Source: an uncultured Oscillospiraceae bacterium
GTDB taxonomy: Bacteria; Bacillota; Clostridia; Oscillospirales; Oscillospiraceae
Direction: 5' to 3'
Assembly (NCBI GenBank): GCA_944387635.1
Contig: CALXFT010000009.1
Location: forward strand, 1-52,135
Length of the DNA stretch: 52,135 nt
The notes below the pieces were generated by a model, which made no database searches, had not been told where the DNA came from, and worked only from the letters and a program-made list of their open reading frames with translations. Position numbers and translations under genes: made by a program. Positions 1 through 52,135 of the stretch are shown in pieces (position 1 is the stretch's first letter; every line of letters starts with the position of its first letter).

Positions 1-28
1 CCGTCTTGCAACCTGTCATATACCACAT
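1..28 (-). CDS. Start of an unidentified gene running off the left edge
   Basis: On the minus strand an AAGGAG (positions 44-39) stands 10 bases before an ATG at 28, and the frame stays open for nine codons (MWYMTGCKT) to the window edge. A promoter-like pair (TTGGCG, 17 bases, TAAATA) lies upstream. Only the start is visible, so no function can be given. The gene would be divergent from the aminotransferase. It could be a chance ATG. Confidence 0.35.
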
Positions 29-60
29 CGTAAATTTTCTCCTTGTAGATGGGTCACATC

Positions 61-89
61 TATTTACATCACAGAAACCGGGACGCCAA
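61..89 (-). promoter_or_regulatory. Possible sigma-A promoter for the leftward gene at the edge
   Basis: Minus-strand TTGGCG (89-84), 17-base spacer, TAAATA (66-61), followed about 20 bases later by the AAGGAG of the leftward start. The -10 is imperfect. Confidence 0.3.
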
Positions 90-104
90 ATTTTTTAAAA
101 CCCC

Positions 105-133
105 TTGGCAGACGGGACATCCGGTTGTATAAT
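105..133 (+). promoter_or_regulatory. Sigma-A promoter of the aminotransferase
   Basis: TTGGCA (105-110), 17-base spacer, perfect TATAAT (128-133), about 45 bases before the start codon at 178. Confidence 0.75.
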
Positions 134-177
134 ACGATAATACTACAAAATTCGCTGACGCATACGGAGGTTCTGCC

Positions 178-1344
178 ATGGAGCTGCAATTTGCCCACCG
201 GATGGATCAGTTTCAGCCCGGTATTTTTAATCTTCTCAACGATCAGAAGCGCCAAATGGAGGCGGCAGGCCGAAAGGTATGGGATCTGTCCATCGGGACC
301 CCGGACTTTCGCCCTGAGCCCCATGTCATTCAAGCCCTGACCGAATGTGCCCAGGACCCTGCCAACTGGGTCTACTCCCTGACCGAAACCCAGGAACTGG
401 TCCGGGCTGTAAAGGGTTGGTATCGCCGCCGGTACGGCGTAGAGCTGGAGGACGGAGAGTTTCTCTCAGTCTACGGCTCCCAGGAGGGCCTGACCCACAT
501 CGGCTGGGCCCTGTGCGACCCCGGGGACGTGGTTCTGTGTCCCGATCCCGGCTACCCCATTTTTGAGATGGGACCGGCCCTGTGCGGGGCGAAGATCGTC
601 CACTACGATCTGCTGCCTCAGAACGGATATCTGCCGGATCTGGAGGCCATTCCCGAGGATGTGGCCCGGGCCGCCAAAATGATGGTGGTCTCCTACCCCG
701 CCAACCCGGTATGCGTGGCCGCACCCCGGTCCTTCTATGAGAAGCTGGTGGACTTCGCCCGTACATACAACATCATCATCCTCCACGACAACGCCTACTC
801 CGAGATCATCTACGACGGCCGGGAAGGCCTGTCCTTCCTGTCCATCCCCGGAGCCAGGGAAGTAGGCGTGGAGTACAACTCCCTGTCCAAGACCTACAAC
901 CTGACCGGCGCCCGTATCTCCTTCGTCCTGGGCAACCGGCAGATCGTGGATAAGTTCCGCACCCTCCGTTCTCAGATCGACTACGGCATCTTCCTGCCGG
1001 TCCAGGCCGCGGCAGCGGCGGCCCTCAACGGACCTCAGGACGCAGTGGTCCGGCAGCGGGAGGCCTACCAGGCCCGGCGGGACACCCTGTGCGGCGGTCT
1101 TCGATCCATCGGCTGGAACGTGCCGGACAGCCAGGGCAGCATGTTCGTCTGGGCGCCGATCCCGGCGGGCTATGGCAGCTCGGAGGCATTCTGCTTTGCC
1201 CTGCTGGAGAAGACCGGCGTTCTGTGCACCCCCGGCTCCGCCTTCGGTGCCAACGGCGAGGGGCATGTCCGCTTCGCCCTCACAAAGCCCGTGGAGCAGC
1301 TGCGGGAAGTCATCCGGGCGGTCCGGGACGGCGGCGTTCTGTGA
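178..1344 (+). CDS. PLP-dependent class I/II aminotransferase (DapL/aspartate aminotransferase-like)
   Basis: A 388-residue fold-type I aminotransferase, full length for the family, that would move an amino group between an amino acid and a 2-oxo acid in the cytoplasm. The PLP-lysine motif SLSKTYN-TGAR lies near residues 241-252, with a DNAYSEI stretch before it (about 203-209) and the C-terminal substrate-arginine motif HVRFALT near 365. The usual NNPTG motif reads ANPVC here (about residue 178), which is unusual. The start has GGAGG at a good distance. Resemblance is strongest to LL-diaminopimelate/alanine-type aminotransferases. The substrate is not determined, and no lysine-pathway gene is adjacent. 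Monocistronic: its own promoter lies upstream and another promoter follows. Confidence 0.85.
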   Translation: MELQFAHRMDQFQPGIFNLLNDQKRQMEAAGRKVWDLSIGTPDFRPEPHVIQALTECAQDPANWVYSLTETQELVRAVKGWYRRRYGVELEDGEFLSVYGSQEGLTHIGWALCDPGDVVLCPDPGYPIFEMGPALCGAKIVHYDLLPQNGYLPDLEAIPEDVARAAKMMVVSYPANPVCVAAPRSFYEKLVDFARTYNIIILHDNAYSEIIYDGREGLSFLSIPGAREVGVEYNSLSKTYNLTGARISFVLGNRQIVDKFRTLRSQIDYGIFLPVQAAAAAALNGPQDAVVRQREAYQARRDTLCGGLRSIGWNVPDSQGSMFVWAPIPAGYGSSEAFCFALLEKTGVLCTPGSAFGANGEGHVRFALTKPVEQLREVIRAVRDGGVL

Positions 1345-1350
1345 CGCGTA

Positions 1351-1378
1351 TTGACATTCCTGCCCCCGCCGGTATAAT
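1351..1378 (+). promoter_or_regulatory. Strong sigma-A promoter of the serine hydrolase
   Basis: Perfect TTGACA (1351-1356), 16-base spacer, perfect TATAAT (1373-1378). It begins only 7 bases after the preceding stop codon, with a 90-base leader before the ATG at 1469. Confidence 0.8.
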
Positions 1379-1468
1379 GGAGCGTAACCGGATCGCCCCA
1401 CGGCGCCTTGCCGGAGCGATTCGAAAATAAACCGCCGGAGCCACGGCGGAGAAAATGACGAGGTTGCT

Positions 1469-2884
1469 ATGAATCCATCGACATCCGCGCTGGAGGATGC
1501 CCTCTCCAGCTTGTTTGAAAAACGGGGCTATCCGGGCATGTCCCTGTGCATCCGGGGCCCGGAAGGCATTGTGTTTGAAAAGAGCTTCGGATACCGGAGC
1601 ATGGAACCGGCTCTGCCGGTGGACCCGGACACCATGTTCGGCATCGCCTCCATGAGCAAGTCCCTGACGGCTCTGGCCTGCTGCGTTCTGGAGGCCGAGG
1701 GAAAGATGAGCCTGGACGACCCGGTGACCAAGTACTTCCCGGAGCTGCACATCCCCGGAGCGCCGGACCAGCTTGTCACCGTGGAGACCCTGGCCACCCA
1801 CCGCTCCGGCCTCCCGCCTATGGAGCCTCTGGAGTGGTCCATCGCCATGAACAGCAAGGAGCGGGACTCGGAATGGTACCGGGAAATGTGCCGCACCGCC
1901 CCCAATCCAATGGACCGGATCGAACAGATTGTAGATTACATTTCCGCAGGAAACTATGTGCCCACCGGCGCGCCGGGAGAGCGGATGAGCTACTCTAATG
2001 AAGGGTATGCCTTGCTTTCGTACATCGTCGATCAGGCTGCCGGGATCTCTCTGGAGCGGTTCCTGCAGGAGCGGATTTTCCGCCCCCTGGGCATGGAACG
2101 GTCCATTCTGGATGTGGACGCCTCCGAAGCCCGGACCCTCTCCGGCGGCAACATCACCAGCCTGTTCGAGCGGGACGGGAAAGGAAACCTGGTTTGGGAT
2201 GACAATTGGTCCATTCTGCCCCCCTTCCGGGGCTGCGCCTGTGTCAAAACCACCGCCCGGGACATCACCCGATACTATCAGGTGCTCTCCGATGGCGGCG
2301 TCTGGGAGGGAAAACAGGTGATCCCTCGCCGGGCTGTGGAACGGATGATGGGCAGCCGGTTCCCTCTGCGGGAAAAGCCCTGCTACTGCATGGGCCTGCA
2401 AAAACGGCTCCTGGGGGGGAAGATGATCTGCCTGCACTCCGGCGGGCTCCACGGCGTGTCCACCATTGGCGCGGCCCTGGAGGGCGGCTACGGCATCGCG
2501 GCGCTGTGCAACGAAGGGGATCTGGACATGGAAGAATTCCTGTGGATCTGCTGCAACCACATTCTGGGCCTGCCCCTGGAGACGAAGCATTTCTGGGCCA
2601 TGCCCAAGGGACAGGATTTCCGGGAGCCGGAGATCTTCCTCGGCCGCTATCTGTGCCATGAGGGACTGCCCGCCCACTGCGTGATCCGGCTGGAGGACGG
2701 ACGGCTTCTGGCCAACTATCAGGGCCGGGAGACGGTCCTGCTCTGGTGCGGCAAGTGCGTCTTCGCGGCCGTGGACCGGGAAAACCCGGAAAAGCGGGTG
2801 TCCACTATGGAGTTCTTTCTTCGGGACGGCAAGCCCTGGCAGGTCCGCTGCGGAACCCGGATCTATCAGCTGGTCACGGACTGA
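1469..2884 (+). CDS. Serine hydrolase, beta-lactamase (class C/AmpC) family
   Basis: A 471-residue member of the Beta-lactamase/transpeptidase-like family (Pfam PF00144), which includes esterases, D-aminopeptidases and PBP-like proteins. The SxxK nucleophile motif is SMSK (about residues 67-70). The second motif is YSN within MSYSNEGYALL (about 174), and the third is HSGG near 331. No signal peptide is visible (it starts MNPSTSALEDALSS), so a cytoplasmic location is likely. That, with the roughly 120-residue C-terminal lipocalin-like extension, favours an esterase or peptidase over a resistance beta-lactamase. Substrate unknown. It has its own consensus promoter; the ribosome binding site is modest (GACGAGG). 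Confidence 0.85.
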   Translation: MNPSTSALEDALSSLFEKRGYPGMSLCIRGPEGIVFEKSFGYRSMEPALPVDPDTMFGIASMSKSLTALACCVLEAEGKMSLDDPVTKYFPELHIPGAPDQLVTVETLATHRSGLPPMEPLEWSIAMNSKERDSEWYREMCRTAPNPMDRIEQIVDYISAGNYVPTGAPGERMSYSNEGYALLSYIVDQAAGISLERFLQERIFRPLGMERSILDVDASEARTLSGGNITSLFERDGKGNLVWDDNWSILPPFRGCACVKTTARDITRYYQVLSDGGVWEGKQVIPRRAVERMMGSRFPLREKPCYCMGLQKRLLGGKMICLHSGGLHGVSTIGAALEGGYGIAALCNEGDLDMEEFLWICCNHILGLPLETKHFWAMPKGQDFREPEIFLGRYLCHEGLPAHCVIRLEDGRLLANYQGRETVLLWCGKCVFAAVDRENPEKRVSTMEFFLRDGKPWQVRCGTRIYQLVTD

Positions 2885-2987
2885 ATGGAATGTTTCAAAT
2901 AAAACGGGGGCTCCCTTTTGTGAACACCGATAAGGAAGTATCAGAAACACACGAACTTAACGGCCGACAAACAGGGGTGCTAAAAGG

Positions 2988-3028
2988 AACCGGCGTGCTA
3001 TTTCTAAATGAAATGGTACGCCGGTTTT
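2988..3028 (+). terminator. Hairpin terminator after the serine hydrolase
   Basis: A perfect 9-bp stem (2988-2996 with 3018-3026) carries an inner ATTTC/GAAAT stem and ends in TTTTCT. It lies 104 bases after the stop and just outside the mobile-type sequence, so it may also mark the left edge of the island. Confidence 0.5.
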
Positions 3029-3047
3029 CTACGCATTTCAAGCTGCA

Positions 3048-3161
3048 TTAACATATGCTGTCGCTGGGGTACTCGTCCAGCGTACAGAGCTTGTCCATTT
3101 CAGCCTGCGGCAAGGTGTCCAGCCGGTTCTGTTCCGCATAGTCAAGGGTGTATTCGTTCAT
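3048..3161 (-). CDS. Short mobile-element-type ORF (37 aa), possibly a fragment
   Basis: The frame runs from an ATG at 3161 preceded by GGGGGTGAGAAG and encodes 37 residues, starting MNEYTLDYAEQ and ending YPSDSIC. It is acidic and hydrophilic, with no membrane segment. This kind of sequence is reminiscent of C-terminal parts of accessory proteins of clostridial conjugative transposons, but the family is not certain. It may be the surviving end of a larger gene. Its base composition matches mobile-element DNA more than the neighbouring transporter genes. Confidence 0.45.
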   Translation of the reverse strand: MNEYTLDYAEQNRLDTLPQAEMDKLCTLDEYPSDSIC

Positions 3162-3287
3162 CTTCTCACCCCCGATCTGCGGAAGAGTGAGAGAATAAGG
3201 CTGTTTGCACCGCTCCTTTCATCGGTGGCAGCATGGCGGCTCCTTCCGTGGACCGCTGATCGTATGTGCGTGTCAAAAGGCTGCTGT

Positions 3288-3314
3288 ACGACGGCTTTTT
3301 TCTTTTGCCGTCGT
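3288..3314. repeat. 8-bp inverted repeat with T-rich loop
   Basis: ACGACGGC (3288-3295) and GCCGTCGT (3307-3314) flank an 11-base T-rich loop. It lies just after the stop of the leftward transporter operon. No T run follows on the minus strand, so it is not a canonical terminator. It could still protect the 3' end. Confidence 0.4.
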
Positions 3315-3325
3315 CCGGCAGATCG

Positions 3326-4201
3326 TCAATTTCTTATATTGGACAAATAAATGTAGGCATCTTCAAGTGTCACTTCGCAAGGCCGACATTCAATTTCCGG
3401 CCGAAACGGGCTGATAAATTTCAACTGTAGTTCGCCATTAACAAATTGTTTTGCTGAAACATGATACTTCTGTTCCATTTTACGAGCCTCACTTTCATCA
3501 GCCACTTTGCAATACCAAACATGACCTTGGGCTTGTTCGACCAATTCTGTCATACTGCCTGTGTAAATGAACTTGCCTTTTTTCATGACTGCAAGTTGAT
3601 TGCAGGTAGCTGCTAAATCCTCGACTACATGAGTGGAAAATAGTACAGTACGATTTTCTGAAAAATCCACCAGTAAATTTCTAATGCGGATTCGTTCTTC
3701 TGGATCAAGTCCCGTTGTCGGTTCATCGACAATTAAGAACTCAGGCTCATTTAAAAGTGCCTGCACTAACCCAACTCTCCGCTTCATCCCCCCAGATAGT
3801 TGTCGCATTTTCTTCTTCCGATGCTCTGTCAGGCTGGTTTTTTCAAGATAATACCGGATGCGCTTCCGGCATTCCTCTTTCGGTACACCGGCAAGATCCC
3901 CCATATATTCCAGACACTCCTGAACAGTCAGTCCGGGATACAAGTCGATCTCTTGTGGAAGATAGCCGATTTGACGCTGGATTTTTGGATAATTCTCTTC
4001 ACAATAAAGGATTCCGTCCATACTTATCGTACCGCTGGTTGGAGCAAGAACAGTGGTAAGAACTCTCATTAAAGTGGTTTTTCCAGCCCCGTTTTCTCCC
4101 AAGAGGCCAAAAACTCCATTAGGTATTTCCAGGTAAGTATGGTTAATCGCAGTGACTTTATTCTTAAATGTAACCGTCAGGTCCTTGATTTTAATACTCA
4201 T
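3326..4201 (-). CDS. ABC transporter ATP-binding protein
   Basis: A 291-residue nucleotide-binding subunit of an ABC-2 type exporter that hydrolyses ATP at the inner face of the membrane. Visible motifs: Walker A GENGAGKTT (about residues 35-43), a Q-loop near GYLPQE, the signature LSGGM (about 135), Walker B LIVDEPTTGLD (about 157) and the H-loop in FSTHVV (about 188). The C-terminal 70 residues form an accessory domain usual in CcmA/BcrA-type ATPases. It starts 5 bases after the upstream permease with GAGGTTG as ribosome binding site, so it is translated with it. It is the last gene of the operon. Substrate unknown; the layout resembles bacitracin/lantibiotic-type efflux cassettes. Confidence 0.9.
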   Translation of the reverse strand: MSIKIKDLTVTFKNKVTAINHTYLEIPNGVFGLLGENGAGKTTLMRVLTTVLAPTSGTISMDGILYCEENYPKIQRQIGYLPQEIDLYPGLTVQECLEYMGDLAGVPKEECRKRIRYYLEKTSLTEHRKKKMRQLSGGMKRRVGLVQALLNEPEFLIVDEPTTGLDPEERIRIRNLLVDFSENRTVLFSTHVVEDLAATCNQLAVMKKGKFIYTGSMTELVEQAQGHVWYCKVADESEARKMEQKYHVSAKQFVNGELQLKFISPFRPEIECRPCEVTLEDAYIYLSNIRN

Positions 4202-4206
4202 CTATT

Positions 4207-4881
4207 TCAACCTCTTTTCTTGATTATTTTCGGCGTCATAAGTGTCATCGCTGCGCATAACAGCAGACATAGGACTTTGCCATACAACCACCCAAAGCTC
4301 TGGGGGTCCATTACATTACGGAAGGTATAAGAAAACAGATTCCAGTTGCCCAGTAGTTTTTCGCCCAAGGTGGAATTTGTTACAAGCCAAAGAACAATAC
4401 CGCATCCGATACCCACCCACATATTTCGGAACAGGCAGGCCAGAAGATTTGAAAGGATTCCCCAAAACCACAGAGTTACCGCCATTGCCGGTAAAAATAT
4501 GAGAAACATCTGAAACTCTGATTCTGTGCTTTGTCCAGCTATATAAAGGTACTGCGGGTGTTGAAAACCATAAAACATACCGTAACCAACAGCACTCAAT
4601 GCCAAAAGAACAATCTCCTGCAACACCATCCGTAGTCCAATTGAAGCAAGGCGTCTTTTCATGGGATACAATCGGTGTATCTCAGAGCGTTTGGAAGTGA
4701 TTTCCTGCGTGTAAGTGTCTGCACAGAAAGCCATCGCAAGGGCGGCCATGGGAGCTTCCATCGCAATACCTATTTCAAAAGAAAAACTGATACCACGGAT
4801 CAGACTTAATATCACAACAAAGCAAAAAGCGTATGCCAGCTTATATGCCGGAAGGCTAATCTTTCCTTCTGTCATTATCAT
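4207..4881 (-). CDS. ABC transporter permease, ABC-2 type (second membrane subunit)
   Basis: A 224-residue integral membrane protein with about six hydrophobic segments, for example around FCFVVILSLI, ALSAVGYGMF, FLIFLPAMAVT and VLCLLLCAAM. The open frame reaches further upstream, but the ATG at 4881 is chosen: GGAGGAGG stands before it, and it overlaps the stop of the previous gene as ATGA, a translational-coupling arrangement. It probably pairs with the larger permease and the ATPase as one exporter. No catalytic motif is expected. The substrate cannot be read from sequence. Confidence 0.8.
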   Translation of the reverse strand: MIMTEGKISLPAYKLAYAFCFVVILSLIRGISFSFEIGIAMEAPMAALAMAFCADTYTQEITSKRSEIHRLYPMKRRLASIGLRMVLQEIVLLALSAVGYGMFYGFQHPQYLYIAGQSTESEFQMFLIFLPAMAVTLWFWGILSNLLACLFRNMWVGIGCGIVLWLVTNSTLGEKLLGNWNLFSYTFRNVMDPQSFGWLYGKVLCLLLCAAMTLMTPKIIKKRG

Positions 4882-5939
4882 ATTCTTCGCCTCCTCCAAA
4901 GCTGTATTCCACTGAGAACGATGACTGCGGAAGCAATCAGCAGACAAATCTGGTTTACCATTGCCAGCGGCGGCGGAGTTACATCAAAAAACATCCCCGG
5001 AAAACGAACCATAATCGCCAAAGGCCGCCCGTAATATCCGTAAACACCTTCTGCATTCCAGCTTCCCATATTGGAGTAAATGATATACAGGAATAAAAGG
5101 GGAACAGCCGGAAGCGGATTCTTAAACAAAAGTGCTGTGATCGTATATACACATACAATCATTAGCATATTCGGCAAAATATACTGGCAGGTGGCCAGGA
5201 GAAAGTCCGTCAATCGTATCTCAAAGCCATTACCGTTGGTACAAATCATGCAAGCCACCCAGAATACCAGATTTAATATTCCGAGGATCAGCAGACAGAT
5301 CAGGAAACCTCCTGCAACCTTTCCAATGACGTACTGCGCGGCACTGATAGGTTTTGTATGCAGCAGTTCATAGGTATTCTTTCTCATGTCCTGCATAAAG
5401 AGAGCAGCAAGCAGAATTGTTGCTGTAAAGCCCATAAAAACACCTGCAAAATCTGCAAATTTTCTGGAAAAGTACCAAGAAAATGGATGTTCTTCAAGTT
5501 CATCTTTGATATAAGAATTGATTTCATCCATTGTGCCTTTTCGATAAGTCGTGGCCCGCCATGCAAATTCCGCATCATACCCGTAAACATCTTCCAGATA
5601 GTGACAGGCTTCGTCAATCTCCATCCCTCGCACCTTCTGAATGACACCGGATGCCTCGTCATTGCTTATACCAAAGTCCGAGACCAGGCTTTCCTGCACA
5701 AAATTTTCCCAGAGTTCTCTGTGTTCTTCCGTACTTACACGAATATATCCCTCAGAAACATCACCATCGTGAATTGTTTCTGGATACTCATTTTTTAGTT
5801 CATCTTCTGATGTGATATAATGAATATTGAGATAGGGACGCAACGTCTGAAAGACACCAAAAATTACAACTGCAATGGCAATCCAGAATAGCGGCCTTTT
5901 CAGGTAATTTAGAATTTCCCGCCGTATAATTGCTTTCAT
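4878..5939 (-). CDS. ABC-2 type permease with large extracytoplasmic loop
   Basis: A 353-residue permease with one N-terminal membrane segment (about residues 18-35), an extracellular loop of about 120 charged residues, then five or six further segments from about residue 165. This topology is that of ABC-2 exporter subunits that handle peptides or antibiotics. The ATG at 5939 has AGAGGTG six bases upstream; an in-frame GTG three codons earlier would sit on that ribosome binding site and is rejected. First gene of the transporter operon. Its stop overlaps the next start (ATGA). A promoter-like -10 lies about 30 bases upstream, after the kinase terminator. Confidence 0.82.
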   Translation of the reverse strand: MKAIIRREILNYLKRPLFWIAIAVVIFGVFQTLRPYLNIHYITSEDELKNEYPETIHDGDVSEGYIRVSTEEHRELWENFVQESLVSDFGISNDEASGVIQKVRGMEIDEACHYLEDVYGYDAEFAWRATTYRKGTMDEINSYIKDELEEHPFSWYFSRKFADFAGVFMGFTATILLAALFMQDMRKNTYELLHTKPISAAQYVIGKVAGGFLICLLILGILNLVFWVACMICTNGNGFEIRLTDFLLATCQYILPNMLMIVCVYTITALLFKNPLPAVPLLFLYIIYSNMGSWNAEGVYGYYGRPLAIMVRFPGMFFDVTPPPLAMVNQICLLIASAVIVLSGIQLWRRRRI

Positions 5940-5969
5940 AAGCGTCACCTCTTTCTTTTTGTTATCCTT

Positions 5970-5998
5970 ATTGTAAATGCCGAATCACAACAAAAAGA
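5970..5998 (-). promoter_or_regulatory. Candidate promoter of the ABC transporter operon
   Basis: A TACAAT -10 (5975-5970, minus strand) has only a weak T-rich -35 (TCTTTT at 5998-5993). A strong terminator sits immediately upstream and 66 gene-free bases remain, so a regulated promoter is expected here. A weak -35 would suit activation by the adjacent response regulator (inference). Confidence 0.45.
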
Positions 5999-6005
5999 CA
6001 ATGGC

Positions 6006-6034
6006 AAAAAAACCGGATCGCTTATGCGATCCGG
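6006..6034 (-). terminator. Intrinsic terminator overlapping the kinase stop codon
   Basis: A perfect 9-bp stem (6034-6026 with 6021-6013) has the loop ATAA, followed on the minus strand by seven T. The loop contains the last bases of the histidine kinase stop codon. It separates the regulator operon from the transporter operon. Confidence 0.85.
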
Positions 6035-7209
6035 TGAAATACAGCGGTGACAATCGCACCGCCTGATTTTTCATTATCTAACAACAGTTTTCCTCCATGT
6101 TTCTCACAGTACAGCCGGGCAAGATACATACCCATTCCTGTATGTGTTAGGCTGTCTTTTATGTTTTTTTGATAAAAGGCGCTGGTTACTTTTTCCGCAT
6201 CCTCCAAAAAACCATTTCCATCATCTTGTACGGAAAGTGTCAGCAGTTCGGAAGTCAGAGATACATTTATATCAATCTGCTCCTTGGAATATCGGAATGC
6301 GTTGGATAATAAATTTTCCAAAACTTCCATAATCACTTCTTGATCTCCACAGAATATTTCGTCTGATTTACATACGGACAAATGGATTCTTTTTTCTTTT
6401 CCCAGAATATCCAGCTCTCTTTGGATGTCTTTTTCAAGCTGTGCGGGAGAAATCCGTTCCGCTTTCAGTGTTCGATGTTCCAGACTGTTCATTTTTTGCA
6501 TAGAATCAATAAAGACATCCATGCGGCGTATTTGCTTCATACCTTCCTGCAACATCTCCACAGCCTTTTCCCGATCAATCATTCCATTCGGGAAATAGTC
6601 AATCAACATTTCCTGATAACCTTTTAGAACAGCAAGCGGTAAGCGAATATCATGGGCGATTGCAGACCGCAGTGCCCGCTCATCTTCAATTATGTGCCAG
6701 AGTTTTCGGTTATTTTCTTCTAACTGTCCACGCATACGGTCAAATTCATGGCACAGATGCCCCATCTCGTCCATGTTTTCATAAGTAATTTTAAAGTCCA
6801 GATCATTGTCCGCAATTCTCTGTGAGGCCATTTCCAATTCCTCAATAGGTTTTTTGAGTTTATTTCTGTAAAAAAGAAATACGCAGACACAACTGCCGGC
6901 AACAGAGAATATCAATACGGAATAGGTTTGCAGGACATCACAGGCTTCGGATATGACAAGATCCATACAGCTCATTTCGTAACTTACCGGGCGGGGAATC
7001 TGAATCATAACGCCTTCATTATTCATTTCTATTGCCGCAAAATAGGTATCTGCATCGGTATATTTCCACCAGATCTGTTCTTGGATTTCAGAGGCTGCCC
7101 ACACAATATAGGCTGATAAAATAAAACTTATGAACAGGCTTATAATTAAATACAACAGAATAGTCCTTCTAACAGAAAGATTCCTTACTTTTTCTCTTAT
7201 TTTCCCCAT
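6022..7209 (-). CDS. Sensor histidine kinase (HAMP, HisKA, HATPase)
   Basis: A 395-residue membrane sensor that would autophosphorylate and pass phosphate to the adjacent response regulator. Order: TM1 (about residues 16-40), a short extracellular loop of about 50 residues, TM2 (about 92-113), HAMP, H-box with SAIAHDIRLPLAV (phospho-acceptor His near 188), N-box ENLLSNAFRYS, G1 DDGNGF and G2 GMGMYLA. The small sensing loop resembles intramembrane or peptide-sensing kinases of antibiotic-response systems. The ATG at 7209 overlaps the end of the regulator gene by 13 bases; a TTG six codons earlier is less likely. All catalytic motifs look intact. Confidence 0.92.
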   Translation of the reverse strand: MGKIREKVRNLSVRRTILLYLIISLFISFILSAYIVWAASEIQEQIWWKYTDADTYFAAIEMNNEGVMIQIPRPVSYEMSCMDLVISEACDVLQTYSVLIFSVAGSCVCVFLFYRNKLKKPIEELEMASQRIADNDLDFKITYENMDEMGHLCHEFDRMRGQLEENNRKLWHIIEDERALRSAIAHDIRLPLAVLKGYQEMLIDYFPNGMIDREKAVEMLQEGMKQIRRMDVFIDSMQKMNSLEHRTLKAERISPAQLEKDIQRELDILGKEKRIHLSVCKSDEIFCGDQEVIMEVLENLLSNAFRYSKEQIDINVSLTSELLTLSVQDDGNGFLEDAEKVTSAFYQKNIKDSLTHTGMGMYLARLYCEKHGGKLLLDNEKSGGAIVTAVFHRIA

Positions 7210-7871
7210 CGATAACCCATCCCCCAAACTGTTTCAATATATTCCGTATCTGTGTACTTCTGTATTTTTTTCCGAATACGCCGGATGAGTTCTGTAATTA
7301 CCCGGCTATCTCCATCTGCATCGTATCCGCAGACTTTTTCATAAATCCGTTCTTTATCATAGACAGTCCCCGGATTCATCGAAAGAAATTCTATAATGCT
7401 GTATTCAAGTTTTGTAAGTTCAATATTCTGTCCACTGATTTGAACGGTTTTGGCAGAATAGTCAATAGATAAATCATCTTGAAAACGATAAGTGGATTTT
7501 TTCTGACGGCGTTCTTCCCGTTTTAGGTGTGCGATAATCCGGGCTTCCAGTTCTTTTAGACTAAATGGTTTCAAAATATAGTCATCACCGCCTGACATTA
7601 GGCCATTGACACGATCCTGCTCATCTGCCCTGGCAGTCAGAAACAGAATTGGACAAGATACTTTATCACGGATTCTCTGGCATACTTCGATACCATCAGC
7701 TCTGGGCATATTTATATCCAGCAGAATAATATCTGGTTCCATTTTAACCATTTTCAGCGTCTGTGCTCCATCGGACGCTGTAATTACCGTATAGTTTCTA
7801 AATTCAAAAAAAGTACGCAACATTTTAACCAGTTCTATATCATCATCTGCAATCAATATTTTTTCTTTCAT
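7197..7871 (-). CDS. OmpR/PhoB-family response regulator
   Basis: A 224-residue regulator with an N-terminal receiver and a C-terminal winged helix. The receiver has acidic DDD near residues 9-11, the phosphorylation site in ILLDINMP (about D52), the conserved T in FLTARA and the Lys in ILKPFS. The effector domain ends with the usual TVWGMGYRW signature. The open frame extends 35 codons upstream into the neighbouring broken gene, but the ATG at 7871 has GGAGG five bases before it. It is the partner of the overlapping kinase and probably controls the downstream transporter promoter. Confidence 0.92.
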   Translation of the reverse strand: MKEKILIADDDIELVKMLRTFFEFRNYTVITASDGAQTLKMVKMEPDIILLDINMPRADGIEVCQRIRDKVSCPILFLTARADEQDRVNGLMSGGDDYILKPFSLKELEARIIAHLKREERRQKKSTYRFQDDLSIDYSAKTVQISGQNIELTKLEYSIIEFLSMNPGTVYDKERIYEKVCGYDADGDSRVITELIRRIRKKIQKYTDTEYIETVWGMGYRWGK

Positions 7872-7896
7872 ACATTCCTCCACAGGCAGCTCAACT

Positions 7897-8259
7897 CTAA
7901 CTTTGGTGCTTTTCCAACACCTCATATATTTTGCAAAGGGTAAAGTCCAGTTTATCATAGAAACAGACGGCGCCATTTTTAATTACGGCTTCGGATAATG
8001 TTTCGTCCGCAGCAGCAGACACCGCTATAACAGGAATATCTATACCTTTCAGTTTCATCCATACTAATAAGTTTAACACAGTTTCACCATACAATAAACA
8101 ATCAGAAATAATCAAATCCGGCAATGTAGAGCATATAATCTGCTTTGCTGTTTTAATATCTCCACATGATACAGGTATCCAATGTTTATTGGAAGCAGCC
8201 ATGCTAACACCATTTCAATACGCAATATCGTTATCTATTATCAAGACCTGAATATTCAA
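7897..8259 (-). pseudogene. Stand-alone receiver-domain gene with in-frame stop
   Basis: Read through, the frame encodes a receiver domain of about 120 residues: NIQVLIIDND (acidic pocket) near the start, PDLIISD (phospho-acceptor Asp), AVSAAAD and the conserved Lys in FYDKLDF. A TGA at 8217-8215 interrupts it at codon 15. Downstream of the stop, an ATG at 8202 could give a 101-residue product lacking the first strand and acidic pocket. No DNA-binding domain follows. It lies 25 bases before the intact regulator. It could be a decayed single-domain receiver or an aborted copy of a regulator. Confidence 0.65.
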
Positions 8260-8319
8260 CCTGCGCCAATTACAGTTTTCCCATTTAAGTTATAGTCTTT
8301 GAATCAGTTTACAAGGAGA

Positions 8320-8433
8320 ATGTCTACAAAAAGACAACAAAGAGGTAAATCCACTCCTGTCTACGCATTTAGAGTGCCAAAAGCCTACGGAAATCAAGGC
8401 TTTTCGGCGGTGGTCGATGGGGTAGCAGAATGA
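8320..8433 (+). CDS. Unrecognised short ORF (37 aa)
   Basis: An ATG after AAGGAG, but with only one base of spacing, opens a 37-codon frame (starts MSTKRQQRGKS, ends VVDGVAE). It is basic at the N-terminus. I do not recognise it. It sits between the broken receiver and the recombinase remnant and may be degenerate mobile-element sequence. Confidence 0.2.
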   Translation: MSTKRQQRGKSTPVYAFRVPKAYGNQGFSAVVDGVAE

Positions 8434-8464
8434 TTTATCCAATACCCGCCGGAACGGGCTTTGA

Positions 8465-9125
8465 AAGCTGTATTTCTGTACGCAAACAGCTTTTCGCCCA
8501 AGCAAGATCACTATGTCTGCTCCAACTATAAGAGCAACACGGGAACTTGTTTGGCGCATTTTATCCGGGAAGAAACGCTGAAACTGTTTGTCTTGCAGCG
8601 GATTTTCGATGTAACGGCGCTGTTCTTTGACGATGCGATGACATTTGAGGAAGCCGCGAAAAAGCAGCGTTTCCAAGAAGCGGAGAAAGAGGCCAAAAAG
8701 CGCAGGCGTAAAATCGCCCAAGCGGAAAAGCGCGTTGCCGAACTTGACCGCATTTTCCAGCGCATTTATGAGGACGACATCAGCGGCGCGATCAGCCATG
8801 ATCGGTTCCTGAAACTCTCCGCCGATTATGAGGCGGAACAAAGGGAACGCAGGTCAAGATATGGCGGGAAACGGCAGAAACCTTTGAACAGGATCAATCC
8901 GACTTTGACAGCTTTGCGGCCATTGTACGGAAGTATGTGGGCATCCAGGAACTGACACCCACCATCGTCAATGAGTTTGCAAAGAAGATCGTCGTCCATG
9001 CGCCGGACAAGTCCGGCGGCCACCGCAGGCAGAAGATTGAACTGGTCTGGAACTTTATCGGAGAAGTCAGCCTGCCGGGCGACGATCAGACCGTGGAACG
9101 GCAAAGAAAAGGCAGGACGGCATGA
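8465..9125 (+). pseudogene. 3' remnant of a TnpX-type large serine recombinase
   Basis: Three reading frames join to the C-terminal third of a large serine recombinase of the TnpX/SV1 type. A short KLYFCT piece (zinc-ribbon region) is followed by a frame change near 8483-8500. The long frame contains QDHYVCSNYK and the coiled coil with EAAKKQRFQEAEKE. A second shift near 8845-8855 leads to QVKIWRETAETFEQD, ELTPTIVNEF and the terminal HRRQKIELVWNF. The catalytic serine domain and most of the DNA-binding domain are absent. It cannot be active. It dates the island to a Tn4451/CTn-like element. Confidence 0.85.
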
Positions 9126-9147
9126 CCTTTCAGCCATGCCGCCCTGC
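9112..9147 (+). terminator. Hairpin after the recombinase remnant
   Basis: A stem of 7 perfect pairs (9118-9124 with 9135-9141) is extended by five more pairs after one mismatch. It overlaps the recombinase stop codon. No clear T run follows, so termination is uncertain; it may be an element-end structure. Confidence 0.4.
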
Positions 9148-9203
9148 GACAATCAAATTACTTCCTTATTAGGGCGTGCCTTTCAGCAGTTCCCGTCTTT
9201 CGT

Positions 9204-9722
9204 TTATACCCGAATGATCCAGTTTTCCTTTCTGGGCTTTGCCTCGGGCAAAGGCCCGTCGGCATAGCCGAGGATGCAGTTGCCGATCCCTTCGTAGGTG
9301 TCCGGCAGTCCCCACTGGGCCAGCAGGGCCTTGCCCTCCTGGGACGCGAAGACCTCCTTGGCCCGGTGGATCCAGCAGGAGGCCACCCCCAGGGAGTGGG
9401 CGGCGTTCATCAGGTTGCCCATGACCAGGGCTCCGTCATAGAGATAGGTGGGCATGGTCTTGTCCGCCAAGACCACCAGCACCGTAGGCGCGCCGTAGAA
9501 GGGGTCCGACTGGCTTCCCATGACGGCGGCGTTCATGGCCGACAGCTTGGCCACCATCTCCGGGTCCTGGACCGCCACGATCACCGGGGACTGTCTGCCC
9601 ATGCCGGTGGGGGCGTAGGTCCCAGCCTCCAGGATCTGCTCCAGCTGATCCCGGTCCACCTGCCGCTTCTGGTACTTGCGGCAGCTTCTTCTCTGGATCA
9701 GGGTTTTCATGGTTTCATTCAT
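9204..9722 (-). CDS. Nitroreductase family protein (FMN-dependent)
   Basis: A 172-residue NAD(P)H:FMN oxidoreductase of the nitroreductase fold, the usual size for the short subgroup. The N-terminal RRSCRKY (about residues 12-18) is the FMN-phosphate motif RRSxRxY, APTGMGRQ (about 36-43) is a typical flavin-contacting turn, and the C-terminal GNCILGYADG matches the family. Likely a cytoplasmic homodimer reducing quinones, nitro compounds or other electron sinks; the substrate is not evident. It has its own promoter and is the first intact chromosomal gene right of the island. Confidence 0.9.
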   Translation of the reverse strand: MNETMKTLIQRRSCRKYQKRQVDRDQLEQILEAGTYAPTGMGRQSPVIVAVQDPEMVAKLSAMNAAVMGSQSDPFYGAPTVLVVLADKTMPTYLYDGALVMGNLMNAAHSLGVASCWIHRAKEVFASQEGKALLAQWGLPDTYEGIGNCILGYADGPLPEAKPRKENWIIRV

Positions 9723-9755
9723 ACAGAATCCTCCTCATTTTGATGTTATATTTAT

Positions 9756-9784
9756 AGTATAGCGCATTTTTCCGGGAAGAGCAA
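9756..9784 (-). promoter_or_regulatory. Sigma-A promoter of the nitroreductase
   Basis: Minus strand TTGCTC (9784-9779), 17-base spacer, TATACT (9761-9756), then GAGGAGG before the ATG at 9722. It diverges from the promoter at 9801. Confidence 0.65.
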
Positions 9785-9800
9785 TGAGGAAACTTTGCCC

Positions 9801-9828
9801 TTGCGATTCTTTCTTTTCATGCTATAAT
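9801..9828 (+). promoter_or_regulatory. Sigma-A promoter of the YunG-like gene
   Basis: TTGCGA (9801-9806), 16-base spacer, TATAAT (9823-9828), 40 bases before the ATG at 9869. Confidence 0.7.
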
Positions 9829-9868
9829 GGGCGTAAGAAATACCGCGTACCGGAAGGAGAACCGCAAC

Positions 9869-10315
9869 ATGGCATATCAATTCTGGGGCTGGGAACAGGC
9901 CAATGTCCCGGCTGTGAATGACCAATATCCCGGCATCCGTACCCCGCTGGATCTGTACGACGCCCTTTCTCAGATCTGGAGCGCCCAGACCTGCGCCCCC
10001 CGGCTGCGCCATAACTGGACCCCGGAAAACAGGACCCTGGGTCAGTGCTCCATCACCGCCTTCCTGGTCCAGGATATTTTCGGCGGGAAGGTCTACGGCA
10101 TTCTCCGGCCCGGCGGAAACTATCACTGCTTCAACGCAGTGGGCAGCTGCCGGTTCGACCTGACCAGTGAGCAGTTCGGGCAGGAAACGCTCAACTACGA
10201 GAACTGCCCGGAGCAGCTGCGGCAGGTCCATTTCGCCAAGGAGGAAAAACGCCTTCGTTACGAGCATCTGAAACGGGAGCTGGCGGCCTTCTGCCGCGGA
10301 AACCACACCCTATGA
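9869..10315 (+). CDS. YunG-like conserved protein
   Basis: A 148-residue cytoplasmic protein related to Bacillus YunG. It shows LYDALSQIWS, then LGQCSITAFLVQDIFGG (about residues 53-69), then YHCFNAVG and DLTSEQF. The conserved Cys in GQC followed by His-Asn in YHCFN suggests a papain-like fold, but no activity is established for this family as far as I know. The ATG at 9869 (AAGGAGA 10 bases before) is preferred over an in-frame upstream codon that lies at the transcription start. Single gene with its own promoter and a shared terminator. Confidence 0.65.
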   Translation: MAYQFWGWEQANVPAVNDQYPGIRTPLDLYDALSQIWSAQTCAPRLRHNWTPENRTLGQCSITAFLVQDIFGGKVYGILRPGGNYHCFNAVGSCRFDLTSEQFGQETLNYENCPEQLRQVHFAKEEKRLRYEHLKRELAAFCRGNHTL

Positions 10316-10341
10316 CCCCAACATTTATTATAAAACCTGAA

Positions 10342-10371
10342 GATACCCCTGCGCGGCAGCGCAGGGGTATC
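10342..10371. terminator. Bidirectional intrinsic terminator
   Basis: A perfect 13-bp stem (10342-10354 with 10359-10371) has the loop GGCA. The plus side continues ATTTTATT. The minus side continues into TTTTATAATAAA a few bases later. It sits between the convergent YunG-like gene and mtnN. Confidence 0.85.
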
Positions 10372-10376
10372 CGATT

Positions 10377-11099
10377 TTATTGGCAGCAAGATTCAATCCC
10401 GGCCTTCAGACGCCGGGCCAAGGTGCAGGTGACCTGGGCACAGCGGTGGGCGGCGATCCGCTCAAAGGTGGGATAGTCCATTTCGGCGCTGTCGTCGGCC
10501 TTGTCGGAAATGGCCCGGAGGATCACGAATGGCAGACCGTTGCGGTAAGCCGTCTGGGCAATGGCCGCCCCCTCCATTTCCGTACACAGTCCCTGGGTGT
10601 TGGCAATGATCTTCTCTTTCAGGTCAGCGTCCGCCACAAACTGATCTCCGCTGGCCACCCGGCCCAGATGGGTGTGACCGGGATGGACCTGCTCCGCCGC
10701 GGCGAAGGCGGCAGCCATCAGATCTTCGTCGGCGGGGAAAGCCGTCAAATCCATCCCAGGGACCTTGCCGAAGGGATAGCCGAACTTCCGGCAGTCAAAG
10801 TCATGGTACATGGCGTCCCGGCTCACCACCAGGTCTCCGATGTCCAGCTTGGGGCTCAGGGAACCGGCAATGCCCGTGTTGACCAGATGGGTCACCTGGT
10901 AGCAGTCGCAGAGGATCTGGGCGCAGATGGCCGCGTTGACCTTGCCCACGCCGCACTGGACCACCACCACAGGAAGGCCCTCCAGGGTCCCTTCGTAGAA
11001 GTCGCTTCCAGCCCATTTCCGGGACCGGGTTCCCTCCATCCGCTGCAGCAGAGTCTCCACCTCCAGCCACATAGCGCCGATAATGCCGAGTTTTTTCAT
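10377..11099 (-). CDS. mtnN: 5'-methylthioadenosine/S-adenosylhomocysteine nucleosidase
   Basis: A 240-residue Pfs/MtnN enzyme that cleaves adenine from S-adenosylhomocysteine and methylthioadenosine. The start MKKLGIIGAM with the acidic catalytic residue in EVETLL (about E13) is typical. NTGIAGSL (about 74), TEMEGAAIAQ (catalytic Glu about 173) and ISDKAD (catalytic Asp about 197) complete the active site. It begins 10 bases after luxS and is co-transcribed with it, supplying S-ribosylhomocysteine to LuxS. Length agrees with the family. The stop is followed within a few bases by the shared terminator. Confidence 0.95.
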   Translation of the reverse strand: MKKLGIIGAMWLEVETLLQRMEGTRSRKWAGSDFYEGTLEGLPVVVVQCGVGKVNAAICAQILCDCYQVTHLVNTGIAGSLSPKLDIGDLVVSRDAMYHDFDCRKFGYPFGKVPGMDLTAFPADEDLMAAAFAAAEQVHPGHTHLGRVASGDQFVADADLKEKIIANTQGLCTEMEGAAIAQTAYRNGLPFVILRAISDKADDSAEMDYPTFERIAAHRCAQVTCTLARRLKAGIESCCQ

Positions 11100-11109
11100 A
11101 AGCTCCTCC

Positions 11110-11586
11110 TTATTCCGGGTAGACCAGCCGGGAATCGCCGGCGGTTTCCAGCAGCGCGGCGTACTTGCCGCCCCAGTAATTCGCCATGGGCAGATTCATG
11201 TCCAGATAGTTGCCGCAGTCCTTCGCCGAGGCGCCAGGAACTTCCCCCCGAAAATCCCGGATAAAGCGGAAGCATTCCAGCACCAGAGGCAGAACTTCCC
11301 GGGAGCCGTAGTCCCCGGCCAGAAGCAGATAGAAGCCCGTGCGGCAGCCCATGGGACCGAAGTAGAGCACCCGGTCCTTCCACTGCGGCTCGTTGCGCAG
11401 ATAGGTAGCCGCCAAATGCTCGATGGTGTGCACTTCGGCGGTGTTCATGACCGGCTCGTCGTTGGGCTTGGTCAGCCGCAGGTCAAAGGTGGTGACGGTT
11501 TCCGCCCCCACCTTGTCCTTCCGGGAGACATACAGCCCCGGCTGAAGCCGGATGTGGTCGATAGTAAAGCTGGTGATTTTCTCCAT
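11110..11586 (-). CDS. luxS: S-ribosylhomocysteine lyase (autoinducer-2 synthase)
   Basis: A 158-residue LuxS that splits S-ribosylhomocysteine into homocysteine and DPD, the AI-2 precursor. The metal-binding HTIEH motif (His about 54 and 58) and the catalytic Cys in GPMGCRTGF (about 83) with the downstream metal Cys in AKDCGNY are all present. The open frame extends 87 codons further, but the ATG at 11586 has AAGGAG eight bases before it and lies just after a good promoter. First gene of luxS-mtnN. The cluster completes SAH detoxification and could also give cell-cell signalling. Confidence 0.96.
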   Translation of the reverse strand: MEKITSFTIDHIRLQPGLYVSRKDKVGAETVTTFDLRLTKPNDEPVMNTAEVHTIEHLAATYLRNEPQWKDRVLYFGPMGCRTGFYLLLAGDYGSREVLPLVLECFRFIRDFRGEVPGASAKDCGNYLDMNLPMANYWGGKYAALLETAGDSRLVYPE

Positions 11587-11622
11587 GGTATCTCCTTTAT
11601 ATACGTCTTTTTCATTGGAAAA

Positions 11623-11651
11623 AGCATAGCATATTTCCGCCCGATTTGCAA
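11623..11651 (-). promoter_or_regulatory. Sigma-A promoter of luxS-mtnN
   Basis: Minus strand TTGCAA (11651-11646), 17-base spacer, TATGCT (11628-11623); leader about 30 bases. No SAM-box riboswitch motifs are visible in the leader. Confidence 0.7.
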
Positions 11652-11778
11652 CAAAAATGCTGATATTGGCTTCCCCATGCCGCCGCGCCTGTTCCACAGC
11701 GCGTCTTGCCCCAACGGCTCGCCGTCGAAGTTCCCCGAAGGCCCGCCCTGGCATTTTTAGTATTTTTACCAATTGCTC

Positions 11779-11807
11779 TTGCTTTTTTTTATGAACGATG
11801 ATAGAAT
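11779..11807 (+). promoter_or_regulatory. Promoter of the NodB-like membrane protein
   Basis: TTGCTT (11779-11784), 17-base spacer with a T tract, TAGAAT (11802-11807), 33 bases before the ATG at 11841. Confidence 0.6.
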
Positions 11808-11840
11808 AATGACAACTATACCAAAAGGCAGGGATGTCGC

Positions 11841-13841
11841 ATGGCAAAAGACGATTTCGACATTGACTTCGATTTTGAAAAAGAATACGGCTTAGATCCG
11901 GACCTGTTCGCGGATGCCGAGAAATATGATAATACCGACGTCGATCTTTCCCAGTTCTCCGACGAGGAGCTTGGCCTGTCCGATCTTCCTTCAGGCGACA
12001 CCCCGGCCGAAGGCCGGTCTCAGGGAGAGGATTTCGATCTGGACATGGATCTGGACGAGTTTCTGAACATGGGACTCGAGGACAACACCGGCGCCGAAGA
12101 AGACTTTGGCGTCCAGGAAGACGAGTTTCCGGACCCGTCTGAATATGAAGCAGAAGATCCCTCCCACTATGACGAGAACCTTACCCCGGAGCTTTCGGAG
12201 GAGGAATTGGATGAGGACCCGGATCTTTCTGACGAAGGATCTGAGGAAATCGACATGAACGAACGCTACGACGAGCAAGAGGATTTTGAGCAGGAGTCCG
12301 ACCCCGCGGAGGAAACCAAGTCCAAGAAAAAAGAGCGGGCCAAGAAAGAGAAGAAGCCCCGCAAGCCCATCAAGATCGCTACCCCCACCATCTTTACCAA
12401 ATTCTACGACCTGTACTTCGCCCCTGTGCTGAACAAGGGCGTCCCCGAGGAACCCCAGGACCCCTCTAAGCCCCGGCGCCGCCGCAGGAAGACCAAGATG
12501 CAGATCTTCAAGGAGGTCTATCTGCCGCCCATTGTGGTCAGCGTATGCCTGATCCTGGTTCTGTCCTTCGCCATCGGCTCTTTGTCCAACTTCATTGAGC
12601 AGAAGCGGATCGACCGGGATGTTGAGCAGAGCCGGAAAGAATCCTCCATCAGCGCCCAGGAGCAGGAAGAGGAGCGCCGGCTGGCCCTTATGGAGGAGGC
12701 CGAGCTGTACGCCCAGCAGTACAACTATGAAGAAGCCATCAAGTGCCTGGAGTCCTTCGGCAGTCTGGACGCCTATCCCGAAATGAGCGCCAAGCGGGCG
12801 GAGTACGCCAACGCCCAGAACCAGCTGGTGGAGATTCAGGACTTCACCCAGATACCCAACTTCAGTTTCCATCCCCTGATCGTGGATTCCGCCAGAGCCT
12901 TTGACGGCGACGAGAACAGCGGCCAGTACAACCGGAACTTTGTGCTGACCTCCGAGTTCTCCAAGATCCTGACCACTCTGTACAACAGCGGCTACGTGCT
13001 TGTGGACTTCGACAGCTTCACCACCAACACCGACGGCACCATTTATTCCAGCTCCATCTATCTGCCGGCGGACAAGAAGCCCTTCATGCTCACCGAGACC
13101 CTGGTCAACTACTTTCAGTACATGGTCGACGGCAACGATGACGGCACCCCCGACGCCTCCGGCGACGGCTTCGCCAACAAGCTGGTCCTGGACTCCAACG
13201 GCGATATCAAGGCCGAATATGTGGATTCCAGCGGCAACACCCTGATCGGCGACTATGATTTGGTCCCCATTCTGGAGTCCTTCATCGAGGAGCATCCGGA
13301 CTTCTCCTACAAGGGAGCCCGTGCCACCCTGGCCGTCACTGGCTACGAGGGCATCTTCGGCTACCGCTGCAACAGCACCTACATTTCCACCAAAGGCCAG
13401 ACCTACTACGACGAGCAGGTGGCCGGCGCCAAACAAATCGTCCAGGCTCTGCGGGACAAGGGCTACACCATTGCCTGCAACACCTACGGAAATGAGAACT
13501 ACGCCAACCTGAACGGCAACCAGATCAACACGGACCTGCAAAGCTGGAATCAGCAGATCATCTCCCTTATCGGCCAAGTGGATGTGTTTGTCTTCGCGCG
13601 AGCCAGCAATATCACCGACTACAACGGCAGTTCCTTTACCATTATGCATGAAAACGGATTCCGTTACTTCGTATCCAACGGAACCACCCCCTCCACCCAG
13701 ATCAACTCCACCTATGTGCGGCAGAACCGTCTGATGGTCACAGGCAACTCCATGGTCTGGAACTCGGACATGTTCAAAAACTATTTTGACTGCAACACCA
13801 TCGTGGATCTGACCGCTCGCGGCGGCAGCGTACCCAACTGA
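11841..13841 (+). CDS. Membrane-anchored NodB/polysaccharide-deacetylase-like protein, metal ligands lost
   Basis: A 666-residue protein in four parts. Residues 1-157 are extremely rich in Asp and Glu. Residues 158-225 are Lys/Arg-rich and basic. A single membrane helix lies at about 228-250. A coiled-coil stretch (about 255-330) leads into an extracellular domain similar to the long NodB-like deacetylases of Clostridia, recognisable by LVLDSNGDIKAEYVD and HPDFSYKGARATLAVTGY. Where active relatives have the Asp-Asp motif this protein has MLTETLVNYFQYM (about 416-428), and where they have the His-x-x-x-His motif it has CNTYGNENY (546-554). The metal-binding Asp and His residues are therefore replaced. 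Likely a binding or scaffold protein at the cell wall (inference). Confidence 0.7.
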   Translation: MAKDDFDIDFDFEKEYGLDPDLFADAEKYDNTDVDLSQFSDEELGLSDLPSGDTPAEGRSQGEDFDLDMDLDEFLNMGLEDNTGAEEDFGVQEDEFPDPSEYEAEDPSHYDENLTPELSEEELDEDPDLSDEGSEEIDMNERYDEQEDFEQESDPAEETKSKKKERAKKEKKPRKPIKIATPTIFTKFYDLYFAPVLNKGVPEEPQDPSKPRRRRRKTKMQIFKEVYLPPIVVSVCLILVLSFAIGSLSNFIEQKRIDRDVEQSRKESSISAQEQEEERRLALMEEAELYAQQYNYEEAIKCLESFGSLDAYPEMSAKRAEYANAQNQLVEIQDFTQIPNFSFHPLIVDSARAFDGDENSGQYNRNFVLTSEFSKILTTLYNSGYVLVDFDSFTTNTDGTIYSSSIYLPADKKPFMLTETLVNYFQYMVDGNDDGTPDASGDGFANKLVLDSNGDIKAEYVDSSGNTLIGDYDLVPILESFIEEHPDFSYKGARATLAVTGYEGIFGYRCNSTYISTKGQTYYDEQVAGAKQIVQALRDKGYTIACNTYGNENYANLNGNQINTDLQSWNQQIISLIGQVDVFVFARASNITDYNGSSFTIMHENGFRYFVSNGTTPSTQINSTYVRQNRLMVTGNSMVWNSDMFKNYFDCNTIVDLTARGGSVPN

Positions 13842-13853
13842 CGTTTCCACCCC

Positions 13854-13880
13854 ATGTGCGCCGGGATTCCCGGCGCACAT
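13854..13880 (+). terminator. Perfect 12-bp hairpin after the NodB-like gene
   Basis: The stem 13854-13865 pairs with 13869-13880 around a 3-base loop, 12 bases after the stop codon. The tail is CCTGTTT, only weakly T-rich, so read-through to the DUF1653 gene is possible. Confidence 0.5.
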
Positions 13881-13914
13881 CCTGTTTCCGACCTATTGCG
13901 AAAGAAGGTATCCT

Positions 13915-14127
13915 ATGGACATTCGCCCCGGAACTTACCGGCATTTCAAAGGCAATCTGTACCAGGTCATCGGCGTGGCCAGCCATTCCGAGACCCTGGA
14001 ACCCATGGTGGTCTACCGGGCCCTCTACGGCCAGGGCGGCCTCTGGGTCCGCCCCGCCGCCATGTGGCTGGAAACCGTGGACCGTGACGATTATCACGGC
14101 CCCAGGTTCCGGTATGTGGGACCCTGA
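13915..14127 (+). CDS. DUF1653 family small protein
   Basis: A 70-residue cytoplasmic protein that begins PGTYRHFKGNLYQV and contains HSETLEPMVVYRALYG and LWVRPAAMW, the conserved core of the DUF1653 family. The family function is unknown; the compact beta-rich sequence suggests an SH3-like or ligand-binding fold (inference). It starts with ATG at 13915 after an AAAGAAGG site. It may be expressed by read-through from the gene before it, because only a hairpin with a weak tail lies between. Confidence 0.75.
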   Translation: MDIRPGTYRHFKGNLYQVIGVASHSETLEPMVVYRALYGQGGLWVRPAAMWLETVDRDDYHGPRFRYVGP

Positions 14128-14130
14128 TGG

Positions 14131-14163
14131 TATAAAAAATCACCGGACTTCAAGTCCGGTGAT
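14131..14163 (-). terminator. Terminator for the leftward radC-uvrB operon
   Basis: A perfect 10-bp stem (14163-14154 with 14148-14139) with a 5-base loop is followed on the minus strand by TTTTTTATA. It is about 190 bases past the uvrB stop. Confidence 0.75.
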
Positions 14164-14190
14164 CGCGAAACAGGAATATTGGCATTTCGG

Positions 14191-14225
14191 AAACAGGCAT
14201 GATCCCGGTCATGCCTGTTTCTCTC
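14191..14225 (+). terminator. Perfect 12-bp hairpin with T-rich tail
   Basis: The stem 14191-14202 pairs with 14209-14220 around a 6-base loop. The plus-strand tail TTTCTCTCTTTG suits termination of the rightward DUF1653 transcript. Together with the hairpin at 14139-14163 it insulates the convergent units. The rest of 14128-14351 holds no gene. Confidence 0.65.
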
Positions 14226-14351
14226 TTTGTCAGGCGCAGAATGGAAATTCACGCCGCCGGTCCAGGCGCCGTCGAATCCGCAGCGGACGCAGGCATAAAC
14301 CGCCGGAGCCCGCTTGCCGGTCCTCACAGAACCAGGGGCCTTTGGGGAATA

Positions 14352-16316
14352 TCAAGTCTTGCCCCGCAGCTCGATGATCTGGTCACGCAGCACGGCGGCG
14401 TACTCGTACTCCATCATTCTGGCCGCCTCCTTCATCTGCTTCTCCAGACGGGCGATCTCCTTCTCCTTCTCCGCCTTGGTCATCTTCACACCGGTGCGGC
14501 CCTTGCGCTCGGCGGTGGGCGAGGATATCTCAATCAGATCCCGCACCGACTTGATCACCGTCTTGGGAACGATGCCATGGGCCTTGTTGTAGGCGTCCTG
14601 GATCTCCCGGCGGCGGGCGGTCTCGTCGATTGCCGCCCGCATGGAGGGCGTCACCGAATCGGCGTACATGATCACCTTGCCCTGAGCGTTCCGGGCGGCC
14701 CGGCCGATGGTCTGGATCAGGCTGGTCTCGCTGCGCAGAAAGCCCTCCTTATCCGCGTCCAGAATCGCCACCAAGCTGACCTCCGGCAGGTCCAGGCCCT
14801 CCCGAAGCAGGTTGATTCCCACCAGCACGTCGAATTTCGCCATCCGCAGGTCCCGGATGATCTCCATCCGTTCCATGGCCCCGATGTCCGAGTGCATGTA
14901 GCGGACCTTAATGCCCGCCTTTTGCAGATACACGGTCAGATCCTCCGCCATTTTCTTGGTCAGAGTGGTCACCAGCACCCGCTCCTCTCTGGCGGACCGG
15001 GCATTGATCTCCCCGATCAGGTCGTCGATCTGACCGTCAATGGGGCGCACCTCCACCTCCGGATCCAGCAGCCCCGTGGGCCGGATGACCTGCTCCACGG
15101 TCTGGCCGGACCGGGTCCGCTCATACTCCGCCGGCGTGGCTGAGACGTAGATCACCTGGTTGATCTTCTCGTCGAACTCCGTAAAGTTCAGGGGCCGGTT
15201 GTCGTAGGCCGAGGGCAGCCGGAAGCCGTAGTTCACCAGGGCGTCCTTCCGGCTCCGGTCCCCGGCGTACATGGCCCGGCACTGGGGCAGGGTCACGTGG
15301 CTCTCATCGATGAACATGAGGAAATCCTCCGGGAAATAGTCCAGCAATGTGGTCGGCGGCGTGCCGGGAGCCCGGCCCTGAATGACCCGGGAGTAGTTCT
15401 CAATGCCGTTGCAGAAGCCGATCTCCGTCAGCATCTCCAGGTCGTAGGCCGTCCGCTGGGCGATTCGCTGGGCTTCGATGAGTTTATCGTGAGCCCGGAA
15501 CCAGGCCACCTGCTCATCGCACTCACGCTGGATCTCCAGCATGGCCCGCTGCAGCTTTTCCTTGGAGGCCACATAGTGGCTGGCGGGGTAGATGGCCACG
15601 TGGTCCAGGTAACACTCCGCCATGCCGGACACGGCATTGATCTGGCTGATCCGGTCCACCTCGTCTCCGAAGAACTCCACCCGAATGGCCTTCCCGGACC
15701 AGTAAGCGGGGTAGATCTCCAGGGTGTCCCCCCGAAGCCGGAACTTGTTCCGGGAGAAGTCCAGATCGTTGCGCTCATAGCGGATCTCTGTCAGCTTTTT
15801 CAGAACGCTGTCAATGGGGTATTCCTGCCCCACCCGCAGGGAGATCACCATGCTCTTATAGTCAATGGGGTCGCCCAGGCCGTACAGGCAGCTGACCGAG
15901 GACACCACGATCACATCCCGCCGCTCGAACAGGGCCGAAGTGGCGCTGTGGCGCAGCCGGTCGATCTCCTCGTTGACAGAGGCGTCCTTTTCGATATAGG
16001 TATCCGTATGGGCAATGTAGGCCTCGGGCTGGTAGTAGTCGTAGTAAGAGATAAAATACTCCACCGCGTTGTCCGGAAAGAACTCCCGGAACTCGCTGCA
16101 CAGCTGGGCCGCCAGAGTCTTGTTGTGTGCCAGCACCAGGGTGGGCCGGTTCAGCTTCGCAATGACGGAGGCCATGGTAAAGGTCTTGCCGGAACCGGTG
16201 ACGCCCAGAAGGGTCTGCTCCCGCAGGCCCCAATTGACGCCATTGACCAGCCCCTCAATGGCCTGGGGCTGATCGCCGGAAGGGATGTATTCGGATACAA
16301 GCTTAAATTTCTCCAT
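14352..16316 (-). CDS. uvrB: Excinuclease ABC subunit B
   Basis: A 654-residue UvrB, the damage-verifying DNA helicase-like subunit of nucleotide excision repair. Motifs: Walker [10 protein letters not shown] (about residues 38-46), the beta-hairpin region [11 protein letters not shown] (about 91-101), DESH (about 336-339), helicase motif VI near QTIGRAARN, and a C-terminal UVR domain (about 618-654, [15 protein letters not shown]) for UvrC/UvrA contact. The open frame extends about 100 codons upstream into radC; the ATG at 16316 is chosen because GAGGAG precedes it. It lies 11 bases after radC and is co-transcribed with it. Confidence 0.97.
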
Positions 16317-16327
16317 ACCGTATCTCC

Positions 16328-17038
16328 TCACCGCAGTGGTTCTGAACCTTTGTCGTAGATCTGATAGCCGGACTGGACCATGGAGACATAGTCCCCATCC
16401 GCCACCACAATGTGATCGGCCAGGTGGATCTCCAGGGCCTTCAGGGCCGCACTGACCCGGCGGGTAGTCTGCACATCCTCCACCGAAGGAACCGCCACGC
16501 CGCTGGGATGGTTGTGGGCCAGGACAACGCTGGTGGCATTGGCGCTGAGGGCCAACTCCACGATCCTGCGAATGGAGATGCTGGCGCTGTTGACACTGCC
16601 CTGGCCCACTTCCTTGCAGCACAGCACCTTACATTTGGCGTCCAGGCACAGCAGGAACACGGTCTCCGTACTCCTGCCAAAGAAAAAGGGTACCAGGTAC
16701 GCGCCGCAGGCGTCCAGAGAGTTCAGCCGCTCCACACGCTGGGCGCAGTCCACCTGATAGAACCGGGCAATCTGGGGGATCAGGACCAGAAGCGTCGCGG
16801 CGTGGCTGCTGATGCCGGGGACCTTCTTCAGGTCCTCCACATTGGCCTCCAGCACCTGGGACAGGCTGCCGAACCGGTCCAGCAAGCTGTGGGCCAGAGG
16901 GTTGGTATCCTTCTGCGGAATGGCGTAAAACAGCAGCAGCTCCAGGGCCTGAATATCGGTAAAATCATCCAAACCGCTTTCCAGAAACCGCTGCTTCAGC
17001 CGCTCCCGATGCCCCTTGTGGGTAGAATTCTTTTCCAT
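16328..17038 (-). CDS. radC: RadC family JAMM/MPN domain protein
   Basis: A 236-residue RadC-like protein. An N-terminal helix-hairpin-helix type region ([11 protein letters not shown], about residues 74-84) is followed by a JAB/MPN+ domain with the metal motif HNHPSG (about 171-176) and the downstream Asp in LADHIVVAD. The biochemical role of RadC is not established; genetic data gave it a repair name that has been questioned. Here it is the first gene of an operon with uvrB, in a cluster of excision-repair genes. Start at ATG 17038, AGAGGTG seven bases before. Confidence 0.92.
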
Positions 17039-17072
17039 AGCATCACCTCTGGGGAAGAATTGAATTTCAATC

Positions 17073-17101
17073 TTGCTATTTTGCCCTAAGGCAGTTAAAA
17101 T
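17073..17101 (+). promoter_or_regulatory. Sigma-A promoter of the kinase-like gene
   Basis: TTGCTA (17073-17078), 17-base spacer, TAAAAT (17096-17101). The ATG at 17177 has GAGGAGGG before it. Confidence 0.7.
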
Positions 17102-17176
17102 AGAATTATCCGTCGAAACACGCCGGGAAAGTTTTCTCCCATTCTGCGCATGCTAACAAGCGTGAGGAGGGCCTTC

Positions 17177-18244
17177 ATGGATCAACAAAAAGATATATAC
17201 GAAATGATGGAGCTGATGAATCGCCCCGGCTTTTGCGTAAAAGATCATCAGATCGTGAAAGTGAATCAGGCGGCGGAAGGGCTGTTTCTGACGCCGGGCA
17301 TGGATATCCGTCCCCTGCTTCTGACCGGCTCCCAGGAGTACGCCGCCTTTGAAGGCGGGTGTCTGTACTTGCAGCTTCAGCTGGTGGGCAAGACCTGCGG
17401 CGCGTCTGTCACTCGGCTGGACGGCATGGACCTTTTTCTGCCGGATCAGGAGGAGGAGCTGACAGAACTGCGGGCCATGGCCCTGGCCGCCCGGGAACTG
17501 CGGGCCCCGCTGAACAGCACCATCGCCATTACCAACAGCCTGCTGCCCCACGCCGTTTCCGGCGGCGATCCCAAGGTCCGGGACCTGCTGGCCCGTCTCA
17601 GCCGCAGCCTGTACCAGATGCAGCGTCTTTTGGGCAATATGTCCGACGCGGGACACGCCTCCGCCGATTCTCAGCAGCGCGCCTGCGACATACCCGCCGT
17701 CTTCCGGGAAATCTTTCAGCGTTCGTCCTCGCTGCTGGAACACGCCGGAATCCGGCTGTGCTATGAGGGACCCCAGGAGGAGGTCCTGGGCCTCATGGAC
17801 GCGGACCAGATGGAGCGCGCCGTGCTGAACATCCTGTCCAATTCGGTCAAATTTATGCCCGATGGCGGCGACATCCACGCCCGTCTGACCCGGCAGGGCA
17901 GCTTCCTGCGCCTGAGCATTCAGGACAGCGGCCCCGGTATCGGAACAGAGCTTCTCAGCAGCGTCTTCACCCGGTATCTGCGCTGTCCCGGCTTGGAAGA
18001 CAGCCGCTACGGCATCGGCCTGGGCATGGTCCTGGTCCGCTCCGCGGCCACCAGCCACGGCGGCGTGGTCCTCATCGACCAGCCCGCCCCGGCAGGTACC
18101 CGCGTCACCCTGACCATGGCCATCCGTCAAAGTCAGGATTCCCGGGTCAGTTCCCTGATCGCGGACATTACCGGGGGCCGGGATCCGGCACTCATCGAGC
18201 TGTCTCAGATTCTTCCCGTCCACGTCTATGAAAAAGAGCTCTGA
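17177..18244 (+). CDS. Histidine-kinase-like protein without the phospho-acceptor His
   Basis: A 355-residue soluble protein. The first 100 residues look like a small PAS-type sensor. A helical dimerisation segment follows in which the H-box reads AARELRAPLNS (about residues 113-123): the position normally held by His is Arg. The ATPase domain is intact: N-box NILSNSVKFMP (about 216), G1 DSGPGIG, G2 YGIGLGMVL. It has no membrane segment. Without the His it cannot autophosphorylate in the usual way; it may act as an ATP-binding partner, a phosphatase or a decayed kinase. No response regulator is adjacent. It lies between radC-uvrB and uvrA, with its own promoter and terminator. Confidence 0.75.
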   Translation: MDQQKDIYEMMELMNRPGFCVKDHQIVKVNQAAEGLFLTPGMDIRPLLLTGSQEYAAFEGGCLYLQLQLVGKTCGASVTRLDGMDLFLPDQEEELTELRAMALAARELRAPLNSTIAITNSLLPHAVSGGDPKVRDLLARLSRSLYQMQRLLGNMSDAGHASADSQQRACDIPAVFREIFQRSSSLLEHAGIRLCYEGPQEEVLGLMDADQMERAVLNILSNSVKFMPDGGDIHARLTRQGSFLRLSIQDSGPGIGTELLSSVFTRYLRCPGLEDSRYGIGLGMVLVRSAATSHGGVVLIDQPAPAGTRVTLTMAIRQSQDSRVSSLIADITGGRDPALIELSQILPVHVYEKEL

Positions 18245-18248
18245 CCGC

Positions 18249-18282
18249 CTCTCCGGCCCCATCCAGGCCGGGGAGCTTTTTT
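18249..18282 (+). terminator. Intrinsic terminator of the kinase-like gene
   Basis: A 10-bp stem with one G-T pair (18249-18258 with 18266-18275), a 7-base loop, then C and six T (18277-18282). Confidence 0.85.
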
Positions 18283-18286
18283 CTCT

Positions 18287-21115
18287 TTACGATTCCAGGC
18301 AGCGTTTCAGGTACTGTCCGGTGTAGCTGGCTTCCACCTGGGCCACCGCCTCCGGCGTGCCCACAGCCACCACCGTACCGCCCTCGTCGCCTCCCTCGGG
18401 GCCCAGGTCGATCAGATAGTCGGCGGTTTTGATCACGTCCAGATTGTGCTCGATGACCAGCACCGTGTTCCCCGCGTCCACCAGCCGCTGCAAAACCTCC
18501 ACCAGCTTGTGGACGTCGGCGGCATGAAGGCCTGTGGTGGGCTCGTCAAGAATATAGATGGTCTTGCCCGTGGCCACCCGGGACAACTCCGTGGCCAGCT
18601 TCACCCGCTGGGCCTCGCCGCCGGAGAGGGTGGTGCTGGACTGGCCCAGCTTCACATACCCCAGTCCCACCTCTACCAGGGCCTGGGCCTTTCTGCGGAT
18701 CTTGGGCAGATTTTCAAAGAAATCCACAGCCTCTTCCGCGGTCATGTCCAGGACCTGGGCAATGTTCTTGCCCTTATACTGGACCTCCAGGGTCTCCCGG
18801 TTGTACCGGGTGCCTCTGCAGACCTCGCAGGGCACATACACATCCGCCAGGAAATGCATCTCGATCTTCACCAGACCGTCGCCGGCACAGGCCTCGCACC
18901 GGCCGCCCTTGACGTTGAAGGAGAACCGGCCCGGACCGTAGCCCCGGATCTTGGCGTCGTTGGTGGAGGCAAAGAGATCCCGGATGTCGTTAAACAGCCC
19001 CGTATAGGTCGCCGGATTGGACCGTGGCGTCCGGCCGATGGGGCTCTGATCGATGTCGATGACCTTGTCCAGGTTCTCCATGCCTTCGATGCAGCGGCAC
19101 GCGCCGGGACGGACCCGGGCGTGGTTCAGCTGGCCCAGAAGGGTCTTGTTCAGGACCTCATTGACCAGGCTTGACTTGCCGGAGCCGGAGACGCCGGTAA
19201 CGCAGACAAAGGTCCCCAGGGGGATGTCCACATCCACATTCTTCAGATTGTTCTCACAGGCGCCCCGGACCCTCAGAAAGCCGCCGTTGCCAGTCCGTCT
19301 TTGGGCAGGCAGCGGGATTTTCCGGACGCCGGTGAGGTACTGGCCCGTAATGGAACGGGGACAGGCCTCAATCTGCTCCAAGCTGCCCGCCGCCACGATC
19401 TCACCGCCGTGGCAGCCCGCTCCAGGACCTACGTCCACAATATAGTCCGCCGCCCGCATGGTATCCTCGTCATGCTCCACCACGATCAGGGTGTTGCCGA
19501 GGTCCCGCAGGTGCCGCAGGGTGTCCAGAAGCTTATCGTTGTCCCGCTGATGCAGGCCGATGGAGGGCTCGTCCAGAATATACAGCACTCCCATCAGGGA
19601 GGAGCCGATCTGGGTGGCCAGGCGGATGCGCTGACTCTCGCCGCCGGACAAGGTCCCTGCCGCTCTGGACAGCGTCAGATAGTTCAGCCCCACGTCCATC
19701 AGGAACTGGAGCCGGGAACGGATCTCTCGCAGGATCTGCTGGGCCACCATGGCCATGTTCCCCTCCAGCTTCAGGCCGTCCAGAAACCGGATCTCGTCCC
19801 GGACGCTCATCCGGCAGAAGTCCATGATGCCGATGCCGCCGACAGTCACTGCCCGGGCGATCTCCGACAGCCGGTCGCCGCCGCACTGGGGGCAGGGGGC
19901 GGTGGCCATGCACTGCTCCAGCTCTTTCCGGGCCGCCTCGGATTGGGTCTCCCGGTAGCGGCGGCTGACATTGTTCAGAATCCCCTCGAAAGGCTGCTCC
20001 AGAACGCCCGTGCCGTTGCCCCGGTTGTAGGTCATGCGCAGCTTCTCCCCCTTGGTCCCGTAGAGGATCACGTCCATGGCCTCTTTGGGCAGTTCCTTCA
20101 CCGGAACCGTCAGAGAGAAACGGTACTTCTGGGCCAGGGCTTCAAAATACATCCGGAAAATGGAATCCGTCCGGGCGCTCTGCCACCCGGAGGCCTGAAT
20201 GGCTCCTTCAAAAATGGACTTGTTCTTGTCCGGGATCACCAAATCCTCATCGGCGATGAGCTGGAAGCCCAGGCCGGTGCAGCCCGGGCAGGCGGCGTTT
20301 GGATTGTTGAAAGAGAACATTCTGGGCTCCAGCTCCGGCATGCTGACGCCGCAGTCCTCGCAGGCGTAGTTCTGAGAGAAGGTCAGTTCCCGATTCTCTC
20401 CCGGCAGCTCAATGCAGACCAGGCCCCCGGAGTGGCTGCACGCCGTCTCAATGGAATCCGTCAGCCGCCGGCGCTGGCCTTCCCTGCGGACCAGCCGGTC
20501 CACCACCAGCTCGATGTTGTGCTTATAATTCTTTTCACAGCGGATCTCCTCGGTCAGGTCATAGAGGATGCCGTCCACCCGGACCCGGGCAAAGCCGGAC
20601 TTCCGGGCGTCTTCAAAGATCTTCTTGTGCTCACCCTTCTTCCCCCGGATCACAGGCGAAAGAACCAGAAACTTCGTCCCCTCCTCCAGGGACTCCACCT
20701 GGTCCACGATCTGATCGATGGTCTGCCGCCGGATCTCTTTGCCGCACTTGGGACAGTGGGGTACGCCCACTCTGGCCCACAGCAGACGCAGATAGTCATA
20801 GATCTCCGTCACCGTGCCCACAGTGGAGCGGGGATTTCGGGATGTGGTCTTCTGGTCGATGGAAATGGCCGGAGAAAGGCCGTCAATGGAATCCACATCG
20901 GGCTTGTCCATCTGGCCCAGGAACTGCCGGGCATAGGAGCTCAGGCTCTCCACATACCGCCGCTGTCCCTCGGCATAGATGGTGTCAAAGGCCAGACTGG
21001 ATTTTCCGGACCCGCTCAGTCCGGTAAACACCACCAGCTTGTCCCGGGGAATGGTCAGGCTCACGTTTTTCAGATTGTTTTCCCGCGCGCCCTGAATGGT
21101 AATTACGTCGTTCAT
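18287..21115 (-). CDS. uvrA: Excinuclease ABC subunit A
   Basis: A 942-residue UvrA, the ATPase that scans DNA for lesions and loads UvrB. Two ABC modules are visible: Walker [10 protein letters not shown] (about residues 33-41) and GVSGSGKSS (about 637-645), signatures LSGGESQR and LSGGEAQR, and Walker [10 protein letters not shown] and LDEPTTGLH. Zinc motifs include [13 protein letters not shown] with CPGC, and the glycine-rich CEACAGDG with CEVCRGTRY. Full length. Start ATG at 21115, preceded by AGGAG. It is transcribed alone from a promoter about 125 bases upstream and ends next to the terminator of the convergent kinase-like gene. Confidence 0.98.
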
Positions 21116-21144
21116 AGGGTAAACTCCTGTAAACCATAAGATTG

Positions 21145-21173
21145 CCCAAGGGTTCCCGAAGCGGGACCTTGGG
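21145..21173 (-). other. Hairpin in the uvrA leader
   Basis: CCCAAGG (21145-21151) pairs with CCTTGGG (21167-21173) around an inner TCCCG/CGGGA stem. It lies about 30 bases before the uvrA start in its 5' leader. It has no T run and could affect mRNA stability or translation. Confidence 0.4.
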
Positions 21174-21236
21174 TGAAATGTCCTGGATGGGGGCGTTCTT
21201 TTCAGGCTTCCACGCCCATTATGCCCATTACACTAT

Positions 21237-21265
21237 AGTATACCACAGACGCGCGGATCGCACAA
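21237..21265 (-). promoter_or_regulatory. Sigma-A promoter of uvrA
   Basis: Minus strand TTGTGC (21265-21260), 17-base spacer, TATACT (21242-21237). No clear LexA/DinR palindrome was recognised by eye next to it. Confidence 0.6.
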
Positions 21266-21375
21266 GATGTTTCTCAAACAAAATTTCGCTTTCCTTTCTC
21301 AGTCTGTTTCCCCTGATTTCCGGAAACTGTCTGTTTTTTTCTCGTTTTTCCGAAAATATTTGGGCATTTCGAATG

Positions 21376-21405
21376 TTGCATTTCCATAGGTGGCAATGAT
21401 ATAAT
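21376..21405 (+). promoter_or_regulatory. Sigma-A promoter upstream of prs
   Basis: TTGCAT (21376-21381), 18-base spacer, perfect TATAAT (21400-21405), predicting a start near 21411, about 230 bases before prs. The gene-free stretch 21116-21643 otherwise holds the uvrA promoter and the structured leader described next. Confidence 0.75.
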
Positions 21406-21410
21406 AGCGT

Positions 21411-21474
21411 TACCAAGTGTGCCGTTTTCAGTCCTGTGTGTTCATCAGGATCTTCCTCCAGACGGCACATTTTT
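21411..21474 (+). ncRNA. Candidate short RNA or leader terminator upstream of prs
   Basis: Immediately after the predicted transcription start, TGTGCCGT (21418-21425) pairs with ACGGCACA (21462-21469), followed by five T. The 36-base loop holds a small CCTG/CAGG hairpin and an unpaired TCTTCCTCC, which is complementary to Shine-Dalgarno sequences. This would give a transcript of about 64 nt, or act as a terminator in the prs leader. No known RNA family was recognised. Further stems lie downstream at 21522-21547 and 21589-21615. Confidence 0.35.
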
Positions 21475-21643
21475 CCGCCAGCAGGTCATAGTCCGCCAAT
21501 CCGCGGACCCCGCGTTTCCATTGACGCGCGCCGAAACGCTCGCGTCAGATCCGCCGGCAGCCTACAGGACGATAGGACACCCGATTCGCATCTGTCGGAG
21601 CGACGGGCAGATGCACATCTTACAAAGAGAGGTAATTCATTCG

Positions 21644-22609
21644 ATGATTGCATACGGTGAAAAAATCCAGATTTTCAGCGGAAACTCCAATCCCAAATTC
21701 GCCCAGACAATCTGCGATGTCCTGGGCATCTCCATGGGCGAAGCGACTGTCAAGCACTTTGCCGACGGTGAAGCTTCTGTCAGTCTGGACGAGACGGTCC
21801 GCGGTTCCGACGTTTTCCTCATTCAGTCCACCTGCAAACCTGTCAACGATCACCTCATGGAGCTGCTGGTCATGATCGACGCCTGCCGCCGGGCCTCCGC
21901 CGGCCGGATCACGGCGGTCATCCCCTATTTCGGCTACGCCCGCCAGGACCGGAAGGCCAAGTCCCGGGACCCCATCTCCGCCAAGCTGGTGGCCAACATG
22001 CTCACCGCCGCCGGCGCTGATCGAATCCTGACCATGGACCTCCACGCCGCCCAGATCCAGGGCTTCTTCGACATCCCTCTGGACCACCTGCTGGGCAATG
22101 TGACCTTCGTCGAATACTACAAAGAAAAGTTCCCCGAAGACCGGTTCAACCACGACGATTTCGTGGTCGTCTCCCCCGACGTGGGTTCCGTGGGCCGGGC
22201 CCGCAACTTTGCCGCCAAGGTCCATATGGGCCTGGCCATCGTGGACAAGCGCCGTCCCAAGGCCAATGTCTCCGAGGTCATGAACATTATCGGCGACGTC
22301 CAGGGCAAGACCTGCATCCTCTACGACGATCTGGTGGACACCGCCGGTTCCCTGTGCAACGCGGCCAACGCCCTGGTCCAGCTGGGCGGCGCCAAGGAAA
22401 TTTACGCCTGCGCCACCCACGGCGTTCTGTCCGGCCCCGCCTATGAGCGTCTGGAGGCCAGCCCCATCAAGGAAATGGTCTTCCTGAACACCATTCCCGA
22501 GATCGGCAACACCCCCAGCGGCAAGTGTAAGTTCCTGGACGTGGCGCCCGTGTTCGCCAAAGCCATTGAGCACATCCACGGCGGCACCTCCATTGCCGAT
22601 CTGTTCTAA
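21644..22609 (+). CDS. prs: Ribose-phosphate pyrophosphokinase (PRPP synthase)
   Basis: A 321-residue class I PRPP synthase that transfers pyrophosphate from ATP to ribose 5-phosphate for nucleotide, His and Trp synthesis. Motifs: FADGEASVSLDETVRGSDVF (about 32-51), YFGYARQDRK (about 94-103), the metal-binding MDLHAAQIQGFF (about 128-139) and the PRPP loop ILYDDLVDTAGS (about 219-230). Start is uncertain: ATG 21644 matches the family N-terminus (IQIFSGNSNP) but its GAGAGG site is about 11 bases away; an in-frame ATG at 21611 would add 11 residues. It is co-transcribed with pth, 5 bases downstream. Confidence 0.95.
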   Translation: MIAYGEKIQIFSGNSNPKFAQTICDVLGISMGEATVKHFADGEASVSLDETVRGSDVFLIQSTCKPVNDHLMELLVMIDACRRASAGRITAVIPYFGYARQDRKAKSRDPISAKLVANMLTAAGADRILTMDLHAAQIQGFFDIPLDHLLGNVTFVEYYKEKFPEDRFNHDDFVVVSPDVGSVGRARNFAAKVHMGLAIVDKRRPKANVSEVMNIIGDVQGKTCILYDDLVDTAGSLCNAANALVQLGGAKEIYACATHGVLSGPAYERLEASPIKEMVFLNTIPEIGNTPSGKCKFLDVAPVFAKAIEHIHGGTSIADLF

Positions 22610-22614
22610 GGACC

Positions 22615-23211
22615 GTGTTTACCCGTTCCAAAGAAGAATCCTGGCTGATCGTGGGTCTGGGCAACCCGGGCCGGGAATATGAGAAGACCCGCCACAACTG
22701 CGGTTTCCGCGCTGTGGATCTGCTGGCGCAGAAGCTGGGCTGTAAAGCGGACAAGCTGAAATTTCAGGGCCTTTACACCCAGGTCAATTACAACGGCGTC
22801 AAGCTTTTCCTGCTCAAGCCCCAGACCTATATGAACCTGTCCGGCCGGGCGGTGCTGCAGCTCTCCGCCTACTACCGGATCCCGCCCCAGAGGATCATCG
22901 TCCTGTTCGATGACATCTCCTTAGAGCCCGGCCGCCTGCGCGTCCGCGGCGACGGTTCCGCCGGGGGCCATAACGGCATCAAGTCCATCATTCAGGAGCT
23001 GGGCACCCAGACTTTTCCCCGGGTGAAAATCGGCGTGGGGCCCAAGCCCCATCCCGAATACGATCTGGCAGACTGGGTGCTGTCCACCTTCTCCGCCTCG
23101 GAGGAAAAGGCCATGGCTGTATCCCTGGCAAATGCCGCCGACGCCGCTCTGGCCATTGTGGACCACGGCGTTCCCGAGGCAGCCAACCGGTTCAACGGCT
23201 CCAGACCATAA
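22615..23211 (+). CDS. pth: Peptidyl-tRNA hydrolase
   Basis: A 198-residue Pth that releases tRNA from stalled peptidyl-tRNAs. GLGNPGREYEKTRHNCGF (about residues 14-31) holds the catalytic His (about 27). KPQTYMNLSG (about 66-75), FDDISLEPGRLRV and GGHNGIKSI (about 115-123) are all conserved. The start is a GTG at 22615, only 5 bases after the prs stop, with TAAGGA as a weak ribosome binding site, indicating coupling to prs. The prs-pth order is also common in other Firmicutes, often followed by mfd as here. Confidence 0.96.
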   Translation: MFTRSKEESWLIVGLGNPGREYEKTRHNCGFRAVDLLAQKLGCKADKLKFQGLYTQVNYNGVKLFLLKPQTYMNLSGRAVLQLSAYYRIPPQRIIVLFDDISLEPGRLRVRGDGSAGGHNGIKSIIQELGTQTFPRVKIGVGPKPHPEYDLADWVLSTFSASEEKAMAVSLANAADAALAIVDHGVPEAANRFNGSRP

Positions 23212-23233
23212 TCGAATCCTGCCTGAAAACCAC

Positions 23234-23266
23234 GGAAAGGGGGCGTACATCCCCCTTTCCGCTTTG
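23234..23266 (+). terminator. Hairpin between pth and mfd
   Basis: A perfect 10-bp stem (23234-23243 with 23251-23260), 7-base loop, tail GCTTTG. The T tract is weak, so partial read-through into mfd is likely; no strong promoter is seen before mfd. Confidence 0.55.
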
Positions 23267-23324
23267 TCACGTTGTCCTGTTTGTCCCGCCGGTACCATGG
23301 GCGGGCTCTGATCGAGGTGTTTTT

Positions 23325-26300
23325 ATGGACCAACTTCTGTCTTTGCTGAAATCCATACCGGAATACAACGCCGTGGTCGCCTCCCTGAAAGCCGGGGAAA
23401 CCGTGGCCGTCACCGGCATCGGCCAGATCAACCGCAGCCACATGCTTGCGGGACTTTACCGGGATCTGGGCCGTCCTATGGTACTGCTGTGCCAGGACGA
23501 CATGGCCGCCCGGCGGCTGCAGGAGGAGTGGAAAAGCTTCCTCGGCCAGGAGATCCCCATACTCCCCGGCCGGGATCTGACCATGTACGACGCCGCCGTG
23601 GTCTCCCGGAGCTGGGAGCAGAAGCGGCTGCGCCAACTCTACAGTCTTGCCCAGGGGACCACCCCCGCCCAGATCATGACCTGGGAGTCCATCAGCCAGC
23701 GGACCATGCCCAAGGCCGTGCTTCAGCGCGCCGCCTTCACCCTGGAAGCCGGACAGGAATATATCCTGGAGGAGCTTCTGGCCCGTCTGACGGCCCTGGG
23801 CTACAGCCGCTGCGGCATGGTCGAAGGCGTGGGTCAGTTTGCCCTGCGCGGCGGCATCCTGGACCTGTTCTCCCCTGCCGCCGACGCCCCTGTGCGTCTG
23901 GAGTTCTTCGGTGACGAGCTGGATACCATGGGTTACTTCGACCCCGGCACCCAGCGGCGGACGGAGAACATCCAATCCGCCGTAGTCCTTCCCGTTGGCG
24001 AGACCCAGCCGGGCCTGCACCCGGAGGGTCTGCCGGGTCTGTGTTCCGATATATCCAAGCTGATCGCCCGGCAGAAGCGGCGCAAGCACGTCAATGAGAA
24101 TCTGGTCTCCACCCTGACCAAAGACCTGGAAAAATACGAAAACGGCCTGCACAATCCGGCCTCCGACCGGTACATGGCCCTGATCTATCCCGAAATGGCC
24201 ACCGCCGCCGACTACATCTCCCGGGACGCCCTGGTGGTGATCTGCGACCAAGCCAGCCTCCACCGCGCCGCCCGGGCCCGGTCTGAGGAGACGGCCATGC
24301 AGCTGGACAGTCTGCTCCAGGCCGGTCTCGTGGCCGGAGAGCTTTGCGACTATGCCGGCCAGTGGGAGGATGTGCTGCGCAGATTCCGGGGCCGTCCTCT
24401 GGTCTACTTTGACGCCTTCGGCGGCGCCTCCTATCCGGAGGAATGTCCGCCCACGCAGCTGTACCCCATGACCGCCAAGCAGCTGCCTGGCTACGGCGGC
24501 AATCTGGACACCGCCGCCTCGGATCTGCTCCACTATCAGAAAATGGAATTCGGCTCCCTGGTCCTCTGCGGCTCCCGCCGCCGGGCGGAGCTGCTGCAGC
24601 AGATGCTGGGGGAAAAGGGGCTGTCCTCCTTTATCTGCATCCCCCTGACCACCCTTCCCAAGTCCGGGCAGATTCTGCTCAGCGACGGCTCCCTGCCGGC
24701 CGGTATGGAGTATCCCCTTTCCAGGCTTGCCATTCTCACGGAAGGACAGCTCCTGGCCCACAGCACGCCCAAGCGCAGGGCCCCGAAAAAGCAGGCCACC
24801 AACCGGCAGAAGCTCAACTCCTTCACCGACCTGTCCCCGGGAGATCTGGTGGTCCACGAAAACTACGGCATCGGCCGGTTCGTGGCCATGGAGCAGATCA
24901 AGGTGGACGGCGCCGTAAAGGACTATATCAAAATCGCCTACCAGGGCTCCGACACCCTCTTTGTCCCAGCCACCCAGCTGGACCTGGTCAGCAAATACAT
25001 CGGCGGAGGCGGCGAGGAGGGCAATGTCAAGCTCAACAAAATCGGCTCCGACGCCTGGCAGAAGACCAAGACCAAGGCCCGAAAGGCCGCCAAGGACATG
25101 GCCGGGGAGCTGATCCAGCTCTACGCCGCCCGGAAGCGGCAGACCGGCTTCGCCTTTGCAGCCGACTCCCCCTGGCAGAGGGAATTCGAGGACAACTTCC
25201 CCTATCCGGAGACCGACGATCAGCTACGCTGCATCGCGGACATCAAGCACGATATGGAGTCCCCCATTCCCATGGACCGGCTGCTCTGCGGCGATGTGGG
25301 CTTCGGCAAGACCGAGGTCGCCCTGCGGGCGGTGATGAAGGCCGTCATGGACGGCAAGCAGGTGGCGATTCTGGTTCCCACCACGGTCCTTGCCCAGCAG
25401 CATTATCAGACCGCGGTGTCCCGTTTCCGGGGCTTTCCGGTCAATATCGACGTTCTGAGCCGGTTCCGCACAGCCAAAATGCAGCAGCGGACTCTGCAAA
25501 ATCTGCGCAGCGGCACGGTGGACCTGATCATCGGCACCCACAAGCTGCTGCAGAAAAGCGTACAGTTCAAGGACCTGGGCCTGCTGATCATCGACGAGGA
25601 GCAGCGCTTCGGCGTGACCCACAAGGAGCGGCTGAAGGAGCTGTCCAAGGGCGTCGACGTGCTAACCCTGTCCGCCACGCCCATTCCCCGGACATTGAAC
25701 ATGGCTCTGTCCGGCCTGCGGGACATGTCCACCATTGAAGAGCCCCCCTCCGACCGCTATCCCGTCCAGACCTTTGTCATGGAGCACAACGAGGCGGTCA
25801 TCGACGACGCCATCCGCCGGGAGTTGGACCGGGGCGGCCAGGTCTACTACCTGCACAACCGCACCGAGACCATCGACCAATGCGCCTCCGCCCTGAAGCG
25901 GCGGATTCCCGGCATCAGCGTGGCGGTGGCCCACGGCCAGATGGGAGAGGACGCTCTGAGCGACGTGATGCAGGCCATGACCGAGGGGGAGATCCAGGTG
26001 CTGGTGTGCACCACCATCATCGAGACCGGCCTGGACATTCCCAACGCCAATACCCTGATCATTGAAAATGCCGACCGGTTTGGCCTTTCCCAGCTGCACC
26101 AGCTGCGGGGCCGGGTGGGCCGCTCCCCCCGCCACGCCTACGCCTACTTTACCTACCGCCCCGACAAAAATCTGTCGGAGATCGCCGAGAAGCGGCTGTC
26201 CGCCATCCGGGATTTTGCCGAATTTGGCTCCGGCTTCAAGATCGCCATGCGGGACCTGGAGATCCGGGGTGCGGGCAATCTGCTGGGCGCGGAGCAGTCC

Positions 26301-26837
26301 GGCCACATGTCCAGCGTAGGTTATGACATGTATCTGAAGCTGCTGGACGAGGCCGTTCTGGAGGAGCGGGGCCAGGCGCCCAAGGTCCCCGACTGCACCG
26401 CGGACCTGAATGTCACCGCCAATGTGGACAAAAACTATGTATCCCGGGGCGAGGAGCGCATGGACCTGTACCGCCGCATGGCCGCCATCCGCAGCCAGGA
26501 GGACGCCGACGATCTACTCGACGAGATTGTGGACCGCTACGGCGAGCCGCCCAAGGGCGTATTGAACCTGATCGACATTGCCCTGCTCCGGGCCAAGTCC
26601 CAGGCCGCGGGAGTCAGGGACATCCGCCAGAAGTCCGGCGATGTGCTGTTCACCCTGGCCAACCTGAACTTCGAAGCCGTAGGCGCCCTCTGCGCCGACA
26701 AGGATTACAAAGACCGGGTGGTCTTCCTGGCCAATGCCAAAGACCCGGTTCTGCGCCTTAAGCTGGCCCCCGGAGCCGACAGCCTGAAACAGAGCAAAGC
26801 CTTCATTGAGCGATATCGCGGCTACTGCAATTCTTAA
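23325..26837 (+). CDS. mfd: Transcription-repair coupling factor
   Basis: A 1170-residue Mfd that removes stalled RNA polymerase at lesions and recruits UvrA. N-terminal UvrB-like module (about 1-330), the CarD-like RNA polymerase interaction domain starting LSPGDLVVHENYGIGRFVAM (about 502-521), then a RecG-like translocase with Walker A GDVGFGKTE (about 653-661), DEEQ box IIDEEQRFGV (about 755) and motif VI LRGRVGRS (about 927). The C-terminal TRCF domain ends in LKQSKAFIERY. Full length. Together with uvrA and uvrB in this window it supplies transcription-coupled excision repair. Confidence 0.98.
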   Translation: MDQLLSLLKSIPEYNAVVASLKAGETVAVTGIGQINRSHMLAGLYRDLGRPMVLLCQDDMAARRLQEEWKSFLGQEIPILPGRDLTMYDAAVVSRSWEQKRLRQLYSLAQGTTPAQIMTWESISQRTMPKAVLQRAAFTLEAGQEYILEELLARLTALGYSRCGMVEGVGQFALRGGILDLFSPAADAPVRLEFFGDELDTMGYFDPGTQRRTENIQSAVVLPVGETQPGLHPEGLPGLCSDISKLIARQKRRKHVNENLVSTLTKDLEKYENGLHNPASDRYMALIYPEMATAADYISRDALVVICDQASLHRAARARSEETAMQLDSLLQAGLVAGELCDYAGQWEDVLRRFRGRPLVYFDAFGGASYPEECPPTQLYPMTAKQLPGYGGNLDTAASDLLHYQKMEFGSLVLCGSRRRAELLQQMLGEKGLSSFICIPLTTLPKSGQILLSDGSLPAGMEYPLSRLAILTEGQLLAHSTPKRRAPKKQATNRQKLNSFTDLSPGDLVVHENYGIGRFVAMEQIKVDGAVKDYIKIAYQGSDTLFVPATQLDLVSKYIGGGGEEGNVKLNKIGSDAWQKTKTKARKAAKDMAGELIQLYAARKRQTGFAFAADSPWQREFEDNFPYPETDDQLRCIADIKHDMESPIPMDRLLCGDVGFGKTEVALRAVMKAVMDGKQVAILVPTTVLAQQHYQTAVSRFRGFPVNIDVLSRFRTAKMQQRTLQNLRSGTVDLIIGTHKLLQKSVQFKDLGLLIIDEEQRFGVTHKERLKELSKGVDVLTLSATPIPRTLNMALSGLRDMSTIEEPPSDRYPVQTFVMEHNEAVIDDAIRRELDRGGQVYYLHNRTETIDQCASALKRRIPGISVAVAHGQMGEDALSDVMQAMTEGEIQVLVCTTIIETGLDIPNANTLIIENADRFGLSQLHQLRGRVGRSPRHAYAYFTYRPDKNLSEIAEKRLSAIRDFAEFGSGFKIAMRDLEIRGAGNLLGAEQSGHMSSVGYDMYLKLLDEAVLEERGQAPKVPDCTADLNVTANVDKNYVSRGEERMDLYRRMAAIRSQEDADDLLDEIVDRYGEPPKGVLNLIDIALLRAKSQAAGVRDIRQKSGDVLFTLANLNFEAVGALCADKDYKDRVVFLANAKDPVLRLKLAPGADSLKQSKAFIERYRGYCNS

Positions 26838-26853
26838 GAACTGCTTACGTGGA

Positions 26854-26881
26854 TTGCAATTCCAAAAAACTGTGGTATAAT
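26854..26881 (+). promoter_or_regulatory. Sigma-A promoter of the VanW-domain protein
   Basis: TTGCAA (26854-26859), 16-base spacer, TATAAT (26876-26881); the start codon at 26958 has AGGAGG before it. Confidence 0.75.
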
Positions 26882-26957
26882 ATGCGAAAATAGGCATATT
26901 CCCACATCCGGCCCTCCGTTTCGGCCGGAATCTGCCCCTATACCAGGAGGTTTCACT

Positions 26958-29207
26958 ATGTCCCAAGGAAAATTTTCCAATCCCCGGTCCAACCGTCCCT
27001 CGGACACGGACCGTTTCCCGCCCCAGGAACCGGACGACTTTCCGCCGCGGGATTCAGACCAATTTCCGTCCCAGGATTCGGACCGATTTCCGCCCCAGGA
27101 ACCGGAGGGTCTGGCCGACGCTTCCGGGAACAGCCCCGACGGTCTTTCGGATCTTTTCCCGGAGGCAGAGAGCACACAGACGGAGCCCCGGGAGGAACCG
27201 GCGCTCCGGAACGGCGACCCCAGCCCCGCCCCAGAGGGGGAACCGGTCTTTGAAGACGAGTACGAAGACCGGGACTTCCTGGACACGGTGATGGACACCG
27301 CCCACCGGGTTCTCTCCTTCTGCAAGCAAAACCAGAAGATCGTCATGACCGCCGCATGCGCTGTGGTCCTGGTACTGATTCTTGTGGTCATGGCCGCCAT
27401 CTTCGCCGGTTCCTCCGACGAATACGACGGCCGGATCCTGAACAACGTGCTTCTCGGAGACATCAATGTGGGCGGGATGACCAAAAACGAAGCCATTGCC
27501 GCATTGCGGGAAGCCACCACCGATGTCTACGCCAGTGAATATATGGTCATCGACCTGTCCGGCACCACCCTGCGGCTGAGCCCCTCCGATGTTTCCGCCA
27601 CACTGGATGTCAAGGCAGCGGTCAACGCCGCCTATGACTACGGCCGCACCGGCACCCAGGCCGAGCGGGAAAAAGCATATCAGGACTCCCTCACCGGCAA
27701 CCACATCATCGGCCTGCTTCCCTATCTGGAGCTGAATGAATCCTATATCATGGATGTGCTGGAAACCTACGCCGAGGAAGCCAGCAGCACCCTGACCCAG
27801 GCCAGCTACGAGCTGGACGGAGTCCAGCCAGAACTGGCTACGGATAAATTCGATCCGGACGCCCCCTGCCAAACCCTGATCATCACCACCGGCGTTCCCG
27901 GCGTCAGCTTTGACGTAGACGGCGTCTTCAACATGGTCCTGGACGCCTACAGCCTTTGCCAGTTCCTGGTCACCGTGGACGATGTAACGCCGGTGGCCGA
28001 TCCGGACCCGGTGGACCTGCAGGCCATTTACGACGCGGTCTGCATTGAGCCCGTAAACGCCACGGTCAATATGAGCACCTATGAAGCCGTCCCCGGCTCC
28101 TACGGCTACGTCTTCGATATGGAGGCCGCCCAGGCAAAAGTGGACCAGGCCCAATACGGGGAGCAGGTTTTCATTGACATGGAATACGTGGAGCCGGAGA
28201 TCCTGGAAAGCGAAGTCTTCTGTCAGGATGTGCTGGGCGAAGTACAGACCGCCCACACCAACAGCGAGAACCGCACCACCAACCTGCGCCTGGCCTGCGA
28301 GGCCATCAACGGCCTGGTCCTGAATCCCGGCGACACCTTCTCCTTCAACGAAACTCTGGGCGAACGGACCACCCAGAAAGGATACCGGCCGGCTCCCGCC
28401 TATTCCGGAACTCAGCTTGTGGATTCCGTGGGCGGCGGCATCTGCCAGGTGTCCTCCACCTTGTACCACTGCACCCTGCTGGCTGACCTGGCCACCGTCT
28501 CCAGGACCAACCACAGTCTGCCGGTCAGCTACACGGAATACGGTCTGGACGCCACGGTCAGCTGGGGCTCCACGGATTTCCAATTCCGCAACAGCACCAA
28601 CTTCCCCATCCGCATCGAAGCCGAGGTGGTGGATGAGTATGTGAAGGTCCGCATTCTGGGTACCGATCAGCGCAGCTACTACGTCAAGATGGAGTCCTCC
28701 ATCACCACCGCCTACACGCCGGATACGGAGTATGAGGATTTTCCCTACGACAACGCCGAAGGCTACAAGGACGGCGATGTGATCCGCACCGGCGTCACCG
28801 GCTACCTGGTCAAGACTTATAAACTCAAATACGACAAAGAGAGCAACAAGCTGATCTCCCGGGATTATGAGACCAGTTCCCGGTACGCCACCGTAAACAA
28901 GCTGGTTGCCCGGGTAGAGCAGGAGCCGACGGAGACCACGGAGCCCACAGTGCCGGAGACCACACCCCCCACCGTGCCGGAGACCACACCGCCCACCGTA
29001 CCCGAAACCACACCGCCCACGGTGCCGGAGACCACACCCCCCACCGTGCCGGAGACCACCGTCCCCACGGTGCCGGAAACCACCGTCCCCACGGTGCCGG
29101 AAACCACCGTCCCCACCGTCCCGGAAACCACCGTCCCGGAAACCGCGGCCCCCACCATGCCCCAGACTACACCGACTTCCCCGGCGCAGGAGGAAAGCAC
29201 CTCCTAG
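26958..29207 (+). CDS. Membrane-anchored VanW-family surface protein
   Basis: A 749-residue envelope protein. The cytoplasmic N-terminus (1-125) carries imperfect repeats of FPPQEP/FPSQD/FPPRD type and is acidic. One membrane helix lies at about 128-150. A peptidoglycan-binding (PG_binding_4-like) region around 165-400 with the motif VGGMTKNEAIAALRE follows. A VanW domain (about 432-565) contains VNPGDTF-like LNPGDTFSFNETLG and VGGGICQVSSTLYH. A G5-like segment comes next, then a Pro/Thr/Glu tail of octapeptide repeats (about 663-730). There is no LPxTG signal. Cell-wall binding is likely; VanW's enzymatic role is unknown. The tail probably spans or decorates the wall. Confidence 0.82.
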   Translation: MSQGKFSNPRSNRPSDTDRFPPQEPDDFPPRDSDQFPSQDSDRFPPQEPEGLADASGNSPDGLSDLFPEAESTQTEPREEPALRNGDPSPAPEGEPVFEDEYEDRDFLDTVMDTAHRVLSFCKQNQKIVMTAACAVVLVLILVVMAAIFAGSSDEYDGRILNNVLLGDINVGGMTKNEAIAALREATTDVYASEYMVIDLSGTTLRLSPSDVSATLDVKAAVNAAYDYGRTGTQAEREKAYQDSLTGNHIIGLLPYLELNESYIMDVLETYAEEASSTLTQASYELDGVQPELATDKFDPDAPCQTLIITTGVPGVSFDVDGVFNMVLDAYSLCQFLVTVDDVTPVADPDPVDLQAIYDAVCIEPVNATVNMSTYEAVPGSYGYVFDMEAAQAKVDQAQYGEQVFIDMEYVEPEILESEVFCQDVLGEVQTAHTNSENRTTNLRLACEAINGLVLNPGDTFSFNETLGERTTQKGYRPAPAYSGTQLVDSVGGGICQVSSTLYHCTLLADLATVSRTNHSLPVSYTEYGLDATVSWGSTDFQFRNSTNFPIRIEAEVVDEYVKVRILGTDQRSYYVKMESSITTAYTPDTEYEDFPYDNAEGYKDGDVIRTGVTGYLVKTYKLKYDKESNKLISRDYETSSRYATVNKLVARVEQEPTETTEPTVPETTPPTVPETTPPTVPETTPPTVPETTPPTVPETTVPTVPETTVPTVPETTVPTVPETTVPETAAPTMPQTTPTSPAQEESTS
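28947..29140 (+). repeat. 24-bp coding tandem repeats (TVPETTPP / TVPETTVP)
   Basis: About eight in-frame 24-bp units encode TVPETTPP (first four) and TVPETTVP (next ones) in the tail of the VanW protein. Units differ mostly at third codon positions. Such arrays expand and contract by slippage, so copy number may vary between strains. Confidence 0.85.
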
Positions 29208-29265
29208 ACGACCAGAATCCGGGCGTATGAACAGATGGATCTTCTTCCCGGAACTCTATAATCGG

Positions 29266-29302
29266 AAAAAAGCTGTCCGACATTTCTGTCAGACAGCTTT
29301 TT
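29266..29302. terminator. Bidirectional terminator between the VanW gene and pepT
   Basis: AAAAAGCTGTC (29267-29277) pairs with GACAGCTTTTT (29292-29302), with an additional inner GACA/TGTC stem. A tract on one side and T tract on the other suit termination from both convergent genes. Confidence 0.85.
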
Positions 29303-29314
29303 CTGTTTCCCCGG

Positions 29315-30520
29315 TCAGAAATCCGTCAGGATACGCACCAGCATATCCACGCACAGCTCCATATCCTCCACGGGGATATACTCGAAGCGTCCGTGGTAGT
29401 TCTCTCCGCCGGTACACAAATTGGGACAGGGCAGTCCCTGGGCGCTGAGCCTTGCGCCGTCGGTGCCGCCCCGGATGGGAACTTCCCTGGGTTCCATGCC
29501 CACGGCTTTCATGGCCGCCTTGGCCCGTTCCACCACATACATGCATGGCGCAATGTGCTTTTTCATGTTGTAATAGCTGTCCCGGAGGTCCACCGCTACG
29601 GTCCCCGGGCCGTATTTGCGGTTCAGGTACTCTGCCGCGGCGGTCATCAGGGTCTTCTTTTCCCGGAACTTCTCCATGTCGTGGTCCCGGATGATATAGG
29701 ACAGCTTCGCCTCCTCTACCGTTCCCTGCATGCCGGTCAGGTGGATGAAGCCCTCATAGTCCTGGGTGTACTCCGGCCGCTGCTGGACCGGAAGCATGCC
29801 TTGAAATTCCATGGCGATCAGCTGGGCGTTGACCATCTTGTCCTTGGCGGAGCCGGGGTGAATGTTCCGCCCGTAGACCGTGACTCCGGCAGACGCGGCG
29901 TTGAAGTTCTCATACTCGATCTCTCCCACAGGACCGCCGTCGGCAGTGTAGGCGTAGTCCGCCCCGAAGCCGGCAATGTCAAACCGGTCCGCTCCCCGTC
30001 CGATCTCCTCGTCGGGAGTAAATCCGATCTTCAGCGTGGCGTGTCTTCCGCCCATGGCAATCAGCCTCTGGGCGGCCGTCAGAATCTCCGCCACCCCCGC
30101 CTTGTCATCGGCCCCCAGGAGGGTGGTGCCATCGGTGACCACCAGGCGTTTGCCCACATGGTTTTTCAGATTGGGATAATCCCGCTGCCGCAGCCAGATC
30201 CCCTTGTCCGGATTCAGGCACAGATCCTCCCCCGTATAGGTCACCACCCTGGGCCGGATGTTGGCGCCGGAGGCGTCGGGCGAGGTGTCCATATGGGCGA
30301 TCAGGCCGATGACCGGCAGGTCCGGATCTCCGGGGACCGTGCCGTAGACATACCCGTTTTCATCCATATGGGCGTCGTCAATGCCCATTTTCGCCATGTC
30401 CTCAGCCAGCACCTTTCCCAGAAGCTTCTGCTTCTGGGTGGACGGGCAGGCTTCGGAGCTTTCGTCCGACTGGGTGTCAAAGCCCACGTAGCGCAAAAAA
30501 CGTTCCAAAACAGTTTCCAT
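29315..30520 (-). CDS. pepT: Peptidase T (tripeptide aminopeptidase)
   Basis: A 401-residue M20-family zinc peptidase that removes the N-terminal residue of tripeptides in the cytoplasm. Metal and catalytic residues are visible: AHMDTSPD (about residues 75-82), GADDKAG (about 136-142), catalytic Glu in TPDEEIG (about 168-174), TADGGP (about 191) and the final His in GENYHGRFE (about 373). Length is close to the usual 408. The ATG at 30520 follows GGGGG; the frame upstream of it covers the ackA terminator. No strong promoter is seen, so it may depend on read-through from ackA. Confidence 0.95.
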   Translation of the reverse strand: METVLERFLRYVGFDTQSDESSEACPSTQKQKLLGKVLAEDMAKMGIDDAHMDENGYVYGTVPGDPDLPVIGLIAHMDTSPDASGANIRPRVVTYTGEDLCLNPDKGIWLRQRDYPNLKNHVGKRLVVTDGTTLLGADDKAGVAEILTAAQRLIAMGGRHATLKIGFTPDEEIGRGADRFDIAGFGADYAYTADGGPVGEIEYENFNAASAGVTVYGRNIHPGSAKDKMVNAQLIAMEFQGMLPVQQRPEYTQDYEGFIHLTGMQGTVEEAKLSYIIRDHDMEKFREKKTLMTAAAEYLNRKYGPGTVAVDLRDSYYNMKKHIAPCMYVVERAKAAMKAVGMEPREVPIRGGTDGARLSAQGLPCPNLCTGGENYHGRFEYIPVEDMELCVDMLVRILTDF

Positions 30521-30560
30521 TCCGTTTCCCCCGTTCAAAAGTTTTCCGTATCCATGCAAA

Positions 30561-30589
30561 GGGAAAAGCCGCCGCTGTCTGCGGCGGCT
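30561..30589 (-). terminator. Terminator downstream of ackA
   Basis: A perfect 9-bp GC stem (30589-30581 with 30575-30567), 5-base loop, tail TTTTCCC on the minus strand. The short T tract may let some transcripts reach pepT. Confidence 0.65.
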
Positions 30590-30607
30590 CATGATCTCTG
30601 AAAAAAA

Positions 30608-31798
30608 TTACTTGGCGGCCTTGACCAGCTCGGCGGTATCCTGAGCGATCATCAGCTCCTCGTTGGTGGGGATGACCCAGACGGTGACCTTGGAGTCGTC
30701 GGTGGAGATGATGGCCTCCTTGCCCCGGACCTCGTTCTTCTCGGGGTCAATCTTCACACCCAGATACTCCAGGTTCTGGCAGATCCGGGCCCGCATGGAA
30801 GCGGAGTTCTCGCCCACACCGGCAGTGAATACCAGGCAGTCCAGACCGCCCAGAGCGGCGGAGTAGGAGCCGATATACTTGCGGACCTCGTAGGCGAACT
30901 TGTCCAGGGCCAGAGCGCAGTCCTCGTTTCCGGATAAGGCGCTGTTTTCGATGTCACGGAAGTCGGAGGACACGCCGGAGATGGCCATGACGCCGGACTT
31001 CTTGTTGAGCATGTTCAGGCACTCGTCGGCGCTCATGCCGTACTTATTCATGATGAACTGCACCACAGCGGGGTCCAGATCGCCGGAACGGGTACCCATG
31101 GGAACGCCGGCCAGAGGGGTCAGGCCCATGGAGGTGTCCTGGCACTTGCCGTCCTTCACAGCGGACATGGAAGAGCCGTTGCCCAGGTGGCAGTTGACCA
31201 GCTTGATGTCCTTACGGCCCATGAGCTCAATGGCCCGCTTGGTCACATACTTGTGGGAGGTGCCGTGGAAGCCGTAGCGGCGAATGGAGTCGTTCTTATA
31301 GTACTCGGTGGGAATGGCGTAGCGGTAGGCCACGGGAGGCATGGTCATGTGGAAGGCAGTGTCGAACACAGCCACCTGGGGCGTAGAGGGCATGACCGCC
31401 TGACAAGCGCGGATGCCCATCAGGTTGGCGGGATTGTGCAGGGGGCCCAGGGGAATGCACTTCTCAATGGCCGCGATGACCTCGTCGTTGATGATGCAGG
31501 AGTCGAAGAACTCCATACCGCCGTGGAGGACGCGGTGGCCCACAGCGTCGATCTCATCGGTGCTCTTGATGACGCCGTCCACAGGATCCACCAGGATCTC
31601 CAGAACCGCCTCAATGGCCTCGGAGTGGGTAGGCATGGGGATGTCCTTGACCACCTTCTTGCCGTTGGCACTGTGAGTCAGACGGCCGTCGATGTAGATC
31701 CGCTCGCACAGTCCCTTGGCAGATACGACGCCGGTATCCGGATCCATCAGCTGATACTTCAGGCTGGAAGAGCCGGCATTGATGATCAGAATATTCAT
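30608..31798 (-). CDS. ackA: Acetate kinase
   Basis: A 396-residue acetate kinase that makes ATP from acetyl phosphate while releasing acetate, the main energy-yielding end step in anaerobic fermentation. Motifs: N-terminal NAGSSSLKYQL (about residues 7-17), HRVLHGG (about 88-94), FDTAFH (about 146-151), the catalytic region YRYAIPTEYY and YGFHGTSHKYV, and NCHLGNGSS (about 203-211). Full length. No pta is adjacent in this window. It has a consensus promoter and diverges from tmcAL, whose enzyme also consumes acetate. Confidence 0.97.
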   Translation of the reverse strand: MNILIINAGSSSLKYQLMDPDTGVVSAKGLCERIYIDGRLTHSANGKKVVKDIPMPTHSEAIEAVLEILVDPVDGVIKSTDEIDAVGHRVLHGGMEFFDSCIINDEVIAAIEKCIPLGPLHNPANLMGIRACQAVMPSTPQVAVFDTAFHMTMPPVAYRYAIPTEYYKNDSIRRYGFHGTSHKYVTKRAIELMGRKDIKLVNCHLGNGSSMSAVKDGKCQDTSMGLTPLAGVPMGTRSGDLDPAVVQFIMNKYGMSADECLNMLNKKSGVMAISGVSSDFRDIENSALSGNEDCALALDKFAYEVRKYIGSYSAALGGLDCLVFTAGVGENSASMRARICQNLEYLGVKIDPEKNEVRGKEAIISTDDSKVTVWVIPTNEELMIAQDTAELVKAAK

Positions 31799-31869
31799 TG
31801 TGGGTTGCCTCCTAAATAAAAGAATTTCTTTTTCGACTATGTTGTGGTATGATAACCAAAGCTAAGATT

Positions 31870-31898
31870 ATTATAGTTTATTTTTCCCAATTTCTCAA
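31870..31898 (-). promoter_or_regulatory. Strong sigma-A promoter of ackA
   Basis: Minus strand TTGAGA (31898-31893), 17-base spacer, perfect TATAAT (31875-31870), leader about 65 bases with AGGAGG before the ATG at 31798. Confidence 0.8.
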
Positions 31899-31936
31899 CC
31901 CCTTAAAAAAATTTTCTTGAAAAAGGCGGGGATATT

Positions 31937-33094
31937 TTGAAAATCATCGGGATTATCTGTGAATACAACCCGTTTCACCTGGGTCACGAAAAGCAGCTTC
32001 GCCGGATACGGCAGACCTTCGGCGGCGACTGCGCCATCGTCTGTGCCATGAGCGGCAACTACGTCCAGCGGGGCGCCCCGGCCATTGTGGACAAGAGCCT
32101 GCGGGCGGAAGCCGCTGTTCGCTGCGGCGCCGATCTGGTGCTGGAACTGCCGGTGACCACGGCCCTGTCCTCCGCCGAGGGATTTGCCGCGGGAAGCGTC
32201 GCGCTCCTGGCTCGGGTCTGCGATGTTCTGTGCTTCGGGGCAGAAGACGCCGACGGGCAAGCCCTCCTGTCTGCCGCCCAGGGTCTGCTGGCCCCCGGTT
32301 TTCCTCCCCTGCTGCGCCGGGAGCTGGAGACCGGAAAGTCCTTTCCCGCCGCCCGCCAGGCCGCTCTGGAGCGGATGGGTATCCCGGCAGAGCTTCTGTC
32401 CCGGCCCAACAACATTCTGGCCGTGGAGTACTGCAAGGCCATCCTCTCCCAAAAGGCCCCTCTGGAGATCTTCCCCATCTGCCGGGAGGGCAGCTACCAC
32501 GCGCTGACCCCGGACCCGGAGAATCCCTCCGCCACAGCGGTCCGGCAAGCCATGGTCTCCGGCCGGGACTGGCGTCCCTATGTCCCTTCCGAAGCCCGTC
32601 AGCTCCTGGAGGGCGCCGCCGTGCACACCACCGCCGCCGGGGAACGGGCCGTGTTGCAAAGGCTTCGGTCCATGACCGAGCAGGAGTTCGCGGATCTGCC
32701 CTACGGCAGCGAGGGCCTCTGGCGAAAGCTCATGCACGCCAGCCGCCGGGAGGCCCGGCTGGAAGAGATCCTCACCGCCGTCAAATCCAAGCGGTATACC
32801 CGGTCCCGTCTGGATCGGATGGTCCTGTGCGCCTTTCTGGGGATCACCGCCGGGCAGCTGGCCGAACCGGCGCCCTATATCCGGGTTCTGGCCCTCAGCC
32901 ACCGGGGCCGGGGCGTCCTGAAGGCTGCCCGGGAAACAGGACTGTTTCTCCATGCCGGACAGTCGGATCCCTCTCCCTACTGGGAGCTGGAGCGGCGGTG
33001 GGGCGATCTTTACGGGCTGTTCACCGTTGACGGCATCGCGCCTCCCGGTGCGGAAAAGGCCCGGCGGGTCCGGTACTGCCCGGAACGTCCTTGA
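31937..33094 (+). CDS. tmcAL: tRNA(Met) cytidine acetate ligase (UPF0348)
   Basis: A 385-residue nucleotidyltransferase-fold protein of the TmcAL/UPF0348 family, which uses ATP and acetate to form acetyl-AMP and acetylate the wobble cytidine of elongator tRNA(Met). The start GIICEYNPFHLGHEKQ (about residues 4-19) carries the HxGH nucleotidyltransferase motif. SGNYVQRGAPAI (about 39-50), ELPVTTALSSAEGFA and RPNNILAVEY are family hallmarks. It starts with TTG at 31937 and has no clear promoter; expression may come from the short ackA-tmcAL intergenic region. Its stop overlaps the -35 of the next gene. Confidence 0.9.
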   Translation: MKIIGIICEYNPFHLGHEKQLRRIRQTFGGDCAIVCAMSGNYVQRGAPAIVDKSLRAEAAVRCGADLVLELPVTTALSSAEGFAAGSVALLARVCDVLCFGAEDADGQALLSAAQGLLAPGFPPLLRRELETGKSFPAARQAALERMGIPAELLSRPNNILAVEYCKAILSQKAPLEIFPICREGSYHALTPDPENPSATAVRQAMVSGRDWRPYVPSEARQLLEGAAVHTTAAGERAVLQRLRSMTEQEFADLPYGSEGLWRKLMHASRREARLEEILTAVKSKRYTRSRLDRMVLCAFLGITAGQLAEPAPYIRVLALSHRGRGVLKAARETGLFLHAGQSDPSPYWELERRWGDLYGLFTVDGIAPPGAEKARRVRYCPERP

Positions 33095-33119
33095 CTTTCC
33101 ACAGTCTTCATGATATAGT
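33091..33119 (+). promoter_or_regulatory. Sigma-A promoter of the YitT-like gene
   Basis: TTGACT (33091-33096), 17-base spacer, TATAGT (33114-33119). The -35 overlaps the tmcAL stop codon. Confidence 0.75.
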
Positions 33120-33156
33120 AGAAAGGCAGAGATTTTTAAAGGAGAATTTAGAATTT

Positions 33157-33786
33157 ATGTCCCGCAAGCTTCCAAAATTGCAACTTTCCAACTGTTTGAT
33201 CGCTTTCTTTGCCTCCGCCTTTCAGGCCTTCGGAATGTACCATATCCATGCCCAGTCCAGCATCACCGAGGGCGGCATCTTCGGCCTGACCCTGCTGCTG
33301 GACCACTGGTTCTCCCTGTCCCCCGCCATTACCAGCTTTGTATTCAACGGCCTGTGTTACGTCTTTGGCTGGCGTACACTCGGCAAGGAATTCATCGGCT
33401 ACTCCCTGGTTGCCTCCTGCGGCTATTCCCTGGCCTACGGCATCTTTGAACAGTTCCCGCCCCTGTGGCCCCAGATTGCCTCCATGCCACTGGCCGCCTC
33501 CGTGGCCGGCGCGGTGTTCATCGGCGTCGGCGCGGGACTCTGCGTCCGGGCCGGCGGCGCTACCAGCGGCGACGACGCCCTGGCCATGAGCATCCGCCAC
33601 CTGGTCAAGGTGGACATCCAGTGGATCTACCTGATCAGCGACCTGACGGTGCTGGTGCTGTCTCTGACCTACATCCCCCTGAACCGGATTGTCTACTCCC
33701 TGCTGACCGTGGTCCTCTCCGGCCAGATCATCGGCTGGATTCAGAAGGCGCCCATCCCCGGACTCCCGAAAAAAGCCAAGGCATAA
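33157..33786 (+). CDS. YitT-family membrane protein
   Basis: A 209-residue integral membrane protein with five or six hydrophobic segments and the family core ITEGGIFGLTLLL (about residues 32-44), SFVFNGLCYVFGWRTLGKEF (about 60-80) and GAGLCVRAGGATSGDDALAM (about 127-146). YitT/YvjA/YqfU-type proteins occur in several copies in Firmicutes; their transported substrate is not known. This version lacks the usual C-terminal DUF2179 domain, which makes it a short member. The ATG at 33157 has AAAGGAG about 12 bases before it. Monocistronic with promoter and terminator. Confidence 0.8.
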   Translation: MSRKLPKLQLSNCLIAFFASAFQAFGMYHIHAQSSITEGGIFGLTLLLDHWFSLSPAITSFVFNGLCYVFGWRTLGKEFIGYSLVASCGYSLAYGIFEQFPPLWPQIASMPLAASVAGAVFIGVGAGLCVRAGGATSGDDALAMSIRHLVKVDIQWIYLISDLTVLVLSLTYIPLNRIVYSLLTVVLSGQIIGWIQKAPIPGLPKKAKA

Positions 33787-33790
33787 GCAG

Positions 33791-33832
33791 CGCCTGCCGC
33801 GCGTCATTTTGCGCGGCAGGCGGTTTTATTTT
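33791..33832 (+). terminator. Intrinsic terminator of the YitT-like gene
   Basis: A perfect 12-bp GC stem (33791-33802 with 33811-33822), loop GTCATTTT, tail GTTTTATTTTTT. Confidence 0.9.
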
Positions 33833-33921
33833 TTGTTTTCGTGCTTATCGACTTAACACAGCAAAACGTTTCAGAAAGCGTCGGCCTTATGCATAGTGTT
33901 CCGATTACAGTCAGGCTCTTG

Positions 33922-33962
33922 GCTCTCCTTTCAGGAGAGCTGGCAAAAATCTTTGATTTTTG
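33922..33962. repeat. Paired perfect hairpins, probable dispersed repeat
   Basis: Two adjacent perfect hairpins: 8-bp GCTCTCCT/AGGAGAGC with a 3-base loop (33922-33940) and 8-bp CAAAAATC/GATTTTTG with a 3-base loop (33944-33962). They sit in the 689-base gene-free stretch 33787-34475. The arrangement resembles interspersed palindromic units of clostridial genomes; copy number cannot be judged here. Confidence 0.55.
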
Positions 33963-34101
33963 ACTGAGAGGTTTGGGCAGTACGTTCTGGTGAAGTGCTG
34001 AGACAGCGGCAAGTGCTCCCCAACCCCTGCCGGGGGCCTTCCTTTCTTGTTCCGCACAGAAATGCCAGCAAAGAACGCGGCCAGGGGAGGCGCTGAGCTG
34101 C

Positions 34102-34265
34102 GGGGAAGCTTTGCCCCCGTCGGCAAGAGCTGGCGGCGAGAGATTTTTCTTCGGGAAAAAGGTTGGAAAACCGAGGAATACTGTATGTATTTCCGGTTTT
34201 ACAGCCTGCGTTCCCGGAGGAAAAGATCCGCTGTCCAGCCGCAGGCGATGGGGGCAAAGCTTCCC
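34102..34265. repeat. 17-bp perfect inverted repeat, 130 bp apart
   Basis: GGGGAAGCTTTGCCCCC (34102-34118) recurs as its exact reverse complement at 34249-34265. Bases around both arms also agree partly. The segment between has no credible gene. It may be a decayed or non-autonomous mobile repeat unit. Confidence 0.6.
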
Positions 34266-34475
34266 CTTGGCTCCCGCTCTCAAAGCCGCCCTCCCCTGGA
34301 CCCCTCCCGGCGCGCTTCTCGTTCCGTGCCGGTATTGCCTTAAGCGCCAAATCGGTGCGGTGCCCATGTGATGCACAAGCATCCTGGTAGCTACCCAGAC
34401 GGAAGTCTGCGTAGGTGGAACGGATGCCTGCCTTTTCTGCTGCGTAAAATCGATATGCACGCTTTTTGAGCAAAA

Positions 34476-36653
34476 TTACAGATGGAGCACCCGGTCCTTG
34501 ATCTCCTGGGTGCGGCCCTGGTTCCAGAACTGGGTTCCGATGTAGCCGCAGGTTCGGCGGGCCACATTCATCTTGTTCTGGTCCCGGTTGCCGCACTGGG
34601 GGCAGACCCAGACCAGTTTTCCGTCGTCCTCCTGGATCTGGATCTCTCCGTCATAGCCGCAGACCTGGCAGTAGTCGGACTTGGTGTTCAGCTCGGCATA
34701 CATGATATGGTCATAGATGAACCCCATCAGCTCCAGCACCGCGTCGATGTTCTGCTGCATGTTGGGCACCTCCACGTAGCTGATGGCACCGCCGGGAGAC
34801 AGCTGCTGGAACTCCGCTTCAAAGGCCAGCTTGGTAAAGGCGTCGATCTGCTCGCTTACATGGACGTGGTAGGAGTTGGTGATGTAGGACTTGTCCGTAA
34901 TGCCGGGGATCTTGCCGAAGCGCTTCTGCAGGCACTTGGCGAACTTATAGGTGGTGGACTCCAGGGGCGTTCCGTAGAGGGAGAAGTCGATGTTGTGCTC
35001 CGCCTTCCAGCCCTTGCAGGCGTCATTCATGTGCTGCATGACCTGAAGGGCAAAGGGCTTGGCCTCGGGGTCTGTGTGGGACTTGCCGGTCATGTACTTG
35101 ACGCATTCATAAAGGCCGGCATAGCCCAGGGAGATGGTGGAGTAGCCGCCGTAGAGCAGCTTGTCGATGGGCTCCCCCTTCTTCAGCCGGGCCAGAGCGC
35201 CGTACTGCCACAGAATGGGGGCGGCGTCGGACAGAGTCCCCTTCAGCCGCTCATGGCGGCACAGCAGGGCTTGGTGGCACAGCTCCAGCCGCTCATCGAA
35301 GATCTGCCAAAACTTCTCCATATCCCCGCCGGAGGACAGCGCCACGTCCACCAGGTTGATGGTGACCACGCCCTGGTTGAAGCGGCCGTAATACTTGGGC
35401 TGGTTGGTTTGCGGGTCCACATAGGGGGTCAGGAAGGAACGGCAGCCCATGCAGGTGTAGCAGTGGCCCTGGCCGTTCTTGTCTACCTTCAGCTCCAGCA
35501 TCTTCTTCTCACTGATGTAGTCGGGGACCATCCGCTTGGCGGTGCACTCGGCGGCCAGCCGGGTCAGATAGAAATAGGGGGTACCCTCCCGGACATTGTC
35601 CTCTTCCAGAACGTAGATCAGCTTGGGGAAGGCCGGCGTGATCCAGACGCCCTTTTCGTTCTTCACGCCCTCGTAGCGCTGGCGCAGGGTCTCCTCGATG
35701 ATCATGGCCAGGTCCTTCTTCTCCTGCTCATTCCGGGCCTCGTTCAGGTACATGAAAACGGTGATGAAGGGAGCCTGACCGTTGGTGGTCATCAGGGTCA
35801 CCACCTGATACTGGATGGTCTGTACGCCCCTGCGGACCTCCTCACGGAGCCGGTCCTCCACCACCCGGGAGATCCGTTCCTCGTCGGGGGCAATGCCGAA
35901 GACAGCCATTTCCCGCTCTACGCTTTTGCGGATCTTCTCGCGGCTGACCTGAACAAAGGGGGCCAGGTGGGTCAGGGAAATGGACTGGCCGCCGTACTGG
36001 TTGGAAGCCACCTGGGCAATGATCTGGGTGGCGATGTTGCAGGCAGTGGAGAAGGAATGGGGCTTTTCGATCAGGGTGCCGGAGATCACGGTGCCGTTCT
36101 GCAGCATATCCTCCAGGTTCACCAGATCACAGTTGTGCATGTGCTGGGCATAGTAGTCCGAATCGTGGAAGTGGATGATACCCGCCTCGTGGGCCGCCAC
36201 GATTTCCCGGGGCAGAAGAAGGCGGCGGGTGATGTCCTTGCTGACTTCGCCGGCCATGTAGTCCCGCTGGACCGCGTTGATGGTGGGGTTTTTGTTGGCG
36301 TTCTCCTGCTTGACCTCCTCATTGTTGCACTCAATAAGGCTCATAATCCTGTCGTCGGTGGTGTTGGACTGCCGCAGCAGGCTGCGGGTATAGCGGTAGG
36401 TGATGTATTCCTTGGCCACTTCAAAGGCGCCGTGGGCCATGATGGCCTTCTCTACCAGGTCCTGGATCTCTTCCACAGAGGGGCTGCGGCCCATCTGTTC
36501 GCAGGCAAGCTGAACGCTCTGGGAGATCCGCCGGATCTGCAGGTCCGTCATGCGTTCCTTTTCCTCCACCACGCGATTGGCCTTGGTCACGGCCATCACG
36601 ATTTTGTCAATGTCAAAGGCGACTTCCGCGCCGTTTCGCTTAATGATCTTCAT
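34476..36653 (-). CDS. nrdD: Anaerobic ribonucleoside-triphosphate reductase (glycyl radical)
   Basis: A 725-residue class III ribonucleotide reductase making dNTPs without oxygen. It has an N-terminal ATP-cone (about residues 1-93, starting IIKRNGAEVAFD), the catalytic core with active-site Cys in YTCMGCRSF, a zinc site CQVC...CPQC near the C-terminus and the glycyl radical motif RRTCGYIGTQFWNQGR. The ATG at 36653 follows AGGAGG. The activase gene nrdG, usually next to nrdD, is not downstream: 690 bases of repeat-rich non-coding DNA follow instead. Promoter and NrdR-like boxes lie directly upstream. Confidence 0.97.
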   Translation of the reverse strand: MKIIKRNGAEVAFDIDKIVMAVTKANRVVEEKERMTDLQIRRISQSVQLACEQMGRSPSVEEIQDLVEKAIMAHGAFEVAKEYITYRYTRSLLRQSNTTDDRIMSLIECNNEEVKQENANKNPTINAVQRDYMAGEVSKDITRRLLLPREIVAAHEAGIIHFHDSDYYAQHMHNCDLVNLEDMLQNGTVISGTLIEKPHSFSTACNIATQIIAQVASNQYGGQSISLTHLAPFVQVSREKIRKSVEREMAVFGIAPDEERISRVVEDRLREEVRRGVQTIQYQVVTLMTTNGQAPFITVFMYLNEARNEQEKKDLAMIIEETLRQRYEGVKNEKGVWITPAFPKLIYVLEEDNVREGTPYFYLTRLAAECTAKRMVPDYISEKKMLELKVDKNGQGHCYTCMGCRSFLTPYVDPQTNQPKYYGRFNQGVVTINLVDVALSSGGDMEKFWQIFDERLELCHQALLCRHERLKGTLSDAAPILWQYGALARLKKGEPIDKLLYGGYSTISLGYAGLYECVKYMTGKSHTDPEAKPFALQVMQHMNDACKGWKAEHNIDFSLYGTPLESTTYKFAKCLQKRFGKIPGITDKSYITNSYHVHVSEQIDAFTKLAFEAEFQQLSPGGAISYVEVPNMQQNIDAVLELMGFIYDHIMYAELNTKSDYCQVCGYDGEIQIQEDDGKLVWVCPQCGNRDQNKMNVARRTCGYIGTQFWNQGRTQEIKDRVLHL

Positions 36654-36706
36654 GTTTTGTATCCTCCTGGGGTTGATTGCCGGGGGCAAATTCGCGTGCA
36701 GGACAC

Positions 36707-36734
36707 ATTATACTACATCTTGTGGTTTTGTCAA
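36707..36734 (-). promoter_or_regulatory. Consensus promoter of nrdD
   Basis: Minus strand TTGACA (36734-36729), 16-base spacer, TATAAT (36712-36707), both hexamers perfect. The spacer itself is one of two NrdR-like boxes. Confidence 0.85.
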
Positions 36735-36754
36735 GTTGTCTCTACAAAATGTGG
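36713..36754 (-). promoter_or_regulatory. Pair of NrdR-like operator boxes
   Basis: Two 13-base boxes share the pattern CTACA-N4-TGTGG on the plus strand: 36713-36725, filling the promoter spacer, and 36742-36754, just upstream of the -35. Known NrdR sites are paired A/T-centred palindromes in ribonucleotide reductase promoters; the start-to-start distance here is 29 bases, slightly short of the usual three helical turns. Repression by NrdR-(d)ATP is inferred. Confidence 0.6.
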
Positions 36755-36856
36755 TATACGCGTTTTTTCAATGAAAAAATTTCGTTTTCACGCCACGTTT
36801 TCTCCCCCGGTTCCGGCCGGAAAGTGCTCAATTTTTCAGAATCTTTCGGGAAAGGT

Positions 36857-36885
36857 TTGAAAATCAAAGGGAAATATAGTATAAT
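36857..36885 (+). promoter_or_regulatory. Sigma-A promoter of galM
   Basis: TTGAAA (36857-36862), 17-base spacer, TATAAT (36880-36885), 65 bases before the ATG at 36950. Confidence 0.75.
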
Positions 36886-36949
36886 GCAAAAAGACCGTCT
36901 TTACATAATCTTCTCCGTTTCCCCACAAAAAATGAAAGGACGTTTTTTC

Positions 36950-37966
36950 ATGAAAGAATATTTTGGCACTTTGCCCTCCGGTGAAATCACAAATCTCTAC
37001 ACCATATCCTGCGGTAAGATGTCCGCTGCCGTATCTGACTACGGCGCCACTCTGGTCCGGCTGTTCGTTCCGGACAGGGACGGCGTGCCGGCGGACGTGG
37101 TCCTGGGCTGTGACGACTGCCTGGGCTACCTGGCCGGGAAATCCTGTCTGGGCGCCACGGTAGGCCGCAACGCCAACCGGCTGAAGGACGCCGCCTTTGT
37201 CCTGGACGGCAAGACCTATCGTCTGGGCGACAACGAAAACGGCAACAACCTCCACTCCGGCCCGGACTACTTCTTCAAGCGGCTCTGGACCGTGGTCTCC
37301 CACACAGGCTCCGCCATCACCCTGGAGCTGAACAGCCCCCACGGCGACCAGGGCTTCCCCGGCAATGCCCTGATCCGGGTCACCTACGCCCTGGAGCAGG
37401 GCGGCCGCCTGCGCATCGCCTACGACGCCGTATGCGACCGGGATACCGTGTTCAACATGACCAACCACAGCTACTTCAACCTGGCCGGCCACGAGAAGAC
37501 TGAGACCGCCATGGACCAGATCCTGAGCATCCCCGGCCGGTTCTTCAATCCCGACGACGACAAGAACATCCCCACCGGAGAGCTGCGGAGCGTGGAGGGG
37601 ACCCCCATGGACTTCCGGACCCCCAAGCCCATTTCCCGGGACATTGGCATGGATTACGAGCCCCTGCGCCTGCAGGGCGGCTACGACCACAACTGGGAGG
37701 TCTTCTGCAACCCCTGCGCCATTCTCTCCGACCCGGTCTCCGGCCGGACCATGGCCGTCCACACCGACTGCCCGGGCATTCAGTTCTACGCAGGCAACTT
37801 CCTGGACGACCAGGGCAAGGACGGCGTCTACTACGGCAAGCGCGCCGGCGTGGCCCTGGAGACCCAGTACTACCCCGACTGCCTGCATCACCCCGACTGG
37901 CCCCAGCCCATCACCCCTGCCGGGGAACGCTACCACAGTGAAACCACCTATCAGTTCACCTGGTAA
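36950..37966 (+). CDS. galM: Aldose 1-epimerase (mutarotase)
   Basis: A 338-residue galactose mutarotase interconverting alpha and beta anomers of aldohexoses in the cytoplasm. GATVGRNANRL (about residues 69-79) and NNLHSGP (about 95-101) form the substrate arginine/His region. The catalytic His is in TNHSYFNLAGH (about 170-180), and the catalytic Glu in GVALETQYYPD (about 299-309). Full length. The ATG at 36950 has AAAGGA nine bases before it; an in-frame ATG at 36932 is possible but lacks a site. Monocistronic; no other Leloir gene is nearby. Confidence 0.94.
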   Translation: MKEYFGTLPSGEITNLYTISCGKMSAAVSDYGATLVRLFVPDRDGVPADVVLGCDDCLGYLAGKSCLGATVGRNANRLKDAAFVLDGKTYRLGDNENGNNLHSGPDYFFKRLWTVVSHTGSAITLELNSPHGDQGFPGNALIRVTYALEQGGRLRIAYDAVCDRDTVFNMTNHSYFNLAGHEKTETAMDQILSIPGRFFNPDDDKNIPTGELRSVEGTPMDFRTPKPISRDIGMDYEPLRLQGGYDHNWEVFCNPCAILSDPVSGRTMAVHTDCPGIQFYAGNFLDDQGKDGVYYGKRAGVALETQYYPDCLHHPDWPQPITPAGERYHSETTYQFTW

Positions 37967-37984
37967 GGCGCCCTTCCCAAACGC

Positions 37985-38024
37985 AAAAGCGGTGTGCTCC
38001 GTAAAAAGAGCGCACCGCTTTTTT
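37985..38024 (+). terminator. Intrinsic terminator of galM
   Basis: A stem of about 15 bp with one G-T pair (37985-37999 with 38008-38022), loop CGTAAAAA, tail of six T. The A-rich left arm could also serve the minus strand. Confidence 0.85.
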
Positions 38025-38044
38025 GATTGATCCATGCTTTGGGT

Positions 38045-38187
38045 TCAGCCCGGACAGACCGCCTCCACATTCTCCTCCGTCAGATACTGCCAGGGGATTT
38101 TCATGGGCTCCGATTCCGCGAACCGCCCACAAACACAGGATCGGGGAAATCCGCAAAAGGATCTTTCTTTTCACATTCGGCACCTTC
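38045..38187 (-). pseudogene. Possible frameshifted gene remnant
   Basis: On the minus strand a frame reading KKDPFADFPDPVFVGG passes by a single-base shift near 38105-38110 into FAESEPMKIPWQYLTEEN and then VEAVCPG and a stop at 38045. Both halves look protein-like in composition, but neither has a start. No family recognised. It lies downstream of the lipoprotein gene and may be a lost C-terminus of a neighbouring gene. Confidence 0.25.
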
Positions 38188-38215
38188 TTATCCAGTTTTC
38201 GGGAGGTTCCCGCCT

Positions 38216-39238
38216 TCAGTTCAGAACCATGTGCATGGTCTGTACAGGGCCCTCCCGTTCCAGCTCATAGACCTTGCACCAGCTCATGACGGAACTGGCT
38301 GCCATGCAGCTCACAACCAATTCCGAAGCCTGGTCCGCGTCTATGTCCGCGACGAGGCAGCGAGGAAGAACGCAGTAATCCCGGATGTTCAGCTGTCCGG
38401 TCATATTGGTGAAGATGGGATATGCCGCAGCCGTACCCCCGGCGTCATACTGCATAGCATAGGCCGAAAGGACATAGCTTTCCTCCCCCTCCCAGGGAAC
38501 GTAGCCCGCGCCCATGGAGGGCTCTATGGCGTAGCTGCGGCTGTAAAGGGTCACCGGCTCCTCTCCTGGAACAAATACGGCGCAGAGGGTGTAGATCCCC
38601 GGATGTTTGTTGGCAGGTTCCACCGCGTTCCGGCAGGCTTCCGCATCCGCAAAGCCATCCTCCGTGGATGCCGCCGCATTGCTTGCCAGAACCACGGTGG
38701 TCTCCACACCGCCCCTGAGAAAGCACACAGACTGGCGCAGGATCACCGGGCAATCCAGTTCCATTTCTTTCAGGACGCCTTCAAAATACGCGGTCCAGTC
38801 CGGCTGCCAGGGCTGTTCGGTGGGACTGTAGGTTTTGTATTCCGCAGGCTCCGGAAACAGGTCCCAGTTGCCGCTGCATGCCAGGGGACCCAGGCCGCTT
38901 TCCTCCGGCGCCTGGGTCTGGGACAGCTCCCGCGCGTCCGGGGCATCTTTCAGAAGCTCCGGCGGCAATAGAGAATACGCTCCCAGATCCCCGGTCAGAA
39001 GCTGCTCCCCATCCCGGACCCGGGACACGGGAATCACAAAATCCTCTGCCCAAAGGTAGGTGACCGAATCCAGTGCTGTGGTTTGCGAGGCGGTTGTCGG
39101 CACGGCAGCGGCGCTCAAGCTCTGGGCCGGTACCGGCTCACTGAGTTCGGTTTCTGACGGCAGCGTTCCATTCTCTTCGGAACAGGCGCACAAGGCCATT
39201 CCCAACAGTGCGGCAACAATCATAGCTTTTCTCTTCAT
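38216..39238 (-). CDS. Lipoprotein of unknown function
   Basis: A 340-residue secreted lipoprotein. A short signal peptide (KRK, then AMIVAALLGMA) ends in the lipobox LCAC with the lipidated Cys at about residue 19, followed by a Ser/Thr/Pro/Glu-rich linker. The mature domain (about 70-340) is not recognised. It contains a DIDADQASELVV stretch resembling an EF-hand or FG-GAP-like calcium loop near 305-316, and several Trp and Tyr. The ATG at 39238 follows GGAGGAGAAGG; an upstream in-frame codon is rejected because it would spoil the signal peptide. Its own promoter lies 50 bases upstream. Confidence 0.7.
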   Translation of the reverse strand: MKRKAMIVAALLGMALCACSEENGTLPSETELSEPVPAQSLSAAAVPTTASQTTALDSVTYLWAEDFVIPVSRVRDGEQLLTGDLGAYSLLPPELLKDAPDARELSQTQAPEESGLGPLACSGNWDLFPEPAEYKTYSPTEQPWQPDWTAYFEGVLKEMELDCPVILRQSVCFLRGGVETTVVLASNAAASTEDGFADAEACRNAVEPANKHPGIYTLCAVFVPGEEPVTLYSRSYAIEPSMGAGYVPWEGEESYVLSAYAMQYDAGGTAAAYPIFTNMTGQLNIRDYCVLPRCLVADIDADQASELVVSCMAASSVMSWCKVYELEREGPVQTMHMVLN

Positions 39239-39288
39239 ACTGGCCTTCTCCTCCGTACATTGCCTATAGATCCGTCTCATCGGACCTT

Positions 39289-39317
39289 TCTATATTAATA
39301 ATATGACAATAGCACAA
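39289..39317 (-). promoter_or_regulatory. Promoter of the lipoprotein gene
   Basis: Minus strand TTGTGC (39317-39312), 17-base spacer, TATAGA (39294-39289). In the rest of the gap 39239-39542 no convincing sigma-A promoter for the rightward gene was found. Confidence 0.55.
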
Positions 39318-39542
39318 CCCGCTCCATTGCACAAGGGCCTTAGGGAAATCATAAGAAATACTTAATGGATGCTGAAGACACGGACCGTCCCGGGGTTTTG
39401 GTCGAGCCTTGACGTTCCCCATGGCATGGCCCTTGGCTCCGCCACCGGATTTCCGCCGCACATTCCCTTGCACGTCTGGCATCGGGGCGCATAAACTGTC
39501 CTATAAGCGACTATGCTTATTCTCATTACGGGAGGTATACCT

Positions 39543-40364
39543 ATGTCAGAGCAAAGTACACAGGCCCGGTGCTGCGGCCCCTGGGATCCCCGCCAGGCCC
39601 TGTCCGTTCACACACAAAAGGTCACCGACTCCTGTCGGGATAAGGACTGTATCGAGGACCTTCGGGTCTATCTGACCTGCGGTTCCCAGCAGATCCTGGA
39701 CTCGGCCGCCAATGTTCGGGTACGCTGCGCGGAACTGCTTTACACTTACATCGACGTGGAGCCCGTGGCCTTCGACCGAAACCATTACTGCATCGACCTG
39801 ACCTTCTACTACCGGATTCTGGCCGACGCAGTGGTGGGCCAGCGCCGGCCGGCCGCGCTGTACGGCCTTGCCGTATTCAGCAAGCGCGCCGTCCTCTGCG
39901 GCGAGGACAGCCGTGCTCACATTTTCCGCAGCGATACCCGAATCCACGAGGCCGACGGCATGACCCAGGTCTTCGCCAACCGGCCCACCGCCGTGGTGGA
40001 GGTCCTGGACCCCATGGTCCTGTCCTCCAAGGTCCTGGACTCCGGGGTATGCGGCACCGAAACCGTAGCCGTCCAGATCCCGGGCGGAATCCGCGGCATG
40101 TTCGAGGAGGAACTGGTATTCTCCGGAGGGCAGCGGCGGCTGTTCGTCACCCTGGGCCAGTTCTCCATCGTGCGCCTGGAGCGGGACGCCCAGCTGGTGA
40201 TCCCGGTGCTGGATTACAGCGTACCCACCAAGGAATGCTGCGACAGCCCAGGCTGCTGCACTGAGGATCCCTGCGAGATGTTCAGCCGGATTCCCTTCCC
40301 CACCCAGCAGTTCTCCCCCACCGGCTGTGACCGGGAAGACGAGGAGCGCTGCGACAGCGAGTAA
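39543..40364 (+). CDS. Cysteine-rich conserved protein of unknown function
   Basis: A 273-residue protein with about 16 Cys, including a C-terminal cluster ECCDSPGCC-TEDPC (about residues 228-242) and an N-terminal RCCGPWDP. Between lies a beta-rich domain with KDCIEDLRVYL, YIDVEPVAFDRNHYCIDLTFYY and LPSK-type strands, suggesting a repeated sandwich fold. No signal peptide. I do not recognise an enzyme family; similar Cys-rich proteins occur in spore-forming Clostridia and one could imagine a spore-layer or metal-binding role, but this is speculation. The ATG at 39543 follows GGGAGG. No sigma-A promoter is evident, which would fit sporulation control. Confidence 0.6.
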   Translation: MSEQSTQARCCGPWDPRQALSVHTQKVTDSCRDKDCIEDLRVYLTCGSQQILDSAANVRVRCAELLYTYIDVEPVAFDRNHYCIDLTFYYRILADAVVGQRRPAALYGLAVFSKRAVLCGEDSRAHIFRSDTRIHEADGMTQVFANRPTAVVEVLDPMVLSSKVLDSGVCGTETVAVQIPGGIRGMFEEELVFSGGQRRLFVTLGQFSIVRLERDAQLVIPVLDYSVPTKECCDSPGCCTEDPCEMFSRIPFPTQQFSPTGCDREDEERCDSE

Positions 40365-40371
40365 AAGAGAA

Positions 40372-40396
40372 TGCGCGGCCGTATCCGGGCCGCGCA
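40372..40396 (-). terminator. Hairpin between the Cys-rich gene and rplQ
   Basis: A perfect 9-bp GC stem (40372-40380 with 40388-40396) with a 7-base loop. On the minus strand it is followed by TTCTCTTTT. It probably backs up termination of the ribosomal operon and may also end the convergent gene. Confidence 0.55.
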
Positions 40397-40437
40397 AAAC
40401 AGCCTCTGTTCGCCTTTTTGGGGCAGACAGAGGCTGT
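40396..40437 (-). terminator. Main terminator of the S10-spc-alpha operon
   Basis: An 11-bp perfect stem (40437-40427 with 40409-40399), loop of 17 bases, short tail TTTTG on the minus strand. It lies about 85 bases after the rplQ stop. Confidence 0.7.
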
Positions 40438-40440
40438 ATT

Positions 40441-40489
40441 GGCGCGAAAATGAGCGTACCGGACAGACCGATACGCTCACAATAGCGCC
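40441..40489 (-). other. Long two-stem hairpin in the rplQ 3' region
   Basis: GGCGC/GCGCC (40441-40445 with 40485-40489) closes over a TGAGCGTA/TACGCTCA stem (40451-40458 with 40472-40479). Located between the rplQ stop and the terminator. Possibly a 3'-end stabiliser of the operon mRNA. Confidence 0.45.
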
Positions 40490-40520
40490 GATATTGTACC
40501 AAAGACGCCGGAACCGGTGT

Positions 40521-40862
40521 TTACACCAGCTCGATGACAGCCATCTCAGCGGCGTCGCCGCGGCGGGGACCGGTACGGGTCACTCTGGTGTAGCCGCCGT
40601 TGCGGTCAGCATACTTCGGAGCAATCTCCTTGAACAGCTTATGGGCCACGTCTTCCTTGGTGATGAAGGCCAGGGCGCGGCGGTAAGCAGCCAAATTGCC
40701 CTTCTTGCCCAGGGTGATCATCTTCTCAACCACGGGCTGCACTTCCTTGGCACGGTAGAAGGTGGTCTCCAACTTACCGTTCTGCAGCAGATCGGTGACC
40801 TGCTGACGCAGCAGGGCCTTTCTCTGCGCGCTGGTCTTACCCAGCTTACGAGTGCCGAACAT
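40521..40862 (-). CDS. rplQ: 50S ribosomal protein L17
   Basis: A 113-residue L17, the last gene of the superoperon. Family signature: start [17 protein letters not shown] and the C-terminal [20 protein letters not shown]. It binds 23S rRNA near the polypeptide exit tunnel. Follows rpoA by 34 bases with AAAGGAGG before the ATG. Length is typical for the short bacterial form. Confidence 0.97.
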
Positions 40863-40896
40863 GAACGTTTCCTCCTTTGATAAAGGTTAAACTCAA

Positions 40897-41856
40897 TTAG
40901 TTGTTGCTTCCGGAATCTTCACTGGCCAGGGACAGACCCATCATCTCCAGCTTCTTCTGGACCTCATCCAGGGACTTCTTGCCCATGTTGCGGACCTTCA
41001 TCATGTCCTCGTCGGTCTTGTTGATCAGATCGGCGACGGTGTTGATGTTGGCGCGCTTGAGGCAGTTGAAGCTCCGGACGGACAGATCCAACTCGTCAAT
41101 GGTCATGGACAGCTTGGCGTCGGGACGGTCAGCGGTCTTCTCCACCACGGTGGACGAGATGCCGACGGAATCGGACAGGTTGGTAAACACAGTCAGATGG
41201 TCAGCCAGGATCTTGGCGCCCAGGGAAACGGCGTCCTTGGGGGTGATGGTGGAATCGGTCCAAACCTCCAGGGTCAGCTTATCATAGTCGGTCTTGTCCC
41301 CCACACGAGTGGGCTCCACCGTATAATTGACCTTGGTGACCGGGGAATAGATGGAATCGATGGGGATCACGCCGATGACGGTCTGAGCCGTCTTATTCCG
41401 GTCGGCGGAAACGTAGCCCCGGCCCTGAGACAGGGTGATTTCCATATTAAAGGCGGCATCTTCGCCTAGGGTGCAGATGTGCAGCTCCGGGTTCAAGATC
41501 TCGACCTCAGCATCGGCCTTGATATCGCCGGCAGTGACCTCGCAGGGTCCGACTGCGTCGATGTGCACAGTTTTGACTCCGGGGCTGTGAAGCTTCGGCG
41601 TCAAACGCTTAACGTTCAGTACGATCTCCGTGACATCCTCGGTAACACCGGGGATGGTGGAAAACTCATGCTGGACGCCCTGGATCTTTACCGATGTGGC
41701 GGCATAACCAGGCAAGCTGCTGAGCAGAATGCGCCGCAGGGAGTTGCCCAGGGTCATTCCATAGCCCCGCTCCAGAGGCTCTACAACGTACTTGCCGTAA
41801 GAGGGGTCCTCGGGCGTATCAAAGCAAGTGATACGAGGCTTTTCAATTTCTACCAT
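40897..41856 (-). CDS. rpoA: RNA polymerase alpha subunit
   Basis: A 319-residue alpha subunit. The N-terminal domain for dimerisation and assembly includes [25 protein letters not shown] (about 27-51). The C-terminal domain (about 245-310) binds UP elements and activators: [18 protein letters not shown] and the helix-hairpin-helix [15 protein letters not shown]. Located between rpsD and rplQ as in most bacteria. A perfect hairpin lies in its 77-base leader. Confidence 0.98.
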
Positions 41857-41879
41857 GAATCAAAACCCTCCTTAGTGGT

Positions 41880-41899
41880 GTGGGGAGAAATCTCCCCAC
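41880..41899 (-). other. Perfect 8-bp hairpin in the rpoA leader
   Basis: GTGGGGAG pairs with CTCCCCAC around a 4-base loop, in the gap between rpsD and rpoA and just before the rpoA ribosome binding site. No T run follows, so it is not a terminator. It could set rpoA translation or mark an RNA cleavage site. Confidence 0.6.
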
Positions 41900-41933
41900 G
41901 AAACAAACATGCAAACAGACGGGGTTAAGATCA

Positions 41934-42530
41934 TTACTTGGAGTACAACTCGACGATGAGGTGCACCGCGATATCGAAGTCGATATCGGCCTTGGTAGGC
42001 ATGGCAATCACCTTACCCTGGAGGGTGTTCTTATCACGATCCAGCCACTTGGGAGCAGCAACAAAAGCGTCGTCTTCCTTCAGCTTCTTGAAGAAGCTGT
42101 TGGAGGAAGCCTTCTCGGAAACGGCCACAACATCGCCCACCTTGATCAGGTAGCTGGGGATGTTGACGCGCTTGCCGTTGACAGTAAAGTGACCATGGTT
42201 GACCAGCTGACGGGCCTGACGGCGGGTGTTGGCGAAGCCCAGACGGTACACCACGTTGTCCAGACGGCGCTCGCAGTAGCACAGCAGCACCTCACCGGTG
42301 TTGCCGCCGGTCCGGGCTGCCTTGTCGTAGTAGTTCCGGAACTGCTTTTCCTGAATGCCGTAAACAAACTTGACCTTCTGCTTCTCGGTCAGCTGAGTCG
42401 CATACTCAGACTTCTTTGCTCTTCTCTGGCCGCCGGGGTTCTTGTTGGAAGTCTTGTTGTAACCCATCGCGGCAGGAGAAACGCCCAGCGTTCTGCAACG
42501 CTTCAGCACGGGCTGCATATTCTTAGCCAT
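41934..42530 (-). CDS. rpsD: 30S ribosomal protein S4
   Basis: A 198-residue S4, a primary 16S rRNA binder. The S4 RNA-binding domain is visible at RRLDNVVYRLGFANTRRQAR (about 88-107), QLVNHGHFTVNG and VNIPSYLIKVGD. The N-terminus has one lone Cys (KRCRTLG) and no zinc Cys set, so it is the zinc-free type. Alpha-operon position between rpsK and rpoA. Confidence 0.97.
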   Translation of the reverse strand: MAKNMQPVLKRCRTLGVSPAAMGYNKTSNKNPGGQRRAKKSEYATQLTEKQKVKFVYGIQEKQFRNYYDKAARTGGNTGEVLLCYCERRLDNVVYRLGFANTRRQARQLVNHGHFTVNGKRVNIPSYLIKVGDVVAVSEKASSNSFFKKLKEDDAFVAAPKWLDRDKNTLQGKVIAMPTKADIDFDIAVHLIVELYSK

Positions 42531-42556
42531 AACGCAATATTCCTCCTATACCTTAA

Positions 42557-42955
42557 TCAGACACGACGTCTCTTGGGGGGACGGCAGCCATTGTGAGGGA
42601 TGGGAGTCACGTCCTTGATCATAACAACTTCCAGGCCGGCAGTCTGCAAAGCGCGGATAGCAGCCTCACGTCCCTGACCGGGACCCTTGACGTAGACCTC
42701 AACGGTCTTCAGGCCGTGCTCCATGGCAACCTTGGCAGCGGTCTCAGCCGCGGTCTGAGCAGCGAAAGGGGTGGATTTCCGGGAACCACGGAAGCCCAGT
42801 CCGCCGGAGGAGGCCCAGGACAGGGCGTTGCCCTCCAGGTCGGTGATGGTGACCATGGTGTTGTTAAAAGAGGAGCGGATATGAGCCGCGCCCTTCTCTA
42901 CATTTTTGCGCTCGCGACGGCGCTTGACAACCTTCTTAGGATTCTTTGCAGCCAT
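42557..42955 (-). CDS. rpsK: 30S ribosomal protein S11
   Basis: A 132-residue S11 with [18 protein letters not shown] (about 27-44), [19 protein letters not shown] (about 50-68) and the C-terminal [18 protein letters not shown]. Part of the small-subunit platform around the mRNA exit. The N-terminus is Lys/Arg-rich. 14 bases after rpsM. Confidence 0.98.
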
Positions 42956-42969
42956 TTACATATCCCTCC

Positions 42970-43338
42970 TTACTTCTTCTTGTTGGCAATGGTCTTCTTG
43001 GGACCCTTGCGGGTGCGGGCATTGGTCTTGGTCCGCTGGCCGTGAACAGGCAGGCCACGGCGATGACGCAGACCACGGTAGCAGCCGATCTCAGACAGCC
43101 GCTTGATGTTCATAGCGGTCTCCCGGCGCAGGTCACCCTCGATCAGGTAGTGGTGCTCGATGGTGTCGCGCAGCTGCGCTTCCTGGGCCTCGGTCAGATC
43201 CTTAACCCGGGTATCGGGGTCGATACCGGTGGTCTTCAGAACTTCGGCGGCGCGGGAAGGTCCGATGCCATAGATATAGGTCAGAGCAACTTCGATCCGC
43301 TTGTCGCGGGGAAGATCAATACCAGAAATACGTGCCAT
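42970..43338 (-). CDS. rpsM: 30S ribosomal protein S13
   Basis: A 122-residue S13 of the small-subunit head, contacting the P-site tRNA and L5. Signature: [20 protein letters not shown] (2-21) and the C-terminal [20 protein letters not shown] (about 92-111) with the basic tail. Follows rpmJ by 19 bases. Confidence 0.98.
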
Positions 43339-43357
43339 ATTCGTTCAGCACCTCCTA

Positions 43358-43471
43358 TTAGCCTTGTCTCTGCTTGTGCTTGGGGTTTTCGCAAATTACC
43401 ATTACGCGACCCTTGCGCTTGATGATCTTACACTTTTCGCACATGGGTTTAACGGACGGTCTTACCTTCAT
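43358..43471 (-). CDS. rpmJ: 50S ribosomal protein L36
   Basis: A 37-codon gene, easy to miss: [17 protein letters not shown], then [19 protein letters not shown]. The zinc-binding set is complete (CxxC near residues 11-14, Cys 27, His 32), so this is the zinc (C+) form. ATG at 43471, TAA at 43360-43358. It sits between infA and rpsM as in most Firmicutes. Confidence 0.96.
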
Positions 43472-43509
43472 ACTGTTTAACCTCCATATGAGAACGGTGT
43501 TCTCTGATT

Positions 43510-43734
43510 TTACTTGCTTCTCCAGGTGATCCGGCCTTGGGTCAGATCGTACGGAGACATTTGAACGGTTACTTTGTCACCGGGCAAGATTTTGATGAAA
43601 TTCATTCTAAGCTTGCCGGAAATATGCGCCAGAATGGTGTGTCCACTGCCAATGTCGACTTTGAACATAGCATTCGGCAGTGCATCGGTTACGATGCCCT
43701 CAATCTCAATTACGTCGTCCTTTGCCAAGTTCAT
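43510..43734 (-). CDS. infA: Translation initiation factor IF-1
   Basis: A 74-residue S1/OB-fold protein that binds the ribosomal A site during initiation. Sequence core: [35 protein letters not shown] and [20 protein letters not shown]. Two residues (MN) precede the usual AKDD start. Its ATG overlaps the stop of the KOW-protein gene as ATGA, indicating translational coupling. Confidence 0.97.
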
Positions 43735-44036
43735 TCCCCTCCCAGGTGATTCGCTTGCATTTCTCTGGCAAGGAATGCCAGATCTCTTCGTAATTCTCCG
43801 TTGAGCACCTTGTCGCCGGAACGGATCTTCTCGGCGACCCTGGTCTCAGAACGAAGGACTTTGCGTACATGTTTTCGCTTCTTGCGCTTGGGTTTGTCCA
43901 GTGTACGGCCTCTGCCGTCGGAAAGCATCAGAAAAGTCTCGTCCACGTCAATGACGTAAAACCACTTTCCCTGATCCCGTCCAGCGGTAGCGCATACAAC
44001 ATCAGATATGTGAATGTCTGAATTTCCAGGCTCCAT
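43731..44036 (-). CDS. KOW-domain RNA-binding protein (L14e/L27e-like)
   Basis: A 101-residue protein found in Clostridia between map and infA. The N-terminal half is a KOW/SH3-like fold: [20 protein letters not shown] (about 12-31) and [20 protein letters not shown] (about 35-54). The rest is a charged helix. It resembles archaeal/eukaryotic ribosomal L14e or L27e more than standard bacterial proteins; a ribosome-associated role is inferred from fold and operon position. It overlaps infA and starts 3 bases after map. Confidence 0.8.
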
Positions 44037-44039
44037 AGC

Positions 44040-44795
44040 TCAAAGTCCCTCGGTGACGGTGAGTATTTCCGGCTCGCCGTCGGTGATGAGTACAGTATTT
44101 TCATAGTGGGCCGAAAGCTTTCCGTCGGCAGTCACCGTAGTCCAGCCGTCTTTGAGAACGCGGACATCGTAAGTGCCCTCGTTCACCATAGGCTCCACGG
44201 CGATGGTCATGCCCGGCAGCAGCCTGGGGCCGCGTCCGGGATGTCCGAAGTTCGGTACTTCCGGCTCCTCGTGCAGCTGCCGACCAACGCCGTGACCTAC
44301 GAAGGATCGGACAACTGAAAAACCGTTAGACTCCACATACGTCTGTATGGCGTGGGAGATATCTTGCACACGGGCTCCCTTGCGGGCGCAGCGGATGCCT
44401 TCGAAAAAGCTCTGCTTCGTCACGTCAATGAGCTTCCGCGCTTCGGTGCTGATGGCACCACAGGCAAAGGTAGCGGCACAATCGCCATGAAACCCCTCAT
44501 AGTACGCGCCTACGTCAATGGAGACAATGTCCCCCTCTTTCAGGATGTATCCGCCGGGGATTCCGTGGATCACCGTGCTGTTGACGCTGACGCATACGCT
44601 GGCAGGGTAGCCGTTGTAGTGCAGGAACGACGGTTTCGCGCCCTGACTGACGATATAATCGTGTACGGCCCGATCGATAGCCTTCGTCGATACGCCGGGC
44701 TTTACCATATCCCCTGCCAAAGCACGGGCAGCCGCGGTAATCTTGCACGCCTTGCGCATGGACTCCAGCTCGTGTTCATTTTTGATCGTGATCAT
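44040..44795 (-). CDS. map: Methionine aminopeptidase, type I
   Basis: A 251-residue enzyme that removes the initiator Met from nascent proteins. Metal ligands of the pita-bread fold are visible: DVGAYYEGFHGD (two Asp, about 94-105), GHGVGRQLHEEP (His, about 168-179), AVEPMVNEG (Glu, about 199) and the last Glu in AHYENTVLI (about 231). His near 77 is in TVIHGIPG. The start overlaps the adk stop (ATGA). Usual place after secY-adk. Confidence 0.97.
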   Translation of the reverse strand: MITIKNEHELESMRKACKITAAARALAGDMVKPGVSTKAIDRAVHDYIVSQGAKPSFLHYNGYPASVCVSVNSTVIHGIPGGYILKEGDIVSIDVGAYYEGFHGDCAATFACGAISTEARKLIDVTKQSFFEGIRCARKGARVQDISHAIQTYVESNGFSVVRSFVGHGVGRQLHEEPEVPNFGHPGRGPRLLPGMTIAVEPMVNEGTYDVRVLKDGWTTVTADGKLSAHYENTVLITDGEPEILTVTEGL

Positions 44796-45430
44796 ACCTG
44801 AGCCCCTATTGCCTCGAGAATATCGGCATTGGCCCCCTCAATGGACTGGCTTCCGTTGACCGTGCGGAGTCTGCCCAGCTTGGCGTAGAAGTCCTTGAGG
44901 ACTTCCGTGGAAGCGTGGTATACCTTCAGGCGGCGGCGGACCGTCTCCGGCGCGTCATCCTTGCGGGTGATAAGCGCACTGCCGCAGGAATCACAGATGC
45001 CTTCTGTCTTGGGGGGATTGGCGACGACGTGATAGCTGGCGCCGCACTTGGAGCACACCCGACGGCCAGTCATACGGCCTTCGATCTCAGCGTCGTCCAC
45101 CTCAATAGAGACCACATGGTCGATTTTCACGCCCTTTGCCTCCAGGGCCTCCGCCTGGGCCAGCGTGCGAGGCACGCCGTCCAGGATGAAGCCGTCGCGG
45201 CAGTCGGGCTGGGCCACCCGGTCCGCGACGATGCCGAGAATCAGCTCGTCGGGTACCAGGGCGCCCTCGTCCATGTACTGCTTTGCTTTTTTACCAAGCT
45301 CCGTTCCCTTGGCCATGGCCTCACGGAGCATGTTCCCGGTAGAGATGGCGGGAATGGAGAGCTTCTTCACCAGAAGCTCTGCTTGTGTACCCTTTCCGGC
45401 GCCGGGCGCGCCCAGTAGAATGAGATTCAT
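44792..45430 (-). CDS. adk: Adenylate kinase
   Basis: A 212-residue enzyme balancing ATP, ADP and AMP. P-loop GAPGAGKGTQ (about 7-16), NMP-binding ISTGNMLREA (about 30-39), DGVPRTLAQAEAL (about 84-96), and a LID with the four zinc Cys (CSKCGASYH and CDSCG, about 130-153), the Gram-positive zinc type. Lies 20 bases after secY and is translationally coupled to map. Confidence 0.98.
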   Translation of the reverse strand: MNLILLGAPGAGKGTQAELLVKKLSIPAISTGNMLREAMAKGTELGKKAKQYMDEGALVPDELILGIVADRVAQPDCRDGFILDGVPRTLAQAEALEAKGVKIDHVVSIEVDDAEIEGRMTGRRVCSKCGASYHVVANPPKTEGICDSCGSALITRKDDAPETVRRRLKVYHASTEVLKDFYAKLGRLRTVNGSQSIEGANADILEAIGAQV

Positions 45431-45450
45431 TCTGCCATACCTCCTGCCGC

Positions 45451-46734
45451 TTAGTCCAGGAAGCCCTTGTAGTGCCGCATGAGCATCTGCGCCTCCAGAG
45501 CCTGCACCGTCTCCAGGGCAACGCCCACGACGATGATGACGGAGGTGCCGCCGATGGCCATGTTCCGGACACCATCCATCAGGTTGCCGGCAACAATGGG
45601 CATCAGGGCGACGATGCCCAGATACAGAGCACCAAAGACCACAATCTTGTTGATAACCCTCTGAATGAAGTCAGCGGTGGGCTTGCCGGGACGGAAGCCG
45701 GGGATGAAGCCGCCGTTCTTCTTCAGGTTGTTGGCAATCTCCACGGGATCGTACTGGATGGTGGAGTAGAACCAGCTGAAGAAGAAGATCATCAGGAAGT
45801 AAACCACAGCATAAGCCCAGCTGTTGGGGCTCCACAGATAATCATACCACCAGTTGCCGCTGTCGGCATTGATGCCCATAAAGGCACAGATGGTAGCGGG
45901 CAGAGAGCAGATGGACTGGGCAAAGATCACGGGCATAACACCGGACATGCTGACCTTGATGGGCAGGTTGGTGTTCTGGCCGCCGTAGACCTTCCGGCCC
46001 ACAACGCGCTTGGCATACTGGATGGGAATCCGGCGCTCGGCGTCGTTGATGAAGACGATGAACAGGATCAGAGCAGCCATGCCCACCACCACAATGATGA
46101 TCTGCCACCAGACCAGAGTGGTCAAGGTGCTGATCATGGAGGGGATGCCGGAGATGATGTTGGCGAACAGGATCATGGAGATGCCGTTGCCAATACCGAA
46201 CTCGGTGATCTGCTCACCCAGCCACATGACCACGGCGGAGCCGGCGGTGAAGGCCAGGATGATCACCATAGCAGGCAGGAAGCCCTCGCCGGTGATGATG
46301 GAGTAGCCCTGAGCGCTGTAGTTGCTGAGCATCATATAGTATGCCCAGCCCATCAGCAGGCCCAGACCCACAGTGGTGTAGCGGGTGATCCGCGAGATCT
46401 TCTTCTTGCCCTCCTCGCCGCCTTCCTTAGCCAGCCGCTCCAGAGCGGGAATGGCGATGGTCAGCAGCTGAATGATGATGGAGGCGTTGATGTAGGGCTG
46501 GATGCCCAACGCAAAGACCGTTGCCTGCCGGAAGGCGGAGCCGGACATTGCGTTGTACAGGCCCAGGATGGTGTTGGAAAGCACGCTGTCAAAGTAGCTC
46601 GTCAGCGTTGCCACGTCGATATAAGGGACAGGGATCACATTGCCCACGCGGTAGATCAACAGAATGAACAGGGTAAAAATGATCTTCTTTCTCAGTTCCG
46701 GAATCTTCCAAGCGTTGCGGAGTGTCTCAAGCAC
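45451..46734 (-). CDS. secY: Protein translocase subunit SecY
   Basis: A 427-residue channel of the Sec translocase with ten membrane segments. Hallmarks: IIFTLFILLIYRVGNVIPVP near residues 18-37 (TM1), the ALGIQPYINASIIIQLL plug-side region (about 76-92), and the C-terminal GTSVIIVVGVALETVQALEAQ (about 395-415). The start is a GTG at 46734 abutting the rplO stop codon with no spacer; GAGGTGG lies inside the end of rplO. Confidence 0.98.
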   Translation of the reverse strand: MLETLRNAWKIPELRKKIIFTLFILLIYRVGNVIPVPYIDVATLTSYFDSVLSNTILGLYNAMSGSAFRQATVFALGIQPYINASIIIQLLTIAIPALERLAKEGGEEGKKKISRITRYTTVGLGLLMGWAYYMMLSNYSAQGYSIITGEGFLPAMVIILAFTAGSAVVMWLGEQITEFGIGNGISMILFANIISGIPSMISTLTTLVWWQIIIVVVGMAALILFIVFINDAERRIPIQYAKRVVGRKVYGGQNTNLPIKVSMSGVMPVIFAQSICSLPATICAFMGINADSGNWWYDYLWSPNSWAYAVVYFLMIFFFSWFYSTIQYDPVEIANNLKKNGGFIPGFRPGKPTADFIQRVINKIVVFGALYLGIVALMPIVAGNLMDGVRNMAIGGTSVIIVVGVALETVQALEAQMLMRHYKGFLD

Positions 46735-47175
46735 TTATACCACCTCGGCCTTTCCGCCTGCCTGCTCGATCTTCTCCTTGGCAGATTCAGAAAAAGCCGC
46801 AGCCTTGACAGTGAGCTTCTTGGTCAGGGTGCCGTTGGACAGCACCTTCAGGCCGTAGGGGCATGCGGAAATGATGCCGGCCTCCACCAGAGCGGCGGCG
46901 TCCACAGTGGCGCCGTCTTCGAACCGGTTCAGCACAGCCACATTGACAGCAGTCAGGGGCTTGGCGAACACGTTGTTGAAGCCGCGCTTGGGGACCCGAC
47001 GCACCAGAGGCATCTGGCCGCCTTCAAAACCGGTGCGGACCTTGCCGCCGGAACGGGCCTTCTGGCCCTTGTGGCCCCGGCCGCCGGTCTTACCGTTGCC
47101 GGTGCCGATGCCCCGGCCCTTCCGCTTGCCCACATGGGTGGAACCAGGGACGGGAGAAAGTTCATGAAGCTTCAT
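46735..47175 (-). CDS. rplO: 50S ribosomal protein L15
   Basis: A 146-residue L15. Gly/Lys/Arg-rich N-terminal extension with [20 protein letters not shown] (about 18-37), then [11 protein letters not shown] and the globular domain ending KAEVV. It binds 23S rRNA late in assembly. Directly abuts secY, as in most bacteria where the two are coupled. Confidence 0.97.
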
Positions 47176-47189
47176 ATTGTTTCTCCTCC

Positions 47190-47372
47190 TTATTCAACTT
47201 CGGTAACCTGCAGCAGATAGCCGATCTTGGCAATCTTGCCGCGGGTCTGCGTGTTGTCAGGCTGGATGGTGACCTGGCCGATTTTACGCAGGCCCAGGGA
47301 TTCGGCGGTCGCGATGTGCTTTTCCAGGCGGCCGTTCAGGCTCTTAACAAGCTTGATCTTCAGGTTTGCCAT
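47190..47372 (-). CDS. rpmD: 50S ribosomal protein L30
   Basis: A 60-residue L30: [20 protein letters not shown] and [14 protein letters not shown]. The frame is open further upstream inside rpsE sequence, but the ATG at 47372 with GGAGG before it gives the normal length. Sits between rpsE and rplO. Confidence 0.95.
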
Positions 47373-47386
47373 GTTAATTGCCCTCC

Positions 47387-47896
47387 TTAACCAACGATTT
47401 CTTCCACGCTCTTGCCCCGGATCGCAGCGACCTGCTCGGGGGAACGCAGGGAAGTCAGACCGGCCATGGTGGCCTTGACAACGTTCTGGGGATTGTTGGA
47501 CCGCAGGCACTTGGCGCAGATGTTCTTAATGCCCACCGCTTCCATAACGGCACGGACAGCGCCGCCGGCGATCACGCCGGTGCCTTCGGGAGCGGGCTTG
47601 AGCAGAACGGTGCCGGCGCCGAAGATGCCGGTGACCTCGTGGGGAATGGTGGTTCCCGCAAGAGAGATCTTGACCATGTTCTTCTTGGCATCGGCAATGC
47701 CCTTCAGAATGGCCTCGGAAACCTCGGAAGCCTTGCCCAGGCCGTAACCAACGGTACCCTTGCCATCGCCAACAACCACCAGCGCGGAGAACTTCATAAC
47801 ACGGCCGCCCTTAACGGTCTTGGAGACACGGTTCAGGTAGACGACCTTCTCAATGAACTCAGGAGCTTCATTGTTGGAAGTCTTATTGTAAGCCAT
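47387..47896 (-). CDS. rpsE: 30S ribosomal protein S5
   Basis: A 169-residue S5, involved in decoding accuracy and the mRNA entry helicase. The S5 double-stranded RNA-binding signature [20 protein letters not shown] (about 16-35) and [19 protein letters not shown] (about 42-60) are intact. The C-terminal domain includes [18 protein letters not shown]. Position between rplR and rpmD. Confidence 0.98.
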
Positions 47897-47915
47897 TTCT
47901 TTTCCTCCTTACTGA

Positions 47916-48275
47916 TTAGAACTTGAGGCCGCTCTCGCGAGCGCCTTCAGCCAGGGCAGCCACACGGCCGTGATAGACATAGCCGCCGCGGTCGAAAACC
48001 ACCTCTTCGATGCCCTTTGCCTTGGCACGCTCGGCAATGACCTGGCCGACCTTCTTGGCGGCCTCGCAGTTGCCGGTGCTGCCCTCAAATTCCTTCTCCA
48101 GCGTATTGGCGGAAACCAGAGTCACGCCGTTGACGTCGTCAATGATCTGGGCGTAGATGTTCGCATTGGAACGGAACACGTTCAGACGGGGACGCTCAGG
48201 AGTGCCGGAGATCTTGCCACGAACGCGGACATGCCGCTTCAGGCGCATTGCATTCTTATTGACCTTGCTAACCAT
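47916..48275 (-). CDS. rplR: 50S ribosomal protein L18
   Basis: A 119-residue L18 that binds 5S rRNA with L5. Motifs: [20 protein letters not shown] (about 17-36), [10 protein letters not shown] and the C-terminal [20 protein letters not shown]. Usual place between rplF and rpsE. Confidence 0.98.
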
Positions 48276-48290
48276 TTCGGCACACCTCCA

Positions 48291-48836
48291 TTACTTCTTG
48301 CCACCGGTCTTACCAACCTTACGGCGGATGACCTCGGTGGAGTATTTGATGCCCTTGCCCTTGTAAGGCTCGGGGGGACGCTTGCCGCGGACTTCGGCGG
48401 CGAACTGGCCCACGGCCTGCTTATCGATGCCGCGGACGATGACCTTGTTGGGAGCGGGGACTTCGATGGTGATGCCGGGGATCTCATCCACGATGACCTC
48501 GTGGGAGTAGCCCAGACGCATGACCAGCTGGGTGCCCTTCTTCTCGGCACGGTAGCCAACGCCATTGACTTCCAGCTCCTTGGCATAGCCCTTGTCCACG
48601 CCCTCGACCATGTTATGCAGCAGGGTGCGGGTCAGGCCGTGCAGGGACTTGTGCAGGTGCTCGTCATCGGGACGCTCCACGGTCAGGGTGTTGCCCTCCA
48701 CCTTCAGGATCATATCCGGATGGAAGTTGTAGGAAAGGGTGCCCTTGGGGCCCTTGACGGTGACGGCATTGCCCTCGGCAATGTCCACCGTAACGTTTGC
48801 CGGAATGATAACCGGCTTCTTACCAATTCTAGACAT
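48291..48836 (-). CDS. rplF: 50S ribosomal protein L6
   Basis: A 181-residue L6 with two related domains. Start [18 protein letters not shown], and the C-terminal signature [19 protein letters not shown] (about 155-173). Lies at the base of the L7/L12 stalk and factor-binding site. 14 bases after rpsH. Confidence 0.98.
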
Positions 48837-48850
48837 TTACGAGATCCTCC

Positions 48851-49249
48851 TTACCAGACGAAAGCCAGGACTTCGCCGCCGATGTGCAGCTCACGAGCCT
48901 TTTTGTCGGTCATAACGCCCTTGGAAGTGGAGACGATGGCAATACCCAGGCCCTTGAGAACCTTGGGCATCTCGTCGGCGCCGGCATACACTCTCAGACC
49001 GGGCTTGGAGACGCGGCGCAGGCCGGAGATGACCTGCTGCTTCTTGCCCTGGTACTTCAGGGTGATGTGAATGACGCCCTGGTTGCCGTTGTCCACCACG
49101 GAGTAGGACTTGATGTAGCCCTCGTCCAGCAGGATCTGGGCAATGGCCTTCTTCAGGTTAGAAGCGGGGACATCCACAGTGTCGTGCTTAGCAGAGTTGG
49201 CGTTCCGGATACGGGTCAGCATATCTGCTACGGGATCGGTGATTTGCAT
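48851..49249 (-). CDS. rpsH: 30S ribosomal protein S8
   Basis: A 132-residue S8, a primary 16S binder that in E. coli also represses its own operon. Start [18 protein letters not shown]-terminal signature [20 protein letters not shown] (about 109-128). It is preceded by an unusually long, structured gap of 133 bases, while most other genes here are 14-20 bases apart. Confidence 0.98.
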
Positions 49250-49382
49250 GTTTATATCCTCCTTTAAGAAGTTACGGGCTTAACCCGTGCAAGACCCGAA
49301 GGTATCCGGGGAATGCGCTCCAGAACTGGAGCCATCTTCCCAGGACTCTTCGGATCTTTATGACATTTGATTCGACCTTACC
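49250..49382 (-). other. Structured gap inside the spc operon before rpsH
   Basis: No ORF fits here. Three hairpins are visible: GCTCCA/TGGAGC with a tetraloop (49317-49332), CCCG/CGGG (49295-49310) and ACGGG/CCCGT (49274-49288), the last 15 bases before the rpsH ribosome binding site. It could be a ribosomal-protein-responsive leader or an RNA processing site. No T run, so not a terminator. Confidence 0.5.
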
Positions 49383-49568
49383 TTACCAGCTGGCCTTGCG
49401 GACACCGGGGATCTGGCCCTTGTAGGCCAGCTCGCGGAAGCAGATACGGCAGATGCCGTAGTTGCGCAGGTAGGCGTGGGGTCTGCCGCAGATCTTGCAG
49501 CGGTTGTAGCGGCGGCTGGAGAACTTGGGCTCAGCCTTCTGCTTCAGGATCATAGACTTTTTTGCCAT
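49383..49568 (-). CDS. rpsZ: 30S ribosomal protein S14, type Z
   Basis: A 61-residue zinc-binding S14. Two CxxC motifs (CKICGRP about 24-30; CRICFRE about 40-46) give the zinc knuckle, and [10 protein letters not shown] between them is conserved. The short, zinc form is standard in this position in Firmicutes. Confidence 0.97.
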
Positions 49569-49584
49569 TGGAAATTCCTCCTAA

Positions 49585-50127
49585 TCAAGCGTGGAAGGGA
49601 GCGCCGAGCTGAGTCAGCAGCTCTTTGGCTTCCTCGTCGGTGGCCGCGGTGGTGCAGATGCAGATGTCCATACCACGGATCTTGTCCACCTTGTCATACT
49701 CGATCTCAGGGAAGATCAGCTGCTCCTTCAGACCGAAGGCGTAGTTGCCGCGGCCGTCGAAGGAGTTGGGGTTGATGCCACGGAAGTCGCGGACCCGGGG
49801 CAGCGCCACGCTGAACAGCCGGTCCAGGAACTCGTACATCTTGTCGCCGCGGAGGGTAACCTTCACGCCGACGGTTTCGCCCTCACGGACCTTGAAGTTC
49901 GCGACGGACTTGCGGGCCTTGCAGGTCACGGGCTTCTGGCCGGTGATGGTGGCGATGTCCTTGCAGATGGCTTCAATTTCCTTGGCGTTGTTCTTGCTGT
50001 CGCCGCAGCCCACGTTGACAATGACCTTGTCCAGCTTGGGGATCTGCATGACGCTCTTGTAGCCGAACTTCTTGTTCAGAGCGGGAGCGATCTCGGCAAC
50101 ATACTTTTCTTTCATTCTGCTAGCCAT
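49585..50127 (-). CDS. rplE: 50S ribosomal protein L5
   Basis: A 180-residue L5 that carries 5S rRNA and contacts P-site tRNA. Signature: [17 protein letters not shown] (about 27-43), [20 protein letters not shown] (about 61-80) and the C-terminal [20 protein letters not shown]. Starts ASRMKEKY; a second ATG four codons in (MKEKY) is a possible alternative start. Confidence 0.97.
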
Positions 50128-50145
50128 TTACCTTACGCTCCTCTC

Positions 50146-50451
50146 TCAGATCTCGGCGCCGCACTTGCGGCAGATACGGGTCTTCTTTCCGTTCTCGACC
50201 TTGTAGCCGACGCGGACGCCCTTGTTGCACTTCTCGCAGAACAGGGCCACCTTGCAGGTGCGGATGGGGGTCTCGCGCTTGACGATGCCGCCGGTCTCGC
50301 CCTGACGGCGGGGCTTGGTGTGGCAGGTAGCCACGTTGACCTTCTCCACGATGACCTTGTTCTCTTCGGGCATGGCCACCAGGACCTTACCCTTCACGCC
50401 CTTGTCCTTGCCGGACAGGACGATTACGGTATCATTTTTCTTAATGTTCAT
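50146..50451 (-). CDS. rplX: 50S ribosomal protein L24
   Basis: A 101-residue L24 with an N-terminal KOW motif (NDTVIVLSGKDKGVKGKVL, about 6-24) and KTRICRKCGAEI at the end. A C-terminal Cys set (CEKC near 72-75, CRKC near 95-98) may bind zinc, as in some Firmicutes. Assembly initiator of the large subunit. Confidence 0.97.
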   Translation of the reverse strand: MNIKKNDTVIVLSGKDKGVKGKVLVAMPEENKVIVEKVNVATCHTKPRRQGETGGIVKRETPIRTCKVALFCEKCNKGVRVGYKVENGKKTRICRKCGAEI

Positions 50452-50466
50452 TCCTTCGGTTCCCCC

Positions 50467-50835
50467 TTAGATGACTTCCGGCGCCAGGGAGAGGATCTTC
50501 ATGTAATCTCTCTCACGGAGCTCACGGGCCACCGGTCCAAAGATACGGGTACCGCGGGGGTTCTTGTCTTCCTTGATGATAACGGCAGCGTTCTCGTCGA
50601 AACGAACATAGCTGCCATCCTCACGACGGACGCCCCGCTTGCTGCGGACGATAACGGCCTTGACCACTTCGCCCTTCTTCACAGTGCCGCCGGGAGTGGC
50701 CTTACGGACGGAAGCGACGATCACATCACCGATGTTGCCGTACTTCCGCTTGGAGCCGCCCAGGACACGAATGCAGTGAATTTCCTTAGCGCCGGTGTTG
50801 TCGGCAACTTTCAGATAGCTTTCTTCCTGAATCAT
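50467..50835 (-). CDS. rplN: 50S ribosomal protein L14
   Basis: A 122-residue L14: start [39 protein letters not shown] (about 91-110) and end ILSLAPEVI. Lies at the subunit interface; the partner RsfS, if present, is not in this window. Standard order between rpsQ and rplX. Confidence 0.98.
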
Positions 50836-50850
50836 TCGTTTCCGACCTCC

Positions 50851-51111
50851 TTACTTCGCCTTTTCAATGATTCTGACCAGTCTCCACCGCTTGTCCTTGG
50901 ACAGGGGACGGGTCTCCATGACCTCAACGGTATCGCCGACGCCGCACTCGTTGTTCTCGTCGTGGGCCTTCAGCTTGTAGGTCCGCTTCATGGTCTTCTT
51001 GTACAGAGGATGCTGCACGCTATCCTCAATCGCAACCACAATGGTCTTGTCCATCTTATCGGAGAGGACCTGACCGATTCTGGTTTTACGGAATGCTCTA
51101 TTCTCAGTCAT
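50851..51111 (-). CDS. rpsQ: 30S ribosomal protein S17
   Basis: An 86-residue OB-fold protein: [20 protein letters not shown] (about 9-28), [20 protein letters not shown] and [20 protein letters not shown]. Binds 16S rRNA helices 7 and 11. 13 bases after rpmC. Confidence 0.98.
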
Positions 51112-51124
51112 TTACGTATCCTCC

Positions 51125-51325
51125 TCAGACGTTGGTCTCTTTCTCACGAATAATGGTCTTGATGCGGGCAATGTCCTTTTTGGTCGCGGAGATCCGCATG
51201 GGGTTATCCAGCTGGTTGGTAGCGTGCTGCATTCTCAGCATGAACAGATCCTTCTTCAGCTCCTGGAGCTTCTTGTTCAGATCCTCGACAGACAGATTCT
51301 TGATTTCCTTTGCCTTCATCATCAT
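51125..51325 (-). CDS. rpmC: 50S ribosomal protein L29
   Basis: A 66-residue helical protein near the exit tunnel: [20 protein letters not shown] and [27 protein letters not shown]. Three Met codons begin the frame; the first overlaps the rplP stop (ATGA). Translational coupling is likely, and the exact start among the three is uncertain. Confidence 0.95.
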
Positions 51326-51753
51326 TCACCACCAATCTCAGTGTCGGCTTCCTTGGCGATGATCCGGGTCTTGACGGGCAGCTTGTGCTGGGCCAGACGG
51401 AGGGCTTCCCGAGCAATTTCCTCGGAAACGCCGCCGATCTCGAACATCACCTTCTGATTCTTAACAACTGCGACCCAGCCTTCGGGAGCGCCCTTACCGG
51501 AACCCATACGGGTGCCCAGGCCCTTCTTGGAGTAAGGCTTGTCGGGGAAGATCTTGATCCAGACTTTACCGCCACGCTTGGTGTAACGGGTCATGGCGAT
51601 ACGGGCAGCCTCGATCTGGTTGCCGGTGATCCAGCCGGGCTCCAGAGCCTGGATGCCGAAATCACCATAGGAAACCTTATTGCCGCGGGAGGCAGCGCCG
51701 GTCATACGGCCACGCTGCACCTTGCGGTACTTCACTCTTTTGGGCATCAGCAT
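51322..51753 (-). CDS. rplP: 50S ribosomal protein L16
   Basis: A 143-residue L16: [17 protein letters not shown] start, [20 protein letters not shown] (about 56-75) and [16 protein letters not shown] (about 82-97). Binds near the A site and the 5S rRNA. It overlaps rpsC by one base and rpmC by four, so the three genes are translated together. Confidence 0.98.
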
Positions 51754-52135
51754 TAGCGGTTGCCTCCTTCTCTACGGGTATAGGGTCTGTCGCCGTTGCG
51801 GCGGTCGTTCCGGCGCTCGCCGTTGCGACGGTCGCGGCGCTCGCGGCGCTCACGGGGAGCGGGTTCGGGAGCAGCGGCGCGCAGAGTGGTGTTCAGCACT
51901 TCGCCCTTGTAGATCCAAACCTTCACGCCGATGCGGCCGTAGGTGGTGGCAGCCTCAGCGAAGCCGTACTCGATGTCGGCACGGATGGTCTGCAGGGGAA
52001 TGGTGCCTTCGTGGTAGCTCTCGGAGCGGGCGATTTCGGCGCCGCCCAGACGGCCGGCGCAGGTGACCTTGATGCCCTTGGCACCCAGGCGGGTGGCCTG
52101 CTGCATGGCCTTCTTCATGGCCCGGCGGAAGGAGA
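51753..52135 (-). CDS. rpsC: 30S ribosomal protein S3, C-terminal part (5' end outside window)
   Basis: The visible 127 codons are the C-terminal half of S3, which lines the mRNA entry channel: [38 protein letters not shown] and [20 protein letters not shown]. The protein then ends in a 35-residue tail made almost only of Arg, Asn, Asp, Gly and Glu in a repeating [15 protein letters not shown] pattern, longer than common S3 tails. The stop overlaps the rplP start by one base. The 5' half and upstream genes of the S10 operon lie beyond the edge. Confidence 0.96.

Follow-up and report, generated by a model that had tools for sequence, protein, structure and literature searches.

The window, the whole stretch of 52,135 nucleotides analysed here, carries on its plus strand a gene (11841..13841) for a protein of 666 residues, identified from the list of open reading frames and from its homologues, that we read as a membrane-anchored pseudo-deacetylase. 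The same list bears out the frame, the coordinates and the peptides on which the original prediction was built, and a search of the genome to which the window belongs returned this single copy, itself. Upstream on the minus strand lie luxS (11113..11586; PF02664 match and synteny) and a gene placed by synteny (10377..11099) for a probable nucleosidase of the mtnN/pfs type; downstream on the plus strand is a DUF1653 gene (13915..14127; PF07866, E 1e-29), which is present in part of the related loci. No known RNA, riboswitches included, reached its gathering score in the window.

All features of the protein are encoded on the plus strand. It opens with a short near-invariant tag at residues 4–17 (DDFDIDFDFEKEYG; 11850..11891), recognised by column conservation across 32 relatives with an acidic tail. 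The tag heads an acidic, presumably cytoplasmic region at residues 1–159 (11841..12317), predicted to be disordered from its composition and the model, with 65 Asp and Glu, five Lys and Arg and a net charge of −60. Charge counts place a basic patch of net +10 at residues 160–182 (12318..12386) and a second of net +6 at residues 205–218 (12453..12494), on the N side of the membrane helix, so the cytoplasmic stretch of about 155 acidic residues followed by a basic patch that had been described is there, at 159 residues. Between the patches the model has a short juxtamembrane helix at residues 184–197 (12390..12431), maybe amphipathic as judged by eye, in a region where a segment resembling PN-F-KF-D-YFAP is kept in many family members. 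A match to YniB in the basic stretch gave the best Pfam E-value of the whole protein (0.0051; 17.1 bits, cut-off 27) and was taken as chance. The single membrane helix, at about residues 231–249 (12531..12587), was located from the hydropathy maximum and the model within a long helix of residues 219–292; because the positive charge lies on its N side, the acidic tail is probably inside the cell. A helical stalk modelled at about residues 250–330 (12588..12830) and predicted to be extracellular, with a below-threshold Pfam match to TPR_2 at 282–304, leads to a NodB-fold domain at residues 335–660 (12843..13820) whose catalytic metal site is gone. In the full-length model the ten-residue means of pLDDT run from 33 to 58 over residues 1–220, and the ectodomain is ordered.

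Modelled alone with 98 aligned relatives, the ectodomain reached a mean pLDDT of 96.5 and a pTM of 0.93. In a Foldseek search of the PDB the first match was PplD (6dq3, E 6e-6), followed by A. actinomycetemcomitans PgaB (AaPgaB; 4u10, E 5e-5); the chains below E 0.001 were four, PplD and AaPgaB accounting for a pair each, and the structures of the pseudoenzyme BA3943 (6hm9, 6hpa) stood lower in the same list. The fold match to PplD is moderate (TM-score 0.39–0.40 by query length and 0.67–0.68 by target length, rmsd about 5.8, identity 12–13%). A library of viral structures returned one unnamed entry below E 0.001, which was of no use. The PF01522 score of the 666-residue protein, 16.4 bits, is under the curated Pfam cut-off of 23.1. 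At E ≤ 1e-3, PF01522 is matched by 66 of the 98 relatives in the alignment and not by the protein's ectodomain alone. Since the model fold and the family agree, the assignment to NodB is secure despite the sub-threshold score, and the NodB-like ectodomain of the original prediction stands. In a search with a profile of the family, solved CE4 enzymes came up aligned in register at motif 2; PplD was absent from the 20 sequences recovered. The order of the motif positions, H344, 420/421, 547/551, 585/588 and R630, parallels that of H105, D167/D168, H223/H227, S264 and R302 in PplD, whose active-site roles are described in the accessible part of PMC8807736. Motif 5 comes first in sequence in the NodB2 class (PMC10967932, available text), and the protein shows this arrangement, with motif 5 before motif 1 and a late Arg, as judged by order and not by superposition. 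On the strength of the model, the ectodomain can be taken as a NodB barrel, of the NodB2 type seen in PplD and PgaB, set on a helical stalk.

The catalytic motifs were read from an alignment of the protein with 113 homologous reading frames (114 sequences), for which the 80 best loci out of 118 related ones and 30 loci from a family-wide search had been kept. Intact members mostly show H-x-FFH at 340–344, SxDD at 418–421, HxxxH at 547–551, a YPYG-like motif at 585–588 and Arg at 630. In the protein of the window, MLTETLVNYFQYM aligns on motif 1 (majority SxDDVNYY) with T420 L421 standing for D-D, so that residues 418–424 (13092..13112) read TETLVNY for SxDDVNY; CNTYGNENY aligns on motif 2 (majority S-H-x-x-x-H), where alignment and profile search agree on NTYGN for HxxxH at residues 547–551 (13479..13493), N547 and N551 replacing both metal His. 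By alignment, the motif 3 place at residues 585–588 (13593..13604) reads FARA for YPYG. Two residues are retained: His344 (12870..12872) in the motif 5 place, equivalent to PplD His105 by motif order rather than superposition, and Arg630 (13728..13730), the probable place of PplD Arg302. Of the 114 sequences, 64 keep all four positions of motifs 1 and 2, 32 have lost every one of them and 18 have lost some. The claim that all Asp/His ligands are gone therefore holds for the metal (T420, L421, N547, N551) and fails for the active site as a whole: as the alignment has it, what has disappeared is the metal triad together with the catalytic Asp of motif 1, and the active-centre His344 and Arg630 are kept. 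Two peptides that had been put forward as a well-kept scaffold fall between motifs 1 and 2, which lie 126 residues apart here and 55 in PplD; they are conserved in the family, in intact and dead members (H485, P486, D487, F488), and mark this family, not NodB proteins generally.

The genus-wide search covered 61 genomes, 55 of them with a match; 30 of its loci were kept, and extra loci were fetched. The resulting 182 ectodomain sequences, less 10 repeated loci (removed by name) and identical ectodomains, left 162 distinct ones: 76 intact, 58 dead in the manner of the window's protein, 24 dead in a second manner and four odd. His344 is present in 75 of the 76 intact sequences, in 43 of the 58 dead ones and in 31 of 32 with the acidic tail; Arg630 is found in 32/32 of the last and in at least 90% of intact and dead sequences alike. 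Ten residues are invariant among the 32 acidic-tail proteins (T418, T420, N423, Y424, D430, D438, A586, R630, V633 and G635), E419 (30/32) and T634 (31/32) are nearly fixed, and position 551 is Asn or Asp in all 32. Position 634 is Asp in 74/76 intact and Thr in 50/58 dead sequences; that this Asp is catalytic is our guess. With residues of its motifs fixed in this way in the dead proteins, the pocket is not one that merely died.

Such fixation would also fit a barrel that is still an enzyme, one with a new, metal-independent chemistry built on His344, Arg630 and T418/E419/T420 and comparable to that of the allantoinase PuuE. The conservation of these five residues in the acidic-tail proteins speaks for it (T418 and T420 in 32/32), as does the presence of 3cl6 in the fold-search list at E 6e-3. 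However, 15 of the 58 dead sequences are without His344, which is thus not needed throughout; PuuE retains its motif-4 Asp and its motif-5 His, whereas the Asp at 634 has become Thr in most dead sequences; and YPYG of motif 3 has been lost too. We regard a surviving enzyme as unlikely. That the barrel has no remaining chemistry is nevertheless something we infer and do not assert, since His344 and Arg630 are kept and PuuE is a non-metal enzyme within the NodB superfamily (PMC10967932, in the portion available).

Directly after the lost motif 1 comes a loop of the form D430-x-N432-x-D434-G-x-x-D438 (DGNDDGTPD in the 666-residue protein), within residues 430–443 (DGNDDGTPDASGDG; 13128..13169). 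We take this form to be that of the calcium-binding loops of EF-hands and dockerins, and the loop is a possible second metal site. Counted as D-x-[ND]-x-[DN]-x3-D, the pattern occurs in 49/58 dead sequences, in six of the 76 intact ones (L008, L009, L010, L011, L057, L163) and in none of the 24 of the second dead type or the four odd ones; the acidic-tail proteins keep D430 in 32/32, Asn or Asp at 432 in 32/32, D434 in 29/32 and D438 in 32/32. On the case of other Asp/His residues forming a metal site, which would have told against the original prediction, the loop bears only in part: as it is an Asp/Asn pattern without His, and is found in six intact relatives, it is not a substitute for the catalytic site. 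The same six relatives led us to reject the idea that it was gained along with the death of the enzyme, and suggest that it predates the loss of the ligands and persisted.

The dead group was at first set by exclusion and was afterwards found to be monophyletic. In a tree of a quick kind, the 58 sequences make up exactly one clade (SH-aLRT 100), from which intact sequences are absent, so that the ligand loss is common to the orthologues, in support of the original prediction; the clade belongs to the Clostridia, its records mostly being named Oscillospiraceae. In the first tree, of 114 sequences, the 666-residue protein already lay in a clade of 24 without an intact site (SH-aLRT 100). The second dead type, with records mostly named Lachnospiraceae, forms another clade (SH-aLRT 77, or 99 without L067), whose ligand loss, to judge from the sequences, was separate from that of the window's clade; changes between intact and not-intact number at least four on either tree. 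The nearest sequences to join the dead clade are L010 (intact) with L012, L167 and L170 (odd, partly dead), and then L011 (intact), with support of 90 and 74. Because these five adjoin the clade, the loss may have begun slightly earlier, or long rows may attract one another. Among the 27 other-genus loci of the family-wide search the dead form seen in the window was not found, and in two of them a copy has lost part of the site in another way (L012 and one copy in L014).

In seven genomes of the genus (G160, G168, G170, G171, G189, G195 and G205) intact and dead members reside together, at loci L156/L160+L179, L161+L181, L163+L146, L171+L173, L168+L169, L157+L154 and L159+L152, and on the L014 contig an intact and a partly dead copy stand in tandem. 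This arrangement, together with the presence in the window's own genome of four other NodB genes above the Pfam cut-off, speaks for the pseudoenzyme being a regulatory partner of an active deacetylase, binding or titrating either that enzyme or its substrate. All four of those genes, however, lie outside the window, no further member of the family was found in that genome, and of the 47 genomes of the genus sample that carry the dead gene 35 gave just one match; moreover, such a role would require no acidic cytoplasmic tail. A regulatory partnership of this kind seems to us distinctly unlikely.

The neighbouring genes have a bearing on function of their own. luxS, like the nucleosidase gene, is divergent from the dead gene, and was seen at 23 of the first 24 loci, the 24th (L055) having no upstream sequence. 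Among loci with at least 1.2 kb upstream it is present in 39/55 dead loci and 0/82 others, a comparison in which the flanks are unequal and some misses may be due to short ones, and in the genus sample 31 of the 47 genomes with the dead gene have its start no more than 3 kb away (two of the 47, G191 and G198, were counted as dead from their matches, their sequence unread). This linkage could be taken to mean that the protein acts in AI-2 signalling with luxS and mtnN, for example as a surface AI-2 receptor, which we hold to be very improbable. The two genes do not co-occur as that role would have it: luxS is found in 53/61 genomes of the genus, 10 of them without the dead gene (two of the ten, G158 and G181, carry an odd, partly similar form), and among the 47 dead-gene genomes, which are drafts, it lies on another contig in 10 and was not found in four. 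As loci that lack luxS often still have uvrB or DUF1653 next to the dead gene, and luxS also occurs where the dead gene is absent, the linkage is better read as conserved gene order than as partnership. More telling of a role at the envelope than luxS is a homologue of an XRE gene whose product has a membrane domain of the LiaF type, co-directional and close upstream in 10/58 dead loci (its domains being those read on the L048 copy); a LiaF-type neighbour was not found at the window's locus or at most others.

Selection on the ectodomain was estimated as pairwise omega (NG86) over the last 400 residues, for pairs of 70–98.5% identity and dS of 0.1–2. The median was 0.094 for dead pairs (n = 24, range 0.023–0.378), 0.154 for intact pairs (n = 18, range 0.016–0.399) and 0.101 within the second dead clade (n = 45 pairs, range 0.034–0.157); the 666-residue protein itself, too distant from its neighbours, stood outside the pairs. 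The dead ectodomain is thus held under purifying selection, with omega as low as in the intact relatives and T418, T420 and A586 fixed among the acidic-tail proteins, which is what the original prediction had expected. A selected fold whose metal site is lost in the orthologues, the mark of a CE4 pseudoenzyme, is what these 58 sequences, none of them intact, display at their median of 0.094. That the protein is a decaying former enzyme without function, as its missing catalytic residues and sub-threshold Pfam score might be thought to indicate, can be dismissed with near certainty, since the frame is open, the dead sequences form a clade of 58, and the low omega and the shared, fixed replacement residues rule out random decay, the case that would have told against a selected role.

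The acidic tail is younger than the loss of the metal site. Using [DE]FDx[DE]FDF as its marker, we found 30 sequences with the tail; the smallest clade that holds them has 36 (SH-aLRT 99) and is nested within the dead clade, the other six being variants at the tip (L116, L123, L124, L145) or genes cut by a contig end (L055, L133). The acidic tail of the original prediction is real, and it is specific to this one subclade. In the remaining 22 of the 58 dead sequences, 10–80 residues precede the membrane helix when counting starts at the frame's first Met. From this nesting it would follow that loss of the metal site came first and that the tail was gained once, at a later point, and with 22/58 dead sequences lacking a tail the role of the ectodomain was presumably at first independent of it. 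Up to the membrane helix the tail measures 148–285 residues with 24–37% Asp and Glu (median 30%; 34 sequences), and it opens with the near-invariant FDxDFDFEKEYG, in which F10 and F12 are kept in 32/32, F6, D7 and D11 in 31/32, Y16 in 28/32 and G17 in 29/32. A tip that hardly varies on a tail of varying length usually points to a docking peptide borne by a flexible spacer, and probably does so here. Omega of the tail exceeded that of the ectodomain in 11 of 14 measurable pairs and was below 0.4 in all 14. The tag was not seen a second time in the window's own genome with up to three DNA mismatches allowed, nor at all in 299 further genomes of the family with at most one (six genomes of the genus, including the window's own, were in the sample); at the DNA patterns scanned, the tag did not recur as a targeting signal common to other proteins would, and that reading is not supported.

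Our preferred reading, whose chances we put at about even, is that of a single-pass, wall-binding pseudo-deacetylase of MapZ-like layout whose tail recruits a cytoplasmic partner. The dead barrel would still bind, without cleaving it, a glycan or linkage unit of the wall similar to the one bound by its intact relatives, in a pocket that retains His344 and Arg630 beside the calcium-type loop. The tip peptide would dock a specific cytoplasmic protein, and the acidic spacer, the basic patches and the juxtamembrane helix would keep the docked protein at the membrane, so that the state of the wall might be reported, or anchored, to machinery in the cytoplasm, in the manner of streptococcal MapZ. 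A narrower form of this, in which the protein is a MapZ-like beacon, its barrel reading wall glycan in a calcium-dependent manner and its tip recruiting FtsZ or another protein of division or wall synthesis, strikes us as quite improbable; were it true, recruitment guided by the wall would have arisen here independently, from a pseudoenzyme. MinC (MinC_C) scored above its cut-off in 0/61 genus genomes and 0/101 family genomes, three of the 101 having a short sub-threshold match. We dropped this absence as support for a MapZ-like role, because MinC is absent with or without the tail and so does not discriminate. The order of events, with the site lost and the tail then gained, and a second, separate loss within the Clostridia mean that a change from enzyme to receptor can be followed here, and the conserved N-terminal peptide offers a direct handle on the protein that probably partners this presumed wall sensor in the cytoplasm of gut bacteria not yet cultured.

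Among characterised proteins the best fold match, PplD, is a streptococcal de-N-acetylase of the wall-polysaccharide linkage unit. It resembles the protein described here in having one N-terminal membrane helix, an extracellular NodB2 domain and the same order of motifs, and it resembles the intact relatives also in both motif-1 Asp, both motif-2 His and the motif-5 His that nearly all of them keep. The 666-residue protein differs from PplD in the absence of D-D and HxxxH, the longer stretch between motifs 1 and 2, the calcium-type loop and the acidic cytoplasmic tail. In the CE4 pseudoenzymes BA3943 (6hpa, 6hm9) and BA0150 (4m1b) and in the probably inactive EcCDA (2VYO), the NodB fold is accompanied by lost or altered catalytic motifs (PDB titles; PMC10967932, PMC6115787, as excerpted). 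The available parts of their descriptions mention no acidic cytoplasmic tail, and in the literature searched, as far as its accessible text goes, CE4/NodB pseudoenzymes are known as single proteins, whereas here a whole dead clade of 58 stands beside 76 intact relatives.

BA0330 and BA0331 are membrane-anchored NodB wall lipoproteins that had no detectable deacetylase activity in an assay and that stabilise the wall and cell shape (PMC4505593, available text); BC0361, a homologue of both, is an example of NodB2 (PMC10967932, available text). The pair offers, within what these sources describe, a functional precedent for NodB proteins that act structurally, and differs from the present protein in having a lipid anchor and an Fn3-like domain. 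A lipid anchor leaves a protein without a cytoplasmic tail. A parallel in layout is MapZ of Streptococcus pneumoniae, described in the accessible parts of PMC7055233 and PMC4931243 as having a disordered cytoplasmic domain with a conserved N-terminal stretch that binds FtsZ, helices, one membrane helix, a pedestal and a peptidoglycan-binding domain. The likeness is one of layout, in the predicted disordered tail, the single membrane helix and the extracellular stalk and head; the MapZ family is not among the five Pfam matches of the 666-residue protein at E ≤ 1, and the extracellular domain here is a dead NodB barrel. A literature search for a pseudo-deacetylase with an acidic cytoplasmic tail found no description of such an architecture. 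CE4 pseudoenzymes were already known; what would be new, within the literature searched, is the joining of a dead NodB barrel to an acidic inner tail.

The alignment of ectodomains also revealed a second dead clade, separate from the window-type proteins, which comprises 24 rows with record names that are mostly Lachnospiraceae (L067, L074, L078, L081, L087, L089, L091, L092, L094-L099, L101-L104, L106, L108, L110 and L112-L114). In this clade the catalytic tetrad, formed by the Asp-Asp pair of motif 1 and the two histidines of motif 2, reads DNAH, ENEY, ENQY, DNEY or DANY, and the motif-5 histidine is replaced by proline in 20 of the 24 rows and retained in none. Omega is low here also, with a median of 0.101 (45 pairs).

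Two family ORFs lie in tandem on the minus strand of a single contig at locus L014, one intact and the other partly dead, with DQ at motif 1 and MxxxM at motif 2. Two intact members (L105 and L109) come from two assemblies named Glutamicibacter (Actinomycetota) in a family that is otherwise clostridial, reflecting either transfer or mixed assemblies.

Close upstream of the dead gene, and co-directional with it, are homologs of a gene whose product combines a helix-turn-helix of the XRE type with a membrane domain of the LiaF type (L045, L048, L050, L053, L054, L118, L124, L126, L127 and L152). Another gene matches the LURP-one-related (LOR) domain, a match read on the copy at L037 (2589-3062, minus strand), and has homologs in 15 other non-repeated loci; it adjoins luxS on the strand opposite to the dead gene, and in the loci inspected it is situated between luxS and the dead gene. 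Most of the dead gene in the window is itself spanned by an antisense open frame of 629 codons (11991-13880, minus strand). Relatives also have long antisense frames, and such frames, that of the window included, are probably a by-product of codon usage.

MinC was considered in relation to a MapZ-like recruitment role for the acidic tail. MinC_C gave no match above the cut-off in 61 genus or 101 family genomes, with three sub-threshold matches; the same domain was matched in 6 of 14 control genomes. The window's own genome encodes four further NodB proteins above the Pfam cut-off (L002-L005, on contigs C98, C22, C39 and C2), which are possible active partners of the dead protein.
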